Shown: one piece after another, positions 1-64,000 of the stretch
How positions within the stretch are numbered: position 1 is the stretch's first letter
Layout of the letters: each line of letters begins with the position of its first letter
NCBI RefSeq assembly: GCF_027789125.1
Contig: NZ_JAQFVF010000027.1
Span: 1-64,000, forward strand
Direction: 5' to 3'
DNA from: Paenibacillus aestuarii
GTDB taxonomy: Bacteria; Bacillota; Bacilli; Paenibacillales; NBRC-103111
Length of the DNA: 64,000 nt
Position numbers and translations under genes: made by a program
The notes under the pieces: generated by a model
The model's input: the letters and a program-made list of their open reading frames with translations, nothing else
What the model was told of the DNA's origin: nothing
Databases searched by the model: none

Positions 1-510
1 GGAAGGGCTGGCTATACAGGTATGGTGGGGCACGTGGCGGGCGGCGGGCAGGGTAATAGTGCGAAGCGGGTTCTGTGGTATCTGCAAAGAGTGTTTTGGA
101 GGTGAGGGAGGAGCTGGCATTATAGACATGGAAGGGGAGGTGACGGGGCGGCTGGGGTAATAGTGAGAAGCGGGTTCTGTGGTATCTGCAAAGAGTGTTG
201 GAGATGAGGGAGGAGTTGGCATTATAGGCATGGAAGGGCAAGGTGGCGGGCGGTTGGGGTAACTGTAGGAAGTGAATTCTGTGGTATCTGCAAAGAGTGT
301 TGGAGGTGAGGGAGGAGCTGGCATTATAGGCATAGAAGGGCAGGTGGCGGGCGGCGGAGTAACTGTGGGAAGTGAATTCTGTGGTATCTGCAAAGAGTGT
401 TGGAGGTGAGGGAGGAGCTGGCATTATAGACACGGTAGGGGAGGTGACGGGGCGGCTGGGGTAATAGTGAGAAGCGGGTTCTGTGGTATCTGCAAAGAGT
501 GGCTGGGTTC
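1..510. repeat. Imperfect ~102-bp tandem repeat, about five copies
   Basis: The phrase TTCTGTGGTATCTGCAAAGA recurs at about 71, 175, 277, 377 and 479, giving periods of 104, 102, 100 and 102 bp. Other blocks of the unit (GAGGGAGGAG, TGGCATTATAG, GGTAATAGTG) recur in step with it. The copies differ by substitutions and short indels, so no reading frame is kept and I see no gene. The array runs off the left edge, so its full size is unknown. From 510 to 655 the sequence is unique and I see nothing in it. Confidence 0.9.
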
Positions 511-655
511 TGGAGAATTAGTGAGGGCTAGTACGAGTGGTGGGAGAACAGTAGGCGGCAGTGAGATGTTGAGCTCTGAGCACAGGGCTAATTGAGCACT
601 TCATATCCGTCTGGCCAACAAAGGCTGAAGGGAACGCGCTCACACGCATCCTTCC

Positions 656-702
656 AAAAAAATACAGCAAACTCCAATCCTCCGATCGAAATTTGCTGTA
701 TA
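656..702 (-). terminator. Rho-independent terminator of nagB-nagA
   Basis: Read on the minus strand, the 10-bp arms ATACAGCAAA and TTTGCTGTAT (662-671 and 692-701) form a stem that is followed by seven T residues. It lies 14 bases after the nagA stop codon. Confidence 0.85.
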
Positions 703-715
703 TAACACAGAAAGC

Positions 716-1879
716 CTACGCGATAATATCGCGGCCGTGCACCCACACGCGCTCCAGCTCCAGCGTTTCGGAGCTGACGAGCAGCAGGTCAGCGCGCTTG
801 CCCTGCGCGATCGAGCCGTGCGTCGCATCCAGGCGCAGCAGCCGCGCCGGGTTACCGCTCGCATAGCGGCTCGCTTCTTGAACGCTGACCCCGACCTCGC
901 GCACCATAAACCGGAGCGCCTCAATCATGGTCAGCGTGCTGCCCGCGAGGGCGCCGCCCTCCGTCAGCCGGGCAACGCCGGCCTTGACGGTAACGGCTTG
1001 CCCGCCGAGCTCGTACTGGCCGTCGCCGAGCCCTGCCGCCGACATCGCGTCCGTGATAAGCAGCAGGCCGTGCGGCTGCTTCACCATCGTCAGCAGGCGA
1101 ATCGCTGCCGGGTGCACATGGTGCCCATCGGCGATCACTTCGCCGCTGATGCGCGCGTCGGTGAGCACGGCACCGACGGTTCCCGGTTCGCGATGATGGA
1201 GCCCCTTCATCGCGTTGAAGGTGTGCACCGCATGCGAGAGACCGGCACCCACCGCCGACTGAATGTCGGCGTACGTCGCGTCGGTGTGCCCGCATGCGGC
1301 GACAATGCCATGATCGCGCAGCCAGGCGATCATGGCATGCCCACCCTCGCGTTCCGGTGCGAGGGTGACTTGACGCATGAGCTGCGGATAGCGCTCATGC
1401 CACTCCTCTAGCCATGCAAGCTGCGGCGCCAGCATGAGATTAGGGTCTTGCGCGCCCGCCCACTTGGGCGAGATGAAAGGGCCTTCGAGGTGCACGCCGA
1501 GAAGCTGCGCATAGGGCATGTCCCCCGCCATGTAGCGCTGCACCTCACCTAGCACACGGTCGATGTCCTCCCGTCTGGCGGTCATCGTGGTGGCGAGCAT
1601 GGCGGTTGTCCCATGCTTGGCGTGAAACCGCGTAATCGTATCCAGCGTCTGCGAATTCGACTCCATGAAATCAGCGCCGTAGCCGCCATGGACATGCACA
1701 TCGATGAAGCCCGGCAGCAGCCAGTTGCCGCCGGCATCGATCACTTCCACGCCTGCTGCTTCCTTAGTGTCAGCTTCACCGACGAATTCAATGATGCCGT
1801 CGGTGATGCGAATGGCGCCTTGTTCAATGACGCTGTCTTCAGTGACGATTCTTGCGTTCTTGATCAGGAAGGAGCTCAT
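716..1879 (-). CDS. nagA: N-acetylglucosamine-6-phosphate deacetylase
   Basis: This enzyme removes the acetyl group from GlcNAc-6-P to give glucosamine-6-P and acetate in the cytoplasm. At 387 aa it has the normal family length. Amidohydrolase-fold signatures are in place: the HVH metal motif at residues 62-64, HLEGPF at 130-135 with the metal-ligand Glu132, His198 and His219, and the catalytic Asp277 in LITDAMSAAG. The ATG overlaps the end of nagB by 4 bp, so the two genes are translationally coupled, and a strong terminator follows. Together they feed amino sugars from cell wall or chitin turnover into glycolysis. No NagR/YvoA-type regulator gene is adjacent. Confidence 0.96.
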   Translation of the reverse strand: MSSFLIKNARIVTEDSVIEQGAIRITDGIIEFVGEADTKEAAGVEVIDAGGNWLLPGFIDVHVHGGYGADFMESNSQTLDTITRFHAKHGTTAMLATTMTARREDIDRVLGEVQRYMAGDMPYAQLLGVHLEGPFISPKWAGAQDPNLMLAPQLAWLEEWHERYPQLMRQVTLAPEREGGHAMIAWLRDHGIVAACGHTDATYADIQSAVGAGLSHAVHTFNAMKGLHHREPGTVGAVLTDARISGEVIADGHHVHPAAIRLLTMVKQPHGLLLITDAMSAAGLGDGQYELGGQAVTVKAGVARLTEGGALAGSTLTMIEALRFMVREVGVSVQEASRYASGNPARLLRLDATHGSIAQGKRADLLLVSSETLELERVWVHGRDIIA

Positions 1880-2604
1880 TCAAATAACCTCCCTGCTTCT
1901 GCGTCCAGCAAGACAACGAGATGAGGATGCGTTTGCAGCAAAGTGGCCGGGATTTCTGTTGTAATCGGACCGGTTAGGGCGCGGTGTACGATCTCGGCTT
2001 TGTCGGCGCCGCGCACGATGAGCAGAATCGTTTTGGCTTTCAAAATCGTGCCAACCCCCATGGTCAAAGCATGTGTCGGCACTTCGTCGATGGAAGAGAA
2101 GAAGCGGGCGTTAGCTTCCCGGGTTTCCGGTTTCAACTCCACGGGATGCGTGCTGCTGATCAACGAATCGTCAGGTTCATTAAAGCCGATGTGCCCATTG
2201 TGGCCGAGCCCGAGAATTTGCAAATCGATCTGTTTGGCCGCTTCCAGCTCCTGGTCGTAACGCTGACATTCGGCATCCGGATCGGCGGCGTAGCCGTTCG
2301 GAATATGCGCTTGCGAGGCGGGCAAATCGATATGATCGAACAAATGCTGCTTCATATAGGTGTGATAGCTTTCGGGATGGTCTGCAGGCAAACCGACATA
2401 TTCATCCAGATTGAAGGTCGTCACCGCTTTGAAGCTGACGCGCCCTTTTTCATAAGCTTTCACCAGCTCTTCATAAATACCGACCGGCGTTCCGCCTGTG
2501 GCAAGACCCAACACGGCCTTGGGCTGCATTTGCACTAAAGAGGTAATGATGCCGGCACCGGCTTCATTCAACTCTTGCTGGTTTTGAAAAATATGAATGT
2601 TCAT
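1876..2604 (-). CDS. nagB: Glucosamine-6-phosphate deaminase
   Basis: This enzyme converts glucosamine-6-P to fructose-6-P and ammonia. It is 242 aa, the short Bacillus-type NagB length without the C-terminal allosteric extension of the E. coli enzyme. The active-site signatures are FNLDEYVGLP (Asp67) and LGHNGHIGFNEP (residues 131-144). AAGGAGATGGACTG just upstream supplies a good ribosome binding site for the ATG. It is the first gene of the nagB-nagA operon. The upstream region carries two inverted repeats (see the separate entry) that could bind a repressor. Confidence 0.96.
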   Translation of the reverse strand: MNIHIFQNQQELNEAGAGIITSLVQMQPKAVLGLATGGTPVGIYEELVKAYEKGRVSFKAVTTFNLDEYVGLPADHPESYHTYMKQHLFDHIDLPASQAHIPNGYAADPDAECQRYDQELEAAKQIDLQILGLGHNGHIGFNEPDDSLISSTHPVELKPETREANARFFSSIDEVPTHALTMGVGTILKAKTILLIVRGADKAEIVHRALTGPITTEIPATLLQTHPHLVVLLDAEAGRLFE

Positions 2605-2674
2605 CAGTCCATCTCCTTAAATGAAGGGATAAATTAAGAAAGGTTCCTTTTTTTGAGTTAACCACGCTTTATTT

Positions 2675-2759
2675 TGAACAAAAAGTTCATTTTTTCATAA
2701 AAATATTTTCATTTCAATCATAACGTAATTGGTTCTCTTCATCAACTGGCATTTTGCCA
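2675..2759. promoter_or_regulatory. Two inverted repeats between nagB and the HAD gene
   Basis: TGAAC-AAAAA-GTTCA (2675-2689) and TGGCA-TTT-TGCCA (2747-2759) are perfect short inverted repeats in the 228-bp divergent gap. They are operator-sized. Neither matches the NagR dre or cre consensus as I remember them, so assignment to a regulator is open. The region is AT-rich, as expected of a promoter. TTGACT at 2770-2775 could be a -35 for the HAD gene but has no good -10 partner. Confidence 0.35.
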
Positions 2760-2832
2760 AATAAGGATATTGACTTACATGGGTATGTTTGCCATTCTAG
2801 TTTAAGATCCATACATAATGAGGGAGCTGGAT

Positions 2833-3501
2833 ATGTCGATGAAAATGCCGCAACCTGAAGCAATGCTTTTTGATTTGGACGGGACTTTGTTCAAGACCGA
2901 GACCTTGCTGCTGCCTGCTTATCATGCCACGTTTGACAAGCTGCGGGAAATGGGGCTCTATACAGGGGAAACACCGCCGGAGGAGCGTATTTTAGGCGCG
3001 CTGGGCATGCTGCTGGAGCATATTTGGGAACGGGTGATGCCGGAAGCCACGCTGGAAGCGAGACGTCAAGCGGACCTATTGCTTCTGCAATATCAGATGG
3101 TGGGGCTTCAGCAAGGACAAGGTGTCTTGTATGAAGGCGTTGCTGAAACCTTGCAGGCGCTTCATGCGAAGGGGATTCGCTTGTTTGTTGCCAGTAACGG
3201 CTTAGAAGATTATGTAAAACATGTCGTGCAGGCTAAGGGGCTTGGCGAATTATTTGAAGGATTGTACAGCGCAGGCCAGTATCGCACAAGATCGAAAGTC
3301 GATTTGGTAAGGCTGCTGCTGGATACGCATCACGTCCGTTCGGCGTGGATGGTCGGCGACCGCTCTTCGGATGTGGAGGCGGGGCTTGCGAACGGGCTGA
3401 CCGTGGCCGCTTGTGATTATGCCGGATTCCGTGAGCAAGGGGAGCTGGAAGGTGCACATATACGGATCAGGCATTTTGCCGATCTGCTCGACCATTTGTA
3501 A
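2833..3501 (+). CDS. HAD-superfamily hydrolase (phosphoglycolate phosphatase-like)
   Basis: This is a likely cytoplasmic phosphatase of about 222 aa. Motif I is LFDLDGTLF with the nucleophile Asp14 and acid/base Asp16. A helical cap follows at roughly residues 25-90. Motif II is the ASNG segment, and motif IV is WMVGDRSSDVEAG. The substrate cannot be read from sequence; the closest groups are Gph and the pyrophosphatase PpaX. I chose ATG 2833 over the in-frame ATG 2818 because AGGGAG lies 7 bases before 2833, while 2818 has no ribosome binding site. It is transcribed divergently from nagB and appears monocistronic. Confidence 0.85.
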   Translation: MSMKMPQPEAMLFDLDGTLFKTETLLLPAYHATFDKLREMGLYTGETPPEERILGALGMLLEHIWERVMPEATLEARRQADLLLLQYQMVGLQQGQGVLYEGVAETLQALHAKGIRLFVASNGLEDYVKHVVQAKGLGELFEGLYSAGQYRTRSKVDLVRLLLDTHHVRSAWMVGDRSSDVEAGLANGLTVAACDYAGFREQGELEGAHIRIRHFADLLDHL

Positions 3502-3519
3502 ATTCCGCACATCTGTCGC

Positions 3520-3545
3520 AACGTTCCGCTTCTGGGCATACACTA
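3520..3545 (+). promoter_or_regulatory. Candidate sporulation (sigma-E or sigma-K) promoter
   Basis: CATACACTA at 3537-3545 fits the remembered sigma-E -10 (CATACAMT) and the sigma-K -10 (CATAnnnTA). AAC at 3520-3522 lies 14 bases upstream, where sigma-K contacts the -35. The downstream gene is a spore germination family member, which supports the call. The -35 is weak. Confidence 0.45.
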
Positions 3546-3578
3546 TAGCACATTGAGCGATAAGGAAGCTGATAAAGG

Positions 3579-3803
3579 ATGCCTTCATTTGTAGGAGTTT
3601 TCAACATTAACAGGAACGAGGGAAGCCTGATCAACGGTGACACAGCCGTCATCGCTCCGAACTCCGCAGCCAAGACATATTCGGGCGGAGGCGGCGGGAT
3701 CACTGGAGATTTTGTCATATCGACAACGTTCTTCAGCGCTACGGTCACCTTTGACCCAGACGGAGTTGATGCGGGAGCGAACAAGGTGGCAACAGGAACT
3801 TAA
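3579..3803 (+). CDS. GerPF/GerPA-family spore germination protein
   Basis: A 74-residue protein starting MPSFVGVFNIN, with SLINGDTAVIAP, a glycine-rich SGGGGGITGDF stretch and FDPDGVDAG near the end. This pattern is typical of the small GerPF/GerPA group. In Bacillus, GerP proteins are made in the mother cell and help germinants pass through the spore coat. Here it stands alone between a terminator and a separate gene, not in a six-gene gerP operon, as is common for extra copies. The ribosome binding site is AAGGAAG about 10 bases upstream, and the gene is followed by a strong terminator. Confidence 0.85.
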   Translation: MPSFVGVFNINRNEGSLINGDTAVIAPNSAAKTYSGGGGGITGDFVISTTFFSATVTFDPDGVDAGANKVATGT

Positions 3804-3823
3804 AAATAAAGCAGCAAAAGATG

Positions 3824-3868
3824 AGATCGGTTCAAGCTCTCCAGAGAGCTGGGAACCGGTCTTTTTTT
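3824..3868 (+). terminator. Rho-independent terminator after the gerPF-like gene
   Basis: A long stem pairs AGATCGGTTC and AGCTCT with AGAGCT and GGAACCGGTCT, followed by seven T residues. Confidence 0.9.
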
Positions 3869-3881
3869 GGGTTGGCCACTA

Positions 3882-3938
3882 TTGACGGAGAGTGTGTTCT
3901 TTCTTTATCATAAACATATGAGCACTTGTTCATATGTT
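3882..3938 (+). promoter_or_regulatory. Promoter and 12-2-12 ArsR/SmtB-type operator of the CDF-arsR operon
   Basis: TTGACG (3882-3887), an 18-bp gap and TATCAT (3906-3911) make a sigma-A promoter with a start near 3917. Across the start lies an inverted repeat with 12-bp arms AACATATGAGCA (3913-3924) and TGTTCATATGTT (3927-3938), a 2-bp spacer and a single mismatch. The 12-2-12 layout with TATGA and TCATA half-site cores is the hallmark of SmtB/CzrA/CadC operators. The repressor encoded in the same operon most likely binds here. Confidence 0.85.
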
Positions 3939-4010
3939 GATTTGGATAGGGATAAACCGTTTAACAAATTTCCATGCTAAGTGTCAGGGGAAGCGTAAGG
4001 AGGAAAAAGC

Positions 4011-4964
4011 ATGCATCAACATTCACATGATCATTCCCAATGCCATGGGGATCATCATCATCACGATCATGGCCATCATCATCATCACCATGGTCATGAC
4101 GGAAGCAAGAAAGGTCTTACGATCGCGCTGCTGATCACGGCATCGATTATGGGGTTAGAATTTGTCGGCGGGCTGCTGACGAACAGTCTTGCTTTGCTAT
4201 CCGACTCCGGGCACATGCTGAGTGATACCGCGTCGCTTGGTTTAAGCTTATTTGCCATGTGGTTTGCCGCCAAGCCGACTTCACCCAACAAATCTTACGG
4301 CTACCACCGCTTCGAAATTCTCGCTGCTCTATTTAATGCAGTCACGCTGTTTGTGATCTCAGGGCTGATCATTTGGGAGGCGATCGGGCGTTTTTTTGCG
4401 CCACAGCCCGTTGCCAGCGGTTCCATGATGCTGATAGCGTGCATCGGGCTGATTGCGAATTTATTAAGCGCCTGGTCGTTAATGCGCAAAGGGGATGTGC
4501 ACGGCAACTTGAACTTGCGCAGCGCCTATTTGCATATTTTAGGGGACGCGCTGGGGTCAGTCGGGGCTATTGTGGCTGGGGGCGTTATGCTCTTGTTCGG
4601 CTGGTATAAGGCGGATCCAATTATTAGCGTCATTGTAGCGCTTCTGATTGTGAAAGGGGCTTGGGCGGTTCTCAAGCAAACTGTTCATATCCTTATGGAA
4701 GGCACGCCTCATTCAATCCCGCACCGCGATGTGTTAATTTCGCTGGAGCATATTGAAGGGGTTGTGAATGTGCATGATCTGCACATTTGGACGATTACTT
4801 CGGGCATCCATTCCTTAAGCTGCCATTTGCTGATCGAGGATGACCGGAACAGCCAGCACATTTTGCAGCAGGCGATTCACGAGTTGGAACAAAAATTCCA
4901 GATTACGCATGCGACCATACAAATTGAAAATTCGATGATCCGCCATCCGGAATTGAAAGTATAG
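4011..4964 (+). CDS. Cation diffusion facilitator (Zn2+/Cd2+/Co2+ efflux), CzcD/ZitB type
   Basis: A 317-aa inner-membrane metal/proton antiporter. The N-terminal 30 residues are very rich in His, a likely metal-collecting loop. Six membrane segments follow from about residue 37 to 215, with the two transport-site HxxxD motifs in TM2 (His68, Asp72) and TM5 (His175, Asp179), as in zinc-transporting CDFs. The C-terminal 90 residues form the cytoplasmic dimerisation domain (VHDLHIWTITSGIHSLSCH). AAGGAGG lies 8 bases before the ATG. It is co-transcribed with the downstream ArsR-family repressor and controlled by the 12-2-12 operator, so metal-induced expression is expected. Zinc is the best guess; cadmium or cobalt is possible. 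Confidence 0.93.
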   Translation: MHQHSHDHSQCHGDHHHHDHGHHHHHHGHDGSKKGLTIALLITASIMGLEFVGGLLTNSLALLSDSGHMLSDTASLGLSLFAMWFAAKPTSPNKSYGYHRFEILAALFNAVTLFVISGLIIWEAIGRFFAPQPVASGSMMLIACIGLIANLLSAWSLMRKGDVHGNLNLRSAYLHILGDALGSVGAIVAGGVMLLFGWYKADPIISVIVALLIVKGAWAVLKQTVHILMEGTPHSIPHRDVLISLEHIEGVVNVHDLHIWTITSGIHSLSCHLLIEDDRNSQHILQQAIHELEQKFQITHATIQIENSMIRHPELKV

Positions 4965-4976
4965 GAGGGGTTGGCT

Positions 4977-5339
4977 TTGGATAAGACGATACTTGATACG
5001 TGCGAGGATTCGTGCGTAGGCACTGCGCTAATGGAGCCGCTGCAAAGCCGGCAGATCGATGATGAACAAGCATCGGCGATGGCCGATGTCTTCAAGGCAC
5101 TCGGTGATCCGACCCGGGTGAAAATCATTCATACACTGCTGCAGCAAGAGCTCTGCGTTCACGATTTGTCTGCTGTACTGGATATGGGACAGTCAGCGGT
5201 CTCTCATCAATTGCGCTATTTGCGCAATTTACATATTGTGAAGCGGCGCAAAGCGGGGAAAACAGTCTTTTACTCGCTGGATGACAGCCACATTGAACAA
5301 ATTTTCGTGCAAACGTTGCAGCATCTTCAGCATATGTAA
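4977..5339 (+). CDS. ArsR/SmtB-family metal-responsive repressor (CzrA-like)
   Basis: A 120-aa winged-helix dimer that should leave its operator when metal binds. The recognition helix is in QSAVSHQLRYLRNL. The alpha-5 site is complete: Asp103, His105, His116 and His119, the DxHx10HxxH pattern of CzrA. In addition it has a CxxxC pair (Cys9, Cys13) in the N-terminal arm and ELCVHD (Cys60, His62), which resemble the alpha-3N site of CadC/ZiaR. TTG 4977 is preferred over TTG 4971 because AGGAGGGG ends directly before 4971, leaving no spacer, but sits 6 bases before 4977. It lies 12 bp after the CDF gene. Confidence 0.9.
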   Translation: MDKTILDTCEDSCVGTALMEPLQSRQIDDEQASAMADVFKALGDPTRVKIIHTLLQQELCVHDLSAVLDMGQSAVSHQLRYLRNLHIVKRRKAGKTVFYSLDDSHIEQIFVQTLQHLQHM

Positions 5340-5341
5340 CA

Positions 5342-5370
5342 CGGAACGGCATGCCCATGGCATGGTTCCG
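5342..5370. terminator. Hairpin between convergent arsR and yheC/D operon
   Basis: CGGAAC-gg-CATGCC pairs with GGCATG-GTTCCG across a 3-base loop, giving a 12-bp stem with a 2-base bulge. There is no long T-run on either side, so termination is inferred from its position between convergent genes. Confidence 0.5.
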
Positions 5371-5389
5371 TTCATCTATTTGAAAGAGC

Positions 5390-6532
5390 TCAGCTGGTCG
5401 TATCTTCAACCCCGCTGTTGTCTTGATCTGCTTTCGGTGCGTCTTCTTTGCGCTGCTTCAGCATCCACAGCGCATATTCCAGTGGCCGTGTAACCGCCTT
5501 CCGGTAAGTCGCTTTTTGGCCGATGCGCTGGAACACTTCGCGGGATGGCTTCGGGTTGACCTCCAGCAGCCAGATCCTGCCTTTGGGGTCTACGGCAATG
5601 TCCATGCCCAGCTCAACCAGTTTGCCGAACCTCGTTTCCAAGAAATTGGCAAGCTTGAAAGCGAAGCTGTTCATTTCTTTCTTGATCGTCTCGATCTTCT
5701 CCGCCGAGGAGAAGCGGTGCGACAGCATTGTGTCCAGCGAGACAGCCGATCCGCCACCATGCAGGTTGGAGGTGATGCTGCGGTGAGGTCCGATCCGGCC
5801 TGCGCAGCCTGTCACTTCCCATTGACCGCTGCCGTTTTTCTGGATCAGCAGGCGGTAATCGTGCACGCGTCCGTCCTTGAGCGTCAAATCAATGCCTTGC
5901 TGCACCACATAGTCAGGGGAGAGTTTCATCGTATGCAGTTTCACGATCAGCTGCTTTTCCGTTGCGCGGTAAGGTGCGATAATCGTGCGCTGCAGGTTTC
6001 GGCCTTGCAACAGAAACAGTTCGCTGCCGATCTGCTCAATCCGCAGAATCCCCCGGCCTCCGGTGCCGTTCTTCGGTTTTACATAGATGAGCTTATACTT
6101 TTTGAGCACCTTCAAAAGCTCTTGCGTTGAACTATAGCGGACGGTATAGGGAATATAGGGGCGTATCGTTTCATTTTCCGATAGGATTTGATGCATATTC
6201 CATTTATTTGCAAGCGGCCTGCTTAGGAAAATCAGGTTATCGTGCTTTTTGCGAAATGCTTGCAGGATGCGGTAGTTCTCGACTGCCTTATAGCGGCAGC
6301 GATCATAAATGACCGGCGGGAGCGTGGTTTGCCTGCGGGTCCATTTTTTTATTTGCGGATCATACGTTAATGTTCGAACGGTCGTATCGCTGGTTATATC
6401 CTGCGGTGTGAAGACTTCGACCTGAACGCCAAGTTTGTTGCCTTCAAGACTCAGCTTTCGGAAAAAAGCAAGCTCCTCCAGCCGAGACTTGCTTAGATAA
6501 ATCGCAAGCACGCCTAGTCGTTGTGGAGCCAA
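5390..6532 (-). CDS. YheC/YheD-family ATP-grasp protein (spore coat associated), copy 5
   Basis: A 380-aa protein of the short, YheC-like form, last in a five-gene array. It has an N-terminal Rossmann-like part with YDRCRYK, the ATP-binding YVKPKNGTGGRGILRI segment, NLHGGGSA, and the metal-binding EVNPKPSR near the C-terminus. In Bacillus this family is annotated as endospore coat-associated, but the reaction and substrate are unknown. By fold it should join a carboxylate to an amine using ATP. It starts at TTG with AAGGTGA overlapping the stop of the previous gene. The hydrophilic tail (QRKEDAPKADQDN) is not shared with the other copies. Confidence 0.88.
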   Translation of the reverse strand: MAPQRLGVLAIYLSKSRLEELAFFRKLSLEGNKLGVQVEVFTPQDITSDTTVRTLTYDPQIKKWTRRQTTLPPVIYDRCRYKAVENYRILQAFRKKHDNLIFLSRPLANKWNMHQILSENETIRPYIPYTVRYSSTQELLKVLKKYKLIYVKPKNGTGGRGILRIEQIGSELFLLQGRNLQRTIIAPYRATEKQLIVKLHTMKLSPDYVVQQGIDLTLKDGRVHDYRLLIQKNGSGQWEVTGCAGRIGPHRSITSNLHGGGSAVSLDTMLSHRFSSAEKIETIKKEMNSFAFKLANFLETRFGKLVELGMDIAVDPKGRIWLLEVNPKPSREVFQRIGQKATYRKAVTRPLEYALWMLKQRKEDAPKADQDNSGVEDTTS

Positions 6533-6538
6533 GCTTCG

Positions 6539-7666
6539 TCACCTTCTTCTCCCGTGATGGATTAAATATTGGCTGTATCCGATAATGCGTTCCAACGATT
6601 TCTTGCGAATCTTCGGCTCATCGAACTTCATCGGCTTGGAGTTGGCTTCGAAGAACCAAATGTTGCCTGTCGTATCGACGCCAAGGTCCATCGACATTTC
6701 TCCGAGCTGGTGACCGGATTGTTGTTCGATCTGGCTAGCCAGGGTGATGGCGGCCTTTCTCGCCTTGCTGATAATATTTTTGGCCCTCTTATTGCCAAAG
6801 GAATGAGTGAGCAGCTTACGCGGTTCCCCAATTGAGCCGCCGCGCGGCACGTGGGTCGTAATGCTGGATTTGCCGGCCAGCCTGGCTCCGATGCCCGATA
6901 CGCTCCATGTGCCCTTGCTCGTCTTCTGAATCAGCGCGCGCAGATCAAAGGCCCGATGGTCGAAGCGGGCGAGCTCGATGCCTTGCTGGGCGATGTACTC
7001 GTTCTTGCCGCGATGAAGAACGAATTCATTCCAGAGCCCGTCGATGGTGGGGTGATGTGTCAAAATCATTTGTTTATTCGCTTGCCGGCTCAACTTGTAA
7101 TCCGTAGATTTGACGTTCGAAGTCAAGCGCTCGATGCGCATGATCCCTTTGCCTGCTTTGCCTCTGACAGGCTTCAGATATAAAAAGGAATGCTTTTTCA
7201 GCATTTGGGTCAAATCCTGGGCAGATTTCAGCTGCCGCGTTTCCGGAATGTAAGGCTTGCTTTCTTTGGAATTGTTCAGCCATTCGAAGAGCGTCCATTT
7301 ATTGAAAAACGACGGATTGAAGAGCTGGACTGCGCCGCTGCGATTGCAAGCCTGAAGTGTTTGCTGGATTTCCGGCCTCATCTCCATCTTGCGGTAGGGG
7401 ATGCGGTTATAAATAACCTGAGGAGAGGGAACGAGTTCCCTGCTCCACTTTTTTTTGTCAAAATCATAGCGATATCCTTGCACATGTGCGCTGGAAAGGC
7501 TGAAATCATTGGTCGTAACGACGTAAACATCGACCCCTAAGCGGTTTCCCGTCTTAATCAAGTCGAGGAAGTTGTTTAAATTGCCGCGGAATACACGTTT
7601 ACTGTCTTTGACTGTTAATATGGCAAGGGCAGGGTTATATCCTCTCTCGTGAAGGGTGAAGCCCAT
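6539..7666 (-). CDS. YheC/YheD-family ATP-grasp protein, copy 4
   Basis: A 375-aa short form with YLKPVRGKAGKGIMRI as the ATP-grasp lysine loop, HVPRGGSIG, and FEANSKPM as the metal-binding motif. Its ATG shares one base with the stop of copy 3, so translation is coupled. It has more lysine and asparagine than copies 2 and 5, and its lid region differs (a TYKLSRQANKQMILTHH stretch), so the paralogues have diverged rather than being recent duplicates. Confidence 0.88.
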   Translation of the reverse strand: MGFTLHERGYNPALAILTVKDSKRVFRGNLNNFLDLIKTGNRLGVDVYVVTTNDFSLSSAHVQGYRYDFDKKKWSRELVPSPQVIYNRIPYRKMEMRPEIQQTLQACNRSGAVQLFNPSFFNKWTLFEWLNNSKESKPYIPETRQLKSAQDLTQMLKKHSFLYLKPVRGKAGKGIMRIERLTSNVKSTDYKLSRQANKQMILTHHPTIDGLWNEFVLHRGKNEYIAQQGIELARFDHRAFDLRALIQKTSKGTWSVSGIGARLAGKSSITTHVPRGGSIGEPRKLLTHSFGNKRAKNIISKARKAAITLASQIEQQSGHQLGEMSMDLGVDTTGNIWFFEANSKPMKFDEPKIRKKSLERIIGYSQYLIHHGRRR

Positions 7667-9033
7667 CAGTTATCCCTCCTAGAGCGGAAACGGCTCAAAT
7701 ACAGGCAATGCTCGTAGATGTTGGTGAGCGAAGCGATATCCCCGTCTTTCAGGGAAGGATGCTTGAAAATCGAGCGGCCCGGCTTCGCGTTCGCCTCGAA
7801 CATCCATATTTTTTCGTTCTGGTCGATTCCGATATCGAAACCAAGTTCACCGAGCAGATGGTTGTAGTTGTTCTCGATGCCTTCCGCCAGCTTGACGGCG
7901 GTTTCTTTGGCGCTGGTGAGCACTTGATCGGCGCGGCTGCCATAAATTTGGCGCAGCACCTGCTCCGGTGTCATCAGCTGGCCGCCGGTTCGAATATGCG
8001 TGGTTACACTGCCTTTGCCGGCTTTTTTGGCGCCGATGGCAGCAACCACCCAGTTGTTATTTCCGTTCTTGGTCATATGGAAGCGGAAATCGATCGGACA
8101 GCTGTCAATCTCAATTAAGCGGATCCCCTGCTGAGCGACGTAGTTCGATAATCTGCCGCGGCCTGTGCCGAGCATGCGCATCAGCCCTTCGAACTTGGCA
8201 TAGCGGATGAGCACGTTTTTGCCGGATTTGCGGTAGCGGACGAAATATCCTTTCTTCGGGTTGTACGTGACACGGTAAATGCCGATACCCAAGCTGCCGG
8301 CTGTCGGTTTTAAGTAAATGAACTTGTGCTTATCGAGCATTTCCTTGATCTGTTCAGCAGACGGGTTGATGCGCGATTCCGGAACAAAGCGGAACGCATC
8401 GTCACCGTCAAGCATTTTGTACACATCCCATTTATCAAAAAAGCTCCAGTTAAACAGCGGGACGCCGCGGCGCACAAAACGCTCTTTAAAGCCTTCAATT
8501 CCGGCTGTTTTCTCCGCTTTGCGGCTGGATAGTCGGTTGTAGACGACATCCGGCAGAGGGAACGTCTTGCGGGCCCAGCCGCCGCCGCTTTTGGGAACGA
8601 TGCCGTTGACGGTTTCTTGCGCCCAGTTCACATCTCTAGGGCTAAAGGCAAATTGAAACGATTTGCCGGAGCCAGTCGTCAAAATCTGCCGGATAAATCC
8701 CGTTTTAGAGCCGAATGGTGAGGTGCTGCTGGCCGTGATATTCGTTAATACGCCGATCAACGGGCCTAGTCGGAGCTCCTTGCTGCTGTTGCTCGCTGCC
8801 AGAACATTGCCGACTCTTGGAATGCGCAGCGTGCTCAGGAGCGAAAGCGGAATGTACAGATGCTGGCCGCTCTTTTTGATCAGACGTAGCGGAAGAGTGG
8901 CTGATTTGCTGCCGACCTTTACGGTAATCGATTTGGTTCCGGTTAACCGCAAAGCTTTGACGAGTTCACTTGTTAAGTAGACCGATTTATCTGTTCTTTG
9001 TACGGCGTGGAGCATGCACGTTGTCAAACTCAT
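7666..9033 (-). CDS. YheC/YheD-family ATP-grasp protein, copy 3 (long, YheD-like)
   Basis: A 455-aa long form. About 100 extra N-terminal residues form a basic, beta-rich domain (ITVKVGSKSATLPLRL) before the GPLIGVLTN start of the shared core. The core has YLKPTAGSLGIGIYRV, HIRTGGQL and FEANAKPGRS. The length matches what I recall for B. subtilis YheD, while the short copies match YheC. AGGAGGGTAACCTA precedes the ATG. An 80-bp gap with a hairpin separates it from copy 2, the only sizeable gap in the array. Confidence 0.88.
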   Translation of the reverse strand: MSLTTCMLHAVQRTDKSVYLTSELVKALRLTGTKSITVKVGSKSATLPLRLIKKSGQHLYIPLSLLSTLRIPRVGNVLAASNSSKELRLGPLIGVLTNITASSTSPFGSKTGFIRQILTTGSGKSFQFAFSPRDVNWAQETVNGIVPKSGGGWARKTFPLPDVVYNRLSSRKAEKTAGIEGFKERFVRRGVPLFNWSFFDKWDVYKMLDGDDAFRFVPESRINPSAEQIKEMLDKHKFIYLKPTAGSLGIGIYRVTYNPKKGYFVRYRKSGKNVLIRYAKFEGLMRMLGTGRGRLSNYVAQQGIRLIEIDSCPIDFRFHMTKNGNNNWVVAAIGAKKAGKGSVTTHIRTGGQLMTPEQVLRQIYGSRADQVLTSAKETAVKLAEGIENNYNHLLGELGFDIGIDQNEKIWMFEANAKPGRSIFKHPSLKDGDIASLTNIYEHCLYLSRFRSRRDN

Positions 9034-9081
9034 TAGGTTACCCTCCTAAACTTGTTACCCTATGGGAAGCCCGCGCCAAAG

Positions 9082-9103
9082 CAGGCAGACTTGAATCTGC
9101 CTG
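9082..9103 (-). promoter_or_regulatory. Hairpin in the gap between copies 2 and 3
   Basis: An 8-bp perfect stem, CAGGCAGA with TCTGCCTG, and a 6-base loop, lying on the minus-strand transcript between two coding regions. Only three T residues follow, so partial termination or mRNA processing is more likely than a full stop. Confidence 0.45.
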
Positions 9104-9113
9104 GTTCGGGCAG

Positions 9114-10244
9114 CTATGAGCCCAGTTTTTTGTGTAATAAAAATCCGGCATAACGGATCGGATTGGCGATGGCTTGCTGACGCGCCTCTTCATTGCGCAT
9201 GCGTGCAAATATCGTTCGCCCCGGTTTGGAATTTACTTCCAGAATCCATATGGAGCCTTGGATATCAATCCCGATATCGATGCCCAGCTCCGCCAACCGT
9301 CCGTGGTACTTCTCCAGCAGCGGCGGGATCCGGCTTGAGAGCTCAGTGAGAGCAGCGATCAGTTCTGCAGCTTTCGCCGCGCCAAACTGCCGCTCCAGGA
9401 AGGAGGAGACTTCTTCCGCACTGCCGCCGCCATGCAAATTGGAGGTGACACTGCCAGGCATGCCGGTGCGGACAGCCATGCCAGTCGTTGCCCATAGTCC
9501 GCGTTCGTTCTTTTGCACGAGGGAGCGAACATCGTACACCGTCCCTTCCCGGGACAGCAGAGATAGGTACTGCTGCATTAAATAAGGTCTGCTGCCGATG
9601 AAGCTGCGAAGCCATTGCCAGCAGGCTTCGAATTGCTTGAACTGGCAGTGGACCGGCAAGTTTCGGGCGCTGCGGCCGTGCACTGTGAACAGCTCCCCTT
9701 GATCCGGGGAGACCTCTCTGTGCAGATGCAGAGCGCCTTTGCCTTGACTGCCGCCTTGCGGCTTGAGAAAGACGTCCTGGTGCTGGTTCAGCCAGCTCCG
9801 TAAGTCGTGCTCGCTGTTTAGCATCCTGGTTTCCGGCAAATAGGGGCTTAAGGCGCCATCCCGCTGCAGCATCCGATGCACTTCCAGCTTGCTGCCCAGT
9901 CCGTAGCCGAGAAAACGAATGTCAGGCCGCTCCCGCAGTCTGCTGACATGCTCACGATACATGCGGTAACTCACCTTGCTGCTGAAAAAAGAGCGGTCAT
10001 AAATAAGCTGCGGCAGCGGATAGATGCGTGTGACCCATTCTTGGCGCTTGGGAATATACGTATGCCCTGTTACCGTATGTTGCTGCCAATCAATTCGATT
10101 GGGCGAGAACACGAACACATCGAGATTCTCTTGCTGACCCAGAATAATTAGGCGTTCATAAAACGATGCATTCGCAAACGGAAGCTTGCCATGCAATTCT
10201 GTCACCATGATGCCAAGTAACGGCCATGCCCTGTTCCGCTGCAT
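9114..10244 (-). CDS. YheC/YheD-family ATP-grasp protein, copy 2
   Basis: A 376-aa short form with FLKPQGGSQGKGALHL, NLHGGGSAEE and EVNSKPGRT. The start ATG lies 9 bases after the stop of copy 1, and the ribosome binding site GAGGTGA overlaps that stop. The family assignment is secure from the two nucleotide- and metal-binding motifs and from the YDRSFF motif of the N-terminal domain. The substrate is unknown. Confidence 0.88.
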   Translation of the reverse strand: MQRNRAWPLLGIMVTELHGKLPFANASFYERLIILGQQENLDVFVFSPNRIDWQQHTVTGHTYIPKRQEWVTRIYPLPQLIYDRSFFSSKVSYRMYREHVSRLRERPDIRFLGYGLGSKLEVHRMLQRDGALSPYLPETRMLNSEHDLRSWLNQHQDVFLKPQGGSQGKGALHLHREVSPDQGELFTVHGRSARNLPVHCQFKQFEACWQWLRSFIGSRPYLMQQYLSLLSREGTVYDVRSLVQKNERGLWATTGMAVRTGMPGSVTSNLHGGGSAEEVSSFLERQFGAAKAAELIAALTELSSRIPPLLEKYHGRLAELGIDIGIDIQGSIWILEVNSKPGRTIFARMRNEEARQQAIANPIRYAGFLLHKKLGS

Positions 10245-10253
10245 AAGCTCACC

Positions 10254-11630
10254 TCAAAACTTCGCTAAATATCTGGCATACTGGACGATTTGTTTCACGG
10301 AAGGTCTTATTTTACGCTCATTGTTCAGCGGTGTATTGTCATCTTTGGAAGGTTTGGAATTGACTTCCAGAAGCCAAACCTTCCCAGTATTGTCTACGGC
10401 CAGGTCGATTCCCAGCTCGCCGAAATGATTGTCGATTTGCGTTTCAATGCCTTTGGCGATATCCAGTGCTGACTTGCGCAGCCGTGCTAAGGTTGAGGCG
10501 CGTGACTGTGCCCCTAGCGTCGATTTGCCAAGAGCCTCTTTGACAGGAGCAAGCGTCCCGCCGCGGGCCAGATTCGAGACAAAATGCTGCGATCCCGCGA
10601 TACGACCCACTATCGAAGTGATATCCCACTGGCCTTGCGCCCCTTTCTGCACAAGCGCCCGGAAATCAATCGGACGACCCCCGGTTGTGATCAGGTCGAG
10701 CCCTTGCTGGATCTGGTAGCGCTGGGACTTCAGCTTGCCGGATAACGCCTGAAAAACGGCTGTAAGTGAAGGGAAGACCTGCCTGCGGGCGCCGCTGAGA
10801 TTCGCAAAATGACAAGTAAACGTGTTATCAGGTTCCTTGCGGATCCGAATGATGCCTTTGCCAAGGCTTCCGGTAATCGGTTTAAGGAAAAGTACGGAGT
10901 GGCGGCTGGACATCGATTTTAACATTTGGTAATTTTTTAACAGATAGGACTCAGGCAAGTAACTGTGTAGACTACTGTCTTTACGCAAAGCTTCGAATAC
11001 TTCCGTTTTGTTCAAATATTTTTCATTGAAAACTTCAGCCCCGTATTTGCTCTTCGCATCTTTCATGAATTGTTGAACATTCGTCATGTTTTCGTATTTG
11101 CGGGAAGTCAGCCGGTTGTAGATGACGTTGGGAATCGGGAACGTTTTTTTGCTCCAAGAACCATTGGAATAGGAATAGGCGGATACAGATTGTGCAGAAC
11201 CATGCATTTCACCAGGCGGGAAAAAACAGACCATTGCGCCAAACATGGCGCAGGCATCGCTCAATTCCTTGGCGAAGGCGGTAATGGCGCCAAATGGCCG
11301 ATCCGAAGAGCCGGCGTATACGCGACTGATCATGACGCCAATCAGCGGGCCGATCGACAGCGTGCCTGTTCCCGACTTATAATGGATACAAAGCTGAGCT
11401 CCTTGATGGAGGCCGAGTTTGGATGCAAGTGTAGCGTTTAGGCGCAAACTGTTCTTAATGGAAGCGGGAACAACTCTGACTTCCTGTTTGGCAGAACCAA
11501 ACCGCAGAGTAATAGTATGATTGACTGGGACTTTCCACTTTTTAACAATGGCTTCACTTAGAACAACGGTCCGTTCATCCAAATAGATGCTGGTGCCTTG
11601 AATGGATATCCCGATTTTCGTCCTGGTCAA
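10254..11630 (-). CDS. YheC/YheD-family ATP-grasp protein, copy 1 (long, YheD-like)
   Basis: A 458-aa long form, first gene of the array. It has the extra N-terminal domain (residues 1 to about 100), then GPLIGVMISRVY, FLKPITGSLGKGIIRI, NLARGGTL and EVNSKPSKD. It starts at TTG with GAAGGAG about 9 bases upstream; no ATG start is available close by. The array promoter must lie in the 170-bp gap to yheA. I did not find a convincing sigma-E or sigma-K promoter there, although CATATGAT on the minus strand near 11690 is loosely similar to a sigma-E -10. Confidence 0.88.
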   Translation of the reverse strand: MTRTKIGISIQGTSIYLDERTVVLSEAIVKKWKVPVNHTITLRFGSAKQEVRVVPASIKNSLRLNATLASKLGLHQGAQLCIHYKSGTGTLSIGPLIGVMISRVYAGSSDRPFGAITAFAKELSDACAMFGAMVCFFPPGEMHGSAQSVSAYSYSNGSWSKKTFPIPNVIYNRLTSRKYENMTNVQQFMKDAKSKYGAEVFNEKYLNKTEVFEALRKDSSLHSYLPESYLLKNYQMLKSMSSRHSVLFLKPITGSLGKGIIRIRKEPDNTFTCHFANLSGARRQVFPSLTAVFQALSGKLKSQRYQIQQGLDLITTGGRPIDFRALVQKGAQGQWDITSIVGRIAGSQHFVSNLARGGTLAPVKEALGKSTLGAQSRASTLARLRKSALDIAKGIETQIDNHFGELGIDLAVDNTGKVWLLEVNSKPSKDDNTPLNNERKIRPSVKQIVQYARYLAKF

Positions 11631-11803
11631 TAGCGAACACTCCTTCCAGCATCAAAAATGGCATTGCCGTTTAAGCAAAGTAAACTACTCCATCATATGA
11701 GGACATATATCTAGTGGTGCTTAGGAAACTGGCTGAAAGCACCATGGGAAAAGCCCAACGCGTCAACTGAAGCCAATCCAACAACTTAACGGAGGGATAA
11801 GAC

Positions 11804-12139
11804 ATGAACGTACATGATAAAGCGTATGATCTGGCTAGAGCAATTAAGGAAAGCAGCGAGTACCAAGAGATGCAGCAGCTTCGGATGCAGATCGACAAGG
11901 AGCCGGCCGCGAAAAGCATGATGGACGATTTCAACACCCACCAGGCAGCGTTCCAGCAAAAGATGGCAGCAGGTGAAATGCCGCCACAAGTAGATATGGA
12001 TCGGATGCAGAGCATGTACGAGGCCATGGCGCAAAATCCGAGCATCAAGAAGCTGTTTGATGCGGAGCGCCGGCTGTCGATTGTGCTGGAAGATGTGCAG
12101 CGCATCATCGCTGAGCCGATTGAGAGCATGCTGAAATAG
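11804..12139 (+). CDS. yheA: YlbF/YmcA-family protein YheA
   Basis: A 111-aa, almost wholly helical, charged protein matching the YheA branch of the YlbF/YmcA family, with no catalytic motif. Relatives YlbF and YmcA act in complexes that affect mRNA processing and development; the role of YheA itself is not established. It faces away from the five YheC/YheD genes, and in Bacillus yheA also sits next to yheC/yheD, so synteny supports the name. GGAGGGATAAGAC precedes the ATG and a terminator follows. Confidence 0.88.
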   Translation: MNVHDKAYDLARAIKESSEYQEMQQLRMQIDKEPAAKSMMDDFNTHQAAFQQKMAAGEMPPQVDMDRMQSMYEAMAQNPSIKKLFDAERRLSIVLEDVQRIIAEPIESMLK

Positions 12140-12144
12140 CGATT

Positions 12145-12195
12145 AGAGGACTTTCTGAGATCGTTTAAATCGATCGCGGGAAGCCCTCTTTTTTT
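12145..12195 (+). terminator. Terminator after yheA
   Basis: AGAGG-CTT-C pairs with G-GAAG-CCTCT around an inner GATCG/CGATC stem, followed by seven T residues. Confidence 0.8.
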
Positions 12196-12326
12196 ATGGC
12201 GTGCAAGGTTTCAGCAGACTTTCAGGTTTTATTAAGGAGAAACTCATAATTTCGGGAAGTGTTCCGCGTATAATGAGAGAATCAAAGCTTGAGTGGACCG
12301 AGCGGTTATTGAAAGGGGGCCAAACG

Positions 12327-12674
12327 GTGAAAAGGTCGAAATGGTTGAAATGGCAAATTGGTGCGGTGGTCATCGCGATAGTGTTCTATTTATTTCAAGA
12401 AGTGAAAGCAAGCCCTGAATTTTTAGCTGCAGCAGCGGCGGCCACGAAGCAAAAAGCTCCTGTTGTTGAGCAGCAAAAGCCGGAGCCAGCTTTCGGGAAC
12501 GGCTCGGCTCCCGGGAATGAGACAAGATCCAAGTCCCGCCGGGAAGGAAGGCGTGGAGGCGTAGCTCAGGGGAATGGTGGAAACCGGGCAGGGAATGGCT
12601 CCGACAACCTGAATCAGGGGCGCAGCTCGACGAACGCTCAGGTACAGCCTCATACCAGATCACAAGCATCCTAG
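12327..12674 (+). CDS. Small membrane-anchored protein with Gly/Asn-rich tail
   Basis: About 115 aa from GTG 12327, which has AAAGGGGG about 6 bases upstream. A short basic N-terminus is followed by one membrane segment (residues ~10-23, IGAVVIAIVFYLF). An alanine-rich stretch and a low-complexity outer tail rich in Gly, Asn, Arg, Ser and Gln follow (GNGGNRAGNGSDNLNQG). I do not recognise a domain. It heads a three-gene cluster with an ApbE-like flavin transferase and a ferric-reductase-like protein, where an FMN-binding acceptor would be expected. No FMN-attachment motif of the [ST]GA[ST] type is present. It may be a tether or a degenerate partner. Confidence 0.6.
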   Translation: MKRSKWLKWQIGAVVIAIVFYLFQEVKASPEFLAAAAAATKQKAPVVEQQKPEPAFGNGSAPGNETRSKSRREGRRGGVAQGNGGNRAGNGSDNLNQGRSSTNAQVQPHTRSQAS

Positions 12675-12709
12675 AACAGTGTATCAGCGCAGATGGGGAG
12701 AGGATTACG

Positions 12710-13681
12710 ATGCTGCATGAAAAAGTTTTTCGCTCGATGAACACACAAATTCATATCTTGCTGGAGGAGTCAGGTTATACCCCAGAGATTGATGCATATA
12801 TCGAAACATGTTTTCAAGAGACGGAACAGCGGTTTAGCCGTTTTCGACCGGCGAGCGAGCTATCGCAATTAAACCAGTTGGCCGGCGAACGCTGCCTGAT
12901 CTCTTTGCCAATGCTGCAAGTGCTGGAACAGTCACGATACTATATGGAGCAAACGGAGGGCGTATTTAATATATTTATGCTCGATGCACTGCAGAGAGCG
13001 GGCTATGCCGAGTCCTTTGAAAAGATTCGCGGCAAAGCTCAAACGCTGCCTCCTCGTGAGCTGCCTCCATGCGCGCTCCGCTCCAAGCTCGACATCGATG
13101 CGGCGATGAGGTCTGTTCAGCTCCCGTCTCAGCATCACATGGATTTGGGAGGTATTGTCAAAAGCTGGGCCGTCGAGCAGCTGGCGCTTAGTTTGCAGCG
13201 CGAGTGGGGACAGGAGCGAGGCGTGATCAGCGCTGGCGGCGATGTCAAAGTATGGGGCGGAGCCGGCGTCAACGATCCGTGGATCGTTGCGATCGATAAC
13301 CCGCATGCAGCGGATGCGGATGATCTTTTGCTGGAGCTGTCCTCGGGAGCAGTAGCGACTTCCAGTACGCTTCGCAGAAGCTGGCAGACTAGCGAGGGCA
13401 TCATGCATCATTTGATGGATCCGGCGACGATGCTGCCGAGCCAAAGCTCGGTCGTGCAATGTTCCGTAATCGGCAGCGATTTGACCGCTTGTGAAGTTTG
13501 GGCGAAGGTGCTGTGCATCCTGGGCTTGGAAGCAGGCATCACCCGGCTAGGGCAGCATGCGGAAGGCTTGGAGGCCGTGCTCTTCACGGCGGATGGCGGC
13601 GTTCATCATGTCAAGCCGGGTTTTCGTTATATTCAAAAACAATGGATAGGCCTGCATGCTGACGTTCAGCATTTGGTTTGA
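12710..13681 (+). CDS. ApbE-family FAD:protein FMN transferase, divergent
   Basis: A 323-aa protein with the ApbE layout: FRSMNTQIHI at the start, HMDLGGIVKSWAVEQ (FAD site), ISAGGDVKVWG, ATSSTLRR and HHLMDPATMLPS. ApbE enzymes attach FMN from FAD to Thr/Ser of membrane redox proteins. Two positions that hold the catalytic Mg2+ in characterised members (Asp and Thr, four residues apart) are Glu262 and Lys266 here, and the usual DPxTG is DPATM. The protein has no signal peptide, unlike many ApbE lipoproteins. The enzyme may be altered or inactive. AGAGGATTACG precedes the ATG. Confidence 0.8.
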   Translation: MLHEKVFRSMNTQIHILLEESGYTPEIDAYIETCFQETEQRFSRFRPASELSQLNQLAGERCLISLPMLQVLEQSRYYMEQTEGVFNIFMLDALQRAGYAESFEKIRGKAQTLPPRELPPCALRSKLDIDAAMRSVQLPSQHHMDLGGIVKSWAVEQLALSLQREWGQERGVISAGGDVKVWGGAGVNDPWIVAIDNPHAADADDLLLELSSGAVATSSTLRRSWQTSEGIMHHLMDPATMLPSQSSVVQCSVIGSDLTACEVWAKVLCILGLEAGITRLGQHAEGLEAVLFTADGGVHHVKPGFRYIQKQWIGLHADVQHLV

Positions 13682-13719
13682 GTGTTTGGGTAGTTTTCTG
13701 TCGAAATGGAGTTGAAGCG

Positions 13720-14295
13720 ATGGTTCATTTCCTAATTAGCCTGCCGAGCTGGACTTTAATTCGCTGGTTCGGCTTAGCGGCTTATATAAGCTTGTTTATA
13801 GGGATGGCGCTCGGCATCTTATATAGCTTTCCGCAGTTGAAAGGCACTGCGAAGTTAAGAACGATGCAAATTCACACGTTGGCCAATCATTTGGGCACAG
13901 GCTTAGCGCTTCTTCATGCGCTGCTTTTGGTCATTGATGCCTATATGCCGTTTGACTGGCATGAGCTGCTCATCCCTTTTACGGCCGGGCATTCTCCGGG
14001 ATTAAATGCAATCGGTACGATCGCCATGTACGGACTGCTGCTGCTGGTGTTCACGACGGATATCAGACATAAGCTGAAAAGGAAATTGTGGCTGGCGTTT
14101 CACTTTTTAGCGTACCCGATTTTTGCCCTTGCACTGGTTCACGGCCTGCTCTTAGGGTCCGACAGCGCACAGCAGATGATTAAAATGATGTATGCCGCAA
14201 CCGCCGCGGTGCTTATTCTGCTTACGGCTTTACGCGCAGGGATAAGGCCAGCACAAAAGTCGAGTGGCAAAATGGCAAAGATGAAACAGGGTTAG
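13720..14295 (+). CDS. Ferric-reductase-like transmembrane protein
   Basis: About 191 aa with five or six membrane helices. Candidate heme-ligand histidines lie in HTLANHLGTGLALLHALL and AFHFLAYPIFALALVHGLL, the pattern of the ferric reductase/YedZ-like membrane domain. There are no cytoplasmic FAD or NAD domains, so it would pass electrons through the membrane using a partner. ATG 13720 is preferred over TTG 13678 because GGAG lies 8 bases before it; the longer form would overlap the ApbE stop. Its pairing with an ApbE gene suggests a small extracytoplasmic electron-transfer module. Confidence 0.75.
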   Translation: MVHFLISLPSWTLIRWFGLAAYISLFIGMALGILYSFPQLKGTAKLRTMQIHTLANHLGTGLALLHALLLVIDAYMPFDWHELLIPFTAGHSPGLNAIGTIAMYGLLLLVFTTDIRHKLKRKLWLAFHFLAYPIFALALVHGLLLGSDSAQQMIKMMYAATAAVLILLTALRAGIRPAQKSSGKMAKMKQG

Positions 14296-14363
14296 TATTG
14301 CGATTCCTGTCGAAACTGTCTATATTGGGAGATAGTGATAACGAAAAGAGGACATGACCCGAC

Positions 14364-15413
14364 ATGGCAAAAGCAAAAATTACAGAGCTGGATATCGTGA
14401 GGGCGCTGGCCATCATGGCCGTCGTCATGATTCATGTGACAAGCGACAGCACGGTCGACCCGGCGCTGCTCGGCAGCAGTACGCAGCTGATTAGTTTATT
14501 TTTGAACAAAATCAGTTACTTCGCAGTGCCATTATTCATTTTTATCAGCGGTATCGTCCTGTTTTATGTGTACTTTGATAAATGGAACGCCAAGCAGGCT
14601 GGAACCTTCTATTTAAAGCGCGTGCGGCAGGTGCTTGTTCCTTATATCCTCTGGTCGTTCTTCTATTATGTCTATACGCCGTGGCTCTGGACGCCCGGGC
14701 ATCCGCTGAAGATCGACTTTAGTGTCTTTCTGGAGCAGCTCAAATGGGCGGATTCAGGGTATCATCTCTATTTTATGATTATTATCGTCCAGTTTTACTT
14801 GCTCTTTCCTTTGCTGGTCTGGGCTGCCCGGAAGATGCCGTGGTTTGAAAAGACGATGGTGTTCTGGGGGCTGCTGATTCAAGCTGGCGTCTATGTATAT
14901 ACACATTGGTACGGTACTATCGAGCATAAGCCAGAGCTGTGCATCACATACTTCGGGTATTTTCTTATCGGCGGTTGGATCGGCATCCACTATACCGGAT
15001 TCCGGGCATGGCTGGCGCGTCATAAGGGCTGGGTCGTTCCTGCCGCGATTGTGTCTGGTTTCGCTTATGCGCTGTTATTTATCGGCGCGCAAAAAGGTGT
15101 CCACATCGAAAATACATGGTTTGAGGTGCTATGGCTGCTTTACAGCATTGGCATCGGCTGCAGTTTCATTTGGCTGGCACAGTTGATGCAAAAGCACGCG
15201 GCGCCACTAGGCAGATTTTTCACATCGCTGGGCTCTGTGTCCTTTGGTGTGTACCTGATGCATCCAGCGCTGCTGTCCTTGTGGAAGTACTACGTGCACA
15301 TGCCGGGCTCCATATTGATGTTCAATTTATATAACTTGATTATATTTGTACTGATCATCGCGATTCCTTGGGTGCTGACGCTGCTTTATCGGCAAGCGAG
15401 GAAACTGATCTGA
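14364..15413 (+). CDS. Membrane acyltransferase (acyltransferase family 3)
   Basis: A 349-aa polytopic protein with about ten membrane segments. It begins with [20 protein letters not shown], where the Arg and His of the family signature occur (LDxxRxxAixxVxxxH). Family members transfer acyl groups to surface polysaccharides, peptidoglycan or antibiotics; the acceptor here is unknown. AGAGGAC lies about 9 bases before the ATG. It stands alone, and a terminator-like hairpin follows. Confidence 0.85.
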
Positions 15414-15420
15414 TACGAGA

Positions 15421-15457
15421 GTGCTGCGGACTGGGGACAGTTGCGGCGCTTTTTTTC
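15421..15457 (+). terminator. Terminator-like hairpin after the acyltransferase
   Basis: GTGCTGC pairs with GCGGCGC using two G-T pairs, and seven T residues follow. Confidence 0.6.
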
Positions 15458-15950
15458 TATGAAAAAAGGTCTTTAGCGAAGCAAGCTGCAGCTTGGAAAA
15501 CGGAAAATCTTGACTACTGCCGCTTACCACTTCATCTGTCCGCATTTATTGCCTAACCGAGCGATTAAGCTAACTTGAGCAGATGAATGACTTGATTACA
15601 CACACGCGCTCCGCCCGATTTTCCGACTTATTGGCCGGCCCCCTCTTGATGCTCCAGTAGTCCGCCTTTTCCCACTTACTGACATGAAATTGCCATTCGC
15701 AGGAAAAAAGCCGCTGTAACTGGGCAAGACCTGACTACTGCAGCTATACATCGGTACTGACCGCAATTAGTTAGGCTTAATCGGATAAATCCTCGCAACC
15801 ACTTAACGCAACCAGGAGACGATATGGAAGTCAGCTTCCGCCATTGCATAGCAGCGCGGAGGGGCGGGCGAATCGTGAGCATAAGCGGCACCATCGGTTA
15901 CTCTAAAGTCTCTGATACGCTGACATACAAGTGGTTCTCTTATCATATGG
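15458..15950. other. Intergenic stretch without a recognisable gene
   Basis: About 490 bp with only short frames that lack ribosome binding sites and family resemblance. I see no repeat, RNA gene or mobile element signature. It may be a remnant of a lost gene. Confidence 0.5.
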
Positions 15951-15953
15951 AAA

Positions 15954-16002
15954 TTGTTGGTCTGTTGTAGTATACTATAAATAAAATGAAACTTAGTTTC
16001 AT
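15954..16002 (+). promoter_or_regulatory. Promoter with 17-bp palindromic operator for the methyltransferase-nitroreductase operon
   Basis: TTGTTG (15954-15959), 16 bp, and TATAAA (15976-15981) give a possible sigma-A promoter. A perfect palindrome, ATGAAACT-T-AGTTTCAT, spans 15986-16002 over the predicted start site. A second short palindrome TAGTATACTA lies at 15968-15977. The position implies repression; the regulator is not encoded nearby. Confidence 0.5.
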
Positions 16003-16034
16003 ACAACGAAACCAATCAAAAGAGGTGTTCGGGT

Positions 16035-16814
16035 ATGGCAATGAATTTTCACGATGCTCGGAATCGCATGTCCTATACGACCAGGTGTGTAGATGAAAGC
16101 TGGTTAACTTGCATTCAGAAGCATGTACACCTGACCGGCAAGCATGCTGCAGATGTTGGCTGCGGAGGCGGGATCTATGCGAAGGGACTGATTGAGGCGG
16201 GGGCTGCGCATGTGACAGCCGTCGATTTTTCGGAAGAGATGTTGCAAGGTGCAGCACGGAATTGTCAGGGAATCAGCGCAATCAATTTTGTTCACGGAAA
16301 TGCTTACGCAACAGGGCTACCGTCAGGGCAGTTCGATGTTTTGTTGGAACGGGCCTTGATTCATCATTTGGACAGGTTGGAGGAAGCCTTTCAAGAGGCT
16401 AGCCGAATCCTGACATCCAAAGGCATCTTTATTATTCAAGACCGCACGCCAGAGGACTGTTTGCTGCCAGGGGATGCATCTCACATTCGCGGTTATCTGT
16501 TTGAAAAGTATCCTGACTTGGCCAAAGTAGAAACGGGCCGCAGGCACGAAGCCGGAAAGGTGCGCGCAGCGCTAGAAGCTAATGATTTTAAGATCTTAGG
16601 CGAGGTGAAGCTCTGGGAAACGCGAGAAATATACCCGAATACCGAAGCGTTATCCCAGGATCTGCTCAAGCGCACGGGCCGCTCGATTTTGCATCAGCTG
16701 CAGGATCATGAACTTCAGGAATTAGTCGACTATATTCAGAGCAAGCTTAACCTACAAGCGCCAATTATTGAAAAAGATCGCTGGACCATTTGGTTCTGTG
16801 AAAACAATGGATGA
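16035..16814 (+). CDS. Class I SAM-dependent methyltransferase
   Basis: A 259-aa cytoplasmic enzyme. Motif I is ADVGCGGGIYAKG (near residue 38), followed by the acidic VTAVDFS and the post-I LLERALIHHL region, as in the Methyltransf_11 group. The substrate is unknown. AGAGGTGTTCGGGT lies upstream of the ATG. The last codons overlap the upstream untranslated part of the nitroreductase gene, and the two genes form an operon behind a palindromic operator. Confidence 0.85.
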   Translation: MAMNFHDARNRMSYTTRCVDESWLTCIQKHVHLTGKHAADVGCGGGIYAKGLIEAGAAHVTAVDFSEEMLQGAARNCQGISAINFVHGNAYATGLPSGQFDVLLERALIHHLDRLEEAFQEASRILTSKGIFIIQDRTPEDCLLPGDASHIRGYLFEKYPDLAKVETGRRHEAGKVRAALEANDFKILGEVKLWETREIYPNTEALSQDLLKRTGRSILHQLQDHELQELVDYIQSKLNLQAPIIEKDRWTIWFCENNG

Positions 16815-16828
16815 GAGGATTTCGTACA

Positions 16829-17557
16829 ATGAATGATATGATTGAGCTTTTACAAAGCCACCGCTCCATTCGCAAATTTAATAGCACTCCTGTAACGCCT
16901 GAGCAGCTGGATGCTATTTTGGGCTCGGCGCAAATGGCCTCGACTTCGAGCAACATGCAGGCGTACAGCGTCATCAGCGTTACGGATACGACGCTGAGGC
17001 AACAACTGGCGGTGCTTGCCGGCAACCAGGCGTATGTCAGCGAGTGTCCGCTGTTCCTCGTCTGGTGCGCCGATCTGCACCGCTTCGCGCAAGCGGTCCG
17101 CCAGCATGCGGACACGCCTGTCACGGGCAACGCGGAAAATTTCCTCGTTGCCACGGTCGACGCTGCATTAGCTGCGCAGAATGCAGCCGTTGCCGCCGAG
17201 TCGCTAGGCCTCGGCGTCGTCTATATCGGCGGGATTCGCAACAATCCCGCCGAGGTTTCCCAGCTGCTGGGCTTGCCGCAGCTGGTGTACCCGGTATTCG
17301 GCATGTGCATCGGCATGCCGGATCAGGAGCCGCTGCACCGCCCGCGGCTCCCGCGTAAAGCCGTATACCATGAGAACCGGTATACGGAAGCCCGTGACGC
17401 GATCGAAAGCTATGACGAAACCGTTCGCGATTACATGAAAGAGCGTACCGGCAGCAAAGTCGATACGACTTGGACCAAGGAGATGGCCGCGAAGGCCACG
17501 CGTCCCCGCCAGCACATGAAAGCTTTCCTGCGCGGGCAGGGCTTTGAGATTGAATAA
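16829..17557 (+). CDS. NADPH-dependent nitroreductase (NfsA/FrxA type)
   Basis: About 242 aa with the flavin-binding start LLQSHRSIRKF, the MASTSSNMQAYSVI loop, GLGVVYIGGIRNNP and the PRLPRKAVYHEN tail of the NfsA/YcnD/NfrA1 group. These FMN dimers reduce quinones, nitro compounds or flavins in the cytoplasm. The start at ATG 16829 is chosen because GAGAGG lies about 10 bases upstream; ATG 16811 lies inside the end of the methyltransferase with no ribosome binding site. Base composition in 17040-17340 is clearly more GC-rich than the ends of the gene. Confidence 0.9.
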   Translation: MNDMIELLQSHRSIRKFNSTPVTPEQLDAILGSAQMASTSSNMQAYSVISVTDTTLRQQLAVLAGNQAYVSECPLFLVWCADLHRFAQAVRQHADTPVTGNAENFLVATVDAALAAQNAAVAAESLGLGVVYIGGIRNNPAEVSQLLGLPQLVYPVFGMCIGMPDQEPLHRPRLPRKAVYHENRYTEARDAIESYDETVRDYMKERTGSKVDTTWTKEMAAKATRPRQHMKAFLRGQGFEIE

Positions 17558-17675
17558 TTATTTTTTAGCCGCACCGGTAGATCAGCAGTGCACATAAATC
17601 GGGAACTTGTCTCATACAATGGAATGAGCAAGAAGCGGGTTATGAACTTGTTGAAGCGAAAGGAGTGCGGCTACG

Positions 17676-17954
17676 TTGAAAGGTTTTCGAAATGTAGTGT
17701 TCATGAGCATGGCGTTGGGCATGTTATTTTATTCCGTACCACAGCTGGAATTCCGTGAAGGTTGGTCACTGGAGATGATCTTCAGCATCGTCTGGATCGG
17801 GATGGCGCTGTTGGTAGTTGCTGCGCATCTGCATCATATTCTCGGCGTGGATGAAGAGAAACGCAAAGAGCTGAACAGAATCAATCGGATGAAAAAGTGG
17901 CAAATGGAGCAAACACTCCAAGGCCGTCGCAAAATGCTCTATTTCCGCAAGTAG
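17676..17954 (+). CDS. Small two-helix membrane protein, function unknown
   Basis: A 92-aa protein starting at TTG with AAAGGAGTG about 9 bases upstream. Two membrane helices (residues ~5-22 and ~33-52) are separated by a short loop (EFREGW) and followed by a charged, basic cytoplasmic tail (MKKWQMEQTLQGRRK). I do not recognise the family. It is monocistronic with a strong terminator. Confidence 0.7.
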   Translation: MKGFRNVVFMSMALGMLFYSVPQLEFREGWSLEMIFSIVWIGMALLVVAAHLHHILGVDEEKRKELNRINRMKKWQMEQTLQGRRKMLYFRK

Positions 17955-17966
17955 AAATAGTAGACG

Positions 17967-18014
17967 AAAGCCCTGCACACGTAGTTATTACTACGGTGCG
18001 GGGCTTTATTTTGT
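17967..18014 (+). terminator. Strong terminator
   Basis: AAAGCCCTGCAC-CGTAG pairs with CTACG-TGCGGGGCTTT over a short loop; a T-rich tract follows. Confidence 0.9.
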
Positions 18015-18078
18015 CCTGTTTTTGGCGGGGTTGTCAGCCTTGCTACTCCCCTTCATCTGTGATAACATTTATAAAAAG

Positions 18079-18092
18079 AGAACAAATGTTTG
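18079..18092. promoter_or_regulatory. LexA (SOS) box-like site
   Basis: AGAACAAATGTTTG matches 12 of 14 positions of the Bacillus LexA consensus CGAACRNRYGTTYC. It lies 76 bp before the coiled-coil gene, in the only gap that could hold its promoter. One box in one genome is weak evidence. Confidence 0.4.
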
Positions 18093-18167
18093 CTGTCGGT
18101 GATTTGAGTAATTCCACTTCTGCCTTTTTTCTGCTAAGTGTTACAATCTAGATGTGAGGTGAAGATG

Positions 18168-19013
18168 ATGGAGCTATTATTGAATCGAGTCCTTACCGAA
18201 GTGTTAGCCATTAAACAAGACACGTCAGAAATGAAGATTGATATTTTTGATTTGAAGCAAGATGTATCCGGGTTGAAGCAGGATGTGTCGGTGGTGAAAG
18301 AAGATGTATTCGTCTTGAAGCAGGATGTGTCGGAGCTGAAAGAGGATGTATCCGACTTGAAGCAGGACGTGTCGGAGCTGAAAGAGGATGTATCCGGCTT
18401 GAAGCAGGATGTAACGGTTCTGAAAGAGGATGTATCCGACTTGAAGCAGGACGTGTCGGAGCTGAAAGAGGATGTATCCGGCTTGAAGCAGGATGTGTCG
18501 GAGCTGAAAGAGGATGTATCCGGCTTGAAGCGGGATGTGTCGGAGCTGAAAGGGGATGTATCCAGCTTAAAGCAGGATGTGTCAGTGCTGAAAGAAGATG
18601 TATCAGGCTTGAAGCAGGATGTGTCGGTGCTGAAAGAAGATGTATCAGGCTTGAAGCAGGATGTGTCGGTGCTGAAAGAAGATGTATCAGGCTTGAAGCA
18701 GGATGTATCGGTGCTGAAAGAAGATGTATCAGGCTTGAAGCAGGATGTGTCGGTGCTGAAAGAAGATGTATCAGGCTTGAAGCAGGATGTATCGGTGCTG
18801 AGGGAAGACGTTTCTGATTTAACACAGGATGTGATCGTTTTGGCAAAGAAAGCAGACGATATTTATGCATCTGTCATCCGCCTGGAAGAAGGACAGCCTA
18901 AAGATATTCATGCAATGTTGGAAAATATACACGGCAAGCTCGTCTACAAAGATTCTGAAATAGCCGTATTAAATAAGCGGGTTTTTCATCTGGAAGTTGA
19001 ACTTGAACGTTAA
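18168..19013 (+). CDS. Long heptad-repeat coiled-coil protein
   Basis: About 281 aa. A short N-terminus (MELLLNRVLTEVLAIKQD) is followed by 28 consecutive heptads of the form LKxDVSx, from 18252 to 18839. A final non-repeat helical segment of about 60 residues follows (ILVLAKK... to HLEVELER), itself heptad-like. Leucine and valine occupy the a and d positions, so a long parallel coiled coil is expected. It has no membrane segment or signal peptide and is strongly acidic with alternating KQD/KED. The function is unknown; comparable proteins are annotated only as hypothetical or coiled-coil. The start is ATG 18168 (GAGGTG 6 bases away) or ATG 18165. A terminator follows. Confidence 0.8.
   Translation: MELLLNRVLTEVLAIKQDTSEMKIDIFDLKQDVSGLKQDVSVVKEDVFVLKQDVSELKEDVSDLKQDVSELKEDVSGLKQDVTVLKEDVSDLKQDVSELKEDVSGLKQDVSELKEDVSGLKRDVSELKGDVSSLKQDVSVLKEDVSGLKQDVSVLKEDVSGLKQDVSVLKEDVSGLKQDVSVLKEDVSGLKQDVSVLKEDVSGLKQDVSVLREDVSDLTQDVIVLAKKADDIYASVIRLEEGQPKDIHAMLENIHGKLVYKDSEIAVLNKRVFHLEVELER
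18252..18839 (+). repeat. 21/42-bp tandem repeat encoding heptads
   Basis: There are 28 units of 21 bp, arranged mostly as 42-bp pairs that encode LKQDVSx and LKEDVSx. From 18558 to 18810 the 42-bp pairs are nearly identical in nucleotides as well as amino acids, a sign of recent expansion or gene conversion. Earlier units are more varied. Confidence 0.95.
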
Positions 19014-19017
19014 ATAA

Positions 19018-19054
19018 AAGGATTCCAATCCCTTTGGATTGGATCCTTCTTTAT
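19018..19054 (+). terminator. Terminator after the coiled-coil gene
   Basis: AAGGAT-CCAATCC pairs with GGATTGG-ATCCTT across a short loop, followed by CTTTAT. Confidence 0.85.
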
Positions 19055-19068
19055 CTATAGCTTTCACG

Positions 19069-19119
19069 TTGTCGTGCGTCCGAGAAATGATTATACTTAT
19101 AGTACAGACTAGTACAGGA
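19069..19119 (+). promoter_or_regulatory. Promoter of ytoI with a 10-bp direct repeat at the start site
   Basis: TTGTCG (19069-19074), a 17-bp gap and TATACT (19092-19097) form a good sigma-A promoter with a start near 19104. TAGTACAGAC and TAGTACAGGA lie back to back at 19100-19119, one helical turn apart, over the start. This is a possible regulator site. Confidence 0.6.
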
Positions 19120-19140
19120 TTACCAAATGGGGTGTAACAG

Positions 19141-20472
19141 TTGGACTCACAAGCCTTGGATGCACTGACAAAGCATGAGCAAATTTTAAGATACATTGAG
19201 AGTTTGAAGTTGGGCAGCCGTATTTCGGTACGTAAGATTGCCAAAAACATGGAAGTCAGCGAAGGGACGGCATATCGGGCAATTAAAGAAGCGGAAAATC
19301 AAGGCCTAGTCAGCACTAAGGAACGAATCGGGACGGTGCGCGTCGAGAAGAAGCTGCGGCAAAATATCGACAAGCTGACGTTTGCTGAAGTTGTCAACAT
19401 GGTTGACGGCCAGGTGCTTGGCGGTTCGAAAGGGCTCCATAAGACGCTGCACAAATTCGTCATTGGGGCGATGGAGCAGGACGCGATGATGCGCTATGTT
19501 GAAGCGGGCAGCCTTCTGATTGTGGGGAACCGCAACGGTGCCCATTTCCTTGCTTTGGAACAAGGAGCAGGCGTGCTTATTACAGGGGGATTTGATACGA
19601 GCGCGGAAGTTAAGGCTTTGGCAGATCAGTTAGATCTCCCTATTATTTCCAGTAGCTATGATACTTTTACCGTTGCATCCATGATTAATAGAGCGATTTA
19701 CGATCGGTTGATCAAGAAGAAAATCATGCTGGTTGAGGATATTTTGGCTTCGGGCGCCTCGCTTTTCGCACTTAAATCCAACAGTACGCTGAGAGACTGG
19801 CAGAGGCTGTCGGAGGATACCGGGCACAACCGCTTCCCTGTCGTTGACGAGTGGAACCGGATTATTGGTGTCGTCACTTCCAAAGATATGGTCGGCGCAC
19901 ATTCATTGCAAACCGTTGATAAGCTTATGACGCGCAACCCGCTGACCGTAACACCGCAAACCTCGGTCGCTTCAGCGGCGCATATGATGGTCTGGGAGGG
20001 CATTGAGCTGCTGCCGGTTGTTGACGCGAACCGCAAGATGCTAGGGGTGCTCAACCGCAGCGACGTCTTGAAAGCGATGCAGTATATTCAGAAGCAGCCG
20101 CAGAATGGTGAAACGTTCGAGGATCTGATCTGGTCAGTGCTTGAGGAAGCGCGGGACGAGAATGGGGCGCTTTATTTTCAAGGCGTTATTACCCCGCAGA
20201 TGACTAACCATTTGGGCACGGTGTCTGAAGGTGTGCTGACCACACTGATGACTAAGGCGGCCTATCGGGTCGTACAGGAGCACAGAAAGGGTGGCGACCT
20301 TGTAATGGATAACATGTCGACATACTTTGTGAAACCGTTGCAGATTGATTCGAAAATAGAAATACGGCCCACCATCATTGAGGTGAGCCGTAAATTTGGC
20401 AAAATCGACATCGAAATTTTTCATGCCGGCGCTCTAGTTTCCAAAGCTATGCTGACCGCGCAGGTCATTTAA
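19141..20472 (+). CDS. ytoI: YtoI-like CBS/DRTGG/hotdog domain protein
   Basis: A 443-aa protein in four parts. An N-terminal winged helix (residues ~15-65) includes RISVRKIAKNMEVSEGTAYRAI. A DRTGG domain follows (~75-185, VLITGGFDTSAEV). Two CBS motifs lie at ~195-320 (NRFPVVDEWNRIIGVVTSKD). A C-terminal hotdog (MaoC/thioesterase-like) domain spans ~335-443. This matches B. subtilis YtoI in order and length. The CBS pair suggests adenine-nucleotide sensing and the hotdog an acyl-thioester ligand, so it may be a DNA-binding sensor of lipid or energy state. It starts at TTG. The neighbour ytpI confirms the conserved context. Confidence 0.9.
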   Translation: MDSQALDALTKHEQILRYIESLKLGSRISVRKIAKNMEVSEGTAYRAIKEAENQGLVSTKERIGTVRVEKKLRQNIDKLTFAEVVNMVDGQVLGGSKGLHKTLHKFVIGAMEQDAMMRYVEAGSLLIVGNRNGAHFLALEQGAGVLITGGFDTSAEVKALADQLDLPIISSSYDTFTVASMINRAIYDRLIKKKIMLVEDILASGASLFALKSNSTLRDWQRLSEDTGHNRFPVVDEWNRIIGVVTSKDMVGAHSLQTVDKLMTRNPLTVTPQTSVASAAHMMVWEGIELLPVVDANRKMLGVLNRSDVLKAMQYIQKQPQNGETFEDLIWSVLEEARDENGALYFQGVITPQMTNHLGTVSEGVLTTLMTKAAYRVVQEHRKGGDLVMDNMSTYFVKPLQIDSKIEIRPTIIEVSRKFGKIDIEIFHAGALVSKAMLTAQVI

Positions 20473-20762
20473 CGCATCATACGGTCGAAGTGGCCGTGAT
20501 TGCGGATGCCGGCGAACAGATTGAACAGGCCGAGCAGTACACAGACCGTGCCGAATATTCGGCGGAAGCTGGACTCGCTGAAGAAGAAAATTTGCGTAAC
20601 GGCGATAAGCACAAGCATAAGGCCCATACAAATGTTCATACGAGCCGCAAAGAGGCCGCGCTTGGCCGGATCTGCTTCCCTGCGGGAGCGGAAGCTGTAG
20701 AAGAGAGAGAAGCCTAGAGCTATACAAATAAGCGTAAATAGAGTGATTTGAATGCCTAGCAT
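20469..20762 (-). CDS. ytpI: YtpI-family membrane protein
   Basis: A 97-aa protein with three membrane helices (LGIQITLFTLICIALGFSLF, MLVLIAVTQIFFF, FGTVCVLLGLFNLFAG) and the conserved INICMGLMLVLIAVTQ core of the YtpI-like family. The function is unknown. It is convergent with ytoI and overlaps its last 4 bp, the same pairing as in Bacillus. Confidence 0.85.
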   Translation of the reverse strand: MLGIQITLFTLICIALGFSLFYSFRSRREADPAKRGLFAARMNICMGLMLVLIAVTQIFFFSESSFRRIFGTVCVLLGLFNLFAGIRNHGHFDRMMR

Positions 20763-20846
20763 ACGTGAAACCGTCCTTTAACTATATTTCTCTCTACTTT
20801 AGCTATTTTAACGGTAGATTGCAATCCAGCATGTCTTGCACCTAAT

Positions 20847-20891
20847 AAAAAAAAGCACATCTTCCTTCGTCCACGGGTTATGTGCGCTTTT
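20847..20891 (-). terminator. Terminator of ytrH-ytrI
   Basis: On the minus strand, GCGCACAT pairs with ATGTGC and is followed by a run of eight T residues. The upstream arm lies inside the final codons of ytrI. Confidence 0.75.
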
Positions 20892-21369
20892 CTTCAGCGG
20901 TAATCCAAATGGAGAGCTCTGTCTGAATCAAGACGATGGATTTTACTTCCACAATATATTTTTTATCGTGCAGTGTGTAGGTGCGCTGCGTAATAAGCCG
21001 TTCATAGAGAGGATGGGCATCACGGACATAAGCGGCTTTCTGGCCAATGACCAGCTTCAGCTCGCTTTTGACGTCGCCTTCGATTTCTTTTTGTATATCC
21101 TCGCTGATCACGTCTTCTTGATTCTTTGGAACCAAATAAACATTCACGACATTAATTAAGGCTTGTTTATTACGCGTTTTATTCAAATTATCAATATCTT
21201 CGCGAAGATCGCGATTTTCTTCCAAATATTTATGCATTTGCACATAGAGCTGGTTATAGGTGTGCTGGTGAATGCTCATGTACACGGCGCTGCCGATGAT
21301 GGCCCCCGAGAGAAATAGACCGAAGCCCGCCAAAAAGCGTTGGTACCGGTCAAATGGAGGGACTCTCAC
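20878..21369 (-). CDS. ytrI: Sporulation membrane protein YtrI
   Basis: A 163-aa protein with one N-terminal membrane helix (residues ~13-32, FLAGFGLFLSGAIIGSAVYM). A coiled-coil stretch (MHKYLEENRDLREDIDNLNK) and an outer domain follow (KSELKLVIGQKAAYVRDAHP). YtrI is made under sigma-E and is needed for efficient sporulation in Bacillus. Its start overlaps the ytrH stop by 4 bp. In B. subtilis nrnA (ytqI) lies between ytpI and ytrI; here the gap is 115 bp and empty apart from the terminator. Confidence 0.88.
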   Translation of the reverse strand: MRVPPFDRYQRFLAGFGLFLSGAIIGSAVYMSIHQHTYNQLYVQMHKYLEENRDLREDIDNLNKTRNKQALINVVNVYLVPKNQEDVISEDIQKEIEGDVKSELKLVIGQKAAYVRDAHPLYERLITQRTYTLHDKKYIVEVKSIVLIQTELSIWITAEEKRT

Positions 21370-21695
21370 GGTTGGTTGCCTCCCTTGCAGATCATTTGAA
21401 TGAGCGAGGTGCCCATCTGCGCCCCGACGAAGGCAAATACGATCAGCACGATCTGCTTGAGCGCCGGATTCAAATGGCCTTCCGCCACATGGCTCTCAAT
21501 ATAGCGGATGGGATCGATTGTGCCGCCGACAGCGGCCACCATAGCCCAGATTTTAATGTTCTCTGCAATGGTCAACATTTTTTCCGTGGGGGACTGGAGG
21601 GTGAGCACAGCGGCGACACCGCTTAGCATACTCCCTCCAAAAACGACTCCAAATGCGATGCAAAAATGAATGATGATATTCGCCCAAAAGACCAT
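21366..21695 (-). CDS. ytrH: Sporulation protein YtrH
   Basis: About 109 aa with three membrane helices. It begins MVFWANIIIHFCIAFGVVFGG and includes AAVGGTIDPIRYIESH and QMGTSLIQMI, the family core. The open frame extends upstream to 21848, but this would overlap the dnaE start and make the protein about 50 residues too long; GGGAAGGGAAG supports ATG 21695. YtrH is a mother-cell membrane protein of unknown biochemical role. It forms a coupled pair with ytrI. Confidence 0.87.
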   Translation of the reverse strand: MVFWANIIIHFCIAFGVVFGGSMLSGVAAVLTLQSPTEKMLTIAENIKIWAMVAAVGGTIDPIRYIESHVAEGHLNPALKQIVLIVFAFVGAQMGTSLIQMICKGGNQP

Positions 21696-21818
21696 TATGA
21701 TTCGCTTCCCTTCCCAACTAAGTTCATAAGGACAACTCTTACTTTCAAGTGTATGGGACTGGCTGGTCTCAATATGATAAAATAGATCCAAAAAAATGTG
21801 AGACAGGAGGAAATGTTG

Positions 21819-24800
21819 ATGAGTGCTTTCGTACATCTGCATGTGCATAGTGAATACAGCTTATTGGACGGAGCTGCGCGTATAGAGGAGCTGGTGTCGC
21901 AGGCTGCTGATCTCGGCATGACCTCCCTGGCTCTAACGGATCATGGCGTCATGTATGGCGCAATTGCTTTTTATAAAGCATGTAAACAACGGGGGATCAA
22001 GCCGATTATCGGATGTGAGGTCTATATCACGTCAGGCTCGATTCGGACCAAAGGGTCGAGACAGGAACAACCGATTTATCATCTTATTCTCCTTGCCAAA
22101 AATCATCAAGGCTATCAAAACCTGATGAAGCTTTGCTCTATCGGGCATTTGGAAGGTTTTCATTATAGACCGCGGATTGACATCGAGCATTTGGCCAAGC
22201 ATTCGGAAGGCTTGATTTGTCTTAGTTCCTGTTTAGGAAGCGAGATTTCCCAGCATTTGCTGCATGATCGGAACGAAGAAGCGAAAGCGGCTGCTTTAAG
22301 GTATCGCGAAATTTTCGGCGATGATTTTTTCCTGGAAATTCAAGACCATGGCATGATCGAGCAGAAAAAAGTGATGCAAGCGATGATCGTTCTCAGCAAG
22401 GAGACCGGCATTCCGCTTATAGCGACGAATGATGTTCACTATGTGCGCGAGCCTGACCATGTTGTGCAGGATATATTGATCTGCATCGGCACTGGCAAGA
22501 CGGTAGAGGACAAAGACCGTTTGCGCATGGGAACGAGTCAAATGTATCTCAAAAACGATGAAGAGATGAAACGCTTATTTGCCCATGTGCCTGAAGCTTT
22601 GGCAAATACGCTTGAAGTCGCGCAGCGCTGCGAGTTGGAGCTGGAATTCGGGAAATCGATTTTACCAAAATTTCGTCCGATTCCTGAGGGCTTGACTGCA
22701 GGGCAATATTTACAGGAGCTTTGCCACCAAGGTTTGGAGCGCAGATACGGGCATGAGTCTGATTGGTTATCGCCGGAAGCTCCACTGAAACAGCAAGCGC
22801 AGGCGCGCTTGACTTATGAACTCGGCGTCATCGAGAGCATGGGTTTCTCGGATTATTTTTTAATTGTGTGGGATTTCATCCGGTTTGCTCATGAGCAAGC
22901 GATTATGACCGGTCCGGGACGGGGGTCTTCCGCAGGCAGTCTCGTCGCTTATGCGCTGGGGATTACGAACGTGGATCCTTTGCAGTATAAGCTGTTGTTC
23001 GAACGTTTCCTTAACCCGGAACGGATCACGATGCCGGATATCGATATTGACTTTAGCGACGAACGGCGCGATGAAGTTATCGATTATGTCGTCGCCAAGT
23101 ATGGCGGGGAACATGTGGCGCAAATCATTACCTTCGGGACGATGGCAGCCAAAGCGGCAGTAAGAGACGTAGGCCGAGTCCTCAATATGCCTTACGGCGA
23201 AGTCGACCGTGCAGCTAAAATGATTCCGAACCAGCTTGGTATGACCCTGTCGGAAGCGCTGAAGACGAGCTCCGAGCTCAAGTCGCTGGTTGAGAAACAG
23301 CCGAAAACGGCAGAGCTGCTGAACATGGCCATGCGCGTGGAGGGCATGCCGCGTCATGCTTCGACTCACGCAGCCGGCGTCGTCATCTCGCGGGAACCGT
23401 TAACCCGGTATGTACCCCTGCAGGAAGGGACTGCGCAAACAGCGTTAACCCAGTATACCATGGAGCATTTGGAAGCGATCGGTCTATTGAAGATGGACTT
23501 TCTCGGACTTCGAACACTTTCGATCATTGAGCGAACGCTGAATTGGATTCAGGAGATGGAAGGCTTAAGTCTCGACCTGAACAAGCTGGATATGAACGCG
23601 GACGCTGTCACGTACGACATGCTAAGCAAAGGTGATGCAGCCGGTGTATTCCAATTGGAGGGCAACGGCGTCCGCAAAGTGTTGAAAGATTTGAAGCCTT
23701 CGGTTTTTGAAGATATTATTTCCGTCTTGGCACTTTATCGTCCGGGTCCTATGGAATTTATTCCCAAATATATTGCGGGCAAGCACGGCACCATGGATGT
23801 GGTGTATCCGCATCCGTCGCTGGAGCCGATTCTACGCGACACATACGGAATCATCGTGTACCAAGAGCAAATTATGCAAATCGCCTCCTCGATGGCCGGG
23901 TTTAGTTTAGGTGAAGCAGATTTGCTGAGGCGAGCGGTCTCGAAGAAGAAGAGGGAAGTGCTGGATGAAGAGCGCGCGCATTTTGTGAAGGGCAGCTTGA
24001 AAATGGGCTATGAGGAAAGCGACGCCAACCATGTGTACGATATGATCGTGCGCTTCGCTGACTACGGATTTCCGCGTGCCCATGCGACTGCATATGGTGT
24101 GCTTGCTTTCCAAACCGCCTACTTAAAAGCACATTTCCCCGTGTATTTCATGGCTTCGATGCTGACAGCCGTCATGGGCAATCACCGTAAGGTGGCTGAA
24201 TACGTTGATGAATGCCGCCGGATGCACATTGCTGTGCTGCCGCCGGACGTGAACGGTAGCGGAACGGTATTTACGCCGGATCGCGAGGGCACGATTCGCT
24301 TTGGCCTTGCTGCGATCAAAAATGTGGGTACACATGCGATTGACGCCATCCTTAGCGAACGGAAGCAAGGCCCTTTCGAAAGCTTGCTGGATTTCTGCAG
24401 ACGGGTAGATCTGCGCGTCTGCAACAAGCGGGTGATCGAATCGCTCATTCAAGGCGGCGCCTTCGATCGTCTCGGGGGGCATCGTGCGCAGCTGATCAGC
24501 GTCCTTGATGAGACGATCACATCCGCTACGAAGTGGCGCAAAGAACGCGACGATCTGCAGCTTCATTTGTTCGGCTTCGTCGAGGAGCCGAACTGGGACG
24601 TGGAGATGCCGGAGATTCCGCAGCTGCCGGCAAGCAGACAGCTGGAATGCGAGAAAGAGCTGCTTGGTATGTATATCTCCGGTCATCCGCTGGACGCTTA
24701 TGCGGATGTATTCGCTGAGCTGGAGGCTGACAAGCTGCATGAGCTGTACGAGCTCCCGGACAACAGCGAAGTGATCGTCGGCGGCATGGTTGTATCGAGC

Positions 24801-25475
24801 AAGACGATCGTCACGAAAAAAGGGCAGCCGATGGCGTTTATGGAGCTGGAGGATCGCATCGATAAAGTTGAGGTCGTCTTATTCCCCGAGACCTGGAAGC
24901 AAGCAGCTCCGCTCGTGCAAAAAGGGAGGCTCGTCCTCGTGCGGGCGAAGCTGCAGCTGCAGGACGAAGACCCGCCCAAGCTGCTCGCGGAGCAGCTTGT
25001 CGCGCTGGACGACCCAGCGGCCGTCCAGCGTCTGCGCCGGCAGCCCGCTCGCGCGGCTGCCCCAGCCCCACGCGCAGCAGCAGCTCAGCCCTCTGCTGCT
25101 GCGCATAAGCGCGCGGCCGGCTCCGCCGCCGGCCAGCCTGCGCCACGGCGCGCCGTTGTTGACTCCGTCAACAACGGGCTCGCGCCGGCAGCTGCTGCCC
25201 GGCCGCCAGCGGCAGGCAGCCCACAAACAGCCGCTGCAGAGCCGAAGGCACAGCGGGTGTTTGTGAAGATTACGGCTGACTGCGAGCAGCCGGATAAGCT
25301 CAACCAGCTTAAAGCGCTGCTTAAGCTGTACACGGGGCCGCTTGCGGTTGCGCTTTTCTACGAAAGCAGCAACAAGCTGCTGGCCCTCAGTGATCAATAC
25401 AGGGTCGATCCTTCCAAGGAGCTGTTCCGCATGATCGAGACGATTATGGGCAAGGACTCCGTGCGAATGAAATAA
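21819..25475 (+). CDS. dnaE: DNA polymerase III alpha subunit DnaE
   Basis: A replicative polymerase of about 1218 aa. The PHP domain starts at once (HLHVHSEYSLLDGAARIEEL), the palm carries PDIDIDFSDERRDEVIDYV with the catalytic Asp residues, and a helix-hairpin-helix and OB fold follow in the last third. In Firmicutes DnaE works beside PolC, extending lagging-strand primers. ATG 21819 is chosen because AGGAGG is 8 bases upstream; earlier in-frame starts have no proper spacing. Between the OB fold and the C-terminal domain lies an unusual Ala/Pro/Arg-rich linker (about 25040-25250) of high GC content. The position between ytrH and the acc genes is conserved in Bacillales. Confidence 0.96.
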   Translation: MSAFVHLHVHSEYSLLDGAARIEELVSQAADLGMTSLALTDHGVMYGAIAFYKACKQRGIKPIIGCEVYITSGSIRTKGSRQEQPIYHLILLAKNHQGYQNLMKLCSIGHLEGFHYRPRIDIEHLAKHSEGLICLSSCLGSEISQHLLHDRNEEAKAAALRYREIFGDDFFLEIQDHGMIEQKKVMQAMIVLSKETGIPLIATNDVHYVREPDHVVQDILICIGTGKTVEDKDRLRMGTSQMYLKNDEEMKRLFAHVPEALANTLEVAQRCELELEFGKSILPKFRPIPEGLTAGQYLQELCHQGLERRYGHESDWLSPEAPLKQQAQARLTYELGVIESMGFSDYFLIVWDFIRFAHEQAIMTGPGRGSSAGSLVAYALGITNVDPLQYKLLFERFLNPERITMPDIDIDFSDERRDEVIDYVVAKYGGEHVAQIITFGTMAAKAAVRDVGRVLNMPYGEVDRAAKMIPNQLGMTLSEALKTSSELKSLVEKQPKTAELLNMAMRVEGMPRHASTHAAGVVISREPLTRYVPLQEGTAQTALTQYTMEHLEAIGLLKMDFLGLRTLSIIERTLNWIQEMEGLSLDLNKLDMNADAVTYDMLSKGDAAGVFQLEGNGVRKVLKDLKPSVFEDIISVLALYRPGPMEFIPKYIAGKHGTMDVVYPHPSLEPILRDTYGIIVYQEQIMQIASSMAGFSLGEADLLRRAVSKKKREVLDEERAHFVKGSLKMGYEESDANHVYDMIVRFADYGFPRAHATAYGVLAFQTAYLKAHFPVYFMASMLTAVMGNHRKVAEYVDECRRMHIAVLPPDVNGSGTVFTPDREGTIRFGLAAIKNVGTHAIDAILSERKQGPFESLLDFCRRVDLRVCNKRVIESLIQGGAFDRLGGHRAQLISVLDETITSATKWRKERDDLQLHLFGFVEEPNWDVEMPEIPQLPASRQLECEKELLGMYISGHPLDAYADVFAELEADKLHELYELPDNSEVIVGGMVVSSKTIVTKKGQPMAFMELEDRIDKVEVVLFPETWKQAAPLVQKGRLVLVRAKLQLQDEDPPKLLAEQLVALDDPAAVQRLRRQPARAAAPAPRAAAAQPSAAAHKRAAGSAAGQPAPRRAVVDSVNNGLAPAAAARPPAAGSPQTAAAEPKAQRVFVKITADCEQPDKLNQLKALLKLYTGPLAVALFYESSNKLLALSDQYRVDPSKELFRMIETIMGKDSVRMK

Positions 25476-25596
25476 ACGGCAATGCCTCCGCATATAAATA
25501 GGAACCCGGTGATTCCGATGGTTCGGGCCTCTCCTTGAGTTGGGAACAGGCTCCGGACCATCTTTCAGCTTCGGGTACCTATGAAGAGGAGGTAGT

Positions 25597-26100
25597 ATGA
25601 TGACTGAACAACACATGGTGCAATTGCTGCAAAGGCGCGGTGTCACGATTGGAGCTATTGCGGAAATCGTCTTCAAGCTTCAGCGGCCTTATAATGATAA
25701 GCTTACGATGGAGGAATGCGAGGATAGCGTCCGGGCGGTCTTAGCCAAGCGTGAGGTTCAATATACGTTATATACGGGGATTGCCTTAGATGAACTTGCT
25801 GAGAAGAAGCTGCTGCCGCAACCGTTGCAAACGATTCTTGAAGCGGATGAACCGCTTTACGGTGTCGATGAAACGTTGGCACTCGGGATCGTTCACGTTT
25901 ACGGGATGATTGGATTGACCAGTTTCGGCTTTTTGGATAAGGAAAAAACTGGAATTATCCGCACCTTGAATGACAACAAGGCAGCGGTGCATGTGTTTTT
26001 GGACGATCTGGTCTGTGGCTTGGCGGCCGCGGCTTCCGCGAGAATTGCGCATCAGAATGAGAACGCGCCGGATTACAGCGATAATTCCCCGCTGGACTAG
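25597..26100 (+). CDS. pgpA: Phosphatidylglycerophosphatase A family protein
   Basis: A 167-aa protein of the PgpA/YutG family, which dephosphorylates phosphatidylglycerol phosphate. It contains the acidic FLDDLVCGL segment and the LYTGIALDELAEKKLL and HVYGMIGLTSFGFLDKEK blocks typical of the Bacillus-type members. These lack clear membrane helices, so the phospholipid substrate is inferred from family only. AGGAGG sits 4 bases before ATG 25597 and 7 before ATG 25600, so the true start may be the second. The gap before it can form a long-range GATGGT/ACCATC pairing but no clear terminator. Confidence 0.8.
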   Translation: MMTEQHMVQLLQRRGVTIGAIAEIVFKLQRPYNDKLTMEECEDSVRAVLAKREVQYTLYTGIALDELAEKKLLPQPLQTILEADEPLYGVDETLALGIVHVYGMIGLTSFGFLDKEKTGIIRTLNDNKAAVHVFLDDLVCGLAAAASARIAHQNENAPDYSDNSPLD

Positions 26101-26260
26101 CCGAATGTTTGTATTGGAGAGAGCTCTGTTGCGGGAAAAATACAAATTATGATATCATTATTCCATTGTGTGTGCCTATGCCTATAGAGGGATTTATGCA
26201 GTCAACGTTGCTAACTCGCACTCATTCAAGTAGTTGCACTTCTTTAGGAGGTTTTTTTAC

Positions 26261-26449
26261 ATGTGGACGGTGATCTATATTGCCCCTACCGCGAAGATTG
26301 CTGATCGTATTAAACAGAGGCTGACGGAGGAAGGATTTCTTGTGCAAGTCCGTGGAATCAGCCTGTCCAAAAACCAGTTTGAAATTCTCGTCCCTGCTGG
26401 GGAAGTTGAAGAAGTGCAGGAAGTGCTAAATACTATTTTACATAGATAG
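26261..26449 (+). CDS. Small DUF2007-like protein upstream of accD
   Basis: A 62-aa cytoplasmic protein, MWTVIYIAPTAKIADRIKQR..., with a beta-alpha-beta-beta-alpha pattern like a ferredoxin-fold signalling or substrate-sensing domain (DUF2007 group). AGGAGG lies 8 bases before ATG 26261, whereas the open frame's earlier ATG 26234 has none. It sits 63 bp before accD and may be co-transcribed. Homologues in this position are sometimes labelled glutamate decarboxylase, for which I see no basis. Confidence 0.7.
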   Translation: MWTVIYIAPTAKIADRIKQRLTEEGFLVQVRGISLSKNQFEILVPAGEVEEVQEVLNTILHR

Positions 26450-26512
26450 TGGATATTGAAGTAGTAACGCGGCTTGTCAGCTACACGATAAAAGCCAAGT
26501 AGAGGTGGAAAT

Positions 26513-27379
26513 GTGTTAAAGGATCTATTTCAAAAACGAAAATATGCGACAATACCATCCGAGCGCACAAAAAGAGAAATTCCCGAAGGTTTAATGAATA
26601 AGTGTCCGAAATGCGGTACGATTCAAACAAGCAAAGAGCTTGAGAAAAACTTGAAAGTTTGTACAGCCTGCGGCTACCATTATCGATTAAACGCGATGGA
26701 ACGCATCCAGATGACACTCGACGAGGGTCGCATTTTCGAATACGACACCGATATGATCTCAGAGGATCCTTTACAGTTTCCTGATTATATAGAGAAGTTG
26801 GAAAAAGCGAAGAGCTCGACATCGCTAAGGGATGCCATCGTTACCGGTGAAGGTACGATCGGTGGGTATCCTGTGGTGATTGCGGCGATGAGCTTTGATT
26901 TCATGGGTGGATCGCTCGGATCCGTTGTAGGCGAAAGAATTACAAGAGCTGTGGAAACGGCGATTCAGAAGAAGTATCCGATTATTATTTATTCCACTTC
27001 AGGTGGAGCCCGTATGCAGGAAAGCATTTTAAGTTTGATGCAAATGGCAAAAACCAGCGCCGCATTATCCAAGCTTAGCGATGCCGGCGGTTTATTTATT
27101 TCGGTTATTACGGATCCGACATTCGGCGGCGTTTCAGCCAGCTTTGCTATGCTCGGAGATATTATTATTGCAGAGCCAGCGGCGCCATTCGGCTTTACTG
27201 GACGCCGTGTTATTGAGCAGACGATCAAGCAGAAGCTCCCAGACAATTTCCAGACGTCTGAATTCAACCTGGAGCATGGTCAGCTCGATAAAGTCGTGAG
27301 CCGTAAAGATATGAGGCCTACGTTAATCAAGCTGTTAGACATGCACGGAGTGAAGGGAGATGCGACCTATGGCGGGTGA
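26513..27379 (+). CDS. accD: Acetyl-CoA carboxylase carboxyltransferase subunit beta
   Basis: A 288-aa subunit that, with AccA, moves the carboxyl group from biotin to acetyl-CoA in the first step of fatty acid synthesis. A four-Cys zinc ribbon lies at Cys31, Cys34, Cys50 and Cys53. The crotonase-like core has [16 protein letters not shown] and [11 protein letters not shown]. It starts at GTG with AGAGGTGG 6 bases upstream. The last 11 bp overlap accA, consistent with coupled, equal synthesis of the two subunits. Confidence 0.97.
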
Positions 27380-28343
27380 AATGCCATTTGAACAGCCATT
27401 GGCAGAGTTGAAAAGCAAGATTGTGGAGCTGCGTAAATTCAGCGCAGAGAAGCATATCGACTTTTCGGATGAAATTCGCCGGTTGGAGGAACGTTACGCT
27501 GAGCTGGAGGAAGAGCTTTACGCCAATATGTCTTCGGCAGAGAAGATGCAGCTGGCGCGCCATCCGCAAAGGCCGACGACGCTGGATTATATTCAGTCTA
27601 TTTTTACTGATTTTATAGAGTTTCATGGTGACCGGCTTTACGGCGACGATCTTGCGATTGTCGGTGGTATCGCCAAATTGAATGGCGTTCCGGTTACGGT
27701 TGTCGGTCATCAAAAAGGGAAAGATACCAAGGACAACATTGCCCGCAATTTCGGATGTCCGCATCCGGAAGGGTTCCGCAAAGCGCTGCGCCTTATGCGT
27801 CAAGCTGATAAGTTCAGACGACCGATCGTTACTTTCATCGATACGAAAGGTGCTTTCCCAGGTAATGCCGCTGAAGAGCGTGGGCAAGGGGAAGCGATTG
27901 CCAGAAACTTGCTGGAAATGGCCTCTTTTCGCGTGCCGATCATCTGCGTAGTTATCGGTGAAGGCGGCAGCGGTGGCGCCCTTGCGCTAGGTGTGGGCAA
28001 TAAAGTGTTAATGTTGGAAAATGCCATCTATTCGGTTATTAGTCCGGAGGGGGCTGCTTCCATCTTATATAAAGATGCTTCCAAAGCGTTACATGCGGCA
28101 GAAGCGATGAAAATTACCGCGAACCACATCATGGAGCTCGGCGTGATCGACGGTATCGTTCCTGAACCGAAAGGTGGAGCGCACCGCGACCCGCTGATGC
28201 AAGCGGATTTCATTAAAGAGGCAGTATGGGGACAACTGCAGCCATTACTGAGCATGTCCGAACAGGAGCTGCTCGAGGACCGATACCGTAGATTTAGAGA
28301 CATCGGTAGGTTCACATTTATCCAGGAGGGAAACCATGCGTAA
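27369..28343 (+). CDS. accA: Acetyl-CoA carboxylase carboxyltransferase subunit alpha
   Basis: A subunit of about 324 aa with the [14 protein letters not shown] and [14 protein letters not shown] blocks and the oxyanion-hole glycines of [18 protein letters not shown] 27369 is preferred over ATG 27360: AAGGGAG lies about 10 bases before the former but directly against the latter. It overlaps accD at its start and pyk by 8 bp at its end, so accD-accA-pyk read as one transcript. In Bacillus pfkA lies between accA and pyk; it is absent here. Confidence 0.97.
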
Positions 28344-30090
28344 AACCAAGATTGTCTGTACCATTGGACCTGCAAGCGAATCCAAAGAAAACCTGAAAAA
28401 ACTTCTGGAAGCGGGAATGAACGTTGCCCGTCTCAACTTCTCCCACGGGGATTTTGAGGAGCACGGCGCTCGTATCCGCAATCTTCGCGCAGCATGCCAA
28501 GAAACAGGCAAAACCGCAGCGATTTTGCTAGACACCAAAGGACCGGAGATTCGTACCGGCAAATTAAAAGAAGAGCCGATTGAGCTTGTTCAGGACAAGC
28601 ACATCATCTTGACAACAGAGGAGATTCTCGGCGACGCAAATCGCATCTCCGTTACTTATGAGGAACTGCCGCGCGATGTGGAAATCGGATCTACGATTCT
28701 GATCGACGATGGCTTGATCGGTTTGACAGTTGTTGATATTCGCGGCACAGAAATTGAATGCCGAATCGTCAATGGCGGAACGATTAAAAGTAAAAAAGGT
28801 GTCAACGTCCCTGGTGTGAAAATCAGCCTTCCAGGTATTACAGAGAAGGATGCGAACGATATCATTTTCGGTATCGAGCAAGGCGTTGACTTTATCGCGG
28901 CTTCCTTCGTCCGTAAAGCAAGCGACGTTATGGAAATTCGCGAGCTGCTCGAAAGACATAACGCGACACACATCCAAATCATCAGTAAAATCGAGAATCA
29001 GGAAGGCGTCGAGAACTTGGACGAAATTCTTGAAGTTTCCGATGGTCTGATGGTTGCCCGTGGTGACCTCGGCGTTGAGATCCCGGCAGAAGATGTGCCA
29101 GTTGTGCAAAAGCAAATGATCAAAAAATGTAACATCGCCGGCAAACCGGTTATTACCGCAACGATGATGTTGGATTCCATGCAGCGTAACCCGCGCCCTA
29201 CCCGCGCGGAAGCAAGTGACGTGGCGAATGCGGTATTCGACGGTACAGATGCTGTCATGTTGTCGGGCGAAACGGCTGCCGGTAAATATCCGGTTGAATC
29301 CGTGCAAACGATGGCACGCATCGCTGAGCGCGCAGAAGCGGCATTGGAATATAAAGAGATTTTCATTCGTCAAGCACAAGCACAGCAAGTTACTGTAACG
29401 GAAGCTATTTCCCAAGCGGTTGCTAACTCTGCCTTGGAGCTGGGTGCCAAAGCGATCCTGACGGCGACAGAGAGCGGTTATACAGCGAGAATGGTCTCCA
29501 AATACCGTCCGAAGGCGCCGATCATCGCGGTTACTCCGAACGAACAAGTGATTCGCCGTCTATCCCTGGTATGGGGCGTTATTCCAGTATTGGGAACAGA
29601 AGCGAAAACAACGGACGAGCTGTTCAATCTTTCTGTAGATGCCAGCATCAAGTCCGGTCTAGTTAGCCTTGGCGATATCGTTGTTATCACCGCTGGCGTG
29701 CCTGTCGGCCGCTCCGGAACGACGAACTTGATCAAAGTTCACCATGTTGGTGAAATGATTGCCAAAGGTACAGGAATCGGTACACAGACAGCAACGGGTA
29801 AAGTTGTAACAGCCCGCACACCGGAAGAGGCGAATGCCAAAATGGTTGAAGGTGCTGTTCTGGTTACTGTAACGACAGACAAAGAGTACATGCCTGCTGT
29901 TCAAAAAGCGTCCGCTCTTATCACGGAGGTTGGCGGGATCACGTCCCACGCGGCAGTTGTCGCGTTAAGCCTGGGAATTCCGGTTATCGTCGGTGTGGAG
30001 AACGCGGTTAACTTGATCCAAGATGGTACGGAAGTTTCGATCTATCCGGAAGTTGGCGTGATCTATTCCGGACTGGCTCAAGTTCTTTAA
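28336..30090 (+). CDS. pyk: Pyruvate kinase with C-terminal PEP-utiliser domain
   Basis: A 584-aa enzyme making pyruvate and ATP from PEP and ADP. The N-terminus is [13 protein letters not shown], the active-site block [16 protein letters not shown] is present, and [12 protein letters not shown] and ATMMLDSM follow. After the allosteric domain there is an extra domain of about 110 residues with [19 protein letters not shown], the PEP-synthase-like domain found in the long Bacillus-type enzymes. AGGAGGGAAACC precedes the ATG, and a strong terminator closes the operon. Confidence 0.97.
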
Positions 30091-30104
30091 GACAATCAAT
30101 CAGC

Positions 30105-30142
30105 AAGAGTGAAGCGAGAGATTCTCGGCTTCACTCTTTTTT
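30105..30142 (+). terminator. Terminator after pyk
   Basis: AAGAGTGAAGC-GAGA pairs with TCTC-GCTTCACTCTT, followed by six T residues. It ends just before the ribosome binding site of the next gene. Confidence 0.92.
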
Positions 30143-30161
30143 GTACGAGGAGGAAATTGTG

Positions 30162-30680
30162 ATGGAACAAGAGAAGATTTGGCATCATCACCCGCTGCGC
30201 GTGCGCTATGAGGAGACGGATCAGATGGGCGTTGTCTATCATGCCAACTATTTGACCTGGTTCGAGATCGGACGCACGGAGCTTATTCGTGAGCTGGGTT
30301 ACCCCTATCGGAAGATTGAGGAAAAAGGGCTCCTGCTGCCTGTCATCGAGGCTGAAGCAAAATTTAAGAAACCTGCCCGTTACGATGATCTGATCGGCAT
30401 TTATACACGCGTAGGCGAAGCGAGCAGTATTCGCATCGATTTTCAATACGAAATTCGCCTGCTGCCAGAAGGCCTGCAATCGCAACCACTGCCATCGCAA
30501 CCACTGCCATCGCAACCACTGCCATCACAGCAACTGCAAACGCAGGCTGCAGTCAAACCGCAAGGCGAATTGCTCGTTACCGGCACGACACGCCATGTAT
30601 GGGTGAATCCTTCTTGGAAGCCCGTACGTATAGAAAAGGAAGCGCCGGATTTATGGCACTTGTTAACGAAGTATATTTGA
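30162..30680 (+). CDS. YbgC/FadM-type acyl-CoA thioesterase with a Gln/Pro repeat insert
   Basis: About 172 aa. The hotdog-fold start HHPLRVRYEETDQMGVVYHANYL holds the catalytic Asp of the 4-hydroxybenzoyl-CoA thioesterase group. It should hydrolyse acyl-CoA in the cytoplasm; the chain preference is unknown. After residue ~105 there is a low-complexity insert of PSQPL units (30481-30540) placed where normal members have a surface loop. GAGGAGG is 8 bases before ATG 30162. It is followed closely by fxsA. Confidence 0.88.
   Translation: MEQEKIWHHHPLRVRYEETDQMGVVYHANYLTWFEIGRTELIRELGYPYRKIEEKGLLLPVIEAEAKFKKPARYDDLIGIYTRVGEASSIRIDFQYEIRLLPEGLQSQPLPSQPLPSQPLPSQQLQTQAAVKPQGELLVTGTTRHVWVNPSWKPVRIEKEAPDLWHLLTKYI
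30481..30540 (+). repeat. 15-bp coding microsatellite in the thioesterase gene
   Basis: CGCAACCACTGCCAT occurs three times in a row at 30481, 30496 and 30511, then a fourth, diverged unit. It adds five residues (QPLPS) per copy and keeps the frame, so copy-number change would only change loop length. Confidence 0.9.
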
Positions 30681-30692
30681 GGAGATGAAGCT

Positions 30693-31085
30693 ATGCTGCG
30701 ACTGCTTCTCGCTTTATTTATCATCGTGCCTGCGATAGAGATCACCTTCATGATCACATTAGGCCATTTAATCGGTGGGTGGACGACGTTCGCGCTCATT
30801 CTGCTGAGCGGCTTTCTCGGTGTATACTTTGCGAAGCGCGAAGGTCAGAAGGTGTGGGCATATGCCCGTTATGAATGGTCGCAGGGGCAGCTGCCGGCAC
30901 AGCATTTGCTGGATGGAATTTGCATATTTCTAGGCGGAATCTTGTTGATTACCCCGGGTTTTGTCACCGACATATTCGGCTTTTTGCTGGTATTCCCGTT
31001 CACGCGCCCGATCTTCAAAGCGCTGCTATTCACCCTCATTCAAAAGCAAATCCGCAGCGGCCGTATCGGCTTTTTCCGCAAGTAA
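30693..31085 (+). CDS. fxsA: FxsA-family membrane protein
   Basis: A 130-aa protein with three or four membrane helices: LLLALFIIVPAIEITFMITLG, TTFALILLSGFLGVYFAKREG, and the FLGGILLITPGFVTDIFGF core that defines the family. FxsA in E. coli reduces exclusion of phage T7 by the F plasmid; its role in Bacillales is not known. It lies 12 bp after the thioesterase and shares its transcript. Confidence 0.9.
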   Translation: MLRLLLALFIIVPAIEITFMITLGHLIGGWTTFALILLSGFLGVYFAKREGQKVWAYARYEWSQGQLPAQHLLDGICIFLGGILLITPGFVTDIFGFLLVFPFTRPIFKALLFTLIQKQIRSGRIGFFRK

Positions 31086-31128
31086 TAAAAAAGCTCAGTC
31101 TCCTAATCCGAGGAGGCTGAGCCTTTTT
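31086..31128. terminator. Bidirectional terminator between fxsA and ytvI
   Basis: GCTCAGTCTCCT pairs with AGGAGGCTGAGC, flanked by A6 on one side and T5 on the other. The right arm and loop encode the last residues of ytvI, so the ytvI stop lies inside the hairpin. Confidence 0.9.
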
Positions 31129-32239
31129 GTATGTAAGCAGCGATGTCATGGAAGATTCGGGCGCGATAAAAGGCGGAGATGACGACCAAAGACACAGGTC
31201 CGACGATCAGTCCGAGCAGTCCAAACAGCTTGAGTCCGACGAACATGGCAATCAAGGTCGCTAGCGGGTCGAGTCCGACGGAAGAAGCCAGTACTTTCGG
31301 CTCCATAATCTGCCTGGCCACGACAATGACGCCGTAAAGGACGCTTAATCCGATGCCCAGGTAGATGTTTCCTTGAGCGAAGAACACGTAAAGGATCCAT
31401 GGCACCATAACGGCTCCGGTCCCGAGATAAGGCATCAGATCAGCCAGGCCGGTCAAGAGGCCGATTGTAATCGCATAGTCTACGCGCAGCACGAGCAGCC
31501 CGATGATGACGACAAGCGCGGTCAGTGAGACAAGAATCAATTGGGCGCGCAAGTAGCCGAATAAAGCCTTTTGCAGATCATCGCGGATGATGCGGGTAGC
31601 TTTGACAATCGTCTCGGAAAAGAGGTCTTTATACTTGCGGATCAGTTGGTACCAGTCTTTGCTGATGAAAAAAGTAGCCAACAGGACGATGATCGTAAGC
31701 GTAGCGATATTCGGCAAGGAAGTGAGAAAGCGTTTCAGCGCATCGAAAACATAACTGATCACGAACTTACTGACATCAGCGATGGAACCCGCGGTCGAGG
31801 ATAAGTTATTGTTGACCGTCTCCTGATATTTGGGGTTGTTTTCAAAAAAATCGTTGATCCGTTCAATCCATTCCTGAAAGGCGGTTGAGTTAATAAATAC
31901 ATTGAACTGATCCACCCAGCGGTTGATTTGATTCTGCAGTGTATCAGCCAGCGATCCCAGCTCAACGACGATGTTGGCGACGAGTATTGTAACAGCCGTA
32001 ATCATTGCGCTCAAAAACAGCAGCATGGACACAGTGACGGCCAACCAGCGCGGTAGCTTCAATTTAAAATGTAATAAATTTACAAGTGGATTCATGATGA
32101 AAGCAATAAGCCAGCCGAAAATAAAGGGATAAACTAAAGGGGTAATATAGTAGAGGGCTAGCACTATGAGAAGGAAAATCATAGCAACCCATATGCCTCG
32201 AAAAATTTGATGCACCAGGCGAGGATTAAGGATATTCAT
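31103..32239 (-). CDS. ytvI: Sporulation membrane protein YtvI (AI-2E transporter family)
   Basis: About 378 aa with eight membrane segments in the AI-2E/PerM pattern: a hydrophobic pair at the N-terminus, a large outer loop (~60-150) and five C-terminal helices with GLADLMPYLGTGAVMVPWIL and ASSVGLDPLATLIAMFVGLKLFG-like text. In Bacillus it is linked to sporulation. AAGGAGAG precedes ATG 32239, which I take over the upstream ATG 32263. It is convergent with fxsA and divergent from ppk. Confidence 0.88.
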   Translation of the reverse strand: MNILNPRLVHQIFRGIWVAMIFLLIVLALYYITPLVYPFIFGWLIAFIMNPLVNLLHFKLKLPRWLAVTVSMLLFLSAMITAVTILVANIVVELGSLADTLQNQINRWVDQFNVFINSTAFQEWIERINDFFENNPKYQETVNNNLSSTAGSIADVSKFVISYVFDALKRFLTSLPNIATLTIIVLLATFFISKDWYQLIRKYKDLFSETIVKATRIIRDDLQKALFGYLRAQLILVSLTALVVIIGLLVLRVDYAITIGLLTGLADLMPYLGTGAVMVPWILYVFFAQGNIYLGIGLSVLYGVIVVARQIMEPKVLASSVGLDPLATLIAMFVGLKLFGLLGLIVGPVSLVVISAFYRARIFHDIAAYIQKGSASSD

Positions 32240-32312
32240 GGTATTTTCTCTCCTTGCATTCACATATTTTTATTGTAACACGTTCTCTGAACATTGAGGG
32301 AAATTATTCCCC

Positions 32313-32380
32313 TTTACAAATTCTTAACATATGGAATGATGGGCTTTTTCATTGTCGGTCGGGAATAGGCATAGTACAAT
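32313..32380 (+). promoter_or_regulatory. PHO-box-like repeat and promoter of ppk
   Basis: TTTACA (32313-32318) and TTAACA (32324-32329) repeat at an 11-bp interval, the spacing of PhoP boxes (TT[ATC]A[CT]A). A sigma-A promoter follows: TTGTCG (32352-32357), 17 bp, TACAAT (32375-32380). The boxes lie about 58-74 bases before the predicted start, near the outer edge of the usual PhoP-binding region, and only two good repeats are seen rather than four. Confidence 0.45.
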
Positions 32381-32422
32381 AAGAAATAAATGTCGAAAAA
32401 GCAGGTAAATCATGGAGGTTCT

Positions 32423-34546
32423 ATGAGTATAGCGAATGAACCGGCAGCTAAGGATGTTAAAGAACTGAAAGAAATCAATGAAGTGTCTTTGATGTATTTG
32501 AACCGGGATTTAAGCTGGATTGAATTTAATAGACGTGTGTTGGAAGAAGCGCAAGATCCGAGCACACCGCTGCTCGAACGTGTCAAGTTTCTGGCTATCG
32601 TATCAAGCAACTTGGACGAGTTTATGAGTGTCCGCGTGGCCGGACTGCTCGACCAGATGAAGGCAGGCTACAATAAAAAGGATTTTACAGGCTATACGCC
32701 TGCCGGACTGCTGAAACGGATTATGAAACGCACGGCCAAGATGGTGTCCGAGCAGTACCGATCTTATCGGGAAATTAACCGCTTTCTGACCAAAGAGGGA
32801 ATCGTATTCACCGAATACGAAGAGCTCAATGCCAGCCAGAAGAAAGCGATGGACGCGTATTACCATGACATTGTGTTTCCTGTATTGACGCCGATGGCTG
32901 TCGATCAAAGCCGCCCGTTTCCGCTTGTGCATAACCACTCTCTTTATCTCGCGGTAGTTCTAGTGCGTGACGGGGACGATCCGGATGATGAGCCGTACTT
33001 TGCCATCGTTCAAGTGCCAAGCAATTTATCGCGCTACATACCGGTTCCGACGCGGACCAACAGCAAGAAACAGGAGTTTATTTTGCTGGAAGAGTTGATT
33101 GAGCATCATATTCAATCGTTGTTCAGTGGTTATACGCCAATCTCTGTACATGGGTTTCGGATTACGCGGAATGCGGATTTGACGCTCAATGAAGAGGGCG
33201 CTGAAGATTTGCTCGAGGAAATTGAAAAAGAGCTAAGACGTCGACGTTGGGGCTCGCCTGTCCGGCTTGAAGTGCAAGAGGGGATGCATCCCTACGCGCT
33301 GGCGCAGCTTCAGGAAGAATTTGAAATTGCGGAGCATATTTTTGAAATCGACGGGCCGATCGATCTGACGTACCTCATGAAGCTTGCCGTTAATCTGAAC
33401 GGCTTCGATCATCTGCGCTACCCGCGGCTGCAGGCGAAATATCCGCAGGAGTTTGAAGAGAATCACGATTTCTTTACGCTCCTGAAGCAAAAAGATGTCC
33501 TCGTCCATCATCCGTATGAATCCTTTGATGCGGTGACGGACTTTATCGTCCATGCTGCGTACGATCCGCATGTACTGGCGATCAAGATGACGCTGTACCG
33601 GGTCAGCGGCAATTCCCCGATCATTCAAGCGCTCGCCAGAGCGGCGGAGTCCGGCAAACAGGTGACCGTCGTCGTCGAGCTGAAAGCGCGGTTCGATGAG
33701 GAGCGCAACATCGCATGGGCGCGCAAGCTGGAGAAGTCCGGCTGTCACGTTGTCTATGGACTGGTCGGTTTAAAAACGCATGCCAAAATAACGCTTGTAG
33801 TCCGTCAGGAAGAGAATACACTGCGCCGTTATGTGCATGTAGGGACAGGGAATTACAACGACAGCACAGCACGATTATATACCGACGTCGGTTTGTTTAC
33901 GTCGAACAGCATCATCGGCGAAGACGCTTCGGCGTTGTTCAACGAAATTACAGGCTATTCGGCGCCGCATGACTGGCAGGCTGTTGCCGTGGCGCCGACG
34001 GACTTGAAGGATAAGCTCTTCGAGCTGATTCAGCGTGAAGCAGAGCACGCCAAGGCAGGCCGCCCGGCACGTATCGTGGCGAAGATGAACTCGCTGTCCA
34101 ATCAGGAAGTGGTGGACGCGTTGTACGCGGCATCGCAAGCCGGGGTGAAAATTGATTTGATCGTGCGTGGCGTATGCTGTCTGCGGCCAGGTGTTGCCGG
34201 CCTAAGTGAAAACATTACCGTGCGCAGTATCGTCGACCGCTTTCTGGAGCATTCCCGCATGTACTTTTTCGAGAACGGCGGGGAAGTGGATGTATACCTG
34301 TCTTCAGCCGACTGGATGACACGGAATTTGACGCGCCGCATCGAGTTGATGTGTCCTGTGTTCGATAGCAAGCTGAAGCAGATGATGATTCAAATTTTGA
34401 GCGTGCAGCTGAATGATAACGTCAAAGCTAGAGAACTTATGCCGAACGGCACGTATGTAAGGGTAAAAAATGAACTGACCCCTTATCGGAGCCAGTTCGA
34501 GTCGATGAAGATTATGTCCTGGAAAAAGCTACAGCTTGAACCTTAA
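32423..34546 (+). CDS. ppk: Polyphosphate kinase 1
   Basis: A polyphosphate kinase of about 707 aa that builds polyphosphate from the gamma-phosphate of ATP. The N-terminal part (YLNRDLSWIEFNRRVLEEA) is followed by the PLD-like catalytic halves. The autophosphorylated His is His453 (GLKTHAKITLVV) and the second essential His is His610 (LEHSRMYFF); their distance of 157 residues equals that of E. coli PPK (435 and 592). TGGAGG lies 5 bases before ATG 32423; the earlier ATG 32390 has no ribosome binding site. Its last 35 bp overlap ppx on the other strand. Confidence 0.96.
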   Translation: MSIANEPAAKDVKELKEINEVSLMYLNRDLSWIEFNRRVLEEAQDPSTPLLERVKFLAIVSSNLDEFMSVRVAGLLDQMKAGYNKKDFTGYTPAGLLKRIMKRTAKMVSEQYRSYREINRFLTKEGIVFTEYEELNASQKKAMDAYYHDIVFPVLTPMAVDQSRPFPLVHNHSLYLAVVLVRDGDDPDDEPYFAIVQVPSNLSRYIPVPTRTNSKKQEFILLEELIEHHIQSLFSGYTPISVHGFRITRNADLTLNEEGAEDLLEEIEKELRRRRWGSPVRLEVQEGMHPYALAQLQEEFEIAEHIFEIDGPIDLTYLMKLAVNLNGFDHLRYPRLQAKYPQEFEENHDFFTLLKQKDVLVHHPYESFDAVTDFIVHAAYDPHVLAIKMTLYRVSGNSPIIQALARAAESGKQVTVVVELKARFDEERNIAWARKLEKSGCHVVYGLVGLKTHAKITLVVRQEENTLRRYVHVGTGNYNDSTARLYTDVGLFTSNSIIGEDASALFNEITGYSAPHDWQAVAVAPTDLKDKLFELIQREAEHAKAGRPARIVAKMNSLSNQEVVDALYAASQAGVKIDLIVRGVCCLRPGVAGLSENITVRSIVDRFLEHSRMYFFENGGEVDVYLSSADWMTRNLTRRIELMCPVFDSKLKQMMIQILSVQLNDNVKARELMPNGTYVRVKNELTPYRSQFESMKIMSWKKLQLEP

Positions 34547-36047
34547 GCTTCAGACCGGACCCTTTTTCAAAATCTTTGGCAATGGAGTCAATCGCTTTCA
34601 GCTCATGAGCCGGATTGTGGATGCAGTGCAGCTTCAGCGTGAGCGTCTTACCGCTGATGCTGACCTCGACATCCTGAACAGGCTGCGTCTCGCTGCTGTC
34701 GAGCGCTATCGCCAATTGCAGCAGCAGACCGAGCTTCATAATCATATTTTCGTCGGATTCCGCGAGGATGTCCTTGAAGACAAGGGCCTGCGCGTGGGTC
34801 CGGCTTTTTGTTTTGAAGGAAGCGATCAACGAGCAGACGATGATCTCCCTGTGGCTGAAGCCGTCGATATGGGCTTGCGTGATCATGTACTGCGTATGCT
34901 TGGCATACTGGTAGTAATGCACACTGGCTCCAATCCGGTATAGCTTAGCGGCGGCGTGCAAATACCGCTTGCTGCGCGGCTGCTGCGCCGGGTCGATGAT
35001 CAGCGCGTCATAGAGCTTCATGGCGAGATTATCGACATGACGGACATGCGCCACTGCACCGTTAGGATGCAGCATCAGCAAGTTCTCGATGCTCGCTTCG
35101 AGCACATCGGCTTTCAGCGGCTGCTTCGGATTCAGCGTCTCGTGCAGCAGTCCGTCCCGCAGTCCAGCACCGCTGGTAATGAAGCTGGAGCTGTTTGCGG
35201 CCTTCATGATCGTGTCTAGAATAATCAGGCCGGGAATAATGATATCGGCGCGGTCTTTGGAGAGGCCGTCTATTTTTTTGCGTTTCTCCAGTGCCATGGC
35301 GGGCAGCAGGTTTACGAAATAATCAAGATCCCCGGCTTTCAGTACATAATTATGAGCCAGTGGGAGCGAATATTTATGCTTCTTTTGGCTCATCTTACCT
35401 AACGTCCGAATGCCGCCGCCAAGCCCGATCATCGGCAAATTCGGCGATTTGCGAATCCATGGCTGGCTGGCCACGGCCTCTTCCACCATGCGGCGGATAC
35501 CTGCGACCTCCAGCTCCGCCAGCGTGCCGCTGCGCATAAATTGCCGGGTCGTATTAACAGCGCCGAAAGGGAAGGAAAAGCTCTCGGCGACGGACCGCCC
35601 GCGAAACAGCGTCACTTCCGTACTGCCGCCGCCGATATCGATGATGAATCCGTCCTGGATATCGATCGCATTCATAACGCCGAGGAAGCCGTAGCGCGCT
35701 TCTTCCTTGCCGCTAAGCACCTCGATGCGGAGACCGGTCTGCTCTTCCAAGGTGCGTACAATCTCGGCGGAATTAGCGGCGTTGCGGATGGCGGCCGTAG
35801 CAACGGCCCGCACGGTCTTCACTTCATGCGCCTTGCAAAGCATGGAATAATGAGTGAGGATCGGGACGACCAGCTGGATGTCTTTGTTATGTAAACATCC
35901 GTCCGGCCCGATACGTTCGCTCAGTCTGGCGGATTCTTTATGCTCACTGACGACGCGATAGGCGCCATGACTATTGATTTCATAAATCACAAGACGGATT
36001 GAGTTCGATCCGATATCAATGATGCCGATGCTGAATTGAGTGCTCAT
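34512..36047 (-). CDS. ppx: Exopolyphosphatase (Ppx/GppA family)
   Basis: A 511-aa enzyme that removes terminal phosphates from polyphosphate (or hydrolyses pppGpp; the families cannot be told apart with certainty from sequence). The actin-like fold starts with IGIIDIGSNSIRLVIYE; GKEEARYGFLG and DIGGGSTEVTLF follow. A C-terminal HD-like helical domain spans ~300-500. AAAGGAGAGCACCA precedes the ATG. It is convergent with ppk, with overlapping coding ends, so the making and breaking enzymes are paired but separately transcribed. Confidence 0.92.
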   Translation of the reverse strand: MSTQFSIGIIDIGSNSIRLVIYEINSHGAYRVVSEHKESARLSERIGPDGCLHNKDIQLVVPILTHYSMLCKAHEVKTVRAVATAAIRNAANSAEIVRTLEEQTGLRIEVLSGKEEARYGFLGVMNAIDIQDGFIIDIGGGSTEVTLFRGRSVAESFSFPFGAVNTTRQFMRSGTLAELEVAGIRRMVEEAVASQPWIRKSPNLPMIGLGGGIRTLGKMSQKKHKYSLPLAHNYVLKAGDLDYFVNLLPAMALEKRKKIDGLSKDRADIIIPGLIILDTIMKAANSSSFITSGAGLRDGLLHETLNPKQPLKADVLEASIENLLMLHPNGAVAHVRHVDNLAMKLYDALIIDPAQQPRSKRYLHAAAKLYRIGASVHYYQYAKHTQYMITQAHIDGFSHREIIVCSLIASFKTKSRTHAQALVFKDILAESDENMIMKLGLLLQLAIALDSSETQPVQDVEVSISGKTLTLKLHCIHNPAHELKAIDSIAKDFEKGSGLKLKVQAVAFSRT

Positions 36048-36256
36048 TGGTGCTCTCCTTTGATATTTCCTAAGAAACTGGCGTCTTTGCTACATTGTAC
36101 CAATCTCCTAAGCATTCGACAAACATTTCCTTGTCGGTAAATCAGATGGTGCTCTAATGAATTTTTAAGAAACAGGAAATCCTTAATATATATGAAGTTC
36201 GAGTCATTACGACAAATTATGATTCCAAGGGGAGATAGCATATCTTTATGGTAGTG
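36048..36256. other. Upstream part of the ppx-citZ gap
   Basis: The first 200 bp of the 319-bp divergent gap are AT-rich and should hold the ppx promoter; I could not fix its position. The citZ control region follows. Confidence 0.4.
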
Positions 36257-36311
36257 ATAATGAAGTTTTATGTCTTCTTTTGTTCACTTCATAGATGAAA
36301 TACTTTATTAT
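36257..36311 (+). promoter_or_regulatory. citZ promoter with CcpC-type dyad
   Basis: ATAA-N7-TTAT at 36257-36271 is an exact match to the CcpC dyad known from Bacillus citB and citZ. It lies upstream of a sigma-A promoter: TTCACT (36283-36288), 17 bp, TATTAT (36306-36311), start near 36318. This fits repression of citrate synthase that is relieved by citrate. A second half-site (TTAT 36305-36308) overlaps the -10. Confidence 0.65.
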
Positions 36312-36366
36312 TAAGGTTAGGGAAAAAGCAATATTTTGCAAATAAAGTAGCTAAGGAGAGATTCTC

Positions 36367-37479
36367 ATGACTGCAACCAAAGGTTTGGAAGGTATTGTAG
36401 CCACAACCTCGTCGATCAGCTCCATTGTAGATGGCGTGCTGACATACCGCGGGATTGATATTGATGACCTCGCAGAGAATGCGACATTTGAAGAAGTAAT
36501 CTACCTGCTTTGGTTCGGTAAACTGCCTACTAAAGCTCAATTGGAGAAACTGCAAAACGACCTTAATGCGAACAGCAAGGTGCCTTCTGCGGTTATCGAC
36601 CAAATGAAGCTGTATCCTAAAAATGTAAATTCGATGGCTGCTCTTCGTACGGCTGTTTCTTCCTTGGCTTTGTACGATGAAGAAGCTAACGATATGAGCC
36701 CTGAAGCTAACGTTCGCAAAGCGATCAAATTGCAAGCGCAAGTGCCTGCGATCATCGCTGCTTTCTCGCGCATTCGTGAAGGTAAAGAGCCTTTGGAGTC
36801 CAAAGGTTATTCTTCCGTAGCGGCTAACTTCTTGTACCAAATGACTGGCAAAGAGCCGGACAAAGTAGCAATTGAAGCCTTGGACAAGGCACTTGTTCTG
36901 CACGCTGACCACGAGTTGAACGCTTCTACATTCGCAGCTCGCGTAACTGTTGCTACGTTGACTGACATTTACTCCGGTATCACTTCCGCGATCGGAACGC
37001 TTAAAGGGCCTCTGCACGGCGGCGCGAACGAAGCGGTTATGGCGATGCTGGAAGAAATCGGCACTGTAGAGAACGTTGTTCCTTACATCAATGGCAAATT
37101 AGAGCGCAAAGACAAAATCATGGGCTTCGGCCACCGTGTTTACAAAAACGGCGACCCACGCGCGAAGCACCTGCAAAAAATGTCCTTGGAGCTTGGTAAA
37201 ATTACCGGCAACATGAAATGGTACGATATGTCCATTAAAGCTGACGAATTGGTAACAAACCTGAAAGGGTTGAAACCGAACGTAGACTTCTATTCGGCTT
37301 CCGTATACACGTCCTTGGAAATTCCTCGCGACCTGTTCACGCCAATCTTCGCAATTAGCCGTACATCCGGTTGGACAGCTCACATGCTGGAGCAATACGA
37401 GAACAACCGCCTGATTCGCCCTCGTGCTGAATACACAGGTCCAGTGAACCAGAAATATATTCCAGTTAGCGAGCGCTAA
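36367..37479 (+). CDS. citZ: Citrate synthase
   Basis: A 370-aa cytoplasmic enzyme condensing acetyl-CoA with oxaloacetate. The catalytic region has [34 protein letters not shown] and SRTSGWTAHMLEQY. It is the short Gram-positive form without the E. coli N-terminal domain. AAGGAGAG precedes the ATG. It heads the citZ-icd-mdh cluster, and codon usage is strongly biased (GCT, GTT, AAC), as expected of a highly expressed gene. Confidence 0.97.
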   Translation: MTATKGLEGIVATTSSISSIVDGVLTYRGIDIDDLAENATFEEVIYLLWFGKLPTKAQLEKLQNDLNANSKVPSAVIDQMKLYPKNVNSMAALRTAVSSLALYDEEANDMSPEANVRKAIKLQAQVPAIIAAFSRIREGKEPLESKGYSSVAANFLYQMTGKEPDKVAIEALDKALVLHADHELNASTFAARVTVATLTDIYSGITSAIGTLKGPLHGGANEAVMAMLEEIGTVENVVPYINGKLERKDKIMGFGHRVYKNGDPRAKHLQKMSLELGKITGNMKWYDMSIKADELVTNLKGLKPNVDFYSASVYTSLEIPRDLFTPIFAISRTSGWTAHMLEQYENNRLIRPRAEYTGPVNQKYIPVSER

Positions 37480-37517
37480 TTGACAAGCAATTGCGCAATC
37501 GCCGATGCGGGCAGTTC

Positions 37518-37544
37518 GGTGCCTCCCCAGATAGGGGGAGTGCC
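37518..37544 (+). promoter_or_regulatory. Intergenic hairpin between citZ and icd
   Basis: CTCCCC pairs with GGGGAG over a 5-base loop, extended by G-T pairs. No T-run follows at once. It may adjust the citZ to icd mRNA ratio by partial stop or protection of the 3' end. Confidence 0.45.
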
Positions 37545-37630
37545 GCAACTCCCGTCACTTTTTGTGTGCGTGATTGATCACAATCATTTTTACGACTAAC
37601 TTTTATATAAATATTAAGGAGGACATCCAC

Positions 37631-38929
37631 GTGCCACAATTCGAAACTTACGAACTTCCAACTGAAGGTCAAAAAATTACCATTGAAAATGGTGTTCTGC
37701 AAGTTCCTAACAACCCAATCATCCCTTACATCGAAGGTGACGGTACAGGTCCAGACATCTGGGCAGCTTCCCAACGCGTATTGGATGCGGCAGTAGAGAA
37801 AGCTTACAAAGGCGAGAAAAAAATCGCTTGGTACGAAGTATTTGCCGGTGAAAAAGCGTTCAACAAATTCAACAACTGGTTGCCTAACGATACGTTGACA
37901 GCTATGCGCGAGTACATCGTGTCCATCAAAGGACCTCTGACTACGCCTATCGGCGGCGGTATCCGTTCTTTGAACGTTGCGCTGCGTCAAGAGCTTGATC
38001 TGTATGTTTGCTCCCGTCCAGTTCGCTACTTCAACGGCGTTCCATCTCCAGTTAAGCGCCCTGAGCTTGTTGACATGGTTATTTTCCGTGAAAATACAGA
38101 AGATATCTATGCAGGTATCGAGTGGGAAGCTGGTTCCGAAGCTGTTAAAAAAGTAATCCAATTCCTTCAAGATGAAATGGGCGTTAAGAAAATCCGTTTC
38201 CCTGAAACTTCCGGTATCGGCGTGAAGCCAGTATCCTCCGAAGGTTCCGAGCGTTTGATCCGCGCAGCTATCGAGTATGCGATCAAACACGGCCGTAAGA
38301 GCGTAACACTGGTACATAAAGGCAACATCATGAAGTTCACAGAGGGCGCGTTCAAGAACTGGGGTTACGAACTGGCTGAGCGCGAATTCGGCGACAAAAC
38401 ATTCACATGGGCACAATATGATCGCATCAAAGCTGAGCAAGGTGTTGAAGCTGCGAACCAAGCACAAAAAGACGCTGAAGCTGCTGGCAAAATCATCGTT
38501 AAAGACGCAATCGCGGATATCGCTTTGCAACAAGTATTGACACGTCCTACTGACTTTGACGTTATCGCAACATTGAACCTGAACGGTGACTACCTGTCCG
38601 ATGCTTTGGCTGCACAAGTTGGCGGTATCGGTATCGCTCCAGGCGCAAACATCAACTACTTGACAGGCCACGCGATCTTCGAAGCAACTCACGGAACAGC
38701 GCCTAAATACGCAGGTCTTGACGTTGTAAACCCAGGTTCCGTTATCCTGTCCGGCGTTATGCTTCTTGAGCACCTGGGCTGGTTGGAAGCTGCTGAACTG
38801 ATCTACAAAGGTATGGAAGCATCCATCAACAACAAAACTGTGACTTACGACTTTGCTCGTTTGATGGAAGGCGCGAAAGAAATCAAGTGCTCCGAGTTTG
38901 CTAACGAAATCATCAAAAACATGGGCTAA
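37631..38929 (+). CDS. icd: NADP-dependent isocitrate dehydrogenase
   Basis: A 432-aa enzyme giving 2-oxoglutarate, CO2 and [20 protein letters not shown] contains the isocitrate-binding Ser and Arg residues. The coenzyme region [16 protein letters not shown] has the Lys-Tyr pair of NADP-dependent enzymes. It starts at GTG 37631 with GGAGG 8 bases upstream; the open frame to 37574 has no ribosome binding site. Codon bias resembles citZ. Confidence 0.97.
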
Positions 38930-38986
38930 TCCTTTCAACAGAAGACGTGTTATCCGCATAAATCCAATTTAGGGAGGCACATTCAC

Positions 38987-39928
38987 ATGGCAATCCGTCG
39001 CAACAAAATTACGGTTGTAGGCGCAGGCTTCACTGGCGCAACTACGGCTTTGATGCTTGCACAGAAAGAGCTGGGCGATATTGTTTTGCTTGATATTCCG
39101 CAATTGGAGAACCCGACCAAAGGGAAGGCGCTCGACATGCTCGAAGCAGGTCCTGTACAGGGCTTTGACGCCCAGATCACAGGCACTTCCAGCTATGAAG
39201 ATGCCAAAGATTCCGACATCGTCATCATCACCGCAGGGATTGCCCGCAAGCCGGGTATGAGCCGCGATGATCTCGTGAATACGAATGCAGGGATCGTGAA
39301 ATCTGTTTGTGAGAATGTCAAACAAGTCGCACCCGACTCCATCGTCATCATTTTGAGCAACCCGGTGGACGCAATGACGTATGTGGCTTACCAAGCGCTC
39401 GGTTTTCCTAAAAACCGTGTAATTGGTCAATCCGGTGTACTGGATACAGCCCGCTACCTAACCTTCATCTCGCAAGAATTGAAAGTTTCCGTAGAGGATG
39501 TGCAAGGTGTAGTGATCGGCGGTCACGGCGACGACATGGTTCCGCTTGTGCGTTACACTTACGCAGGCGGCGTGCCTATCGAGAAGCTGATTTCGGCTGA
39601 CCGCATCGAAGCAATTGTGCAGCGTACCCGTACCGGAGGCGGAGAGATTGTGAATTTGCTGGGTAATGGCAGTGCGTATTACGCGCCTGCTGCATCCCTT
39701 GTGCAGATGACAGAAGCGATTCTGAAAGATAAAAAGCGGATTATCCCAACTATTGCATTGCTTCAAGGCGAGTACGGTTACGATAACCTGTTCATGGGCG
39801 TTCTGACTGTCCTTGGTGGGAACGGCATTGAGAAAATTATGGATATCGAGCTGACCGCTGAAGAGAAAGCTGCTTTGGACAAAACAGCGAACTCTGTGCG
39901 CAACGTGATTAAAGTTGTCACAGGTTAA
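38987..39928 (+). CDS. mdh: Malate dehydrogenase (LDH-like)
   Basis: A 313-aa NAD-dependent enzyme interconverting malate and oxaloacetate. [12 protein letters not shown] is the dinucleotide loop and the Asp in VLLDI fits NAD. Substrate arginines lie in [11 protein letters not shown] and DTARYL, and the catalytic His in [18 protein letters not shown] precedes the ATG. It ends the citZ-icd-mdh cluster with a strong terminator. In Bacillus phoP-phoR follow directly; here about 5 kb of other genes lie between. Confidence 0.97.
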
Positions 39929-39937
39929 ATAAAGCCA

Positions 39938-39973
39938 AGCGCTCCTGTTAATAAACAGGGGCGCTTTTTTTGT
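39938..39973 (+). terminator. Terminator after mdh
   Basis: AGCGC-CCTGTT pairs with AACAGG-GCGCT across AATA, followed by seven T residues. Confidence 0.93.
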
Positions 39974-39991
39974 TAGAGGCCGCAGCGATGT

Positions 39992-40878
39992 GTGATTTGT
40001 TTCTTTTGTAAATTTTCTTCCAGATGCTATTCCACCTTGGGCATCGTGTACCTGCCGACAACGAGCACGAAGTGGTCCAGCGCGGTGGATCAAGGCGTCT
40101 ACAATGGAGGCGGCGTTGCCGAGGGTGCATATGTGGCCGTAGCCAAAGTAAGCGCAGGTAAAGCGGCTTTTATCGGCGATTCTTCCGCCGTTGAAGATGC
40201 GACACCGAAGTATAAGAAAGAAGAGGACGGCGGCACCAAAACGACGTATGCCGGCTACCAGGAGCAGAATGATGCCAAGCTGCTGGTGAATACGGTTAAC
40301 TGGTTGGCAACAAAAGAAACTACACCAGCCTTACCCAAGTCGCAGGCCTTACTTTGGATAAAGCGACAACGCTGTATTCGTGGGAGCAGCCGGCGAACTC
40401 GACAGAACCGCAAGCCGAACCATGGGCTACGCCTGCTGCAGGTTATAAGTGGTGGGATCGCTCGACGTACAAGGCGGGTTCCTTTGGATACTCATCATCC
40501 ACAAGCAATACGACCGACCCTGTCGCCTTTGTACATCAAGCACAATTGCCGAATCAAACCGTGTTCCAGGTGAAAGTTGTCCTTAACGGATTGACGCCGA
40601 ATTCTACAGTTAGCAATTATAACCTCGGTATTTATAACGGTTTAGGCACGCAAGTGGCCAAGGTGCAAAATAGTGATGGCACATGGCCATCCGCTTACGG
40701 CTACAGCGCCAACTTCTCCTTGACGGCAAATGCCAGCGGCCATGCAAAGAAAGTCTTGAATATGCAAATCAATTCAAGCATCTCCGGCGCCGCGAATATG
40801 CGCCTCAGACAGAGCACAACAGCTAAATTAACGGAAGTCGTCACGATTGCCGATGTGCTGGCGCAGCCGCTGCCGTAA
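39992..40878 (+). pseudogene. Decayed fragment of a secreted multidomain protein
   Basis: Two adjacent frames read like one extracellular protein broken by a frameshift near 40312-40330. The first part (SAVDQGVYNGGGVAEGAYVAVAKV, ending LLVNTVNWLATKE) is in one frame. The second (LYSWEQPANSTEPQAEPWAT to VTIADVLAQPLP) is in another and reads upstream through the break as TQVAGLTLDKATTLYSWEQ. There is no signal peptide or ribosome binding site, and the 5' end begins right after the mdh terminator, so the N-terminal part is lost. The text resembles modules of Paenibacillus secreted nucleases or surface proteins, but I cannot name the parent. Confidence 0.7.
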
Positions 40879-40888
40879 TCCGCATTTC

Positions 40889-40923
40889 CTAGCGCTCGCC
40901 TGTCAGGCGGGGGCTAGTTTTTG
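40889..40923 (+). terminator. Terminator after the pseudogene
   Basis: CTAGC-CTCGCCTG pairs with GGCGGG-GCTAG over a 3-base loop, followed by five T residues. The surviving terminator shows where the original gene ended. Confidence 0.88.
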
Positions 40924-40928
40924 TTTTG

Positions 40929-40945
40929 TTCACAAATCATGTGAA
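40929..40945. promoter_or_regulatory. Inverted repeat upstream of the membrane protein gene
   Basis: TTCACA-AATCA-TGTGAA is a perfect 6-5-6 inverted repeat about 105 bp before the next start codon. It is an operator candidate without an assigned regulator. Confidence 0.35.
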
Positions 40946-41049
40946 GATATTGCGAACAGGTGACGTTAGTGGGATCGCTTTCTTGTCCCGCGATGGTGAA
41001 TTCGGTATACTGGAGGAAGTGATTTTATTTACTATGTCGGAGGGGTTCC

Positions 41050-41484
41050 ATGTACAGCGTAATGATTTTCTTACATGTGGTAAGTGCCTTATTGTTAGGC
41101 GCCTATGTCGTATTTCCATTTCTCGCTAGTCGTGCTTCCACGCTTTCCGGTGCTGCTCTAGAGAGCTTTGTCGGTTTGCTCCGCTCCTTTAACCGGGTTG
41201 GTCAATTCGCTTTGATCGTCGCTTTCCTGACAGGCGGCGCAATGATCAGCCAAATCGAGCCTCGTCCGTCGGTGGCTTGGATGGTGCTGGCGATTGTTCT
41301 GCTGCTGATCATCGGTGCGATGACAGGCATGATGGGCGCTAGAATGAAGAAGCTGATCGAGGCTGGTAAAGCGGGCGGCAGCACAGCGGCAGACGCAGCG
41401 AAGGTCAAAACGTTCAGCTGGATTGCAGCGATTGCGACGATCGTAGCCGTGCTGATTATGACAAATCCGCAGTTGTTGGCGTAA
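41050..41484 (+). CDS. Small four-helix membrane protein (DUF2269-like)
   Basis: A 144-aa protein with four membrane helices: an N-terminal FLHVVSALLLGAYVVFPFL segment with a conserved-looking His, then FALIVAFLTGGAMI, WMVLAIVLLLIIGAMTGMMGA and a C-terminal WIAAIATIVAVLIM. This resembles the DUF2269/CopD-like integral membrane group, whose function is unknown. GGAGGGG precedes the ATG. It is monocistronic and a terminator follows. Confidence 0.75.
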   Translation: MYSVMIFLHVVSALLLGAYVVFPFLASRASTLSGAALESFVGLLRSFNRVGQFALIVAFLTGGAMISQIEPRPSVAWMVLAIVLLLIIGAMTGMMGARMKKLIEAGKAGGSTAADAAKVKTFSWIAAIATIVAVLIMTNPQLLA

Positions 41485-41489
41485 TGAAT

Positions 41490-41535
41490 AAGGGCTGGGC
41501 TTGAAGGACATTGGATCCTTCAGGCTCAGCCCTTT
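41490..41535. terminator. Terminator between convergent genes
   Basis: AAGGGCTGGGC-TGAAGGA pairs with TCCTTCA-GCTCAGCCCTT, then TTTT; it can also serve the minus-strand gene. Confidence 0.85.
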
Positions 41536-41579
41536 TACCATGATTGAGCATCCAGGCCGCAAACGCCGCCAACGCCAGA

Positions 41580-42161
41580 TCAATTCAACGTGATTTCATC
41601 CAACGTTTTTTCAAAGGATGCGCTCATATGCTCAAGGAAGTAGTCGACTTCCGGCATATTCATCTTTTGCAGGCTCTCCAGAATTTGCTGCTTGGCAACG
41701 ATAAATTCGCGGTTGCCGGTGGACAACTCGGTCAAGCACTTGATGTACGCTTCAAGCAAGTCGGCTGCTTTCACCCAGCGGTAAAGCTCCGGATCGTGAT
41801 GTTTAATGAGATCCCGGTACACGTGGCTGATGGCTGCCGGAATCGTGTCGAGCAGCTTCTCCACGGCAACATCTTCAATTTCGCGAAAATTGCGCAAAAT
41901 GGATTCGTTATTATGCTTTACCGGCTGCGGGATATCTCCCGTCAGCACTTCGGAAGCATCGTGGAACAAAGCCATCGAAACCACGCGGTCTGTCGGCACA
42001 TTGCGGCCGTACACTTCATTGGCTATGGTGCACAGCATGTGGGCAATCGCAGAGACATAAAAGGAATGCTCAGCCACCGTATCCCGGCGCATGTTCCACA
42101 TAAGACTCCAACGATCGATATATTTCAATCGGTATAAATAAGCAAAAAAGTGATGATTCAT
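41580..42161 (-). CDS. YfbR-like HD-domain 5'-deoxynucleotidase
   Basis: A 193-aa HD-domain phosphohydrolase. The motifs are RRDTVAEHSFYVSAIAHML (metal His) and ALFHDASEVLTGDIPQPVK (HD pair and the TGDIP loop typical of YfbR). E. coli YfbR removes phosphate from deoxynucleoside 5'-monophosphates. It lies 19 bp after the polysaccharide deacetylase on the same strand and may share its transcript. Confidence 0.88.
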   Translation of the reverse strand: MNHHFFAYLYRLKYIDRWSLMWNMRRDTVAEHSFYVSAIAHMLCTIANEVYGRNVPTDRVVSMALFHDASEVLTGDIPQPVKHNNESILRNFREIEDVAVEKLLDTIPAAISHVYRDLIKHHDPELYRWVKAADLLEAYIKCLTELSTGNREFIVAKQQILESLQKMNMPEVDYFLEHMSASFEKTLDEITLN

Positions 42162-42180
42162 CGTAGCACTCAGACTCCTT

Positions 42181-43338
42181 TTATGATTTTACGCTCGGCG
42201 TCTCCCGCTCGGCCACCTTGCTGGTGGCGGGGCTGTAGACGAGCGGCAGCCCAATCAGCGCTTGCAGGTCGTCAAGCGCAATCGTGATCCGCCCGTGCTC
42301 GCGCAGCACGGGCTCGCGCAAAGCCACGCGCGTCCCATCTAAGCGCGTGGCACTCCCGGCATTCACCTCCAGGGTGAATGCCTGTCCCCGCAGGCGGAGC
42401 TGCAGCGCCCCGCCTGTTTGCACTGCGCTGCCGCCAAGCTGCTCGGCGGCGGCAGCGGCATCTACGCGCAGCGCGGCGTTGCCCGGCTGCGCGACGATGC
42501 GGCGCTGGATCGAGCGGTGCAGCAGCTCCGGCGTAATGCCGGGGCTGCCCGCGTTGATCCGCGGGATGAGCAGGCGATCGCGGCTGCGCGTCGCCATGTC
42601 GGGCTGGATCGTGAAGGCGTAGCGGATGCCAGCCTGCTGAACGAGCTGGACAGCCTCCGGCGAGGAGATGCCGTAAGGATACGCCATCGTATCCAGCGGC
42701 CTGTCGGTGAGGCCCTTCAGCTTGCCGACACACGCATTCGCATCGCTGGATATGCGCTGCTGATAGGCGACGTCAGTTAACGGTTGGCCGCTGTCATCGA
42801 ATTTGCCGACAAGCGCAGCCTCGCCGTTCGGCAGCTTGTGGTGCAGATTATCGGTGTGACAGCCGACATCGATGAAATTGGTATCATGCGTCATCTCGCT
42901 GATCTGCTCCTTCGACATGGAAGGAATGTAAGAGGCCAGCGGATCGGCCAAGTCCGTCGTAATGACGAAGTTAACGGCGGGGATGCGCAAGCTTTTTAAG
43001 ATCGGGTAGGCGGATGTAAAGAAGCTTTGATATCCGTCATCGAACGTGACGAGAACCGCATTGGAAGGAACCGTAGCTCCGTCCATGAATTGTTTGAACT
43101 CATTTAATGAAATAAAATGATAGCCTTTGTCCAGCAAAGACTGCAATTGATTCTGGAAAAGCTCGCTCGTGATCGTGCTGGAACTCGTGTCGGTGTCATG
43201 GATATGATGGTACATGAGCACGGCCACCTGATCCTGATAATAAACTTGACTGCTGGACCTTCCCGCCTGCAGCGGCGTCAGCAGCACACTCATGCCGATG
43301 ATGCCGAGCAGCACGGTGATGGCGATTCTTTTATACAT
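42181..43338 (-). CDS. Secreted polysaccharide deacetylase with a C-terminal stalk domain
   Basis: About 385 aa. It has an N-terminal signal or anchor (MYKRIAITVLLGIIGMSVLLTP), then the NodB domain: VLMYHHIHD, LVTFDDGYQS (metal Asp pair), a CHTDNLHH segment with the zinc His residues, and MAYPYGISSPEAV. It should deacetylate chitin-like or peptidoglycan sugars outside the cell. The last ~110 residues (LRVDAAAAAEQLGG... to QALIGLPL) look like a copper-amine-oxidase-N-type stalk domain, and their DNA is far richer in GC than the rest. AAGGAGATT supports ATG 43338. Confidence 0.85.
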   Translation of the reverse strand: MYKRIAITVLLGIIGMSVLLTPLQAGRSSSQVYYQDQVAVLMYHHIHDTDTSSSTITSELFQNQLQSLLDKGYHFISLNEFKQFMDGATVPSNAVLVTFDDGYQSFFTSAYPILKSLRIPAVNFVITTDLADPLASYIPSMSKEQISEMTHDTNFIDVGCHTDNLHHKLPNGEAALVGKFDDSGQPLTDVAYQQRISSDANACVGKLKGLTDRPLDTMAYPYGISSPEAVQLVQQAGIRYAFTIQPDMATRSRDRLLIPRINAGSPGITPELLHRSIQRRIVAQPGNAALRVDAAAAAEQLGGSAVQTGGALQLRLRGQAFTLEVNAGSATRLDGTRVALREPVLREHGRITIALDDLQALIGLPLVYSPATSKVAERETPSVKS

Positions 43339-43396
43339 GTCAGGGAATCTCCTTGTTTTCCTCACAACTCTATCGAACAGACTATGTAAGGTATGA

Positions 43397-43402
43397 TATA
43401 AT
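43397..43402 (+). promoter_or_regulatory. Fumarase promoter -10
   Basis: TATAAT with a preceding TATGA (extended-type) element, 78 bp before the fumarase start. No close -35 match is seen (TCGAAC at 43373). Confidence 0.5.
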
Positions 43403-43479
43403 AGATGACGGTTGTTTAAAATGATTATTAATAATTTTCCTACATTTTCCTTCAAATGAGAGAGGAGCCAGACATCATT

Positions 43480-45027
43480 ATGCAACATTTTTATCAAAGC
43501 GTGTATGATTTAATCGTTGAAACGTCCACGAACCTCCCTGGCGACGTGCGCCGTGCGGTACAAGCGGCTCAAGAGCGTGAGGATGCAGGTACGCGTTCCG
43601 CGTTGTCCCTATCCCGCATTGCCGATAACATTCATATGGCGGAGTGCAATGTATCCCCGATTTGCCAGGATACCGGCATGCCAACGTTTATTATACACTG
43701 TCCGGTTGGAGCAAACCAAATCATCATGAAGAAGCAAATTCTTGAAGCGGTCGCGAATGCAACCAAAGCAAGTAAGCTTCGCACGAACTCTGTGGATTCG
43801 CTTACGGGCGCGAACAGCGGTGACAACCTTGGACCAGGGACGCCGGTCATTCACTTCGAGCAGTGGGAACGTGAAGAGATCGAAGTGAAGCTGATCCTCA
43901 AAGGCGGCGGCTGTGAGAATAAGAACATTCAATACAGCTTGCCGATGGAAATAGAAGGTTTGGGCAAAGCAGGCCGCGATCTGGACGGCATCCGCAAATG
44001 CATCATGCATGCGGTGTATCAAGCGCAAGGCCAAGGCTGCAGCGCCGGCTTCATCGGCGTGGGCATCGGCGGCGACCGGACGAGCGGTTATGAGCTGGCG
44101 AAGCATCAATTATTCCGCCACGTTGACGATGTGAACCCGCATCCTGAATTGCGCCAATTGGAAGAATATGTTATGGAATATGCGAATACACTCGGCATCG
44201 GTACCATGGGCTTCGGCGGTCAAGTTTCGCTGCTCGGCTGTAAAGTTGGCGTGATGAACCGTTTGCCGGCTAGCTTCTTTGTTTCCGTTGCTTACAACTG
44301 CTGGGCATTCCGCCGCCAAGGCGTTCTGTTGAACGCCGAAACTGGTGAAATCAACGGCTGGTCGTACCCGCGCGGTACTGAAGTTTCCTTCGAAGCCGCT
44401 TATGAAGCGGGCCAGCAAGCGGCGAAGAACGTCAGTGAAGAGCGTCGTGAGATCGTGTTGACGACACCAATCTCGGAAGAGCAAATCCGCCAGTTGAAAG
44501 TCGGTGATGTGGTCGTCATCAATGGTACGATGCATACAGGACGTGACGCGCTGCACAAATATTTGATGGATCATGACGCTCCGGTCGATTTGAACGGCGC
44601 AGCGATTTACCACTGCGGTCCGGTCATGAGCAAAGACGAAGCCGGCGAATGGCATGTGAAGGCGGCAGGGCCGACGACAAGTATTCGCGAGGAGCCTTAT
44701 CAAGGCGATATCATTAAAAAGTTCGGCATCCGCGCAGTCATCGGCAAAGGCGGCATGGGTCCGAAAACGCTCGCTGCGCTGAAAGAGCACGGTGGCGTTT
44801 ACCTGAACGCGATCGGTGGTGCTGCACAGTACTACGCGCAATGCTTCAAAAAAGTCGAAGGCGTGGACTACATGGAGTTCGGTATTCCGGAAGCGATGTG
44901 GCATTTGGAGACGGAAGGTTTCGCTGCAATTGTCACTATGGATTCCCACGGCAACAGCTTGCATGCCGATGTAGAGAAGAATTCGATGGAGAAATTGACA
45001 GCTTTGAAAGAGCCAGTGTTTAAATAA
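43480..45027 (+). CDS. fumA: Class I (iron-sulfur) fumarate hydratase
   Basis: About 515 aa, alpha and beta parts fused in one chain as in FumA/FumB. It converts fumarate to malate with an oxygen-sensitive 4Fe-4S cluster. Candidate cluster cysteines lie in CQDTGMP, GGGCENKN and GQGCSAGFIG. The beta part begins near residue 325 (TPISEEQIRQLKVGDVVVING) and ends with VKKVEGVDYMEFGIPEAMW-like text. GAGAGGAG lies 13 bases before ATG 43480, a long spacer, so the start is not certain. With citZ, icd and mdh it extends the local TCA set. Confidence 0.93.
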   Translation: MQHFYQSVYDLIVETSTNLPGDVRRAVQAAQEREDAGTRSALSLSRIADNIHMAECNVSPICQDTGMPTFIIHCPVGANQIIMKKQILEAVANATKASKLRTNSVDSLTGANSGDNLGPGTPVIHFEQWEREEIEVKLILKGGGCENKNIQYSLPMEIEGLGKAGRDLDGIRKCIMHAVYQAQGQGCSAGFIGVGIGGDRTSGYELAKHQLFRHVDDVNPHPELRQLEEYVMEYANTLGIGTMGFGGQVSLLGCKVGVMNRLPASFFVSVAYNCWAFRRQGVLLNAETGEINGWSYPRGTEVSFEAAYEAGQQAAKNVSEERREIVLTTPISEEQIRQLKVGDVVVINGTMHTGRDALHKYLMDHDAPVDLNGAAIYHCGPVMSKDEAGEWHVKAAGPTTSIREEPYQGDIIKKFGIRAVIGKGGMGPKTLAALKEHGGVYLNAIGGAAQYYAQCFKKVEGVDYMEFGIPEAMWHLETEGFAAIVTMDSHGNSLHADVEKNSMEKLTALKEPVFK

Positions 45028-45062
45028 GCGTTCTTTACAAAAAAAATACTGGATTGTGCGTA

Positions 45063-45110
45063 AAAGAAAGGGTTACTATGTAATGTAGCCCTTTTTCTTT
45101 TTTCATCCTT
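45063..45110 (+). terminator. Terminator after the fumarase gene
   Basis: AAAGAAAGGGTTAC pairs with GTAGCCCTTTTTC with one G-T pair, then a T-rich tract. Confidence 0.85.
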
Positions 45111-45143
45111 GGCAATGATTGCCTATCATCGGAGGATAGACGC

Positions 45144-46937
45144 ATGACGAAGTTCCGCGCGAAATTAACACTGATTTTGATTTTGTTAATCGGTTGCTCC
45201 ATGCTGATTGTCGGTTTATTTATGGCAAAGGTGCTGGAGGACTCCCACATTCAAGCTTTAGAAGACAATATGGAACGTGAGCTCAAAGTGATCCTGGCGA
45301 CAGGCGATTGGACGCGCAATGGCTCGGATAGCGAACTGATGTCTTATTACACCGAGCAAGCCAAACGCATCAAAGCATCGACGGATTCAAGATTGACTTA
45401 TGTGCGCGCGGATGGACGCGTACTCGGGGATTCCGATCAAAGCCCGGAGCAGATGGATAATCACTTGACCCGTCCGGAGATTGTAACCGCTGCAGCCAAT
45501 GGGGTTGGCTATACAACCCGTTATAGCGACACGCTGAAGGAGAACATGCTCTATGCCGCCATACCGGTGAAGAAAGGCGAGCAAATCACAGGCTATATCC
45601 GCCTGGCGATGAGTTTAGAGCAAGTGGACCGATCGATTCTCCACTTGTGGTATTTTCTGATTTCGGGGCTCGCGATTTTGTTCGTGATTGCCGGTATTGT
45701 CAGCTACAGGATCGCCAAGGGCATTACACGGCCTATTGAGAAGATGACCCGGGTTGCCAAGCAAATCACGAATATGAACTATGAATCACGCGTGCCCGCT
45801 TACTCCAATGACGAGGTTGGGCAGCTGGGCCAAGCGATCAACCGGATGTCGGAAAGCTTGCAGCAGCAGATGGCGCGCATTCAAGAGAACGAACGCCGCT
45901 TGCAAGGCGTTATGGAGAACATGATCAGCGGAATTATGATGATCGACCGCGAGGAGCGGATTGTGCTGCTGAATCCGGCAGGGGAAGATATTCTCGGCTT
46001 TTCGGCGCAGGAGCTGCTCGGGAAGAAATATAATGAAGCCAAACAGCAGTATGAATTCACAAAGCTCATTCAGGAATGTATCGAAACGCGGGAGCCGATC
46101 AGCGACGAGATGATTTTCTATTATCCGGCGGAAATGATCCTGGAGATCAACCTGATTCCGATTGCCCATGAAGATGAAGAATGGTCCGGGGTTCTCGTGG
46201 TTCTTCACGATACGACGGCAGTTCGCAGGCTCGAGCGCATGCGCAGCGAGTTTGTAGCTAATGTGTCGCATGAGCTGAAAACGCCGATTGCCGCGGTCAA
46301 GGGATTTGCCGAGACGTTGCTCGCTGGGGCTTTGAATGACAAGGATACAGCGGTATCGTTCCTGCAAATCATTTTTGATGAGAGCGAGCGTTTGAACCGG
46401 TTGATCGGCGACATTCTGGAGCTGTCCAAAATTGAGTCGAAGCGGATTCCGATGCATTTTTCACCGATCTATATGCCGGAGTTTTTGGAGAAGACCGTAA
46501 GCGTCCTCCGCAAAGAGGCGGAGAAGAAACATATCGAGCTGAGCTTGTATGTGGATGAAGATATTTATATTGAAGCGGATGAAGACAGGCTGCGCCAAAT
46601 CCTGATTAACCTGCTGTCCAACGGGATCAATTACACCCAAGACGGCGGCAAGGTGAAAGTTCGCGTAGAGCCGCTGGAAATGAATGGGGACGGCGACTAC
46701 GAGCGTCTGCGGATTATCGTGTCAGATACGGGCATCGGCATTCCGAAGAAAGACCTGCCGCGTATTTTCGAACGGTTCTATCGCGTGGACAAAGCGCGCT
46801 CCCGCAGTTCAGGCGGCACGGGCTTGGGCTTGTCGATCGTGAAACATTTGGTGGAGCTGCACAAAGGCACCATTCGTGTCGACAGTGAAGTCGGCGTAGG
46901 CACTAAATTTACGATTGAACTGCCGGTCATCCACTAA
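45144..46937 (+). CDS. phoR: PhoR-like sensor histidine kinase
   Basis: A 597-aa membrane kinase. TM1 is at ~7-29, an outer sensor domain at ~30-165, TM2 at ~167-190, HAMP at ~190-245, PAS at ~250-350, HisKA with the phosphorylated His376 (ANVSHELKTPIAAVKGFAET), and HATPase with SDTGIGIPKKDLPRIFERFY and GGTGLGLSIVKHL. Domain order and length match PhoR of Bacillus, which senses phosphate limitation through wall precursors. It is transcribed first, 96 bp before the response regulator, the reverse of the Bacillus phoP-phoR order. GGAGGATAGACGC precedes the ATG. Confidence 0.88.
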   Translation: MTKFRAKLTLILILLIGCSMLIVGLFMAKVLEDSHIQALEDNMERELKVILATGDWTRNGSDSELMSYYTEQAKRIKASTDSRLTYVRADGRVLGDSDQSPEQMDNHLTRPEIVTAAANGVGYTTRYSDTLKENMLYAAIPVKKGEQITGYIRLAMSLEQVDRSILHLWYFLISGLAILFVIAGIVSYRIAKGITRPIEKMTRVAKQITNMNYESRVPAYSNDEVGQLGQAINRMSESLQQQMARIQENERRLQGVMENMISGIMMIDREERIVLLNPAGEDILGFSAQELLGKKYNEAKQQYEFTKLIQECIETREPISDEMIFYYPAEMILEINLIPIAHEDEEWSGVLVVLHDTTAVRRLERMRSEFVANVSHELKTPIAAVKGFAETLLAGALNDKDTAVSFLQIIFDESERLNRLIGDILELSKIESKRIPMHFSPIYMPEFLEKTVSVLRKEAEKKHIELSLYVDEDIYIEADEDRLRQILINLLSNGINYTQDGGKVKVRVEPLEMNGDGDYERLRIIVSDTGIGIPKKDLPRIFERFYRVDKARSRSSGGTGLGLSIVKHLVELHKGTIRVDSEVGVGTKFTIELPVIH

Positions 46938-46960
46938 TTGACACCACATTTTCAGAGATT

Positions 46961-46992
46961 TTTACATTCTCTTTACAATGCTGTGGTACAAT
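46961..46992 (+). promoter_or_regulatory. PHO-box-like repeats and promoter upstream of phoP
   Basis: TTTACA-TTCTC-TTTACA (46961-46977) is an exact 11-bp-period direct repeat, as in Bacillus PhoP boxes. Weaker units TTTCAG (46950) and TGACAC (46939) continue the same phase. TACAAT (46987-46992) is a good -10. The boxes end about 22 bases before the start, the position used by PhoP-activated promoters, and replace a normal -35. This suggests that phoP activates itself. Confidence 0.65.
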
Positions 46993-47033
46993 GAAAATAT
47001 GCAAAGTTAATAAACTGTAAATCGAGGGATACC

Positions 47034-47750
47034 ATGGCACAAAAAATACTCGTCATTGAAGATGAACCGACACTAGCGCGGCTGCTTTCTTATAACCTGT
47101 CACAAGAAGGTTATGATACGAAGGTGGTTGATCATGGCGGTGATGGACTTCAAGAGGCTTTGCAGCAGACTTACGATTTAATCATCCTGGATATTATGCT
47201 GCCTGGACTGAACGGCTTTGAGGTATTAGCCAAGCTAAGGCAAAAGGGGAACAGCACGCCGGTGATCATTTTGACGGCACGCAATGCTGAGGATGAAGTG
47301 GTTCAAGGTTTGAAGCACGGTGCTGACGATTATATTACGAAGCCATTTGGCGTAGCCGAGCTGCTCGCGAGGGTGTCTGCCGTTCTGCGCAGAACGCAGT
47401 CGGAAGATACTTCAGCGGATAAACATAAATCGAATGAAAAGCTGATTCAAGCCGGAGAATTGATGATTTATCCGGAGAAATATGAAGTGGTGCTGAACGG
47501 GGAGTCGATTCCGCTCAGACCGAAGGAATTTGAAGTGCTGCTGTACTTGGTTCAGCGTCCGGGTGTTGTCGTCACGCGGGACGATCTGATGAATATCGTC
47601 TGGGGCTTTGACTATATCGGTGGACAGCGGACGGTTGACGTGCACGTCAGCTCGCTGCGCAAGAAGCTGGAGATGAACCAACAGTCCGTGAAGATCGATT
47701 CCATTCGCGGCGTCGGTTACAAGCTGGTGGCAAATATCGTGAAAAAATAA
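47034..47750 (+). CDS. phoP: PhoP-like response regulator (OmpR family)
   Basis: A 238-aa regulator. The receiver domain has the phospho-acceptor Asp53 (IILDIMLPGLNGFEVL) and the Lys in YITKPFGVAELLARV. A linker spans ~122-138 and the winged-helix DNA-binding domain runs from ~140 (LRPKEFEVLLYLVQRPGVV, QRTVDVHVSSLRKKLE). It pairs with the upstream kinase. PHO-like repeats in its own promoter suggest autoregulation, and similar repeats lie before ppk. A terminator follows. Confidence 0.9.
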   Translation: MAQKILVIEDEPTLARLLSYNLSQEGYDTKVVDHGGDGLQEALQQTYDLIILDIMLPGLNGFEVLAKLRQKGNSTPVIILTARNAEDEVVQGLKHGADDYITKPFGVAELLARVSAVLRRTQSEDTSADKHKSNEKLIQAGELMIYPEKYEVVLNGESIPLRPKEFEVLLYLVQRPGVVVTRDDLMNIVWGFDYIGGQRTVDVHVSSLRKKLEMNQQSVKIDSIRGVGYKLVANIVKK

Positions 47751-47795
47751 TGAGCCTTGGGTTTGCTGCGCAGACAGTGACCCAGGCTCATTTTT
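47750..47795. terminator. Terminator between phoP and the MerR-methyltransferase gene
   Basis: ATGAGCCTTGGGT pairs with ACCCAGGCTCAT, then five T residues. The distal arm overlaps the last codons of the convergent gene. Confidence 0.88.
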
Positions 47796-48831
47796 GCGCG
47801 CAGACGACATACACCAGCTCGTGGAGCGGCTGGGAGCGGACCACGGAAGCATGCGCCGTCAGCCATGCCATCAAGTCGCTGTGCACCGGGTACAGCTCGA
47901 CTTGATCGTGCATCATCGGCAGCTCTTGCGCGCCGGAGCGGGTCAGCGAAGCGATGAACGTATGCGCTTCGTCAGGGGTGCGCAGCATGTAATCGGCTAG
48001 GCACAAGGTGCCGTCCGGCTTTAGGACGCGCAGCATCTCGCTCCAGGCCAGCTCGCGCTGGGCCGCTGTCAGATGATGCAGAGCGAACGAGCTGACGACG
48101 AGGTCAAACTGGCCGTCCATGTAGGGGATAGCCAGGACGTTGCCCAGCTTCAGCTCGACTTCGGGATGCTTGCCGGCGCACGCTTTCAGCATCTGCCTGG
48201 ACTGATCGATGGCCGCCATCGATGCGCCCAAGCGCTGCAGCATGCCTGCCAGATTGCCCGTGCCCGTGCCGACATCGAGGCCTCGGCAGCCGGGTGCAGG
48301 CGTGGCGAGTTCCGCTATGCGCTGCAGCGCGGCCTCGTAAGTCGCTTGCGGGGAAGCGTCCGCCGCCAGCTGCTTATCGAACTTCGATGCTCTGGCATCG
48401 AAGTTCCAATGATCGCGCCAGCTCCCGCGCAGGTCGCGCATCGCTTTGTTCTGCTGCGCCAGCTCGTACAGCTGCTCAGTAGGGACCTGCTGATTCAGCC
48501 CGGCGGCTTGAATCATGCGGTCCATCGTCCCGATCATCATCTTCATCTCGCTGAGTTGCTGGAACAGCATCGCCCGCTGCAGCTGCAGCGCGTCGATGAA
48601 GGCATCCTGGCTGTCGCCGTCCGCTTCGGCCAGGGTCCGGCCGATATCCGCTAGCGTCATGCCGACTTCGCGCAGCGATACGATCGTCTGCAGGCGCCAG
48701 GCGTCCTGCTCGGTATAGCGCCGGTAGCCGTTGTCCTTCATTTTGGCCGGGGACAACAGCCCCTTCTGTTCATAGAAGCGGATGGCCCGCTCGGTAATGC
48801 CAAGCTTGCGTGAAATCTCATGGATGAGCAA
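47788..48831 (-). CDS. MerR-family regulator fused to a SAM methyltransferase
   Basis: About 347 aa in two parts. Residues ~1-70 are a MerR winged helix (ISRKLGITERAIRFYEQKGL, NGYRRYTEQDAWRLQTIV), followed by a dimerisation helix (~80-125). Residues ~150-345 form a class I methyltransferase: GLDVGTGTGNLAGML (motif I), AIDQSRQ, DLVVSSFALHHLTAAQR and MLRVLKPDGTLCLADY. This resembles the ubiE/Methyltransf_11 group. The fused enzyme may act as the sensor, but the ligand and target are unknown. The start is TTG with GGAGG 7 bases upstream. The coding DNA is GC-rich. Confidence 0.87.
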   Translation of the reverse strand: MLIHEISRKLGITERAIRFYEQKGLLSPAKMKDNGYRRYTEQDAWRLQTIVSLREVGMTLADIGRTLAEADGDSQDAFIDALQLQRAMLFQQLSEMKMMIGTMDRMIQAAGLNQQVPTEQLYELAQQNKAMRDLRGSWRDHWNFDARASKFDKQLAADASPQATYEAALQRIAELATPAPGCRGLDVGTGTGNLAGMLQRLGASMAAIDQSRQMLKACAGKHPEVELKLGNVLAIPYMDGQFDLVVSSFALHHLTAAQRELAWSEMLRVLKPDGTLCLADYMLRTPDEAHTFIASLTRSGAQELPMMHDQVELYPVHSDLMAWLTAHASVVRSQPLHELVYVVCAQK

Positions 48832-48985
48832 AGTAATTCCTCCAGAATGGCAAAATCGCATACATTTTTCGCCATATCAGAAATGTTCTTTTTGCTGTAT
48901 TTTGCTATACTTTAATTGTAATAGTAGTATGGACAGGTGAAAAGGATAAGTTATCGACAAGCCCTAAATCTTAGGAGGAATGATG

Positions 48986-50068
48986 ATGTCCAAAACGTAT
49001 CGCATTGCGATCATCGGTTGCGGTGGAATCGCGAACGGCAAACACATGCCGAGCTTGAAGAAATTAAAGAATGTTGAAATGGTCGCTTTCTGTGATATCA
49101 TTTCCGAAAAAGCGCATGAAGCGGCGGCTAAATATGGAACAAGCGAAGCTAAAGTATACGAAGACTATCGCGAGGTTTTGAAAGATAGCACGATTGATAT
49201 CGTACATGTATGTACGCCGAATGATTCCCACGCCGAGATTGCAATTGCTGCGCTGGAAGCGGACAAGCACGTAATGTGTGAGAAGCCGATGGCGAAGACA
49301 GCTGCTGACGCTCGCCGCATGGTGGAAGCTGCGAAGCGTACAGGCAAGAAATTGACGATCGGCTACAACAACCGTTTCCGTCCAGACAGCCAACATCTGC
49401 ATAACCTGTGCGAAGACGGCGAACTGGGTGAAGTTTACTTTGCTAAAGCGCATGCGATTCGTCGCCGTGCGGTTCCGACTTGGGGCGTATTCCTCGATGA
49501 AGAGAAGCAAGGCGGTGGCCCGCTGATCGATATCGGTACGCATGCGCTTGACTTGACGCTGTGGATGATGAACAACTACGAGCCAAAAGTCGTTCTGGGT
49601 ACATCCTACCACAAGCTGTCCCAACGCGAAAACGCAGCAAATGCTTGGGGCCCTTGGGATCCGTCCAAGTTCACAGTGGAAGATTCCGCATTTGGTATGA
49701 TTACGATGAAGAATGGCGCAACTATTATTCTCGAATCCAGCTGGGCGCTGAACTCCCTTGAAGTGGACGAAGCGAAATGTACGCTTTGCGGTACAGAAGG
49801 CGGAGCTGACATGAAAGGCGGACTGCGCATTAACGGTGAGAAACATAGCCGTTTGTTCCAAACGGATGTGGATCTGAAAGCCGGCGGCGTAGCGTTCTAT
49901 TCCGGCGATACGGAAAGCGCGCCTGATCTGGAAATGCGCATGTGGATCCAAGCGATCGAGAATGACACGGATCCAGTAGTTACACCTGAGCAAGCTTGCG
50001 TCGTTTCCGAGATTCTTGAAGCGATTTATGAATCGGCGAAAACAGGCAAAGCGGTTTATTTCGACTAA
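48986..50068 (+). CDS. Gfo/Idh/MocA-family oxidoreductase
   Basis: About 360 aa. An N-terminal Rossmann domain (IAIIGCGGIANGKHMPSLKK) is followed by the conserved VMCEKPMAKTAADARRM motif, whose Lys is catalytic, and a C-terminal alpha/beta domain with GGPLIDIGTHALDLTLWMM. It should oxidise a sugar, inositol or a similar alcohol with NAD(P); the substrate is unknown. AGGAGG lies 7 bases before ATG 48986, the third of three ATGs in a row. It is divergent from the MerR fusion gene and closed by a terminator, so it stands alone. Confidence 0.92.
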   Translation: MSKTYRIAIIGCGGIANGKHMPSLKKLKNVEMVAFCDIISEKAHEAAAKYGTSEAKVYEDYREVLKDSTIDIVHVCTPNDSHAEIAIAALEADKHVMCEKPMAKTAADARRMVEAAKRTGKKLTIGYNNRFRPDSQHLHNLCEDGELGEVYFAKAHAIRRRAVPTWGVFLDEEKQGGGPLIDIGTHALDLTLWMMNNYEPKVVLGTSYHKLSQRENAANAWGPWDPSKFTVEDSAFGMITMKNGATIILESSWALNSLEVDEAKCTLCGTEGGADMKGGLRINGEKHSRLFQTDVDLKAGGVAFYSGDTESAPDLEMRMWIQAIENDTDPVVTPEQACVVSEILEAIYESAKTGKAVYFD

Positions 50069-50082
50069 TAATCGACGAATAC

Positions 50083-50131
50083 AAAATCCTCTTCTTCCGA
50101 TGATGGGCATCGGTGGGAGAGGATTTTTTTA
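50083..50131 (+). terminator. Terminator after the oxidoreductase
   Basis: AAAATCCTCT pairs with AGAGGATTTT around an inner CGATG/CATCG stem; seven T residues end it. Confidence 0.9.
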
Positions 50132-50142
50132 TAATTGCGGCA

Positions 50143-50200
50143 TTGACGAGAAACGCTATTTTAAGTAAGATTAGCTCGATTCCTATATGACATCATGTCA
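50143..50200 (+). promoter_or_regulatory. kyn operon promoter and palindromic operator
   Basis: TTGACG (50143-50148), 17 bp, TAAGAT (50166-50171) give a good sigma-A promoter with a start near 50178. A perfect palindrome, TGACAT-C-ATGTCA, lies at 50188-50200, about 10-22 bases into the transcript and just before the kynU ribosome binding site. The position suits a repressor that blocks transcription. Confidence 0.7.
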
Positions 50201-50217
50201 ATTACAAGGAGGCACCT

Positions 50218-51504
50218 ATGTTCACTGAACCGTATCACTATACCCGGGCGTTTGCGGAACAATTGGATGGGCAGGACGAATTAGCCCGTTTTCGGGATGA
50301 ATTTTATTTGAATCCAGACTCGATTTATATGGATGGCAACTCGCTGGGGCTGTTGTCCAAACGTGCGGAGCAATCGCTGCTGCGCGTCGTTGATGCTTGG
50401 AAAACGAGAGGCATTGACGGGTGGACGCAAGGCGAGCATCCTTGGTTCTATATGGCCGAACAATTGGCAGCCCTAAGCGCGCCGCTCGTTGGAGCTGCCG
50501 CTGACGAAGTGATTGTGACGGGTTCCACGACGACGAACCTGCATCAGCTGGTCGCTACGTTTTATAAGCCGGAAGGGTCGCGCACCAAAATTGTTGCGGA
50601 TGCTTTGAACTTCCCTTCCGATATCTATGCGCTGCAAAGCCAGCTGCGTCTGCATGGACTCGATCCGGCGGAGCATCTAATCCAGGTGCAGAGCCGTGAC
50701 GGGCGCCTGATTGAGGAAGCGGATATCATTGCGGCCATGACGGAGGAAGTGGCGTTAGTGATCTTGCCGACCGTGCTGTACCGCAGCGGGCAGCTGCTCG
50801 ATATGGAACGGTTAACGGCTGAGGCTCACGCCAGAGGTATTCTCATAGGCTTCGACGGCTGCCACTCGGTTGGCGCGGTTCAGCACCATTTTAGTCAGTG
50901 GGGCGTAGACTTCGCGTATTGGTGCAATTATAAATATTTGAACAGCGGTCCGGGCGGCGTTGGCGGGCTTTATGTCAATCGTAAGCATTTTGGCCGTATG
51001 CCTGGCCTCGCGGGATGGTTTGGCTCGAGCAAAGATAAGCAATTCGATATGGAGCATCGATTTGTTCCGGCGGCGGACGCGGGTGCTTATCAGATCGGCA
51101 CGCCGCATATCATCAGCATGGCGCCGCTCATTGGCTCGCTGGAAATGTTCGCCGAGGCGGATCTTACAAGGCTGCGCCAAAAGTCGCTGAAGATTACCTC
51201 TTATATGATGGGCCTCATCGAGCAAGAATTAAGCGGTATGGGCTTCACGATCGGAAATCCGCGAGACGATCAGCGCCGAGGCGGACATGTCAGCTTAGAG
51301 CATGCTGAAGCAGCCCGCATCTGCAAAGCGCTCAAAGAGAACGGCGTCGTTCCGGATTTTCGCGCGCCGAACATTATTCGCCTTGCGCCGATTGCACTTT
51401 ACTCCACCTACGGGGATGTATGGGATACGGTGCAGCGCTTGAAGACGATTATGACCGATAAGCTTTACGAGAAGTTTGAAAATACGCGCGATGTTGTCGC
51501 TTAA
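50218..51504 (+). CDS. kynU: Kynureninase
   Basis: A 428-aa PLP enzyme that splits kynurenine into anthranilate and alanine. Fold type I features are present: [16 protein letters not shown] near the start, [16 protein letters not shown], and the PLP lysine in [19 protein letters not shown]. It is first in the kynU-kynB-kynA operon, although its reaction comes last. AAGGAGGC precedes the ATG. The operon ends in anthranilate, which could enter tryptophan synthesis, quinolone-like products or degradation; no gene here decides which. Confidence 0.96.
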
Positions 51505-51520
51505 GTGAGGGTGTTAAAGC

Positions 51521-52153
51521 ATGACGTTGATCGATATTTCCCGCCCGCTGCGCAGTGGGGTTCCTACATGGCCTGGGGATACGCCTTTTCACTACGAGGT
51601 CGTCTGGAGCAAGGAGCAGAGCGGGTCTGTCAATGTAGGCAAGCTGACGATGAGCATTCATACGGGGACCCATGTGGATGCTCCGTTTCATTTTGACAAT
51701 GAGGGCCGTAAAATGATCGATTTAAGCCCTGAGCTGTACGTGGGACTGGCGCGCGTCATCGATGTATCGGGGAAGGCCAGCATCGGAGCCAAAGACTTGG
51801 CGGCGCTTCCGCTTGCAGGTGTCACTCGTCTGCTGCTGCGCACGGCTTCGTGGACGAATCCGGATGAATTTCCGGCGGAAATTACATATCTGGAGGAGGA
51901 TCTGGGCCCTTTTTTGGCAGAAAAAGGGATTCGCTTGATCGGCGTCGACGTGCCTTCGGTCGATCCACTGGACAGCAAAGTGCTGTCAGCCCATCACAGT
52001 CTGCATGCGCATGACATTCATATACTGGAAGGGATTGACCTCGAGCGCGTCGCACCTGGCGATTATGAATTAATGGCGCTGCCGCTACCGCTCGTCGACA
52101 GCGACGGGAGCCCTGTCCGCGCCGTACTCCGGCCTTTGTCCGCAACGGACTGA
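51521..52153 (+). CDS. kynB: Kynurenine formamidase (cyclase family)
   Basis: A 210-aa metal-dependent hydrolase turning N-formylkynurenine into kynurenine and formate. The zinc-binding motif HTGTHVDAPFHF and the PSVDPLDSKVLSAHH segment define the bacterial KynB family. GAGGGTG precedes the ATG, 16 bp after kynU. Confidence 0.95.
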   Translation: MTLIDISRPLRSGVPTWPGDTPFHYEVVWSKEQSGSVNVGKLTMSIHTGTHVDAPFHFDNEGRKMIDLSPELYVGLARVIDVSGKASIGAKDLAALPLAGVTRLLLRTASWTNPDEFPAEITYLEEDLGPFLAEKGIRLIGVDVPSVDPLDSKVLSAHHSLHAHDIHILEGIDLERVAPGDYELMALPLPLVDSDGSPVRAVLRPLSATD

Positions 52154-52177
52154 TTATGTAAACAAGGAGATAACCTC

Positions 52178-53035
52178 ATGACCCATTCAGAGAAGCACGA
52201 ATCATCCCGGCCGCAAGCAGGGGATTCTTCGATCCATCAAGATTTTTCCAAAGAGATGTCCTATGGTGATTACTTGCAATTGGATAAAATTTTGAACAGC
52301 CAGACCCGGCTATCCGGTCATCACGATGAAATGCTGTTTATCATTATCCATCAAGCGAGCGAGCTGTGGATGAAGCTGATTCTGCATGAGCTGGAGGCGG
52401 CGCGCAGCGTTATTCTGCAGAATCAGCTCGATGCGGCGTTCAAGATGCTGGCCCGCGTCTCCAAAATCCAACAGCAGCTGATCCAGTCCTGGGATGTGCT
52501 GTCGACGCTGACACCCGCGGAATACATGGAGTTCCGCAGCAGTTTGGGGCGCTCCTCGGGCTTCCAGTCGTATCAGAACCGGCTGATCGAGTTCATGCTT
52601 GGCAATAAGCAGACTAAAGTGCTGGCCGTCTATGAGCACGAGCCAGAGCTGTTTGCGCAGCTGAACGAGGCGCTGCATGCGCCAAGTCTTTATGATGCTT
52701 CGATCCAGGCCTTGTCCATGCGCGGCATCGAAGTTGATCCGGCGTGCCTGCAGCGCGACTGGTCGCAGGAGTATCAGGAAAACGACAGCGTGAGAGCGGC
52801 GTGGCTGACGGTGTATCAAGATGTGGAGCGCTATTGGGATCTGTACGAGCTGGCGGAAAAGCTGGTGGACATCGACAGCCGTCAACAACAGTGGCGATTC
52901 AACCATATGACGACCGTAGAGCGGGTGATCGGTTTCAAAACCGGAACCGGCGGCTCTTCCGGCGTGGACTATTTGAAACGCGTCGTGGCGCAGCGTTATT
53001 TCCCGGAGTTGTGGAGCTTGCGCACTGTATTGTAA
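52178..53035 (+). CDS. kynA: Tryptophan 2,3-dioxygenase
   Basis: A 285-aa heme enzyme opening the indole ring of tryptophan to N-formylkynurenine. [35 protein letters not shown] and the heme-ligand region [18 protein letters not shown] are all present. AAGGAGATAACCTC precedes the ATG. It closes the operon, and the three enzymes together make the complete route from tryptophan to anthranilate. Confidence 0.97.
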
Positions 53036-53036
53036 T

Positions 53037-53085
53037 AAAACAAAGCCCTGTGCGAATAATGAGCGCAGGGCTTTGTTTGTATGCG
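53037..53085. terminator. Terminator after kynA
   Basis: ACAAAGCCCTG-GC pairs with GC-CAGGGCTTTGT, then TTT. It can act in both directions, before the end of the convergent membrane gene. Confidence 0.88.
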
Positions 53086-53087
53086 AT

Positions 53088-53585
53088 TTAAGTTCTGGGC
53101 TTCTTGAAATAGATTTTGAGATACTGGAAAAATGCCAGTGTCAAGGTAATGACTGTGATATAGACAGGAAAGGAGTAGAAAAATCTCCATCCTTTGTAGG
53201 TGTATACATGGCATAGTACGGCGAGCCCTTCAAATGCCGTGGAAAATATCGCAGATGCTACAACATACAGAACGATGCTCAACCCCCTCAGCTGCTGCCT
53301 GTCATAGACGTAGACGCAAAAATACGCAAACGGGGGATACAAGAACCAGGTAAAGAAGTCAAACAGCTCATAGTAAGGGGTATCGTTTACATCGTATAGA
53401 TCATAAGGCGGCTGCATCCAAACGACATCGACGATTTTCACGATGCTGATGCTGAGCAGGAGAACGAGGATGACGACCGATTTCGGAAATCTTGGCGGCA
53501 GCCTGAACATGATGCCATAGCCGAGAGCAAGCGTGATGAGGATGAACCACTCATTGAGATCAAATTTGACAGGAAGCAAAATCAA
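53088..53585 (-). CDS. Membrane protein of the CBO0543-like family
   Basis: About 165 aa with five membrane helices and the recognisable outer-loop texts TWFLYPPFAYFCVYVY and CHVYTYKGWRFFYSFPVYI. Similar small Bacillus/Paenibacillus membrane proteins are grouped as CBO0543 family; the function is unknown. The probable start is TTG 53585, which overlaps the stop of the preceding gene (TTGA). The open frame extends to 53690 but that part is antisense-like and overlaps the neighbour. Confidence 0.65.
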   Translation of the reverse strand: MILLPVKFDLNEWFILITLALGYGIMFRLPPRFPKSVVILVLLLSISIVKIVDVVWMQPPYDLYDVNDTPYYELFDFFTWFLYPPFAYFCVYVYDRQQLRGLSIVLYVVASAIFSTAFEGLAVLCHVYTYKGWRFFYSFPVYITVITLTLAFFQYLKIYFKKPRT

Positions 53586-54055
53586 TACTTTCTCACATCC
53601 TTCAGGCTCAGACTGCGGAAGAAGCAGTTTAAGATATAGAGAACAAGGAGGATTGCACACCATTCTACATATAAAAAGAGGATATGCCACGATCCCCGTG
53701 GAAGGTCGATTAAACGATCAAACAGATAGTCCGTTATCACCAGGCAAGTAATCCCTAGGACGCATGTTGCCAGCCTGTAGCCCCAAGTGCGGGGAATGGA
53801 AAGGCGGTCCATAATCCATATGGAAAATATAGGAAAAATAATAAAGCGGATGCAAAAATAGGACCAAATATGAACCGTATTGGGATCATTGGTCAGCCGT
53901 TCGGCTCGCGCTGAGATAACTCCGAGGAAATCTCCGTAGATGAGGATAAATACCATCCAATTGAACAGGATTTCGAACAGATGCATGTTTTTTGGTTGCA
54001 GGACAAAAAACAGAAGAAGGATCAAGCTAACAGATAGTACGATTGCGATAGCCAA
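53582..54055 (-). CDS. Related five-helix membrane protein
   Basis: A 157-aa protein with five membrane helices (AIAIVLSVSLILLLFFVL, ILFNWMVFILIYGDFLG, FCIRFIIFPIFSIWIM, LATCVLGITCLVITDYLF, LFLYVEWCAILLVLYILN). It has the same topology as the following gene and probably the same family, so the two may be a tandem pair made from one transcript. AGGGAGGATCCG lies upstream of the ATG. The function is unknown. Confidence 0.68.
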   Translation of the reverse strand: MAIAIVLSVSLILLLFFVLQPKNMHLFEILFNWMVFILIYGDFLGVISARAERLTNDPNTVHIWSYFCIRFIIFPIFSIWIMDRLSIPRTWGYRLATCVLGITCLVITDYLFDRLIDLPRGSWHILFLYVEWCAILLVLYILNCFFRSLSLKDVRKY

Positions 54056-54149
54056 CGCGGATCCTCCCTAAATAGGTCTGAAAGTTACTAACTTTTTCTC
54101 TGAATGTTAGTGTCACCCTATTTAGAGTCGTATATGTGCGCTAATGTTG

Positions 54150-54173
54150 AAAAAAGCCCTCTTGGCAGAGGGC
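54150..54173 (-). terminator. Terminator of the dioxygenase-epimerase operon
   Basis: On the minus strand GCCCTCT-GCCA-AGAGGGC is a perfect stem followed by six T residues. Confidence 0.92.
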
Positions 54174-54181
54174 CGACGCTT

Positions 54182-55006
54182 CTATTCAGTTGGCGCGAAA
54201 TAGCTGGCAAAGCGGCTGGAGAAGCGTTTTGCCATCCAGCTGCAAACCTCCCATAGATCGCTGACAGGCTGCTTGGTAAATGGCAGGGTGTGCAAATATC
54301 CGGGTGGTCCGTATTCCGGGGTCATCGTTACAAATGGCCGATGCTCCGCCTGACTTTGCACGAGCACCGCCTCCCAGAACGCTTCGTGCACATAAAGCTC
54401 CCGCTCAAATTCCGGCGCGGCTGGATGCGGCACTTGCGGGCCTTGCGGATATCCGACGCGCGCGTGAATATGCAGCGTACGCTGAGCGGCCAGCTGCAGC
54501 GCTTCGGCGTGGTCATCCAGGTACGATTCGCAGACGCACAGCCAGTGGCTAATATCCGCCGTCAGCTTCAGCTCGGGGAATTCCCGCAGCAGCGCGGCCG
54601 TTGTCCACGGCGTAAAAAGCGGACGGCCGCGATGGGTCTCGTGCCCGATCGGGACGCCAAGCGAGGCTTCAACATTCAGGGCGGCATCGTAAAACTGCCT
54701 GAGCTGGTCGCGGTCGAAGCTGTCTTTGCCCCCGTGCGCATCTACCAGAATGGCGCCATAATGGGTGGCGTACGCCACTTGCTCCTTAAAGCTATGGATA
54801 TGATCTTCTGCGCTGTTTCCCTTTGTGATGACTTGCGCAATCAACTCCAGTTTATATTGCGCTAACAGGCGGGACAGCTCCTCCCGATTATCCATATAGC
54901 CGATGGCGGCTTCAACACCGGTGTAGCCGGCTTCCGCGATTTGCTGGATTTGCGATTCGAGCGAACCGTTCATCCCCCATAAAGATTTGATTAGCTTAAG
55001 CTGCAT
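54182..55006 (-). CDS. Sugar phosphate isomerase/epimerase-like TIM barrel protein
   Basis: A 274-aa protein of the xylose isomerase-like (AP endonuclease 2) superfamily. GYTGVEAAIGYM, AILVDAHGGKDSF, GHETHRGRPLFTP and LTADISHWLCV supply the metal-binding Glu, His and Asp positions. The substrate is unknown. The ribosome binding site GGAGG overlaps the end of the upstream dioxygenase gene. With that gene and the divergent AraC regulator it forms a small catabolic locus seen often in Paenibacillus. Confidence 0.87.
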   Translation of the reverse strand: MQLKLIKSLWGMNGSLESQIQQIAEAGYTGVEAAIGYMDNREELSRLLAQYKLELIAQVITKGNSAEDHIHSFKEQVAYATHYGAILVDAHGGKDSFDRDQLRQFYDAALNVEASLGVPIGHETHRGRPLFTPWTTAALLREFPELKLTADISHWLCVCESYLDDHAEALQLAAQRTLHIHARVGYPQGPQVPHPAAPEFERELYVHEAFWEAVLVQSQAEHRPFVTMTPEYGPPGYLHTLPFTKQPVSDLWEVCSWMAKRFSSRFASYFAPTE

Positions 55007-55015
55007 GGCGCCTCC

Positions 55016-55858
55016 TTATTTGTGCGTTGCTGAATAAGCAACGGGATTTAAATGGCTGGCAGCGGGCTGGCCTGGCAGGCAGCCGGGCAGCCAAGCGTCC
55101 AGATCGCTTTTGCGCGCATTGCTGTCGGGTTCCGCTACTTGGGTACCGTCTGCATAATAAATGATTGTTATCACTTTGCGCATCGTTTCCGTCGGATTGC
55201 CTGGCGCGCTGTGCAGTGTCCAACCGGCATGGAATGTGGCGTCACCGGCTGCCATGGCGCCGTGGTTCACTTTCTCGTAGCCTTTGGCATCGATGAATTG
55301 CTGCAGCGTGCGGTGCGACTCATCGGAGATCACCGTCTTGCTGATGTAGCCGGCCTCTTGCGATTTGGAGGCGAAGGTCATCGAGCCGACTTCCACAGAA
55401 ATAGGCACGAGCGGCATCCACATCGTGATCGTATTGGCGGTATCGAGCGGCCAGTAGATTTGATCCTGGTGCCATGGAGTGTGGCCGCCGCCCGGTTCTT
55501 TATAAAGCGCTTGGTCATGATAAATGCGCACAGCTTCCACGCCCATCAACTCGGCGGCGATTTTGGCAAAGCGGCGGGCAAGCACGAAGCGGGCGACTTC
55601 CTCGCTTTTTTTCCACAGATTCGTAATCTGGATAAAAGCTTTCCCATACGTATCCCTTTCATGGAGCGGCTTGTCTTGTTTATTGAGCTTTTGGACCCAT
55701 TGGCTCATGATCGGTTCGTAAATGCCAATTTCTTCGGCGGAGGCTACGCCGCGCAGCACAATGTGGCCATTCTCTTGATAGGATTGGATTTCCTGCCCGG
55801 TTAAGGCATAATCTTCATGCATAGCTGGCAGTTGGCTTAATTTTATTGGATCGTTCAT
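55016..55858 (-). CDS. Phytanoyl-CoA dioxygenase (PhyH) family protein
   Basis: About 280 aa. A non-heme Fe(II)/2-oxoglutarate oxygenase with the HxD pair in TPWHQDQIYWPL and the distal His in TFHAGWTLHSAPGNPT, followed by the Arg that binds 2-oxoglutarate (TMRKVITIIYY). It probably hydroxylates a small organic compound. GAGAGGAGAG supports ATG 55858. It is first gene of the operon with the epimerase-like protein and divergent from araC. Confidence 0.87.
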   Translation of the reverse strand: MNDPIKLSQLPAMHEDYALTGQEIQSYQENGHIVLRGVASAEEIGIYEPIMSQWVQKLNKQDKPLHERDTYGKAFIQITNLWKKSEEVARFVLARRFAKIAAELMGVEAVRIYHDQALYKEPGGGHTPWHQDQIYWPLDTANTITMWMPLVPISVEVGSMTFASKSQEAGYISKTVISDESHRTLQQFIDAKGYEKVNHGAMAAGDATFHAGWTLHSAPGNPTETMRKVITIIYYADGTQVAEPDSNARKSDLDAWLPGCLPGQPAASHLNPVAYSATHK

Positions 55859-55888
55859 GACAAGCTCTCCTCTCGGTTCTCTTCTTTC

Positions 55889-55916
55889 ATTATAAAAAAA
55901 GGAGGCGCCGCGGCGC
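55889..55916 (-). promoter_or_regulatory. Promoter element and palindrome before the dioxygenase gene
   Basis: TATAAT on the minus strand (55889-55894) is a consensus -10 with no good -35. A perfect 12-bp palindrome GCGCCGCGGCGC (55905-55916) lies upstream of it. Activator dependence on the neighbouring AraC protein would explain the poor -35. Confidence 0.45.
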
Positions 55917-56010
55917 TTTGTCACGCTCACTTCGTTGTTTGTCAAAAACGACTGTACTTTGGCTTCACGTTCATGATATGTTCGAGGAAAATGATGTGCA
56001 GGAGCCGATG

Positions 56011-56895
56011 ATGATGCAGCAGCGTTTAACGGAAAAAGAGGTTCATCCCCCGATCGTGCCCTTCGTCCGGGATTGTGATTATGCGGTTCGGCACCCGTGG
56101 CGATCTCCGGAGCGGAGGCTGCTCGACTATCTCCTCGTTTACGTGCAGGAAGGGGAGTGCCGTTTTATAGTCGATGGTGCTGTCTATCGTTTGCAGCGCG
56201 GCGAATTTTGTCTAATTCAACCGGGCAGCTTGGTTGATTTGGAAGGGGTGACCGACACGATAACCCCCTATGCACACTTTGATGTGTTCTATAACGAGGA
56301 GCGGGAGCTGAGCTTTCCGACAAGGCCCGGGCAAATTGATCTGGCCGCCTACCGTTCTCTGCTACAGCCGCGGCTGGACGATACTTACGCGATTCAAGTC
56401 CCTGTGCGCTTGAAGCTGCGCAATCCGGAAAAGGCGAGAGACCATCTGATCCAGCTGATCGAGCGCTGGCAGGAAGGCACGACAATAGCCAAGTTAAAAG
56501 TCCAGCATTTGGCGACGGAGATCATTCTGGCTCTCCTGGAGGAGCATCTGCCCCACGAGCGTGCCGCCAACAGCGCGTCTCCGGCGCTGAATTGGATCAC
56601 TTCGTATTTTTCGCTTCACTTGAGCGAGCCTCTTTCGGTCCAGGATATGGCGGAGCGCGCCAGCTTGTCCCCTTCCCGGTTCAGCGCTTTGTTTAAGCGC
56701 CAATACGGGGTGAGCCCGCACCAGTATCTGCTCGCGATGCGAATACGCCATGCCAAGGAGCTGCTGGAGACGACGGACTACGCGCAGGAGGTCGTGGCGG
56801 AGTATTGCGGGTTTGCCGACATCCACCACTTCTCCAAGGCGTTCAAGAAGAACACCGGCACAACGCCGGGATTATGGCGGAAACAGAAAGGCTGA
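56011..56895 (+). CDS. AraC-family transcriptional regulator
   Basis: About 294 aa. A cupin-like ligand domain (residues ~20-150, FVDGAVYRLQRGEFCLIQPGS-like text) is followed by two C-terminal helix-turn-helix units (LSVQDMAERASLSPSRFSAL and VVAEYCGFADIHHFSKAFKK with TPGLWR). It should activate the divergent dioxygenase-epimerase operon. AGGAG lies 6 bases before ATG 56011; ATGs at 55978, 56008 and 56014 are alternatives. The last codons form the first unit of a downstream tandem repeat. Confidence 0.9.
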   Translation: MMQQRLTEKEVHPPIVPFVRDCDYAVRHPWRSPERRLLDYLLVYVQEGECRFIVDGAVYRLQRGEFCLIQPGSLVDLEGVTDTITPYAHFDVFYNEERELSFPTRPGQIDLAAYRSLLQPRLDDTYAIQVPVRLKLRNPEKARDHLIQLIERWQEGTTIAKLKVQHLATEIILALLEEHLPHERAANSASPALNWITSYFSLHLSEPLSVQDMAERASLSPSRFSALFKRQYGVSPHQYLLAMRIRHAKELLETTDYAQEVVAEYCGFADIHHFSKAFKKNTGTTPGLWRKQKG

Positions 56896-57115
56896 TGCCG
56901 ATGTAGCGGAAGAGCACGGTAAAACAGAAAGGCTGATGCCGATGTAGCGGAAGAGCACGGTAAAACAGAAAGGCTGATGCCGATGTAGCGGAAGAGCACG
57001 GTAAAGCAGAAAGGCTGATGTTGATGTAGCGGAAGAGCACGATAAAAGCAGAAATTCTGATGCCGATGTAACCAAGAGCACGGTAAAGCAGAAAAGCTGA
57101 TGTTGATGTAGCGTA
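56881..57115. repeat. 41-bp tandem repeat, six copies, starting inside the araC stop
   Basis: The unit begins AAAACAGAAAGGCTGATGCC and continues GATGTAGCGGAAGAGCACGGT. Copies start at about 56880, 56920, 56961, 57002, 57044 and 57084 (intervals 41, 41, 41, 42, 40). The first three are nearly identical and the last two have diverged. The first copy contains the araC stop codon, so the tail of the gene seems to have been duplicated. The remainder of the 302-bp gap is unique and carries no gene that I can see. Confidence 0.93.
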
Positions 57116-57197
57116 TGCTTGCTGCTCGGTGACAGCCTTGTTTGTACTGTGGTGCATGCATGGTATACGTGTTGAGCTGGGGGGACGCTGAATGGCG

Positions 57198-57668
57198 TCA
57201 AGTTTGAGCGCTGCCTGGTTGGAGGTCAAGAATGGCGACGGTGCAGCGGGATATGCAGATTAGCTTTTGCGCCTCGTCGGAAATTTTTATTTCCCAGACC
57301 ATCGTTTTCCGCCCTTTGTGCAGCGGTGTGGCGACAGCGGTCACGATGCCGTCTATTTTGCTTTTGATGTGGTTGGCGTTGATCTCCAGCCCCACGGCAG
57401 CATAGTTGCGGTAATCGATATTGATTTCCGAAGCGATGGAGGCAGCGGTTTCAGCCAACAGGACGGAGGCGCCCCCGTGCAAAATACCTGCAGGCTGATG
57501 CGTCTTTGGTCCAACTGGCATTGTCATGACCACGCGGTCCAGCTCCAGCTCCGCGATCTCGATGCCCAGCGCGGCGATGGCGGTGTTCTGCACGCGTTCT
57601 TTCATAAAGGTAATGAACGACTCAAGGTTCATACCGTACTTTTGATAAATTTGCTCGGACACAATCAT
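57198..57668 (-). CDS. PaaI-type hotdog thioesterase
   Basis: About 156 aa. The HQPAGILHGGASVLLAETAA motif and VGLEINANHIKSKIDG define the YdiI/PaaI group, which hydrolyses acyl- or aryl-CoA esters in the cytoplasm. AAGGAGG lies 8 bases before ATG 57668; the open frame upstream is not needed. It stands alone between two repeat tracts. Confidence 0.9.
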   Translation of the reverse strand: MIVSEQIYQKYGMNLESFITFMKERVQNTAIAALGIEIAELELDRVVMTMPVGPKTHQPAGILHGGASVLLAETAASIASEINIDYRNYAAVGLEINANHIKSKIDGIVTAVATPLHKGRKTMVWEIKISDEAQKLICISRCTVAILDLQPGSAQT

Positions 57669-57959
57669 GATGGAAGCCTCCTTCAATATGAGTAAGTTGC
57701 AATTTGCGGCTTGTGGCTGCTTGGCGCACAGTGCATCTGGCACGGGGAGCGGAGCCGCGTTGTGGAAGAGCAAAGAGGGCGCATCTGGGGTGTTCTGAAG
57801 CGGAATCCTCGCTTTAGAGGAGCGCATTAGAGCCGGTGAAGTTCCGCCGCTGCGGGGCTCTCTAGCTAACTAGAATTATAACATGGATAAGATTACCAGA
57901 TATCTTTAATTACGACGAACCCCTTTTCAAGCACCACTTTACTAATTTCCGCCTCTCCG
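57669..57959. other. Gap upstream of the PaaI gene
   Basis: About 290 bp containing the presumed thioesterase promoter. It is GC-rich near 57740-57860 and AT-rich after that. I see no gene, terminator or repeat. Confidence 0.4.
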
Positions 57960-58135
57960 AGAAGACAAGCTGACTCTGTTTCCAATCCAATTAAGGCTAG
58001 CTCGCCACAAACCCTCTGTTTTCAACCCAATTAAGCTAACTCCAAATCCCCCTCAGGTTTTCATCCAACCAAGCTAGCTCCTTGCATACCCTCGCTATCC
58101 CATCCAACCAAGCTAACTCCCTACAAACCCTCAAT
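57960..58135. repeat. Degenerate ~39-bp tandem repeat, four copies
   Basis: The core CCAACCAAGCTAACTCC and variants recur with the AAGCTA start at about 57993, 58033, 58071 and 58110 (intervals 40, 38, 39), with ACAAACCCTC or similar between. It is unrelated to the other two repeat tracts and non-coding. Confidence 0.8.
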
Positions 58136-58148
58136 GACCAATCAAATG

Positions 58149-58212
58149 TTCACACGTGAAGGACCATGGATGTCTTTGCGTCTCCTATCAGTATACGTAC
58201 GCTGAATACTGA
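58149..58212. promoter_or_regulatory. Inverted repeats upstream of prpB
   Basis: TTCAC-AC-GTGAA (58149-58160) and TCAGTAT-N11-ATACTGA (58188-58212) are operator-like. They lie 150-215 bp before prpB; no promoter could be fixed and no prp regulator gene is adjacent. Confidence 0.35.
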
Positions 58213-58364
58213 AAAATGACTTGGCAGCACGGCCTATGGAGCATCGAGCTCATTTACGCTTCATGCACAATTATCAGTCTAGCCAGGCTTTGGTACACAT
58301 AAATTTTAAAGAAGGCTGGTCTGTAAACGAACCGTGTCATATCACAAAGGAATGAGGGATATAC

Positions 58365-59261
58365 ATGAGCAAGCTGCAATCACCAGGGTTGCGTCTGAAG
58401 GAGGCGCTGCAAGCGGAGAAACCGCTGCAAATCGTCGGCGCGATCAACGCCTATACGGCCGTGATGGCCGAGCGCACAGGGTATCGGGCGCTTTATATAT
58501 CGGGAGCGGGCGTAGCCAATGCGTCATTTGGCTTGCCCGATCTCGGCATCACGACGCTGAACGACGTGCTGGAGGATGTGCGCCGGATCACTTCGGCGAC
58601 GGAGCTGCCAGTACTTGTCGATGCGGACACCGGCTTCGGCAGCGCGTTCAATATCGCCCGCACGATTCGCAGCATGACGGCCGCCGGCGCAGCCGGAGTA
58701 CACATCGAGGATCAGGTGACGGCCAAGCGCTGCGGACATCGCCCGAATAAGGCGATCGTGAGCCAGGCGGAGATGGTCTTTCGGATCAAGGCGGCCGTCG
58801 ACGCCAAGACGGACCCGAACTTCATCGTGATGGCGCGCACCGACGCTTTGGCTGTTGAAGGAGAGGCATCGGCAATTGAACGGGCATGTGCTTGCGTGGA
58901 AGCGGGGGCGGATATGATTTTTGCGGAGGCAGTCCTTGAGTTGGAGCAGTACCGCAAGTTTGCGGATGCGGTCAAGGTGCCGGTATTGGCGAATATAACG
59001 GAATTCGGCAAAACACCGCTGTTCACGAAGGAAGAGCTCGGCGAAGCCGGGGTCAGCATGGTGCTTTACCCGCTTTCAGCGTTCCGAGCCATGAATGCGG
59101 CAGCTTTGCAGGTGTACCGGACGATCAGAAACGAAGGGACACAGGCGAATGCGGTCGCTGCCATGCAAACCCGAATGGAGCTTTACGACTTCTTACAGTA
59201 CTTCGATTACGAGAAGAAACTGGACGAACTTTTCGACATGGAGAAGGAGGAAGGCAAATGA
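58365..59261 (+). CDS. prpB: Methylisocitrate lyase
   Basis: A 298-aa enzyme splitting 2-methylisocitrate into pyruvate and succinate. [23 protein letters not shown] (Mg-binding Asp residues), HIEDQ and the catalytic-loop KRCGHR are all present. GAGGGATATAC precedes the ATG. It is first in the prpB-prpC-prpD operon that oxidises propionyl-CoA. Confidence 0.95.
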
Positions 59262-60379
59262 CAACGGTGAAGAAGACAGGTGGCTTAGCAGGAGTAAGCG
59301 CAGGGCAGACCGCCATCGCCACAGTAGGCAAAGAGGGCAAAGGGCTCAATTACCGAGGGTACGCCATCAGTGATTTAGCCGAGTATGCGACCTTTGAAGA
59401 GACGGCGTACTTGCTGCTTTACGGGAAGCTTCCGAATCCGACCGAACTGAGCGCTTACCGGTCCAAGCTCGCCAAACTCCGCGGATTACCGCAAGCCGTA
59501 CAGCAAGTGCTGGAGCTGGTGCCGGGCAGCGCCCATCCGATGGATGTGCTGCGCACCGGCTGCTCGATGCTCGGCACGCTGGAGCCGGAAGAAGCGACAA
59601 AGCAGTCGGATATCGCCGACCGCCTGATGGCATCTTTCGGGTCGATGCTGCTGTACTGGTATCACTACCACCAGGACGGCTCCCGCATCGAGACAGAAAC
59701 CGATGATGCCAGCATCGCTGGTCATTTCTTGCATTTGCTGCACGGCAAGAAGCCGAGTGAATTGCATGAACGCTGCATGGACGTATCGCTCATTTTGTAC
59801 GCCGAGCATGAGTTCAATGCTTCGACCTTCGCGTCCCGAGTCACGGCAGCGACGCTGTCGGACTTTTATTCCGCCATCACTTCCGGGATCGGCACGCTGC
59901 GCGGACCGCTGCATGGCGGAGCGAACGAAGCGGCGATGGAGCTGATCGAGCAGTTCGACTCGCCGGAGGAAGCCGAGACCGGACTGCGGGCCATGCTCGC
60001 GCAAAAGAAGCTGATCATGGGCTTCGGCCATCGGGTCTACTCCACTTCCGATCCGCGCTCCGATGTGATCAAAGTCTGGTCCAAGCGGCTTTCCGAAGAA
60101 GCCGGCACCTTGAAGCTGTTTAACGTTTCGGAGCGCATCGAGCACCTCATGTGGAGTGAGAAGAAGCTGTTCCCGAACCTCGACTTTTATTCGGCATCCG
60201 CATATCATCTGCTTGGCATTCCAACAGCAATGTTTACGCCAATCTTCGTCATCTCCCGCACGGCCGGTTGGGCAGCCCATATTATGGAACAGCGCGCGAA
60301 TAACAAGCTGATCCGTCCTAGCGCAGACTACATCGGACCTGAGCCGACGGAATGGCTGCCGCTAGAGAAGCGGGCTTAA
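59258..60379 (+). CDS. prpC: 2-Methylcitrate synthase / citrate synthase family
   Basis: A 373-aa enzyme of the citrate synthase family: [31 protein letters not shown] and [14 protein letters not shown] carry the catalytic His and Asp. Placement between prpB and prpD makes methylcitrate synthase the best call, although such enzymes often use acetyl-CoA as well. It overlaps prpB by 4 bp (ATGA) and is clearly different from citZ in sequence and in its less biased codon use. Confidence 0.93.
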
Positions 60380-60414
60380 TTCATCATTCCTATACGCATT
60401 GGGGGAAAAATCAC

Positions 60415-61857
60415 ATGTCGTCGCCTATCAATAACGTCAGACCGGCACCGGATCAAGTGCTCGTAGACATCGCCGATTACGTCTCCTCCTATTCCATTGA
60501 CAGCCAAGAGGCTTGGCAAGCCGCACGGCTATGCCTCATCGATACGTTGGGCTGCGGCTTACTGGCGCTGCGCTATCCGGAGTGCACCAAGCATTTGGGG
60601 CCGATCGTTCCAGGTACCGTCGTCCCGCACGGCGCCAAGGTGCCCGGTACCTCCTATCAGCTGGACCCGGTGACGGCTGCCTTCAATATCGGCTGCATGA
60701 TCCGCTGGTTGGACTATAATGACACCTGGCTGGCCGCAGAATGGGGACACCCATCGGATAATCTGGGCGGCATTCTAGCGATCGCCGATTACCTTAGCCG
60801 CAGCCGGGCTGCCGAAGGCAAAGCACCGCTGACGATGCGCAGCGTCCTGGAAGGCATGATCAAGGCGCATGAAATTCAAGGCGTGATCGCCCTGCAAAAC
60901 AGTTTTAACCGCGTTGGGCTCGATCACGTCATTTTGGTCAAAGTCGCTTCGACTGCCGTCGTGTCCGCGCTGCTGGGGCTTTCCCAGGATGAAATCGTGA
61001 ACGCCGTGTCGAACGCCTGGATTGACGGGCAGGCGCTGCGAACTTATCGTCACGCGCCGAATACCGGCTCACGCAAATCGTGGGCGGCAGGCGACGCCAC
61101 AAGCCGGGCGGTCCGCTTGGCGCTCATGGCGCAAAAAGGGGAAATGGGTTACCCGTCCGCATTGACGGCGAAGACATGGGGGTTCTACGACGTGCTATTC
61201 AAAGGCTATGAGCTCAAATTCCAGCAACCGTACGGGTCCTACGTAATGGAAAATGTGCTGTTCAAAATCTCCTTCCCGGCGGAGTTCCATGCCCAAACCG
61301 CAGTCGAATGTGCGCTGCTGCTCCACTCTCAAGTGAAGGACCGGCTCGATGACATCGATCGGATCGTCCTGACGACCCATGAATCGGCGTTGCGGATTAT
61401 TGATAAAAAAGGGCCGCTGCATAATCCTGCAGACCGCGATCACTGCTTGCAGTATATGACGGCGGTCGGGCTGATTTATGGCGATTTGACGGCTGACCAC
61501 TATGAAGACGCAGTGGCCTCTAATCCAAGTATCGATGCGCTGCGCGACAAAATGGTGACCATTGAAGAGGAAAGATACTCCCGGGAGTATCTTGATGCTG
61601 ACAAACGCTCGATTGCGAACAGCGTCCAGGTGTTTTTTAAGGACGGCACCGCGACGGAAAAAGCCGAAGTTGAATATCCCATCGGGCACCGCCGCAGACG
61701 GGCGGAAGGTATCCCTGTCCTGGAGCGGAAATTCGCCGCCAATCTGGCAACCCGTTTTCCGGCCAAACAGGCGCAAACAATCTATGAGCTGTGCCAAGAC
61801 CAAGCCCGCTTAGAAGCGGCACCTGTTCATGAGTTCCTAGATTTGTTTGTGATTTGA
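60415..61857 (+). CDS. prpD: 2-Methylcitrate dehydratase (MmgE/PrpD family)
   Basis: About 480 aa. [42 protein letters not shown] and [19 protein letters not shown] are family landmarks. It dehydrates 2-methylcitrate to 2-methylaconitate (or performs dehydration plus rehydration as in B. subtilis MmgE). GGGGG about 9 bases upstream supports ATG 60415; the open frame from 60352 overlaps prpC. It is last in the operon, and a terminator follows. Confidence 0.94.
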
Positions 61858-61880
61858 CCTCTGTAGGCGAAACTCGCAGG

Positions 61881-61916
61881 GCAGGCTTCTTCTTCTAATA
61901 GGAGGAGCCTGCTTTC
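61881..61916 (+). terminator. Terminator after prpD
   Basis: GCAGGCT-CTTC pairs with GGAG-AGCCTGC, followed by a short T-run. Confidence 0.75.
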
Positions 61917-62077
61917 ATATTGCCTGGCACAGCGCGAGGGCGGCTTTAGGATGAAGTTTGTTTTATCCCTAACGAGGTTAGTTTTTTACCTGTCTTGTCC
62001 TGCCGTTCGTCTTTAAACTTAAGGGGAGGGCACTATTCGTTTGTTTATTGCAGTTTTTACGATGGGGGAGTCATTAA

Positions 62078-64000
62078 GTGGATAACGTTACGAGGCAGGA
62101 GCAGTGTGATCTGAAACTTTGGTACAAGCAACCGGCAGGCAAATGGGTGGAAGCGCTGCCTGTGGGCAATGGCAGTCTGGGTGCCATGGTTTTCGGCAAG
62201 GTGCAGCAGGAGCGCATCCAGCTCAATGAAGACAGCGTATGGTATGGCGGTCCTGCGGACAGGGAGAACCCGGATGCGAGCCGCTATATGGGCGAAATTC
62301 GCCGCCTTATGTTTGAGGGACGACCGGCGGAGGCCGAATATTTGGCGCGGATGGCAATGACGGCCACTCCGAAACATATCGCTCCCTACCAGACGCTGGG
62401 AGATTTGAATCTGTACAATGCTGTGGCTAGCGGCGAGGTTAGCGGTTACGTTCGCGAGCTGGATCTGGCGACAGGCATTGCATCGGTATCCTACCGCATG
62501 AACGGGGCCAAGTTCCGCCGTGAAGTGTTCGCCAGCACCGTGCACCAAGTACTCGTTGTCCGGCTCGAAGCGGAAGGCTCGGAGCGCTTGACGCTCAGCG
62601 CCAACGTGACCCGCCGTCCGTTCGAAGGGAACACGGCGGCTTGGGGAGAGGCTGGCGTCGTCATGAACGGGCAGTGCGGGCCGGACGGGGTGACGTTCGG
62701 CACGGTGTTGAAAGCGGTCACCGAAGGCGGCAGCGTGCGGGTGATCGGCGATTTCCTTGCGGTCGAAGGCGCCGAAAGCGTCACGTTCTACGTGGCGGCG
62801 GCGACTTCGTTCCGCCACGCCGATCCCGTGGCCGTGGGCCGCGCTCGCGTCGAAGCGGCTGCGGCTCACGGCTTTGCCGCAGTGCGGGCCGCGCACACGG
62901 CCGCGCACAGGGCGATATTCGAGCGTGTCTCGCTCGAATTGGGCGATCCGTCGGCTGAGCAGGCGCTGCTTCCGACGGACGAACGCCTGCGCCGACTGCA
63001 GGCCGGGCAGGAGGATCAGGGCTTGATCGCGCTGTTTTTCCAGTATGGGCGCTATTTGTTGATGGCCAGCTCGCGCCCCGGGACGCTGCCGGCGAACTTG
63101 CAGGGCATCTGGAACGAGAGTCACACGCCGCCGTGGGAAAGTGATTATCATCTGAATATCAATCTGCAGATGAACTATTGGCCGGCGGAAGTATGCAATC
63201 TCGCTGAATGCCACGAGCCGGTGTTCGATCTGCTGGATCGACTGCGCGAGAACGGCAGCAGGACGGCCCGCAGCGTTTATGGCGCATCCGGTTTCGTCGC
63301 GCATCATGCCACGAACTTGTGGGCCGAAACCGATATCGTGGGTCTATACGTTCCGGCGGTGTTTTGGCCGATGGGCGGCGCGTGGCTGTCGCTGCATCTC
63401 TGGGAACATTACCGTTATGGACTCAATTACAGCTTTCTCGCTGAGCGCGCGTACCCGACCTTGAAGGAGGCGGCGCACTTTTTCCTCGACTTCCTCGTGG
63501 AAGACGCGGCGGGCCGCTTGGTCACGGTCCCTTCGCTGTCGCCTGAGAACAGCTACCGGCTGGAGAATGGCAATGTAGGCTGTTTGGCGATCGGTCCGTC
63601 GATGGATTCGCAAATCATCCATGCGTTGTTTACGGCTTGTATGGAGGCGAGCCGGATTCTCGGCATCGATGAGGACTTCTCCGCCCGCCTAGCGCAAACA
63701 CTGGAGAGATTGCCTGCCCCGAAGATCGGGAAGCATGGACAGTTGATGGAATGGGCGGACGATTATGAAGAAGTGGAGCCGGGGCATCGGCATATCTCGC
63801 ACCTGTTTGCCTTGCATCCGGGCGAACAGATCACGCCGCAGCATACGCCGCAGCTGGCACAGGCGGCCAGGACGACACTGGAGCGGCGTCTGGCGAACGG
63901 CGGCGGCCATACCGGCTGGAGTCGGGCGTGGATCATTAACTTCTGGGCGCGGCTGCAGGCAGGGGACTTCGCTTATGACAATTTGCTCGCGATGATCAGT
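62078..64000 (+). CDS. GH95-family alpha-L-fucosidase, cut off by the window edge
   Basis: The frame is open from GTG 62078 to the end, at least 640 aa of an expected 750-800. The N-terminal domain has LWYKQPAGKWVEALPVGNG and LNEDSVWYGGP. The catalytic (alpha/alpha)6 barrel includes INLQMNYWPAEVCNL, with the two Asn residues used by GH95, PSLSPENSY with the general-acid Glu, and HRHISHLFALHPGEQITP. It removes terminal alpha-1,2-linked fucose (some relatives act on galactose). There is no signal peptide, so it probably works on imported oligosaccharides. GGGGGAG precedes the GTG by about 8 bases. GC content rises sharply in 62640-63010. Confidence 0.92.
   Translation, partial: MDNVTRQEQCDLKLWYKQPAGKWVEALPVGNGSLGAMVFGKVQQERIQLNEDSVWYGGPADRENPDASRYMGEIRRLMFEGRPAEAEYLARMAMTATPKHIAPYQTLGDLNLYNAVASGEVSGYVRELDLATGIASVSYRMNGAKFRREVFASTVHQVLVVRLEAEGSERLTLSANVTRRPFEGNTAAWGEAGVVMNGQCGPDGVTFGTVLKAVTEGGSVRVIGDFLAVEGAESVTFYVAAATSFRHADPVAVGRARVEAAAAHGFAAVRAAHTAAHRAIFERVSLELGDPSAEQALLPTDERLRRLQAGQEDQGLIALFFQYGRYLLMASSRPGTLPANLQGIWNESHTPPWESDYHLNINLQMNYWPAEVCNLAECHEPVFDLLDRLRENGSRTARSVYGASGFVAHHATNLWAETDIVGLYVPAVFWPMGGAWLSLHLWEHYRYGLNYSFLAERAYPTLKEAAHFFLDFLVEDAAGRLVTVPSLSPENSYRLENGNVGCLAIGPSMDSQIIHALFTACMEASRILGIDEDFSARLAQTLERLPAPKIGKHGQLMEWADDYEEVEPGHRHISHLFALHPGEQITPQHTPQLAQAARTTLERRLANGGGHTGWSRAWIINFWARLQAGDFAYDNLLAMIS

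Follow-up and report, generated by a model that had tools for sequence, protein, structure and literature searches.

A conserved five-gene array of YheC/YheD-family ATP-grasp proteins in Paenibacillus aestuarii and its possible place in a CotE-linked spore-coat pathway

Why does a Paenibacillus genome carry five YheC/YheD-family ATP-grasp genes in a row where the Bacillus yhe locus has two, and what might such a set of enzymes make together? The window analysed here, a stretch of 64,000 nucleotides of P. aestuarii DNA, holds five PF14398 (YheC/YheD) genes arranged head to tail on the minus strand at 5390-11630, among 18 PF14398 matches in the whole genome. In order of transcription these are A (10254-11630; long, 458 aa, TTG start, 266.7 bits, clade A at 100/99), B (9114-10244; short, 376 aa, the YheC orthologue, 257.2 bits, clade B at 100/97), C (7666-9033; long, 455 aa, the YheD orthologue, 265.4 bits, clade C at 100/100), D (6539-7666; short, 375 aa, 269.7 bits, clade D at 100/99) and E (5390-6532; short, 380 aa, TTG start, 273.6 bits, clade E at 100/96). 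Scores of 257-274 bits against a curated Pfam cut-off of 26.8 place all five in the family and, together with the open reading frame list, bear out the original prediction of five YheC/YheD ATP-grasp paralogues in a row. Its further claim of coupled starts holds for three of the four junctions (A and B lie 9 nt apart, C and D have one base in common, D and E lie 6 nt apart) and fails for B-C, where the gap is 80 nt. Gene C encodes about 90 additional N-terminal residues, and A likewise has an extra N-terminal part. A divergent YlbF/YheA-family gene (11804-12139, plus strand; PF06133, 93.9 bits), 33% identical to the YheA-like protein of a two-gene Bacillus locus (L118), serves as a marker of the yhe locus.

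Sequence comparisons argue that the five genes are old, separately maintained lineages and not the products of recent duplication. Trees built on 94 proteins from 20 selected Bacilli loci place the genes of each array position in a clade of their own, with bootstrap 100 for all five. Pairwise identity among A-E is 24-32%; that each position nonetheless persists as a separate clade in distant genera indicates that the array is not a chance assembly. Of 20 comparisons of synonymous divergence (dS), 14 gave values above 1 and 6 gave none. Recent expansion in Paenibacillus is ruled out, because throughout the Bacilli loci tested the clade of a gene matches its position in the array. The original prediction had implied an expansion relative to B. 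subtilis and had sorted the genes into two YheD-like (long) and three YheC-like (short) members; phylogeny upholds the divergence that it expected, but not the equation of length with kinship. Only B groups with the first gene (YheC) of locus L118 and shares its locus, only C does so with the second (YheD), and A, D and E are without counterpart there. Since the Bacillus locus keeps B and C alone, its two genes look like the outcome of loss, and the two-gene state, judged by these trees, looks reduced relative to the five-gene array, the reverse of the implied expansion. In other respects the Bacillus yheA / yheC-yheD locus is alike, having the same family, the same location and a YlbF/YheA-family neighbour. 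A mobile or phage origin was also considered and rejected: no match came from 50,697 phage records searched with E by tblastn, or from viral contigs scanned for a pattern taken from C, a scan able to find close relatives only.

All five window proteins possess the ATP-grasp residues. Across 176 proteins of the five clades, R167, K201, K242, Q301, D315, R317, E396, D400 and N415 (C numbering) are conserved at 0.97-1.00 in each clade, and E413 at 0.89-1.00, with D in most of the others; these we take to be the catalytic and metal-binding positions of the ATP-grasp fold. The prediction that all five copies look catalytically intact is thereby sustained at the level of residues, and the possibility that some are degenerate is ruled out by the same conservation. 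One loop, by contrast with these constant positions, differs clade by clade. B and E have the same loop motif, so the specificities may number fewer than five; the clade-specific loops offer a direct handle on substrate specificity.

Predicted structures of C (pLDDT 89) and E (pLDDT 93) are most like RimK, glutathione synthetase and LysX/ArgX. For C, the comparison, which covered residues 89-454, gave Z 20.7 over 277 residues with RimK, 19.2 with glutathione synthetase (GshB), 19.0 with LysX and 18.7 with ArgX. The models of C and E also resemble the graspetide macrocyclases PsnB and MdnC. Family profiles set these proteins apart from their nearest structural matches. With the RimK/LysX/ArgX group the array proteins share the best structural agreement and the conserved ATP-grasp residues, but identity is 17%, and the array is paralogous and lies in a coat context; E scores 22.5 against the NCBIfam rimK_fam cut-off of 143.4, and the other four are unlisted, so that none attains the score expected of the RimK family. 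A RimK-like manner of working may still apply to E and its neighbours, given the extent over which the C model aligns. The fold is likewise close to that of glutathione synthetase, and D lies slightly over the Pfam GSH-S_ATP cut-off (24.3 versus 23) along a short matched stretch, but it falls far under that of the NCBIfam glutathione synthase equivalog (22.2 versus 272). A exceeds the tubulin-tyrosine-ligase (TTL) cut-off (27 versus 20.1) in a match that spans 38 residues only. In a search for solved homologues, phmmer (E up to 1) found none for D, and a profile of all five gave only brief matches, the majority to GshB, TTLL6/7 and TTL. Inositol pyrophosphate kinases are matched by the fold as well (Z about 16.7), and a common fold shows no reaction; both points weigh against reading ligation from structure.

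A coat context, which the original prediction had proposed, is borne out by linkage to cotE and by co-distribution with SpoIVA. An unrelated amidoligase family, PF14395, lies downstream of cotE in 20 of 20 loci read, always in the same orientation, and its own motifs are conserved at many positions in 36 of 36 proteins. Among 151 Bacilli genomes it is present in 94 and confined to SpoIVA-positive genomes; all 94 also have PF14398 and SpoIVA, in counts that ignore phylogeny. The pathway appears dispensable for sporulation, since of the 115 SpoIVA-positive genomes 11 carry YheCD but lack PF14395, and 10 lack both. PF14395 was not found in the genome with the two-gene yhe locus (G096) nor in the B. 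subtilis control. PF14398 itself reaches beyond spore formers: it occurs without a SpoIVA match in 5 of the 151 Bacilli genomes, and matches occur in 5 of 14 control genomes including E. coli, above cut-off in 4. In P. aestuarii, PF14395 lies between cotE and mutS on a contig other than that of the array, so that the link between them rests on relatives and on co-distribution. Certain other lineages unite cotE, PF14395 and several YheCD genes at a single locus; of the 20 loci fetched outside the class, 9 have cotE, PF14395 and YheCD together.

Independent support for the idea of successive amide ligation comes from the association with a COOH-NH2 ligase, PF14395, and from a GNAT gene present in many arrays. 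Ligases of the ATP-grasp, COOH-NH2 and GNAT kinds, when linked, often work one after another (PMC4431377). Like the peptide-ligase clusters described there, the present system brings unrelated amide-forming folds into one neighbourhood; it differs in that CotE is the constant neighbour of PF14395, that PF14395 in sampled Bacilli occurs only with SpoIVA, and that four to five positional ATP-grasp orthologues are kept across Bacilli. A literature search, which left most subscription papers outside its scope, found neither the five-lineage array nor its association with cotE and PF14395 described. Iyer et al. in 2009 reportedly described clusters of linked ATP-grasp, COOH-NH2 and GNAT peptide ligases, and may already have predicted the association of YheCD with COOH-NH2 ligases.

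Expression during sporulation would fit this context. An element upstream of the array (11692-11718, minus strand), of AC-N17-CATANNNT type with a TGTCCT box, reads CTCATATGAT in 17 of 19 relatives and in the window, and is a candidate mother-cell promoter. The sigma-K-like AC-N17-CATANNNT pattern is at chance level in the window (4 occurrences versus 4.46 expected), and what carries weight is therefore solely that it is conserved upstream of A. A TGTCCT-CATA box common to the array and cotE upstream regions has 27 sites in the genome versus 16 for a reversed control; as the motif was picked after both regions had been viewed, this is suggestive only. Regular-expression scans for sigma-E and sigma-K promoters upstream of A and cotE found nothing. 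In B. subtilis, yheC and yheD are described as sigma-E genes stimulated by SpoIIID (PMC517825), and YheD as a protein with a coat position (PMC7911427) whose localisation needs SpoIVA (PMC7911427, PMC7769602).

These observations are most readily reconciled, with a probability of about one half, if the array and the cotE-PF14395 pair form one spore-coat pathway of amide ligases. The five ATP-grasp proteins would be carboxylate-amine ligases produced in the mother cell during sporulation, and CotE and the PF14395 amidoligase would be other parts of the same pathway. Each putative ligase would work in the manner of RimK and glutathione synthetase, activating a carboxylate as its acyl phosphate and then coupling it to an amine; some at least would differ in donor or acceptor, and successive amide bonds would build or decorate a coat component in the layer organised by SpoIVA and CotE.

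The ligases might instead act on existing proteins, adding amino acids (perhaps glutamate) to coat proteins, the C-terminal tail of CotE being the first candidate, with no separate polymer. Precedent exists in RimK acting on ribosomal protein S6 and TTLL enzymes acting on tubulin; RimK is the best structural match, the profile search matched the polyglutamylase TTLL6, the one constant neighbour that is not a ligase is CotE, and its tail is strongly acidic in most of these loci. Of 16 genomes that lack PF14395, however, 12 also have tails that were judged acidic by eye, which rules out tail acidity as a marker of the system. Five or six ligases also seem a large number for a single tail, and the NCBIfam RimK score lies far under its cut-off; we regard this alternative as rather unlikely.

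Less probable still is that the product is a small, soluble compound, either a peptide or a modified amino acid, which the spore would store inside or on its surface as a protectant or germination modulator, with no coat polymer. Dipeptides, glutathione and other small molecules of this sort are products of ATP-grasp enzymes in the same fold group, and the structural neighbours of the array proteins are of that kind, but linkage to cotE and the coat position given for B. subtilis YheD (PMC7911427) point to the coat. That the proteins are structural coat parts retaining an ATP-grasp fold, with YheD polymerising round the spore and catalysis incidental, seems very improbable: all five clades conserve the residues for catalysis and metal binding, and a second ligase family, unrelated and with conserved motifs of its own, is linked to the system.

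Should the coat-ligase pathway be real, its reach could be wide. We offer, with somewhat less than even confidence, the broader suggestion that many spore-forming Bacillota make an as yet undescribed amide-linked coat polymer or peptide decoration by means of a CotE-linked set of several ATP-grasp ligases and a PF14395 amidoligase. Such a coat component could have escaped notice because only two of the enzymes survive in B. subtilis, the model organism; if so, the coats of many spore formers would contain something that the B. subtilis model cannot show. Viewed as the remnant of a larger, ordered ligase set that accompanies CotE and a second amidoligase, YheC and YheD may pass from coat-associated proteins of "function unknown" to a matter of testable chemistry.

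Five PF14398 (YheC/YheD, hereafter YheCD) ATP-grasp genes, A to E in order of transcription, lie head to tail on the minus strand at 10254-11630 (A), 9114-10244 (B), 7666-9033 (C), 6539-7666 (D) and 5390-6532 (E), closely packed apart from the B-C junction, where the gap is 80 nt. All score about tenfold above the Pfam cut-off, with weaker, overlapping matches, also above cut-off, to ATPgrasp_ST (A, E), GSH-S_ATP (D) and TTL (A). The locus is recognizable as yhe from a divergent YlbF/YheA-family gene (11804-12139), the equivalent of which (33% identity) adjoins the two YheCD genes of a Bacillus-type locus (L118), whose other neighbors, judged by eye, we take to be YheB-, YheE- and SASP-like. 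The closest named relatives found are Paenibacillus species. This genome holds 18 PF14398 matches; the 13 outside the array (L058-L068) include several short ones (about 243-295 aa), in some cases near glycosyltransferase, polysaccharide-synthesis or PGA_cap genes (L060, L062, L064, L065). Elsewhere in the window, 13 tandem copies of a 42-base unit (18259-18808, 91% matches) within a plus-strand ORF (18138-19013) encode a repetitive, coiled-coil-like LKxDVSxLKxDV protein.

The sequence comparisons indicate that the five-gene array is old, not new. We bootstrapped a tree for 94 proteins encoded at 20 loci that each hold four or five full genes; in it, array position equals clade (ultrafast bootstrap 100 each, SH-aLRT 96-100), and position labels require the minimum of 4 changes, versus 56.8 in shuffles. 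This tree leaves aside reduced loci (L118-L122), odd ones (L047, L056, L135, L136), further loci that lack genes, and near duplicates. The same clades appear with more moderate support in wider trees (205 rows; 153 rows including eight loci from outside the Bacilli), in which the first genes of L183-L187, L142-L143, L156-L157, L135 and L136 fall outside all five. Five YheCD genes occur in 15 of 19 genomes of the order (L038-L057), and at least four in 17 of 20 loci of the class (L118-L137, picked for strong matches), the exceptions being L118 with two and L119 and L136 with three. PF14398 was found in all 30 genomes of a search among relatives (this one and 29 others; 6-23 matches each) and in 110 of 151 Bacilli genomes, with at most 16 candidates scored per genome. 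Since L118 keeps one B-type and one C-type protein in the wider trees, YheC corresponds to B and YheD to C; because A-, C- and D-types also occur beyond the class (L146, L148, L149), the most plausible reading is that L118 lost A, D and E. The expansion relative to B. subtilis implied by the original prediction is not supported, the two-gene state looking reduced. Among loci examined, E-type genes are confined to Paenibacillales and four loci (L127-L130) of two other families. At position B the gene is split into two ORFs in L084 (10387-11672) and L122 (7289-8388), by decay or assembly error. Outside the class, single ORFs of 911-935 aa carry two PF14398 stretches each, a fused ATP-grasp pair (L138, L139, L141), and L152 holds 11 YheCD genes in one run, with a Mur-ligase-like gene among them.

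ATP-grasp positions are kept in every clade of a 176-protein alignment (16 rows from four odd loci removed beforehand), and 24 columns are invariant among 49 aligned proteins, in keeping with the earlier view that all five enzymes look active. Of 20 dN/dS comparisons, 14 yielded a value (0.014-0.259); these estimates are rough, since dS is saturated. A loop at C residues 344-351 is mostly fixed within clades: VSNLARGG in A, TSNLHGGG in B and E, TTHxxxGG in C and TTHVPRGG in D. It probably lies at the active site, as its motif resembles that of RimK and GshB. Some loops differ, but B and E share theirs, so that the five enzymes, proposed to add a different unit each, may have fewer than five specificities. 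Predicted models are confident (pLDDT 89 for C, 93 for E); RimK ranks first in Foldseek for both, and leads the structural alignments of C (Z 20.7), ahead of glutathione synthetase (19.2), LysX (19.0) and ArgX (18.7), then PsnB, TTLL6, TTL, Ddl and inositol pyrophosphate kinases. Against the NCBIfam models of RimK, MptN and glutathione synthase, scores stay well under the cut-offs, and a common fold is no proof of the same reaction.

A partner family, PF14395, comprises amidoligases (COOH-NH2 ligases) unrelated to ATP-grasp; Iyer et al. reportedly covered these families together in 2009. It occurs in 94 of the 151 class genomes (one match in 89, two in five), all 94 with PF14398 and SpoIVA in counts that ignore kinship, and in none without PF14398. 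Among SpoIVA-positive genomes, 11 have PF14398 without PF14395 and 10 lack both; five class genomes have PF14398 without SpoIVA. In the search among relatives, 29 of 30 genomes gave a single PF14395 match and G028 gave none. None of the 14 control genomes yielded PF14395, and five (B. subtilis and four non-spore-formers) yielded PF14398, above the cut-off in four of them. In four genomes (G109:C210, G115:C1, G127:C20, G177:C19) a second PF14395 match lies in an ORF some 870-910 aa long, double the usual length.

In 20 class loci bearing PF14395, some picked for nearby YheCD genes, cotE, the spore-coat organizer gene, always precedes PF14395 in the same orientation; no YheCD gene intervenes in 13 (at most 200 nt in 12), and YheCD is inserted in 7. 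In this genome cotE and PF14395 share contig C20, apart from the array, and the next genes look like mutS and mutL; a mutS motif follows cotE within 1.5 kb in 5 of 8 PF14395-free loci readable by motif scan. Twenty non-class loci, picked for strong YheCD matches with families Pfam-confirmed on a sample, include PF14395 in 13, cotE in 10 and both in 9, four (L146-L149) in the order cotE, YheCD, PF14395, three YheCD, GNAT; loci overall were mostly picked for strong matches and are non-random. A GNAT gene accompanies 11 of 12 arrays (L123-L134) and 4 of 23 order loci (two Pfam-checked), and none was found in the window. An element upstream of A, kept in the window and in 17 of 19 relatives, contains a TGTCCT-CATA box that also occurs upstream of cotE, with weak motif statistics. 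A comparison of CotE C-termini (L198-L213 and further CotE loci) shows a final EE in 8 of 11 genomes with PF14398 and no PF14395, in 0 of 5 with neither and in 1 of 35 CotE ORFs of the other loci, an association confounded by phylogeny.

One serious alternative as to what the ligases act on is that they modify CotE's own tail. In B. subtilis, yheC and yheD belong to the sigma-E genes and respond positively to SpoIIID (PMC517825), and YheD is SpoIVA-dependent, self-interacting and eventually encases the spore (PMC7911427, PMC7769602). Where ATP-grasp, COOH-NH2 and GNAT ligases are linked, they often ligate one after another (PMC4431377). From these data we infer that A to E and their partners would form a mother-cell set of amide ligases at work on the spore coat.
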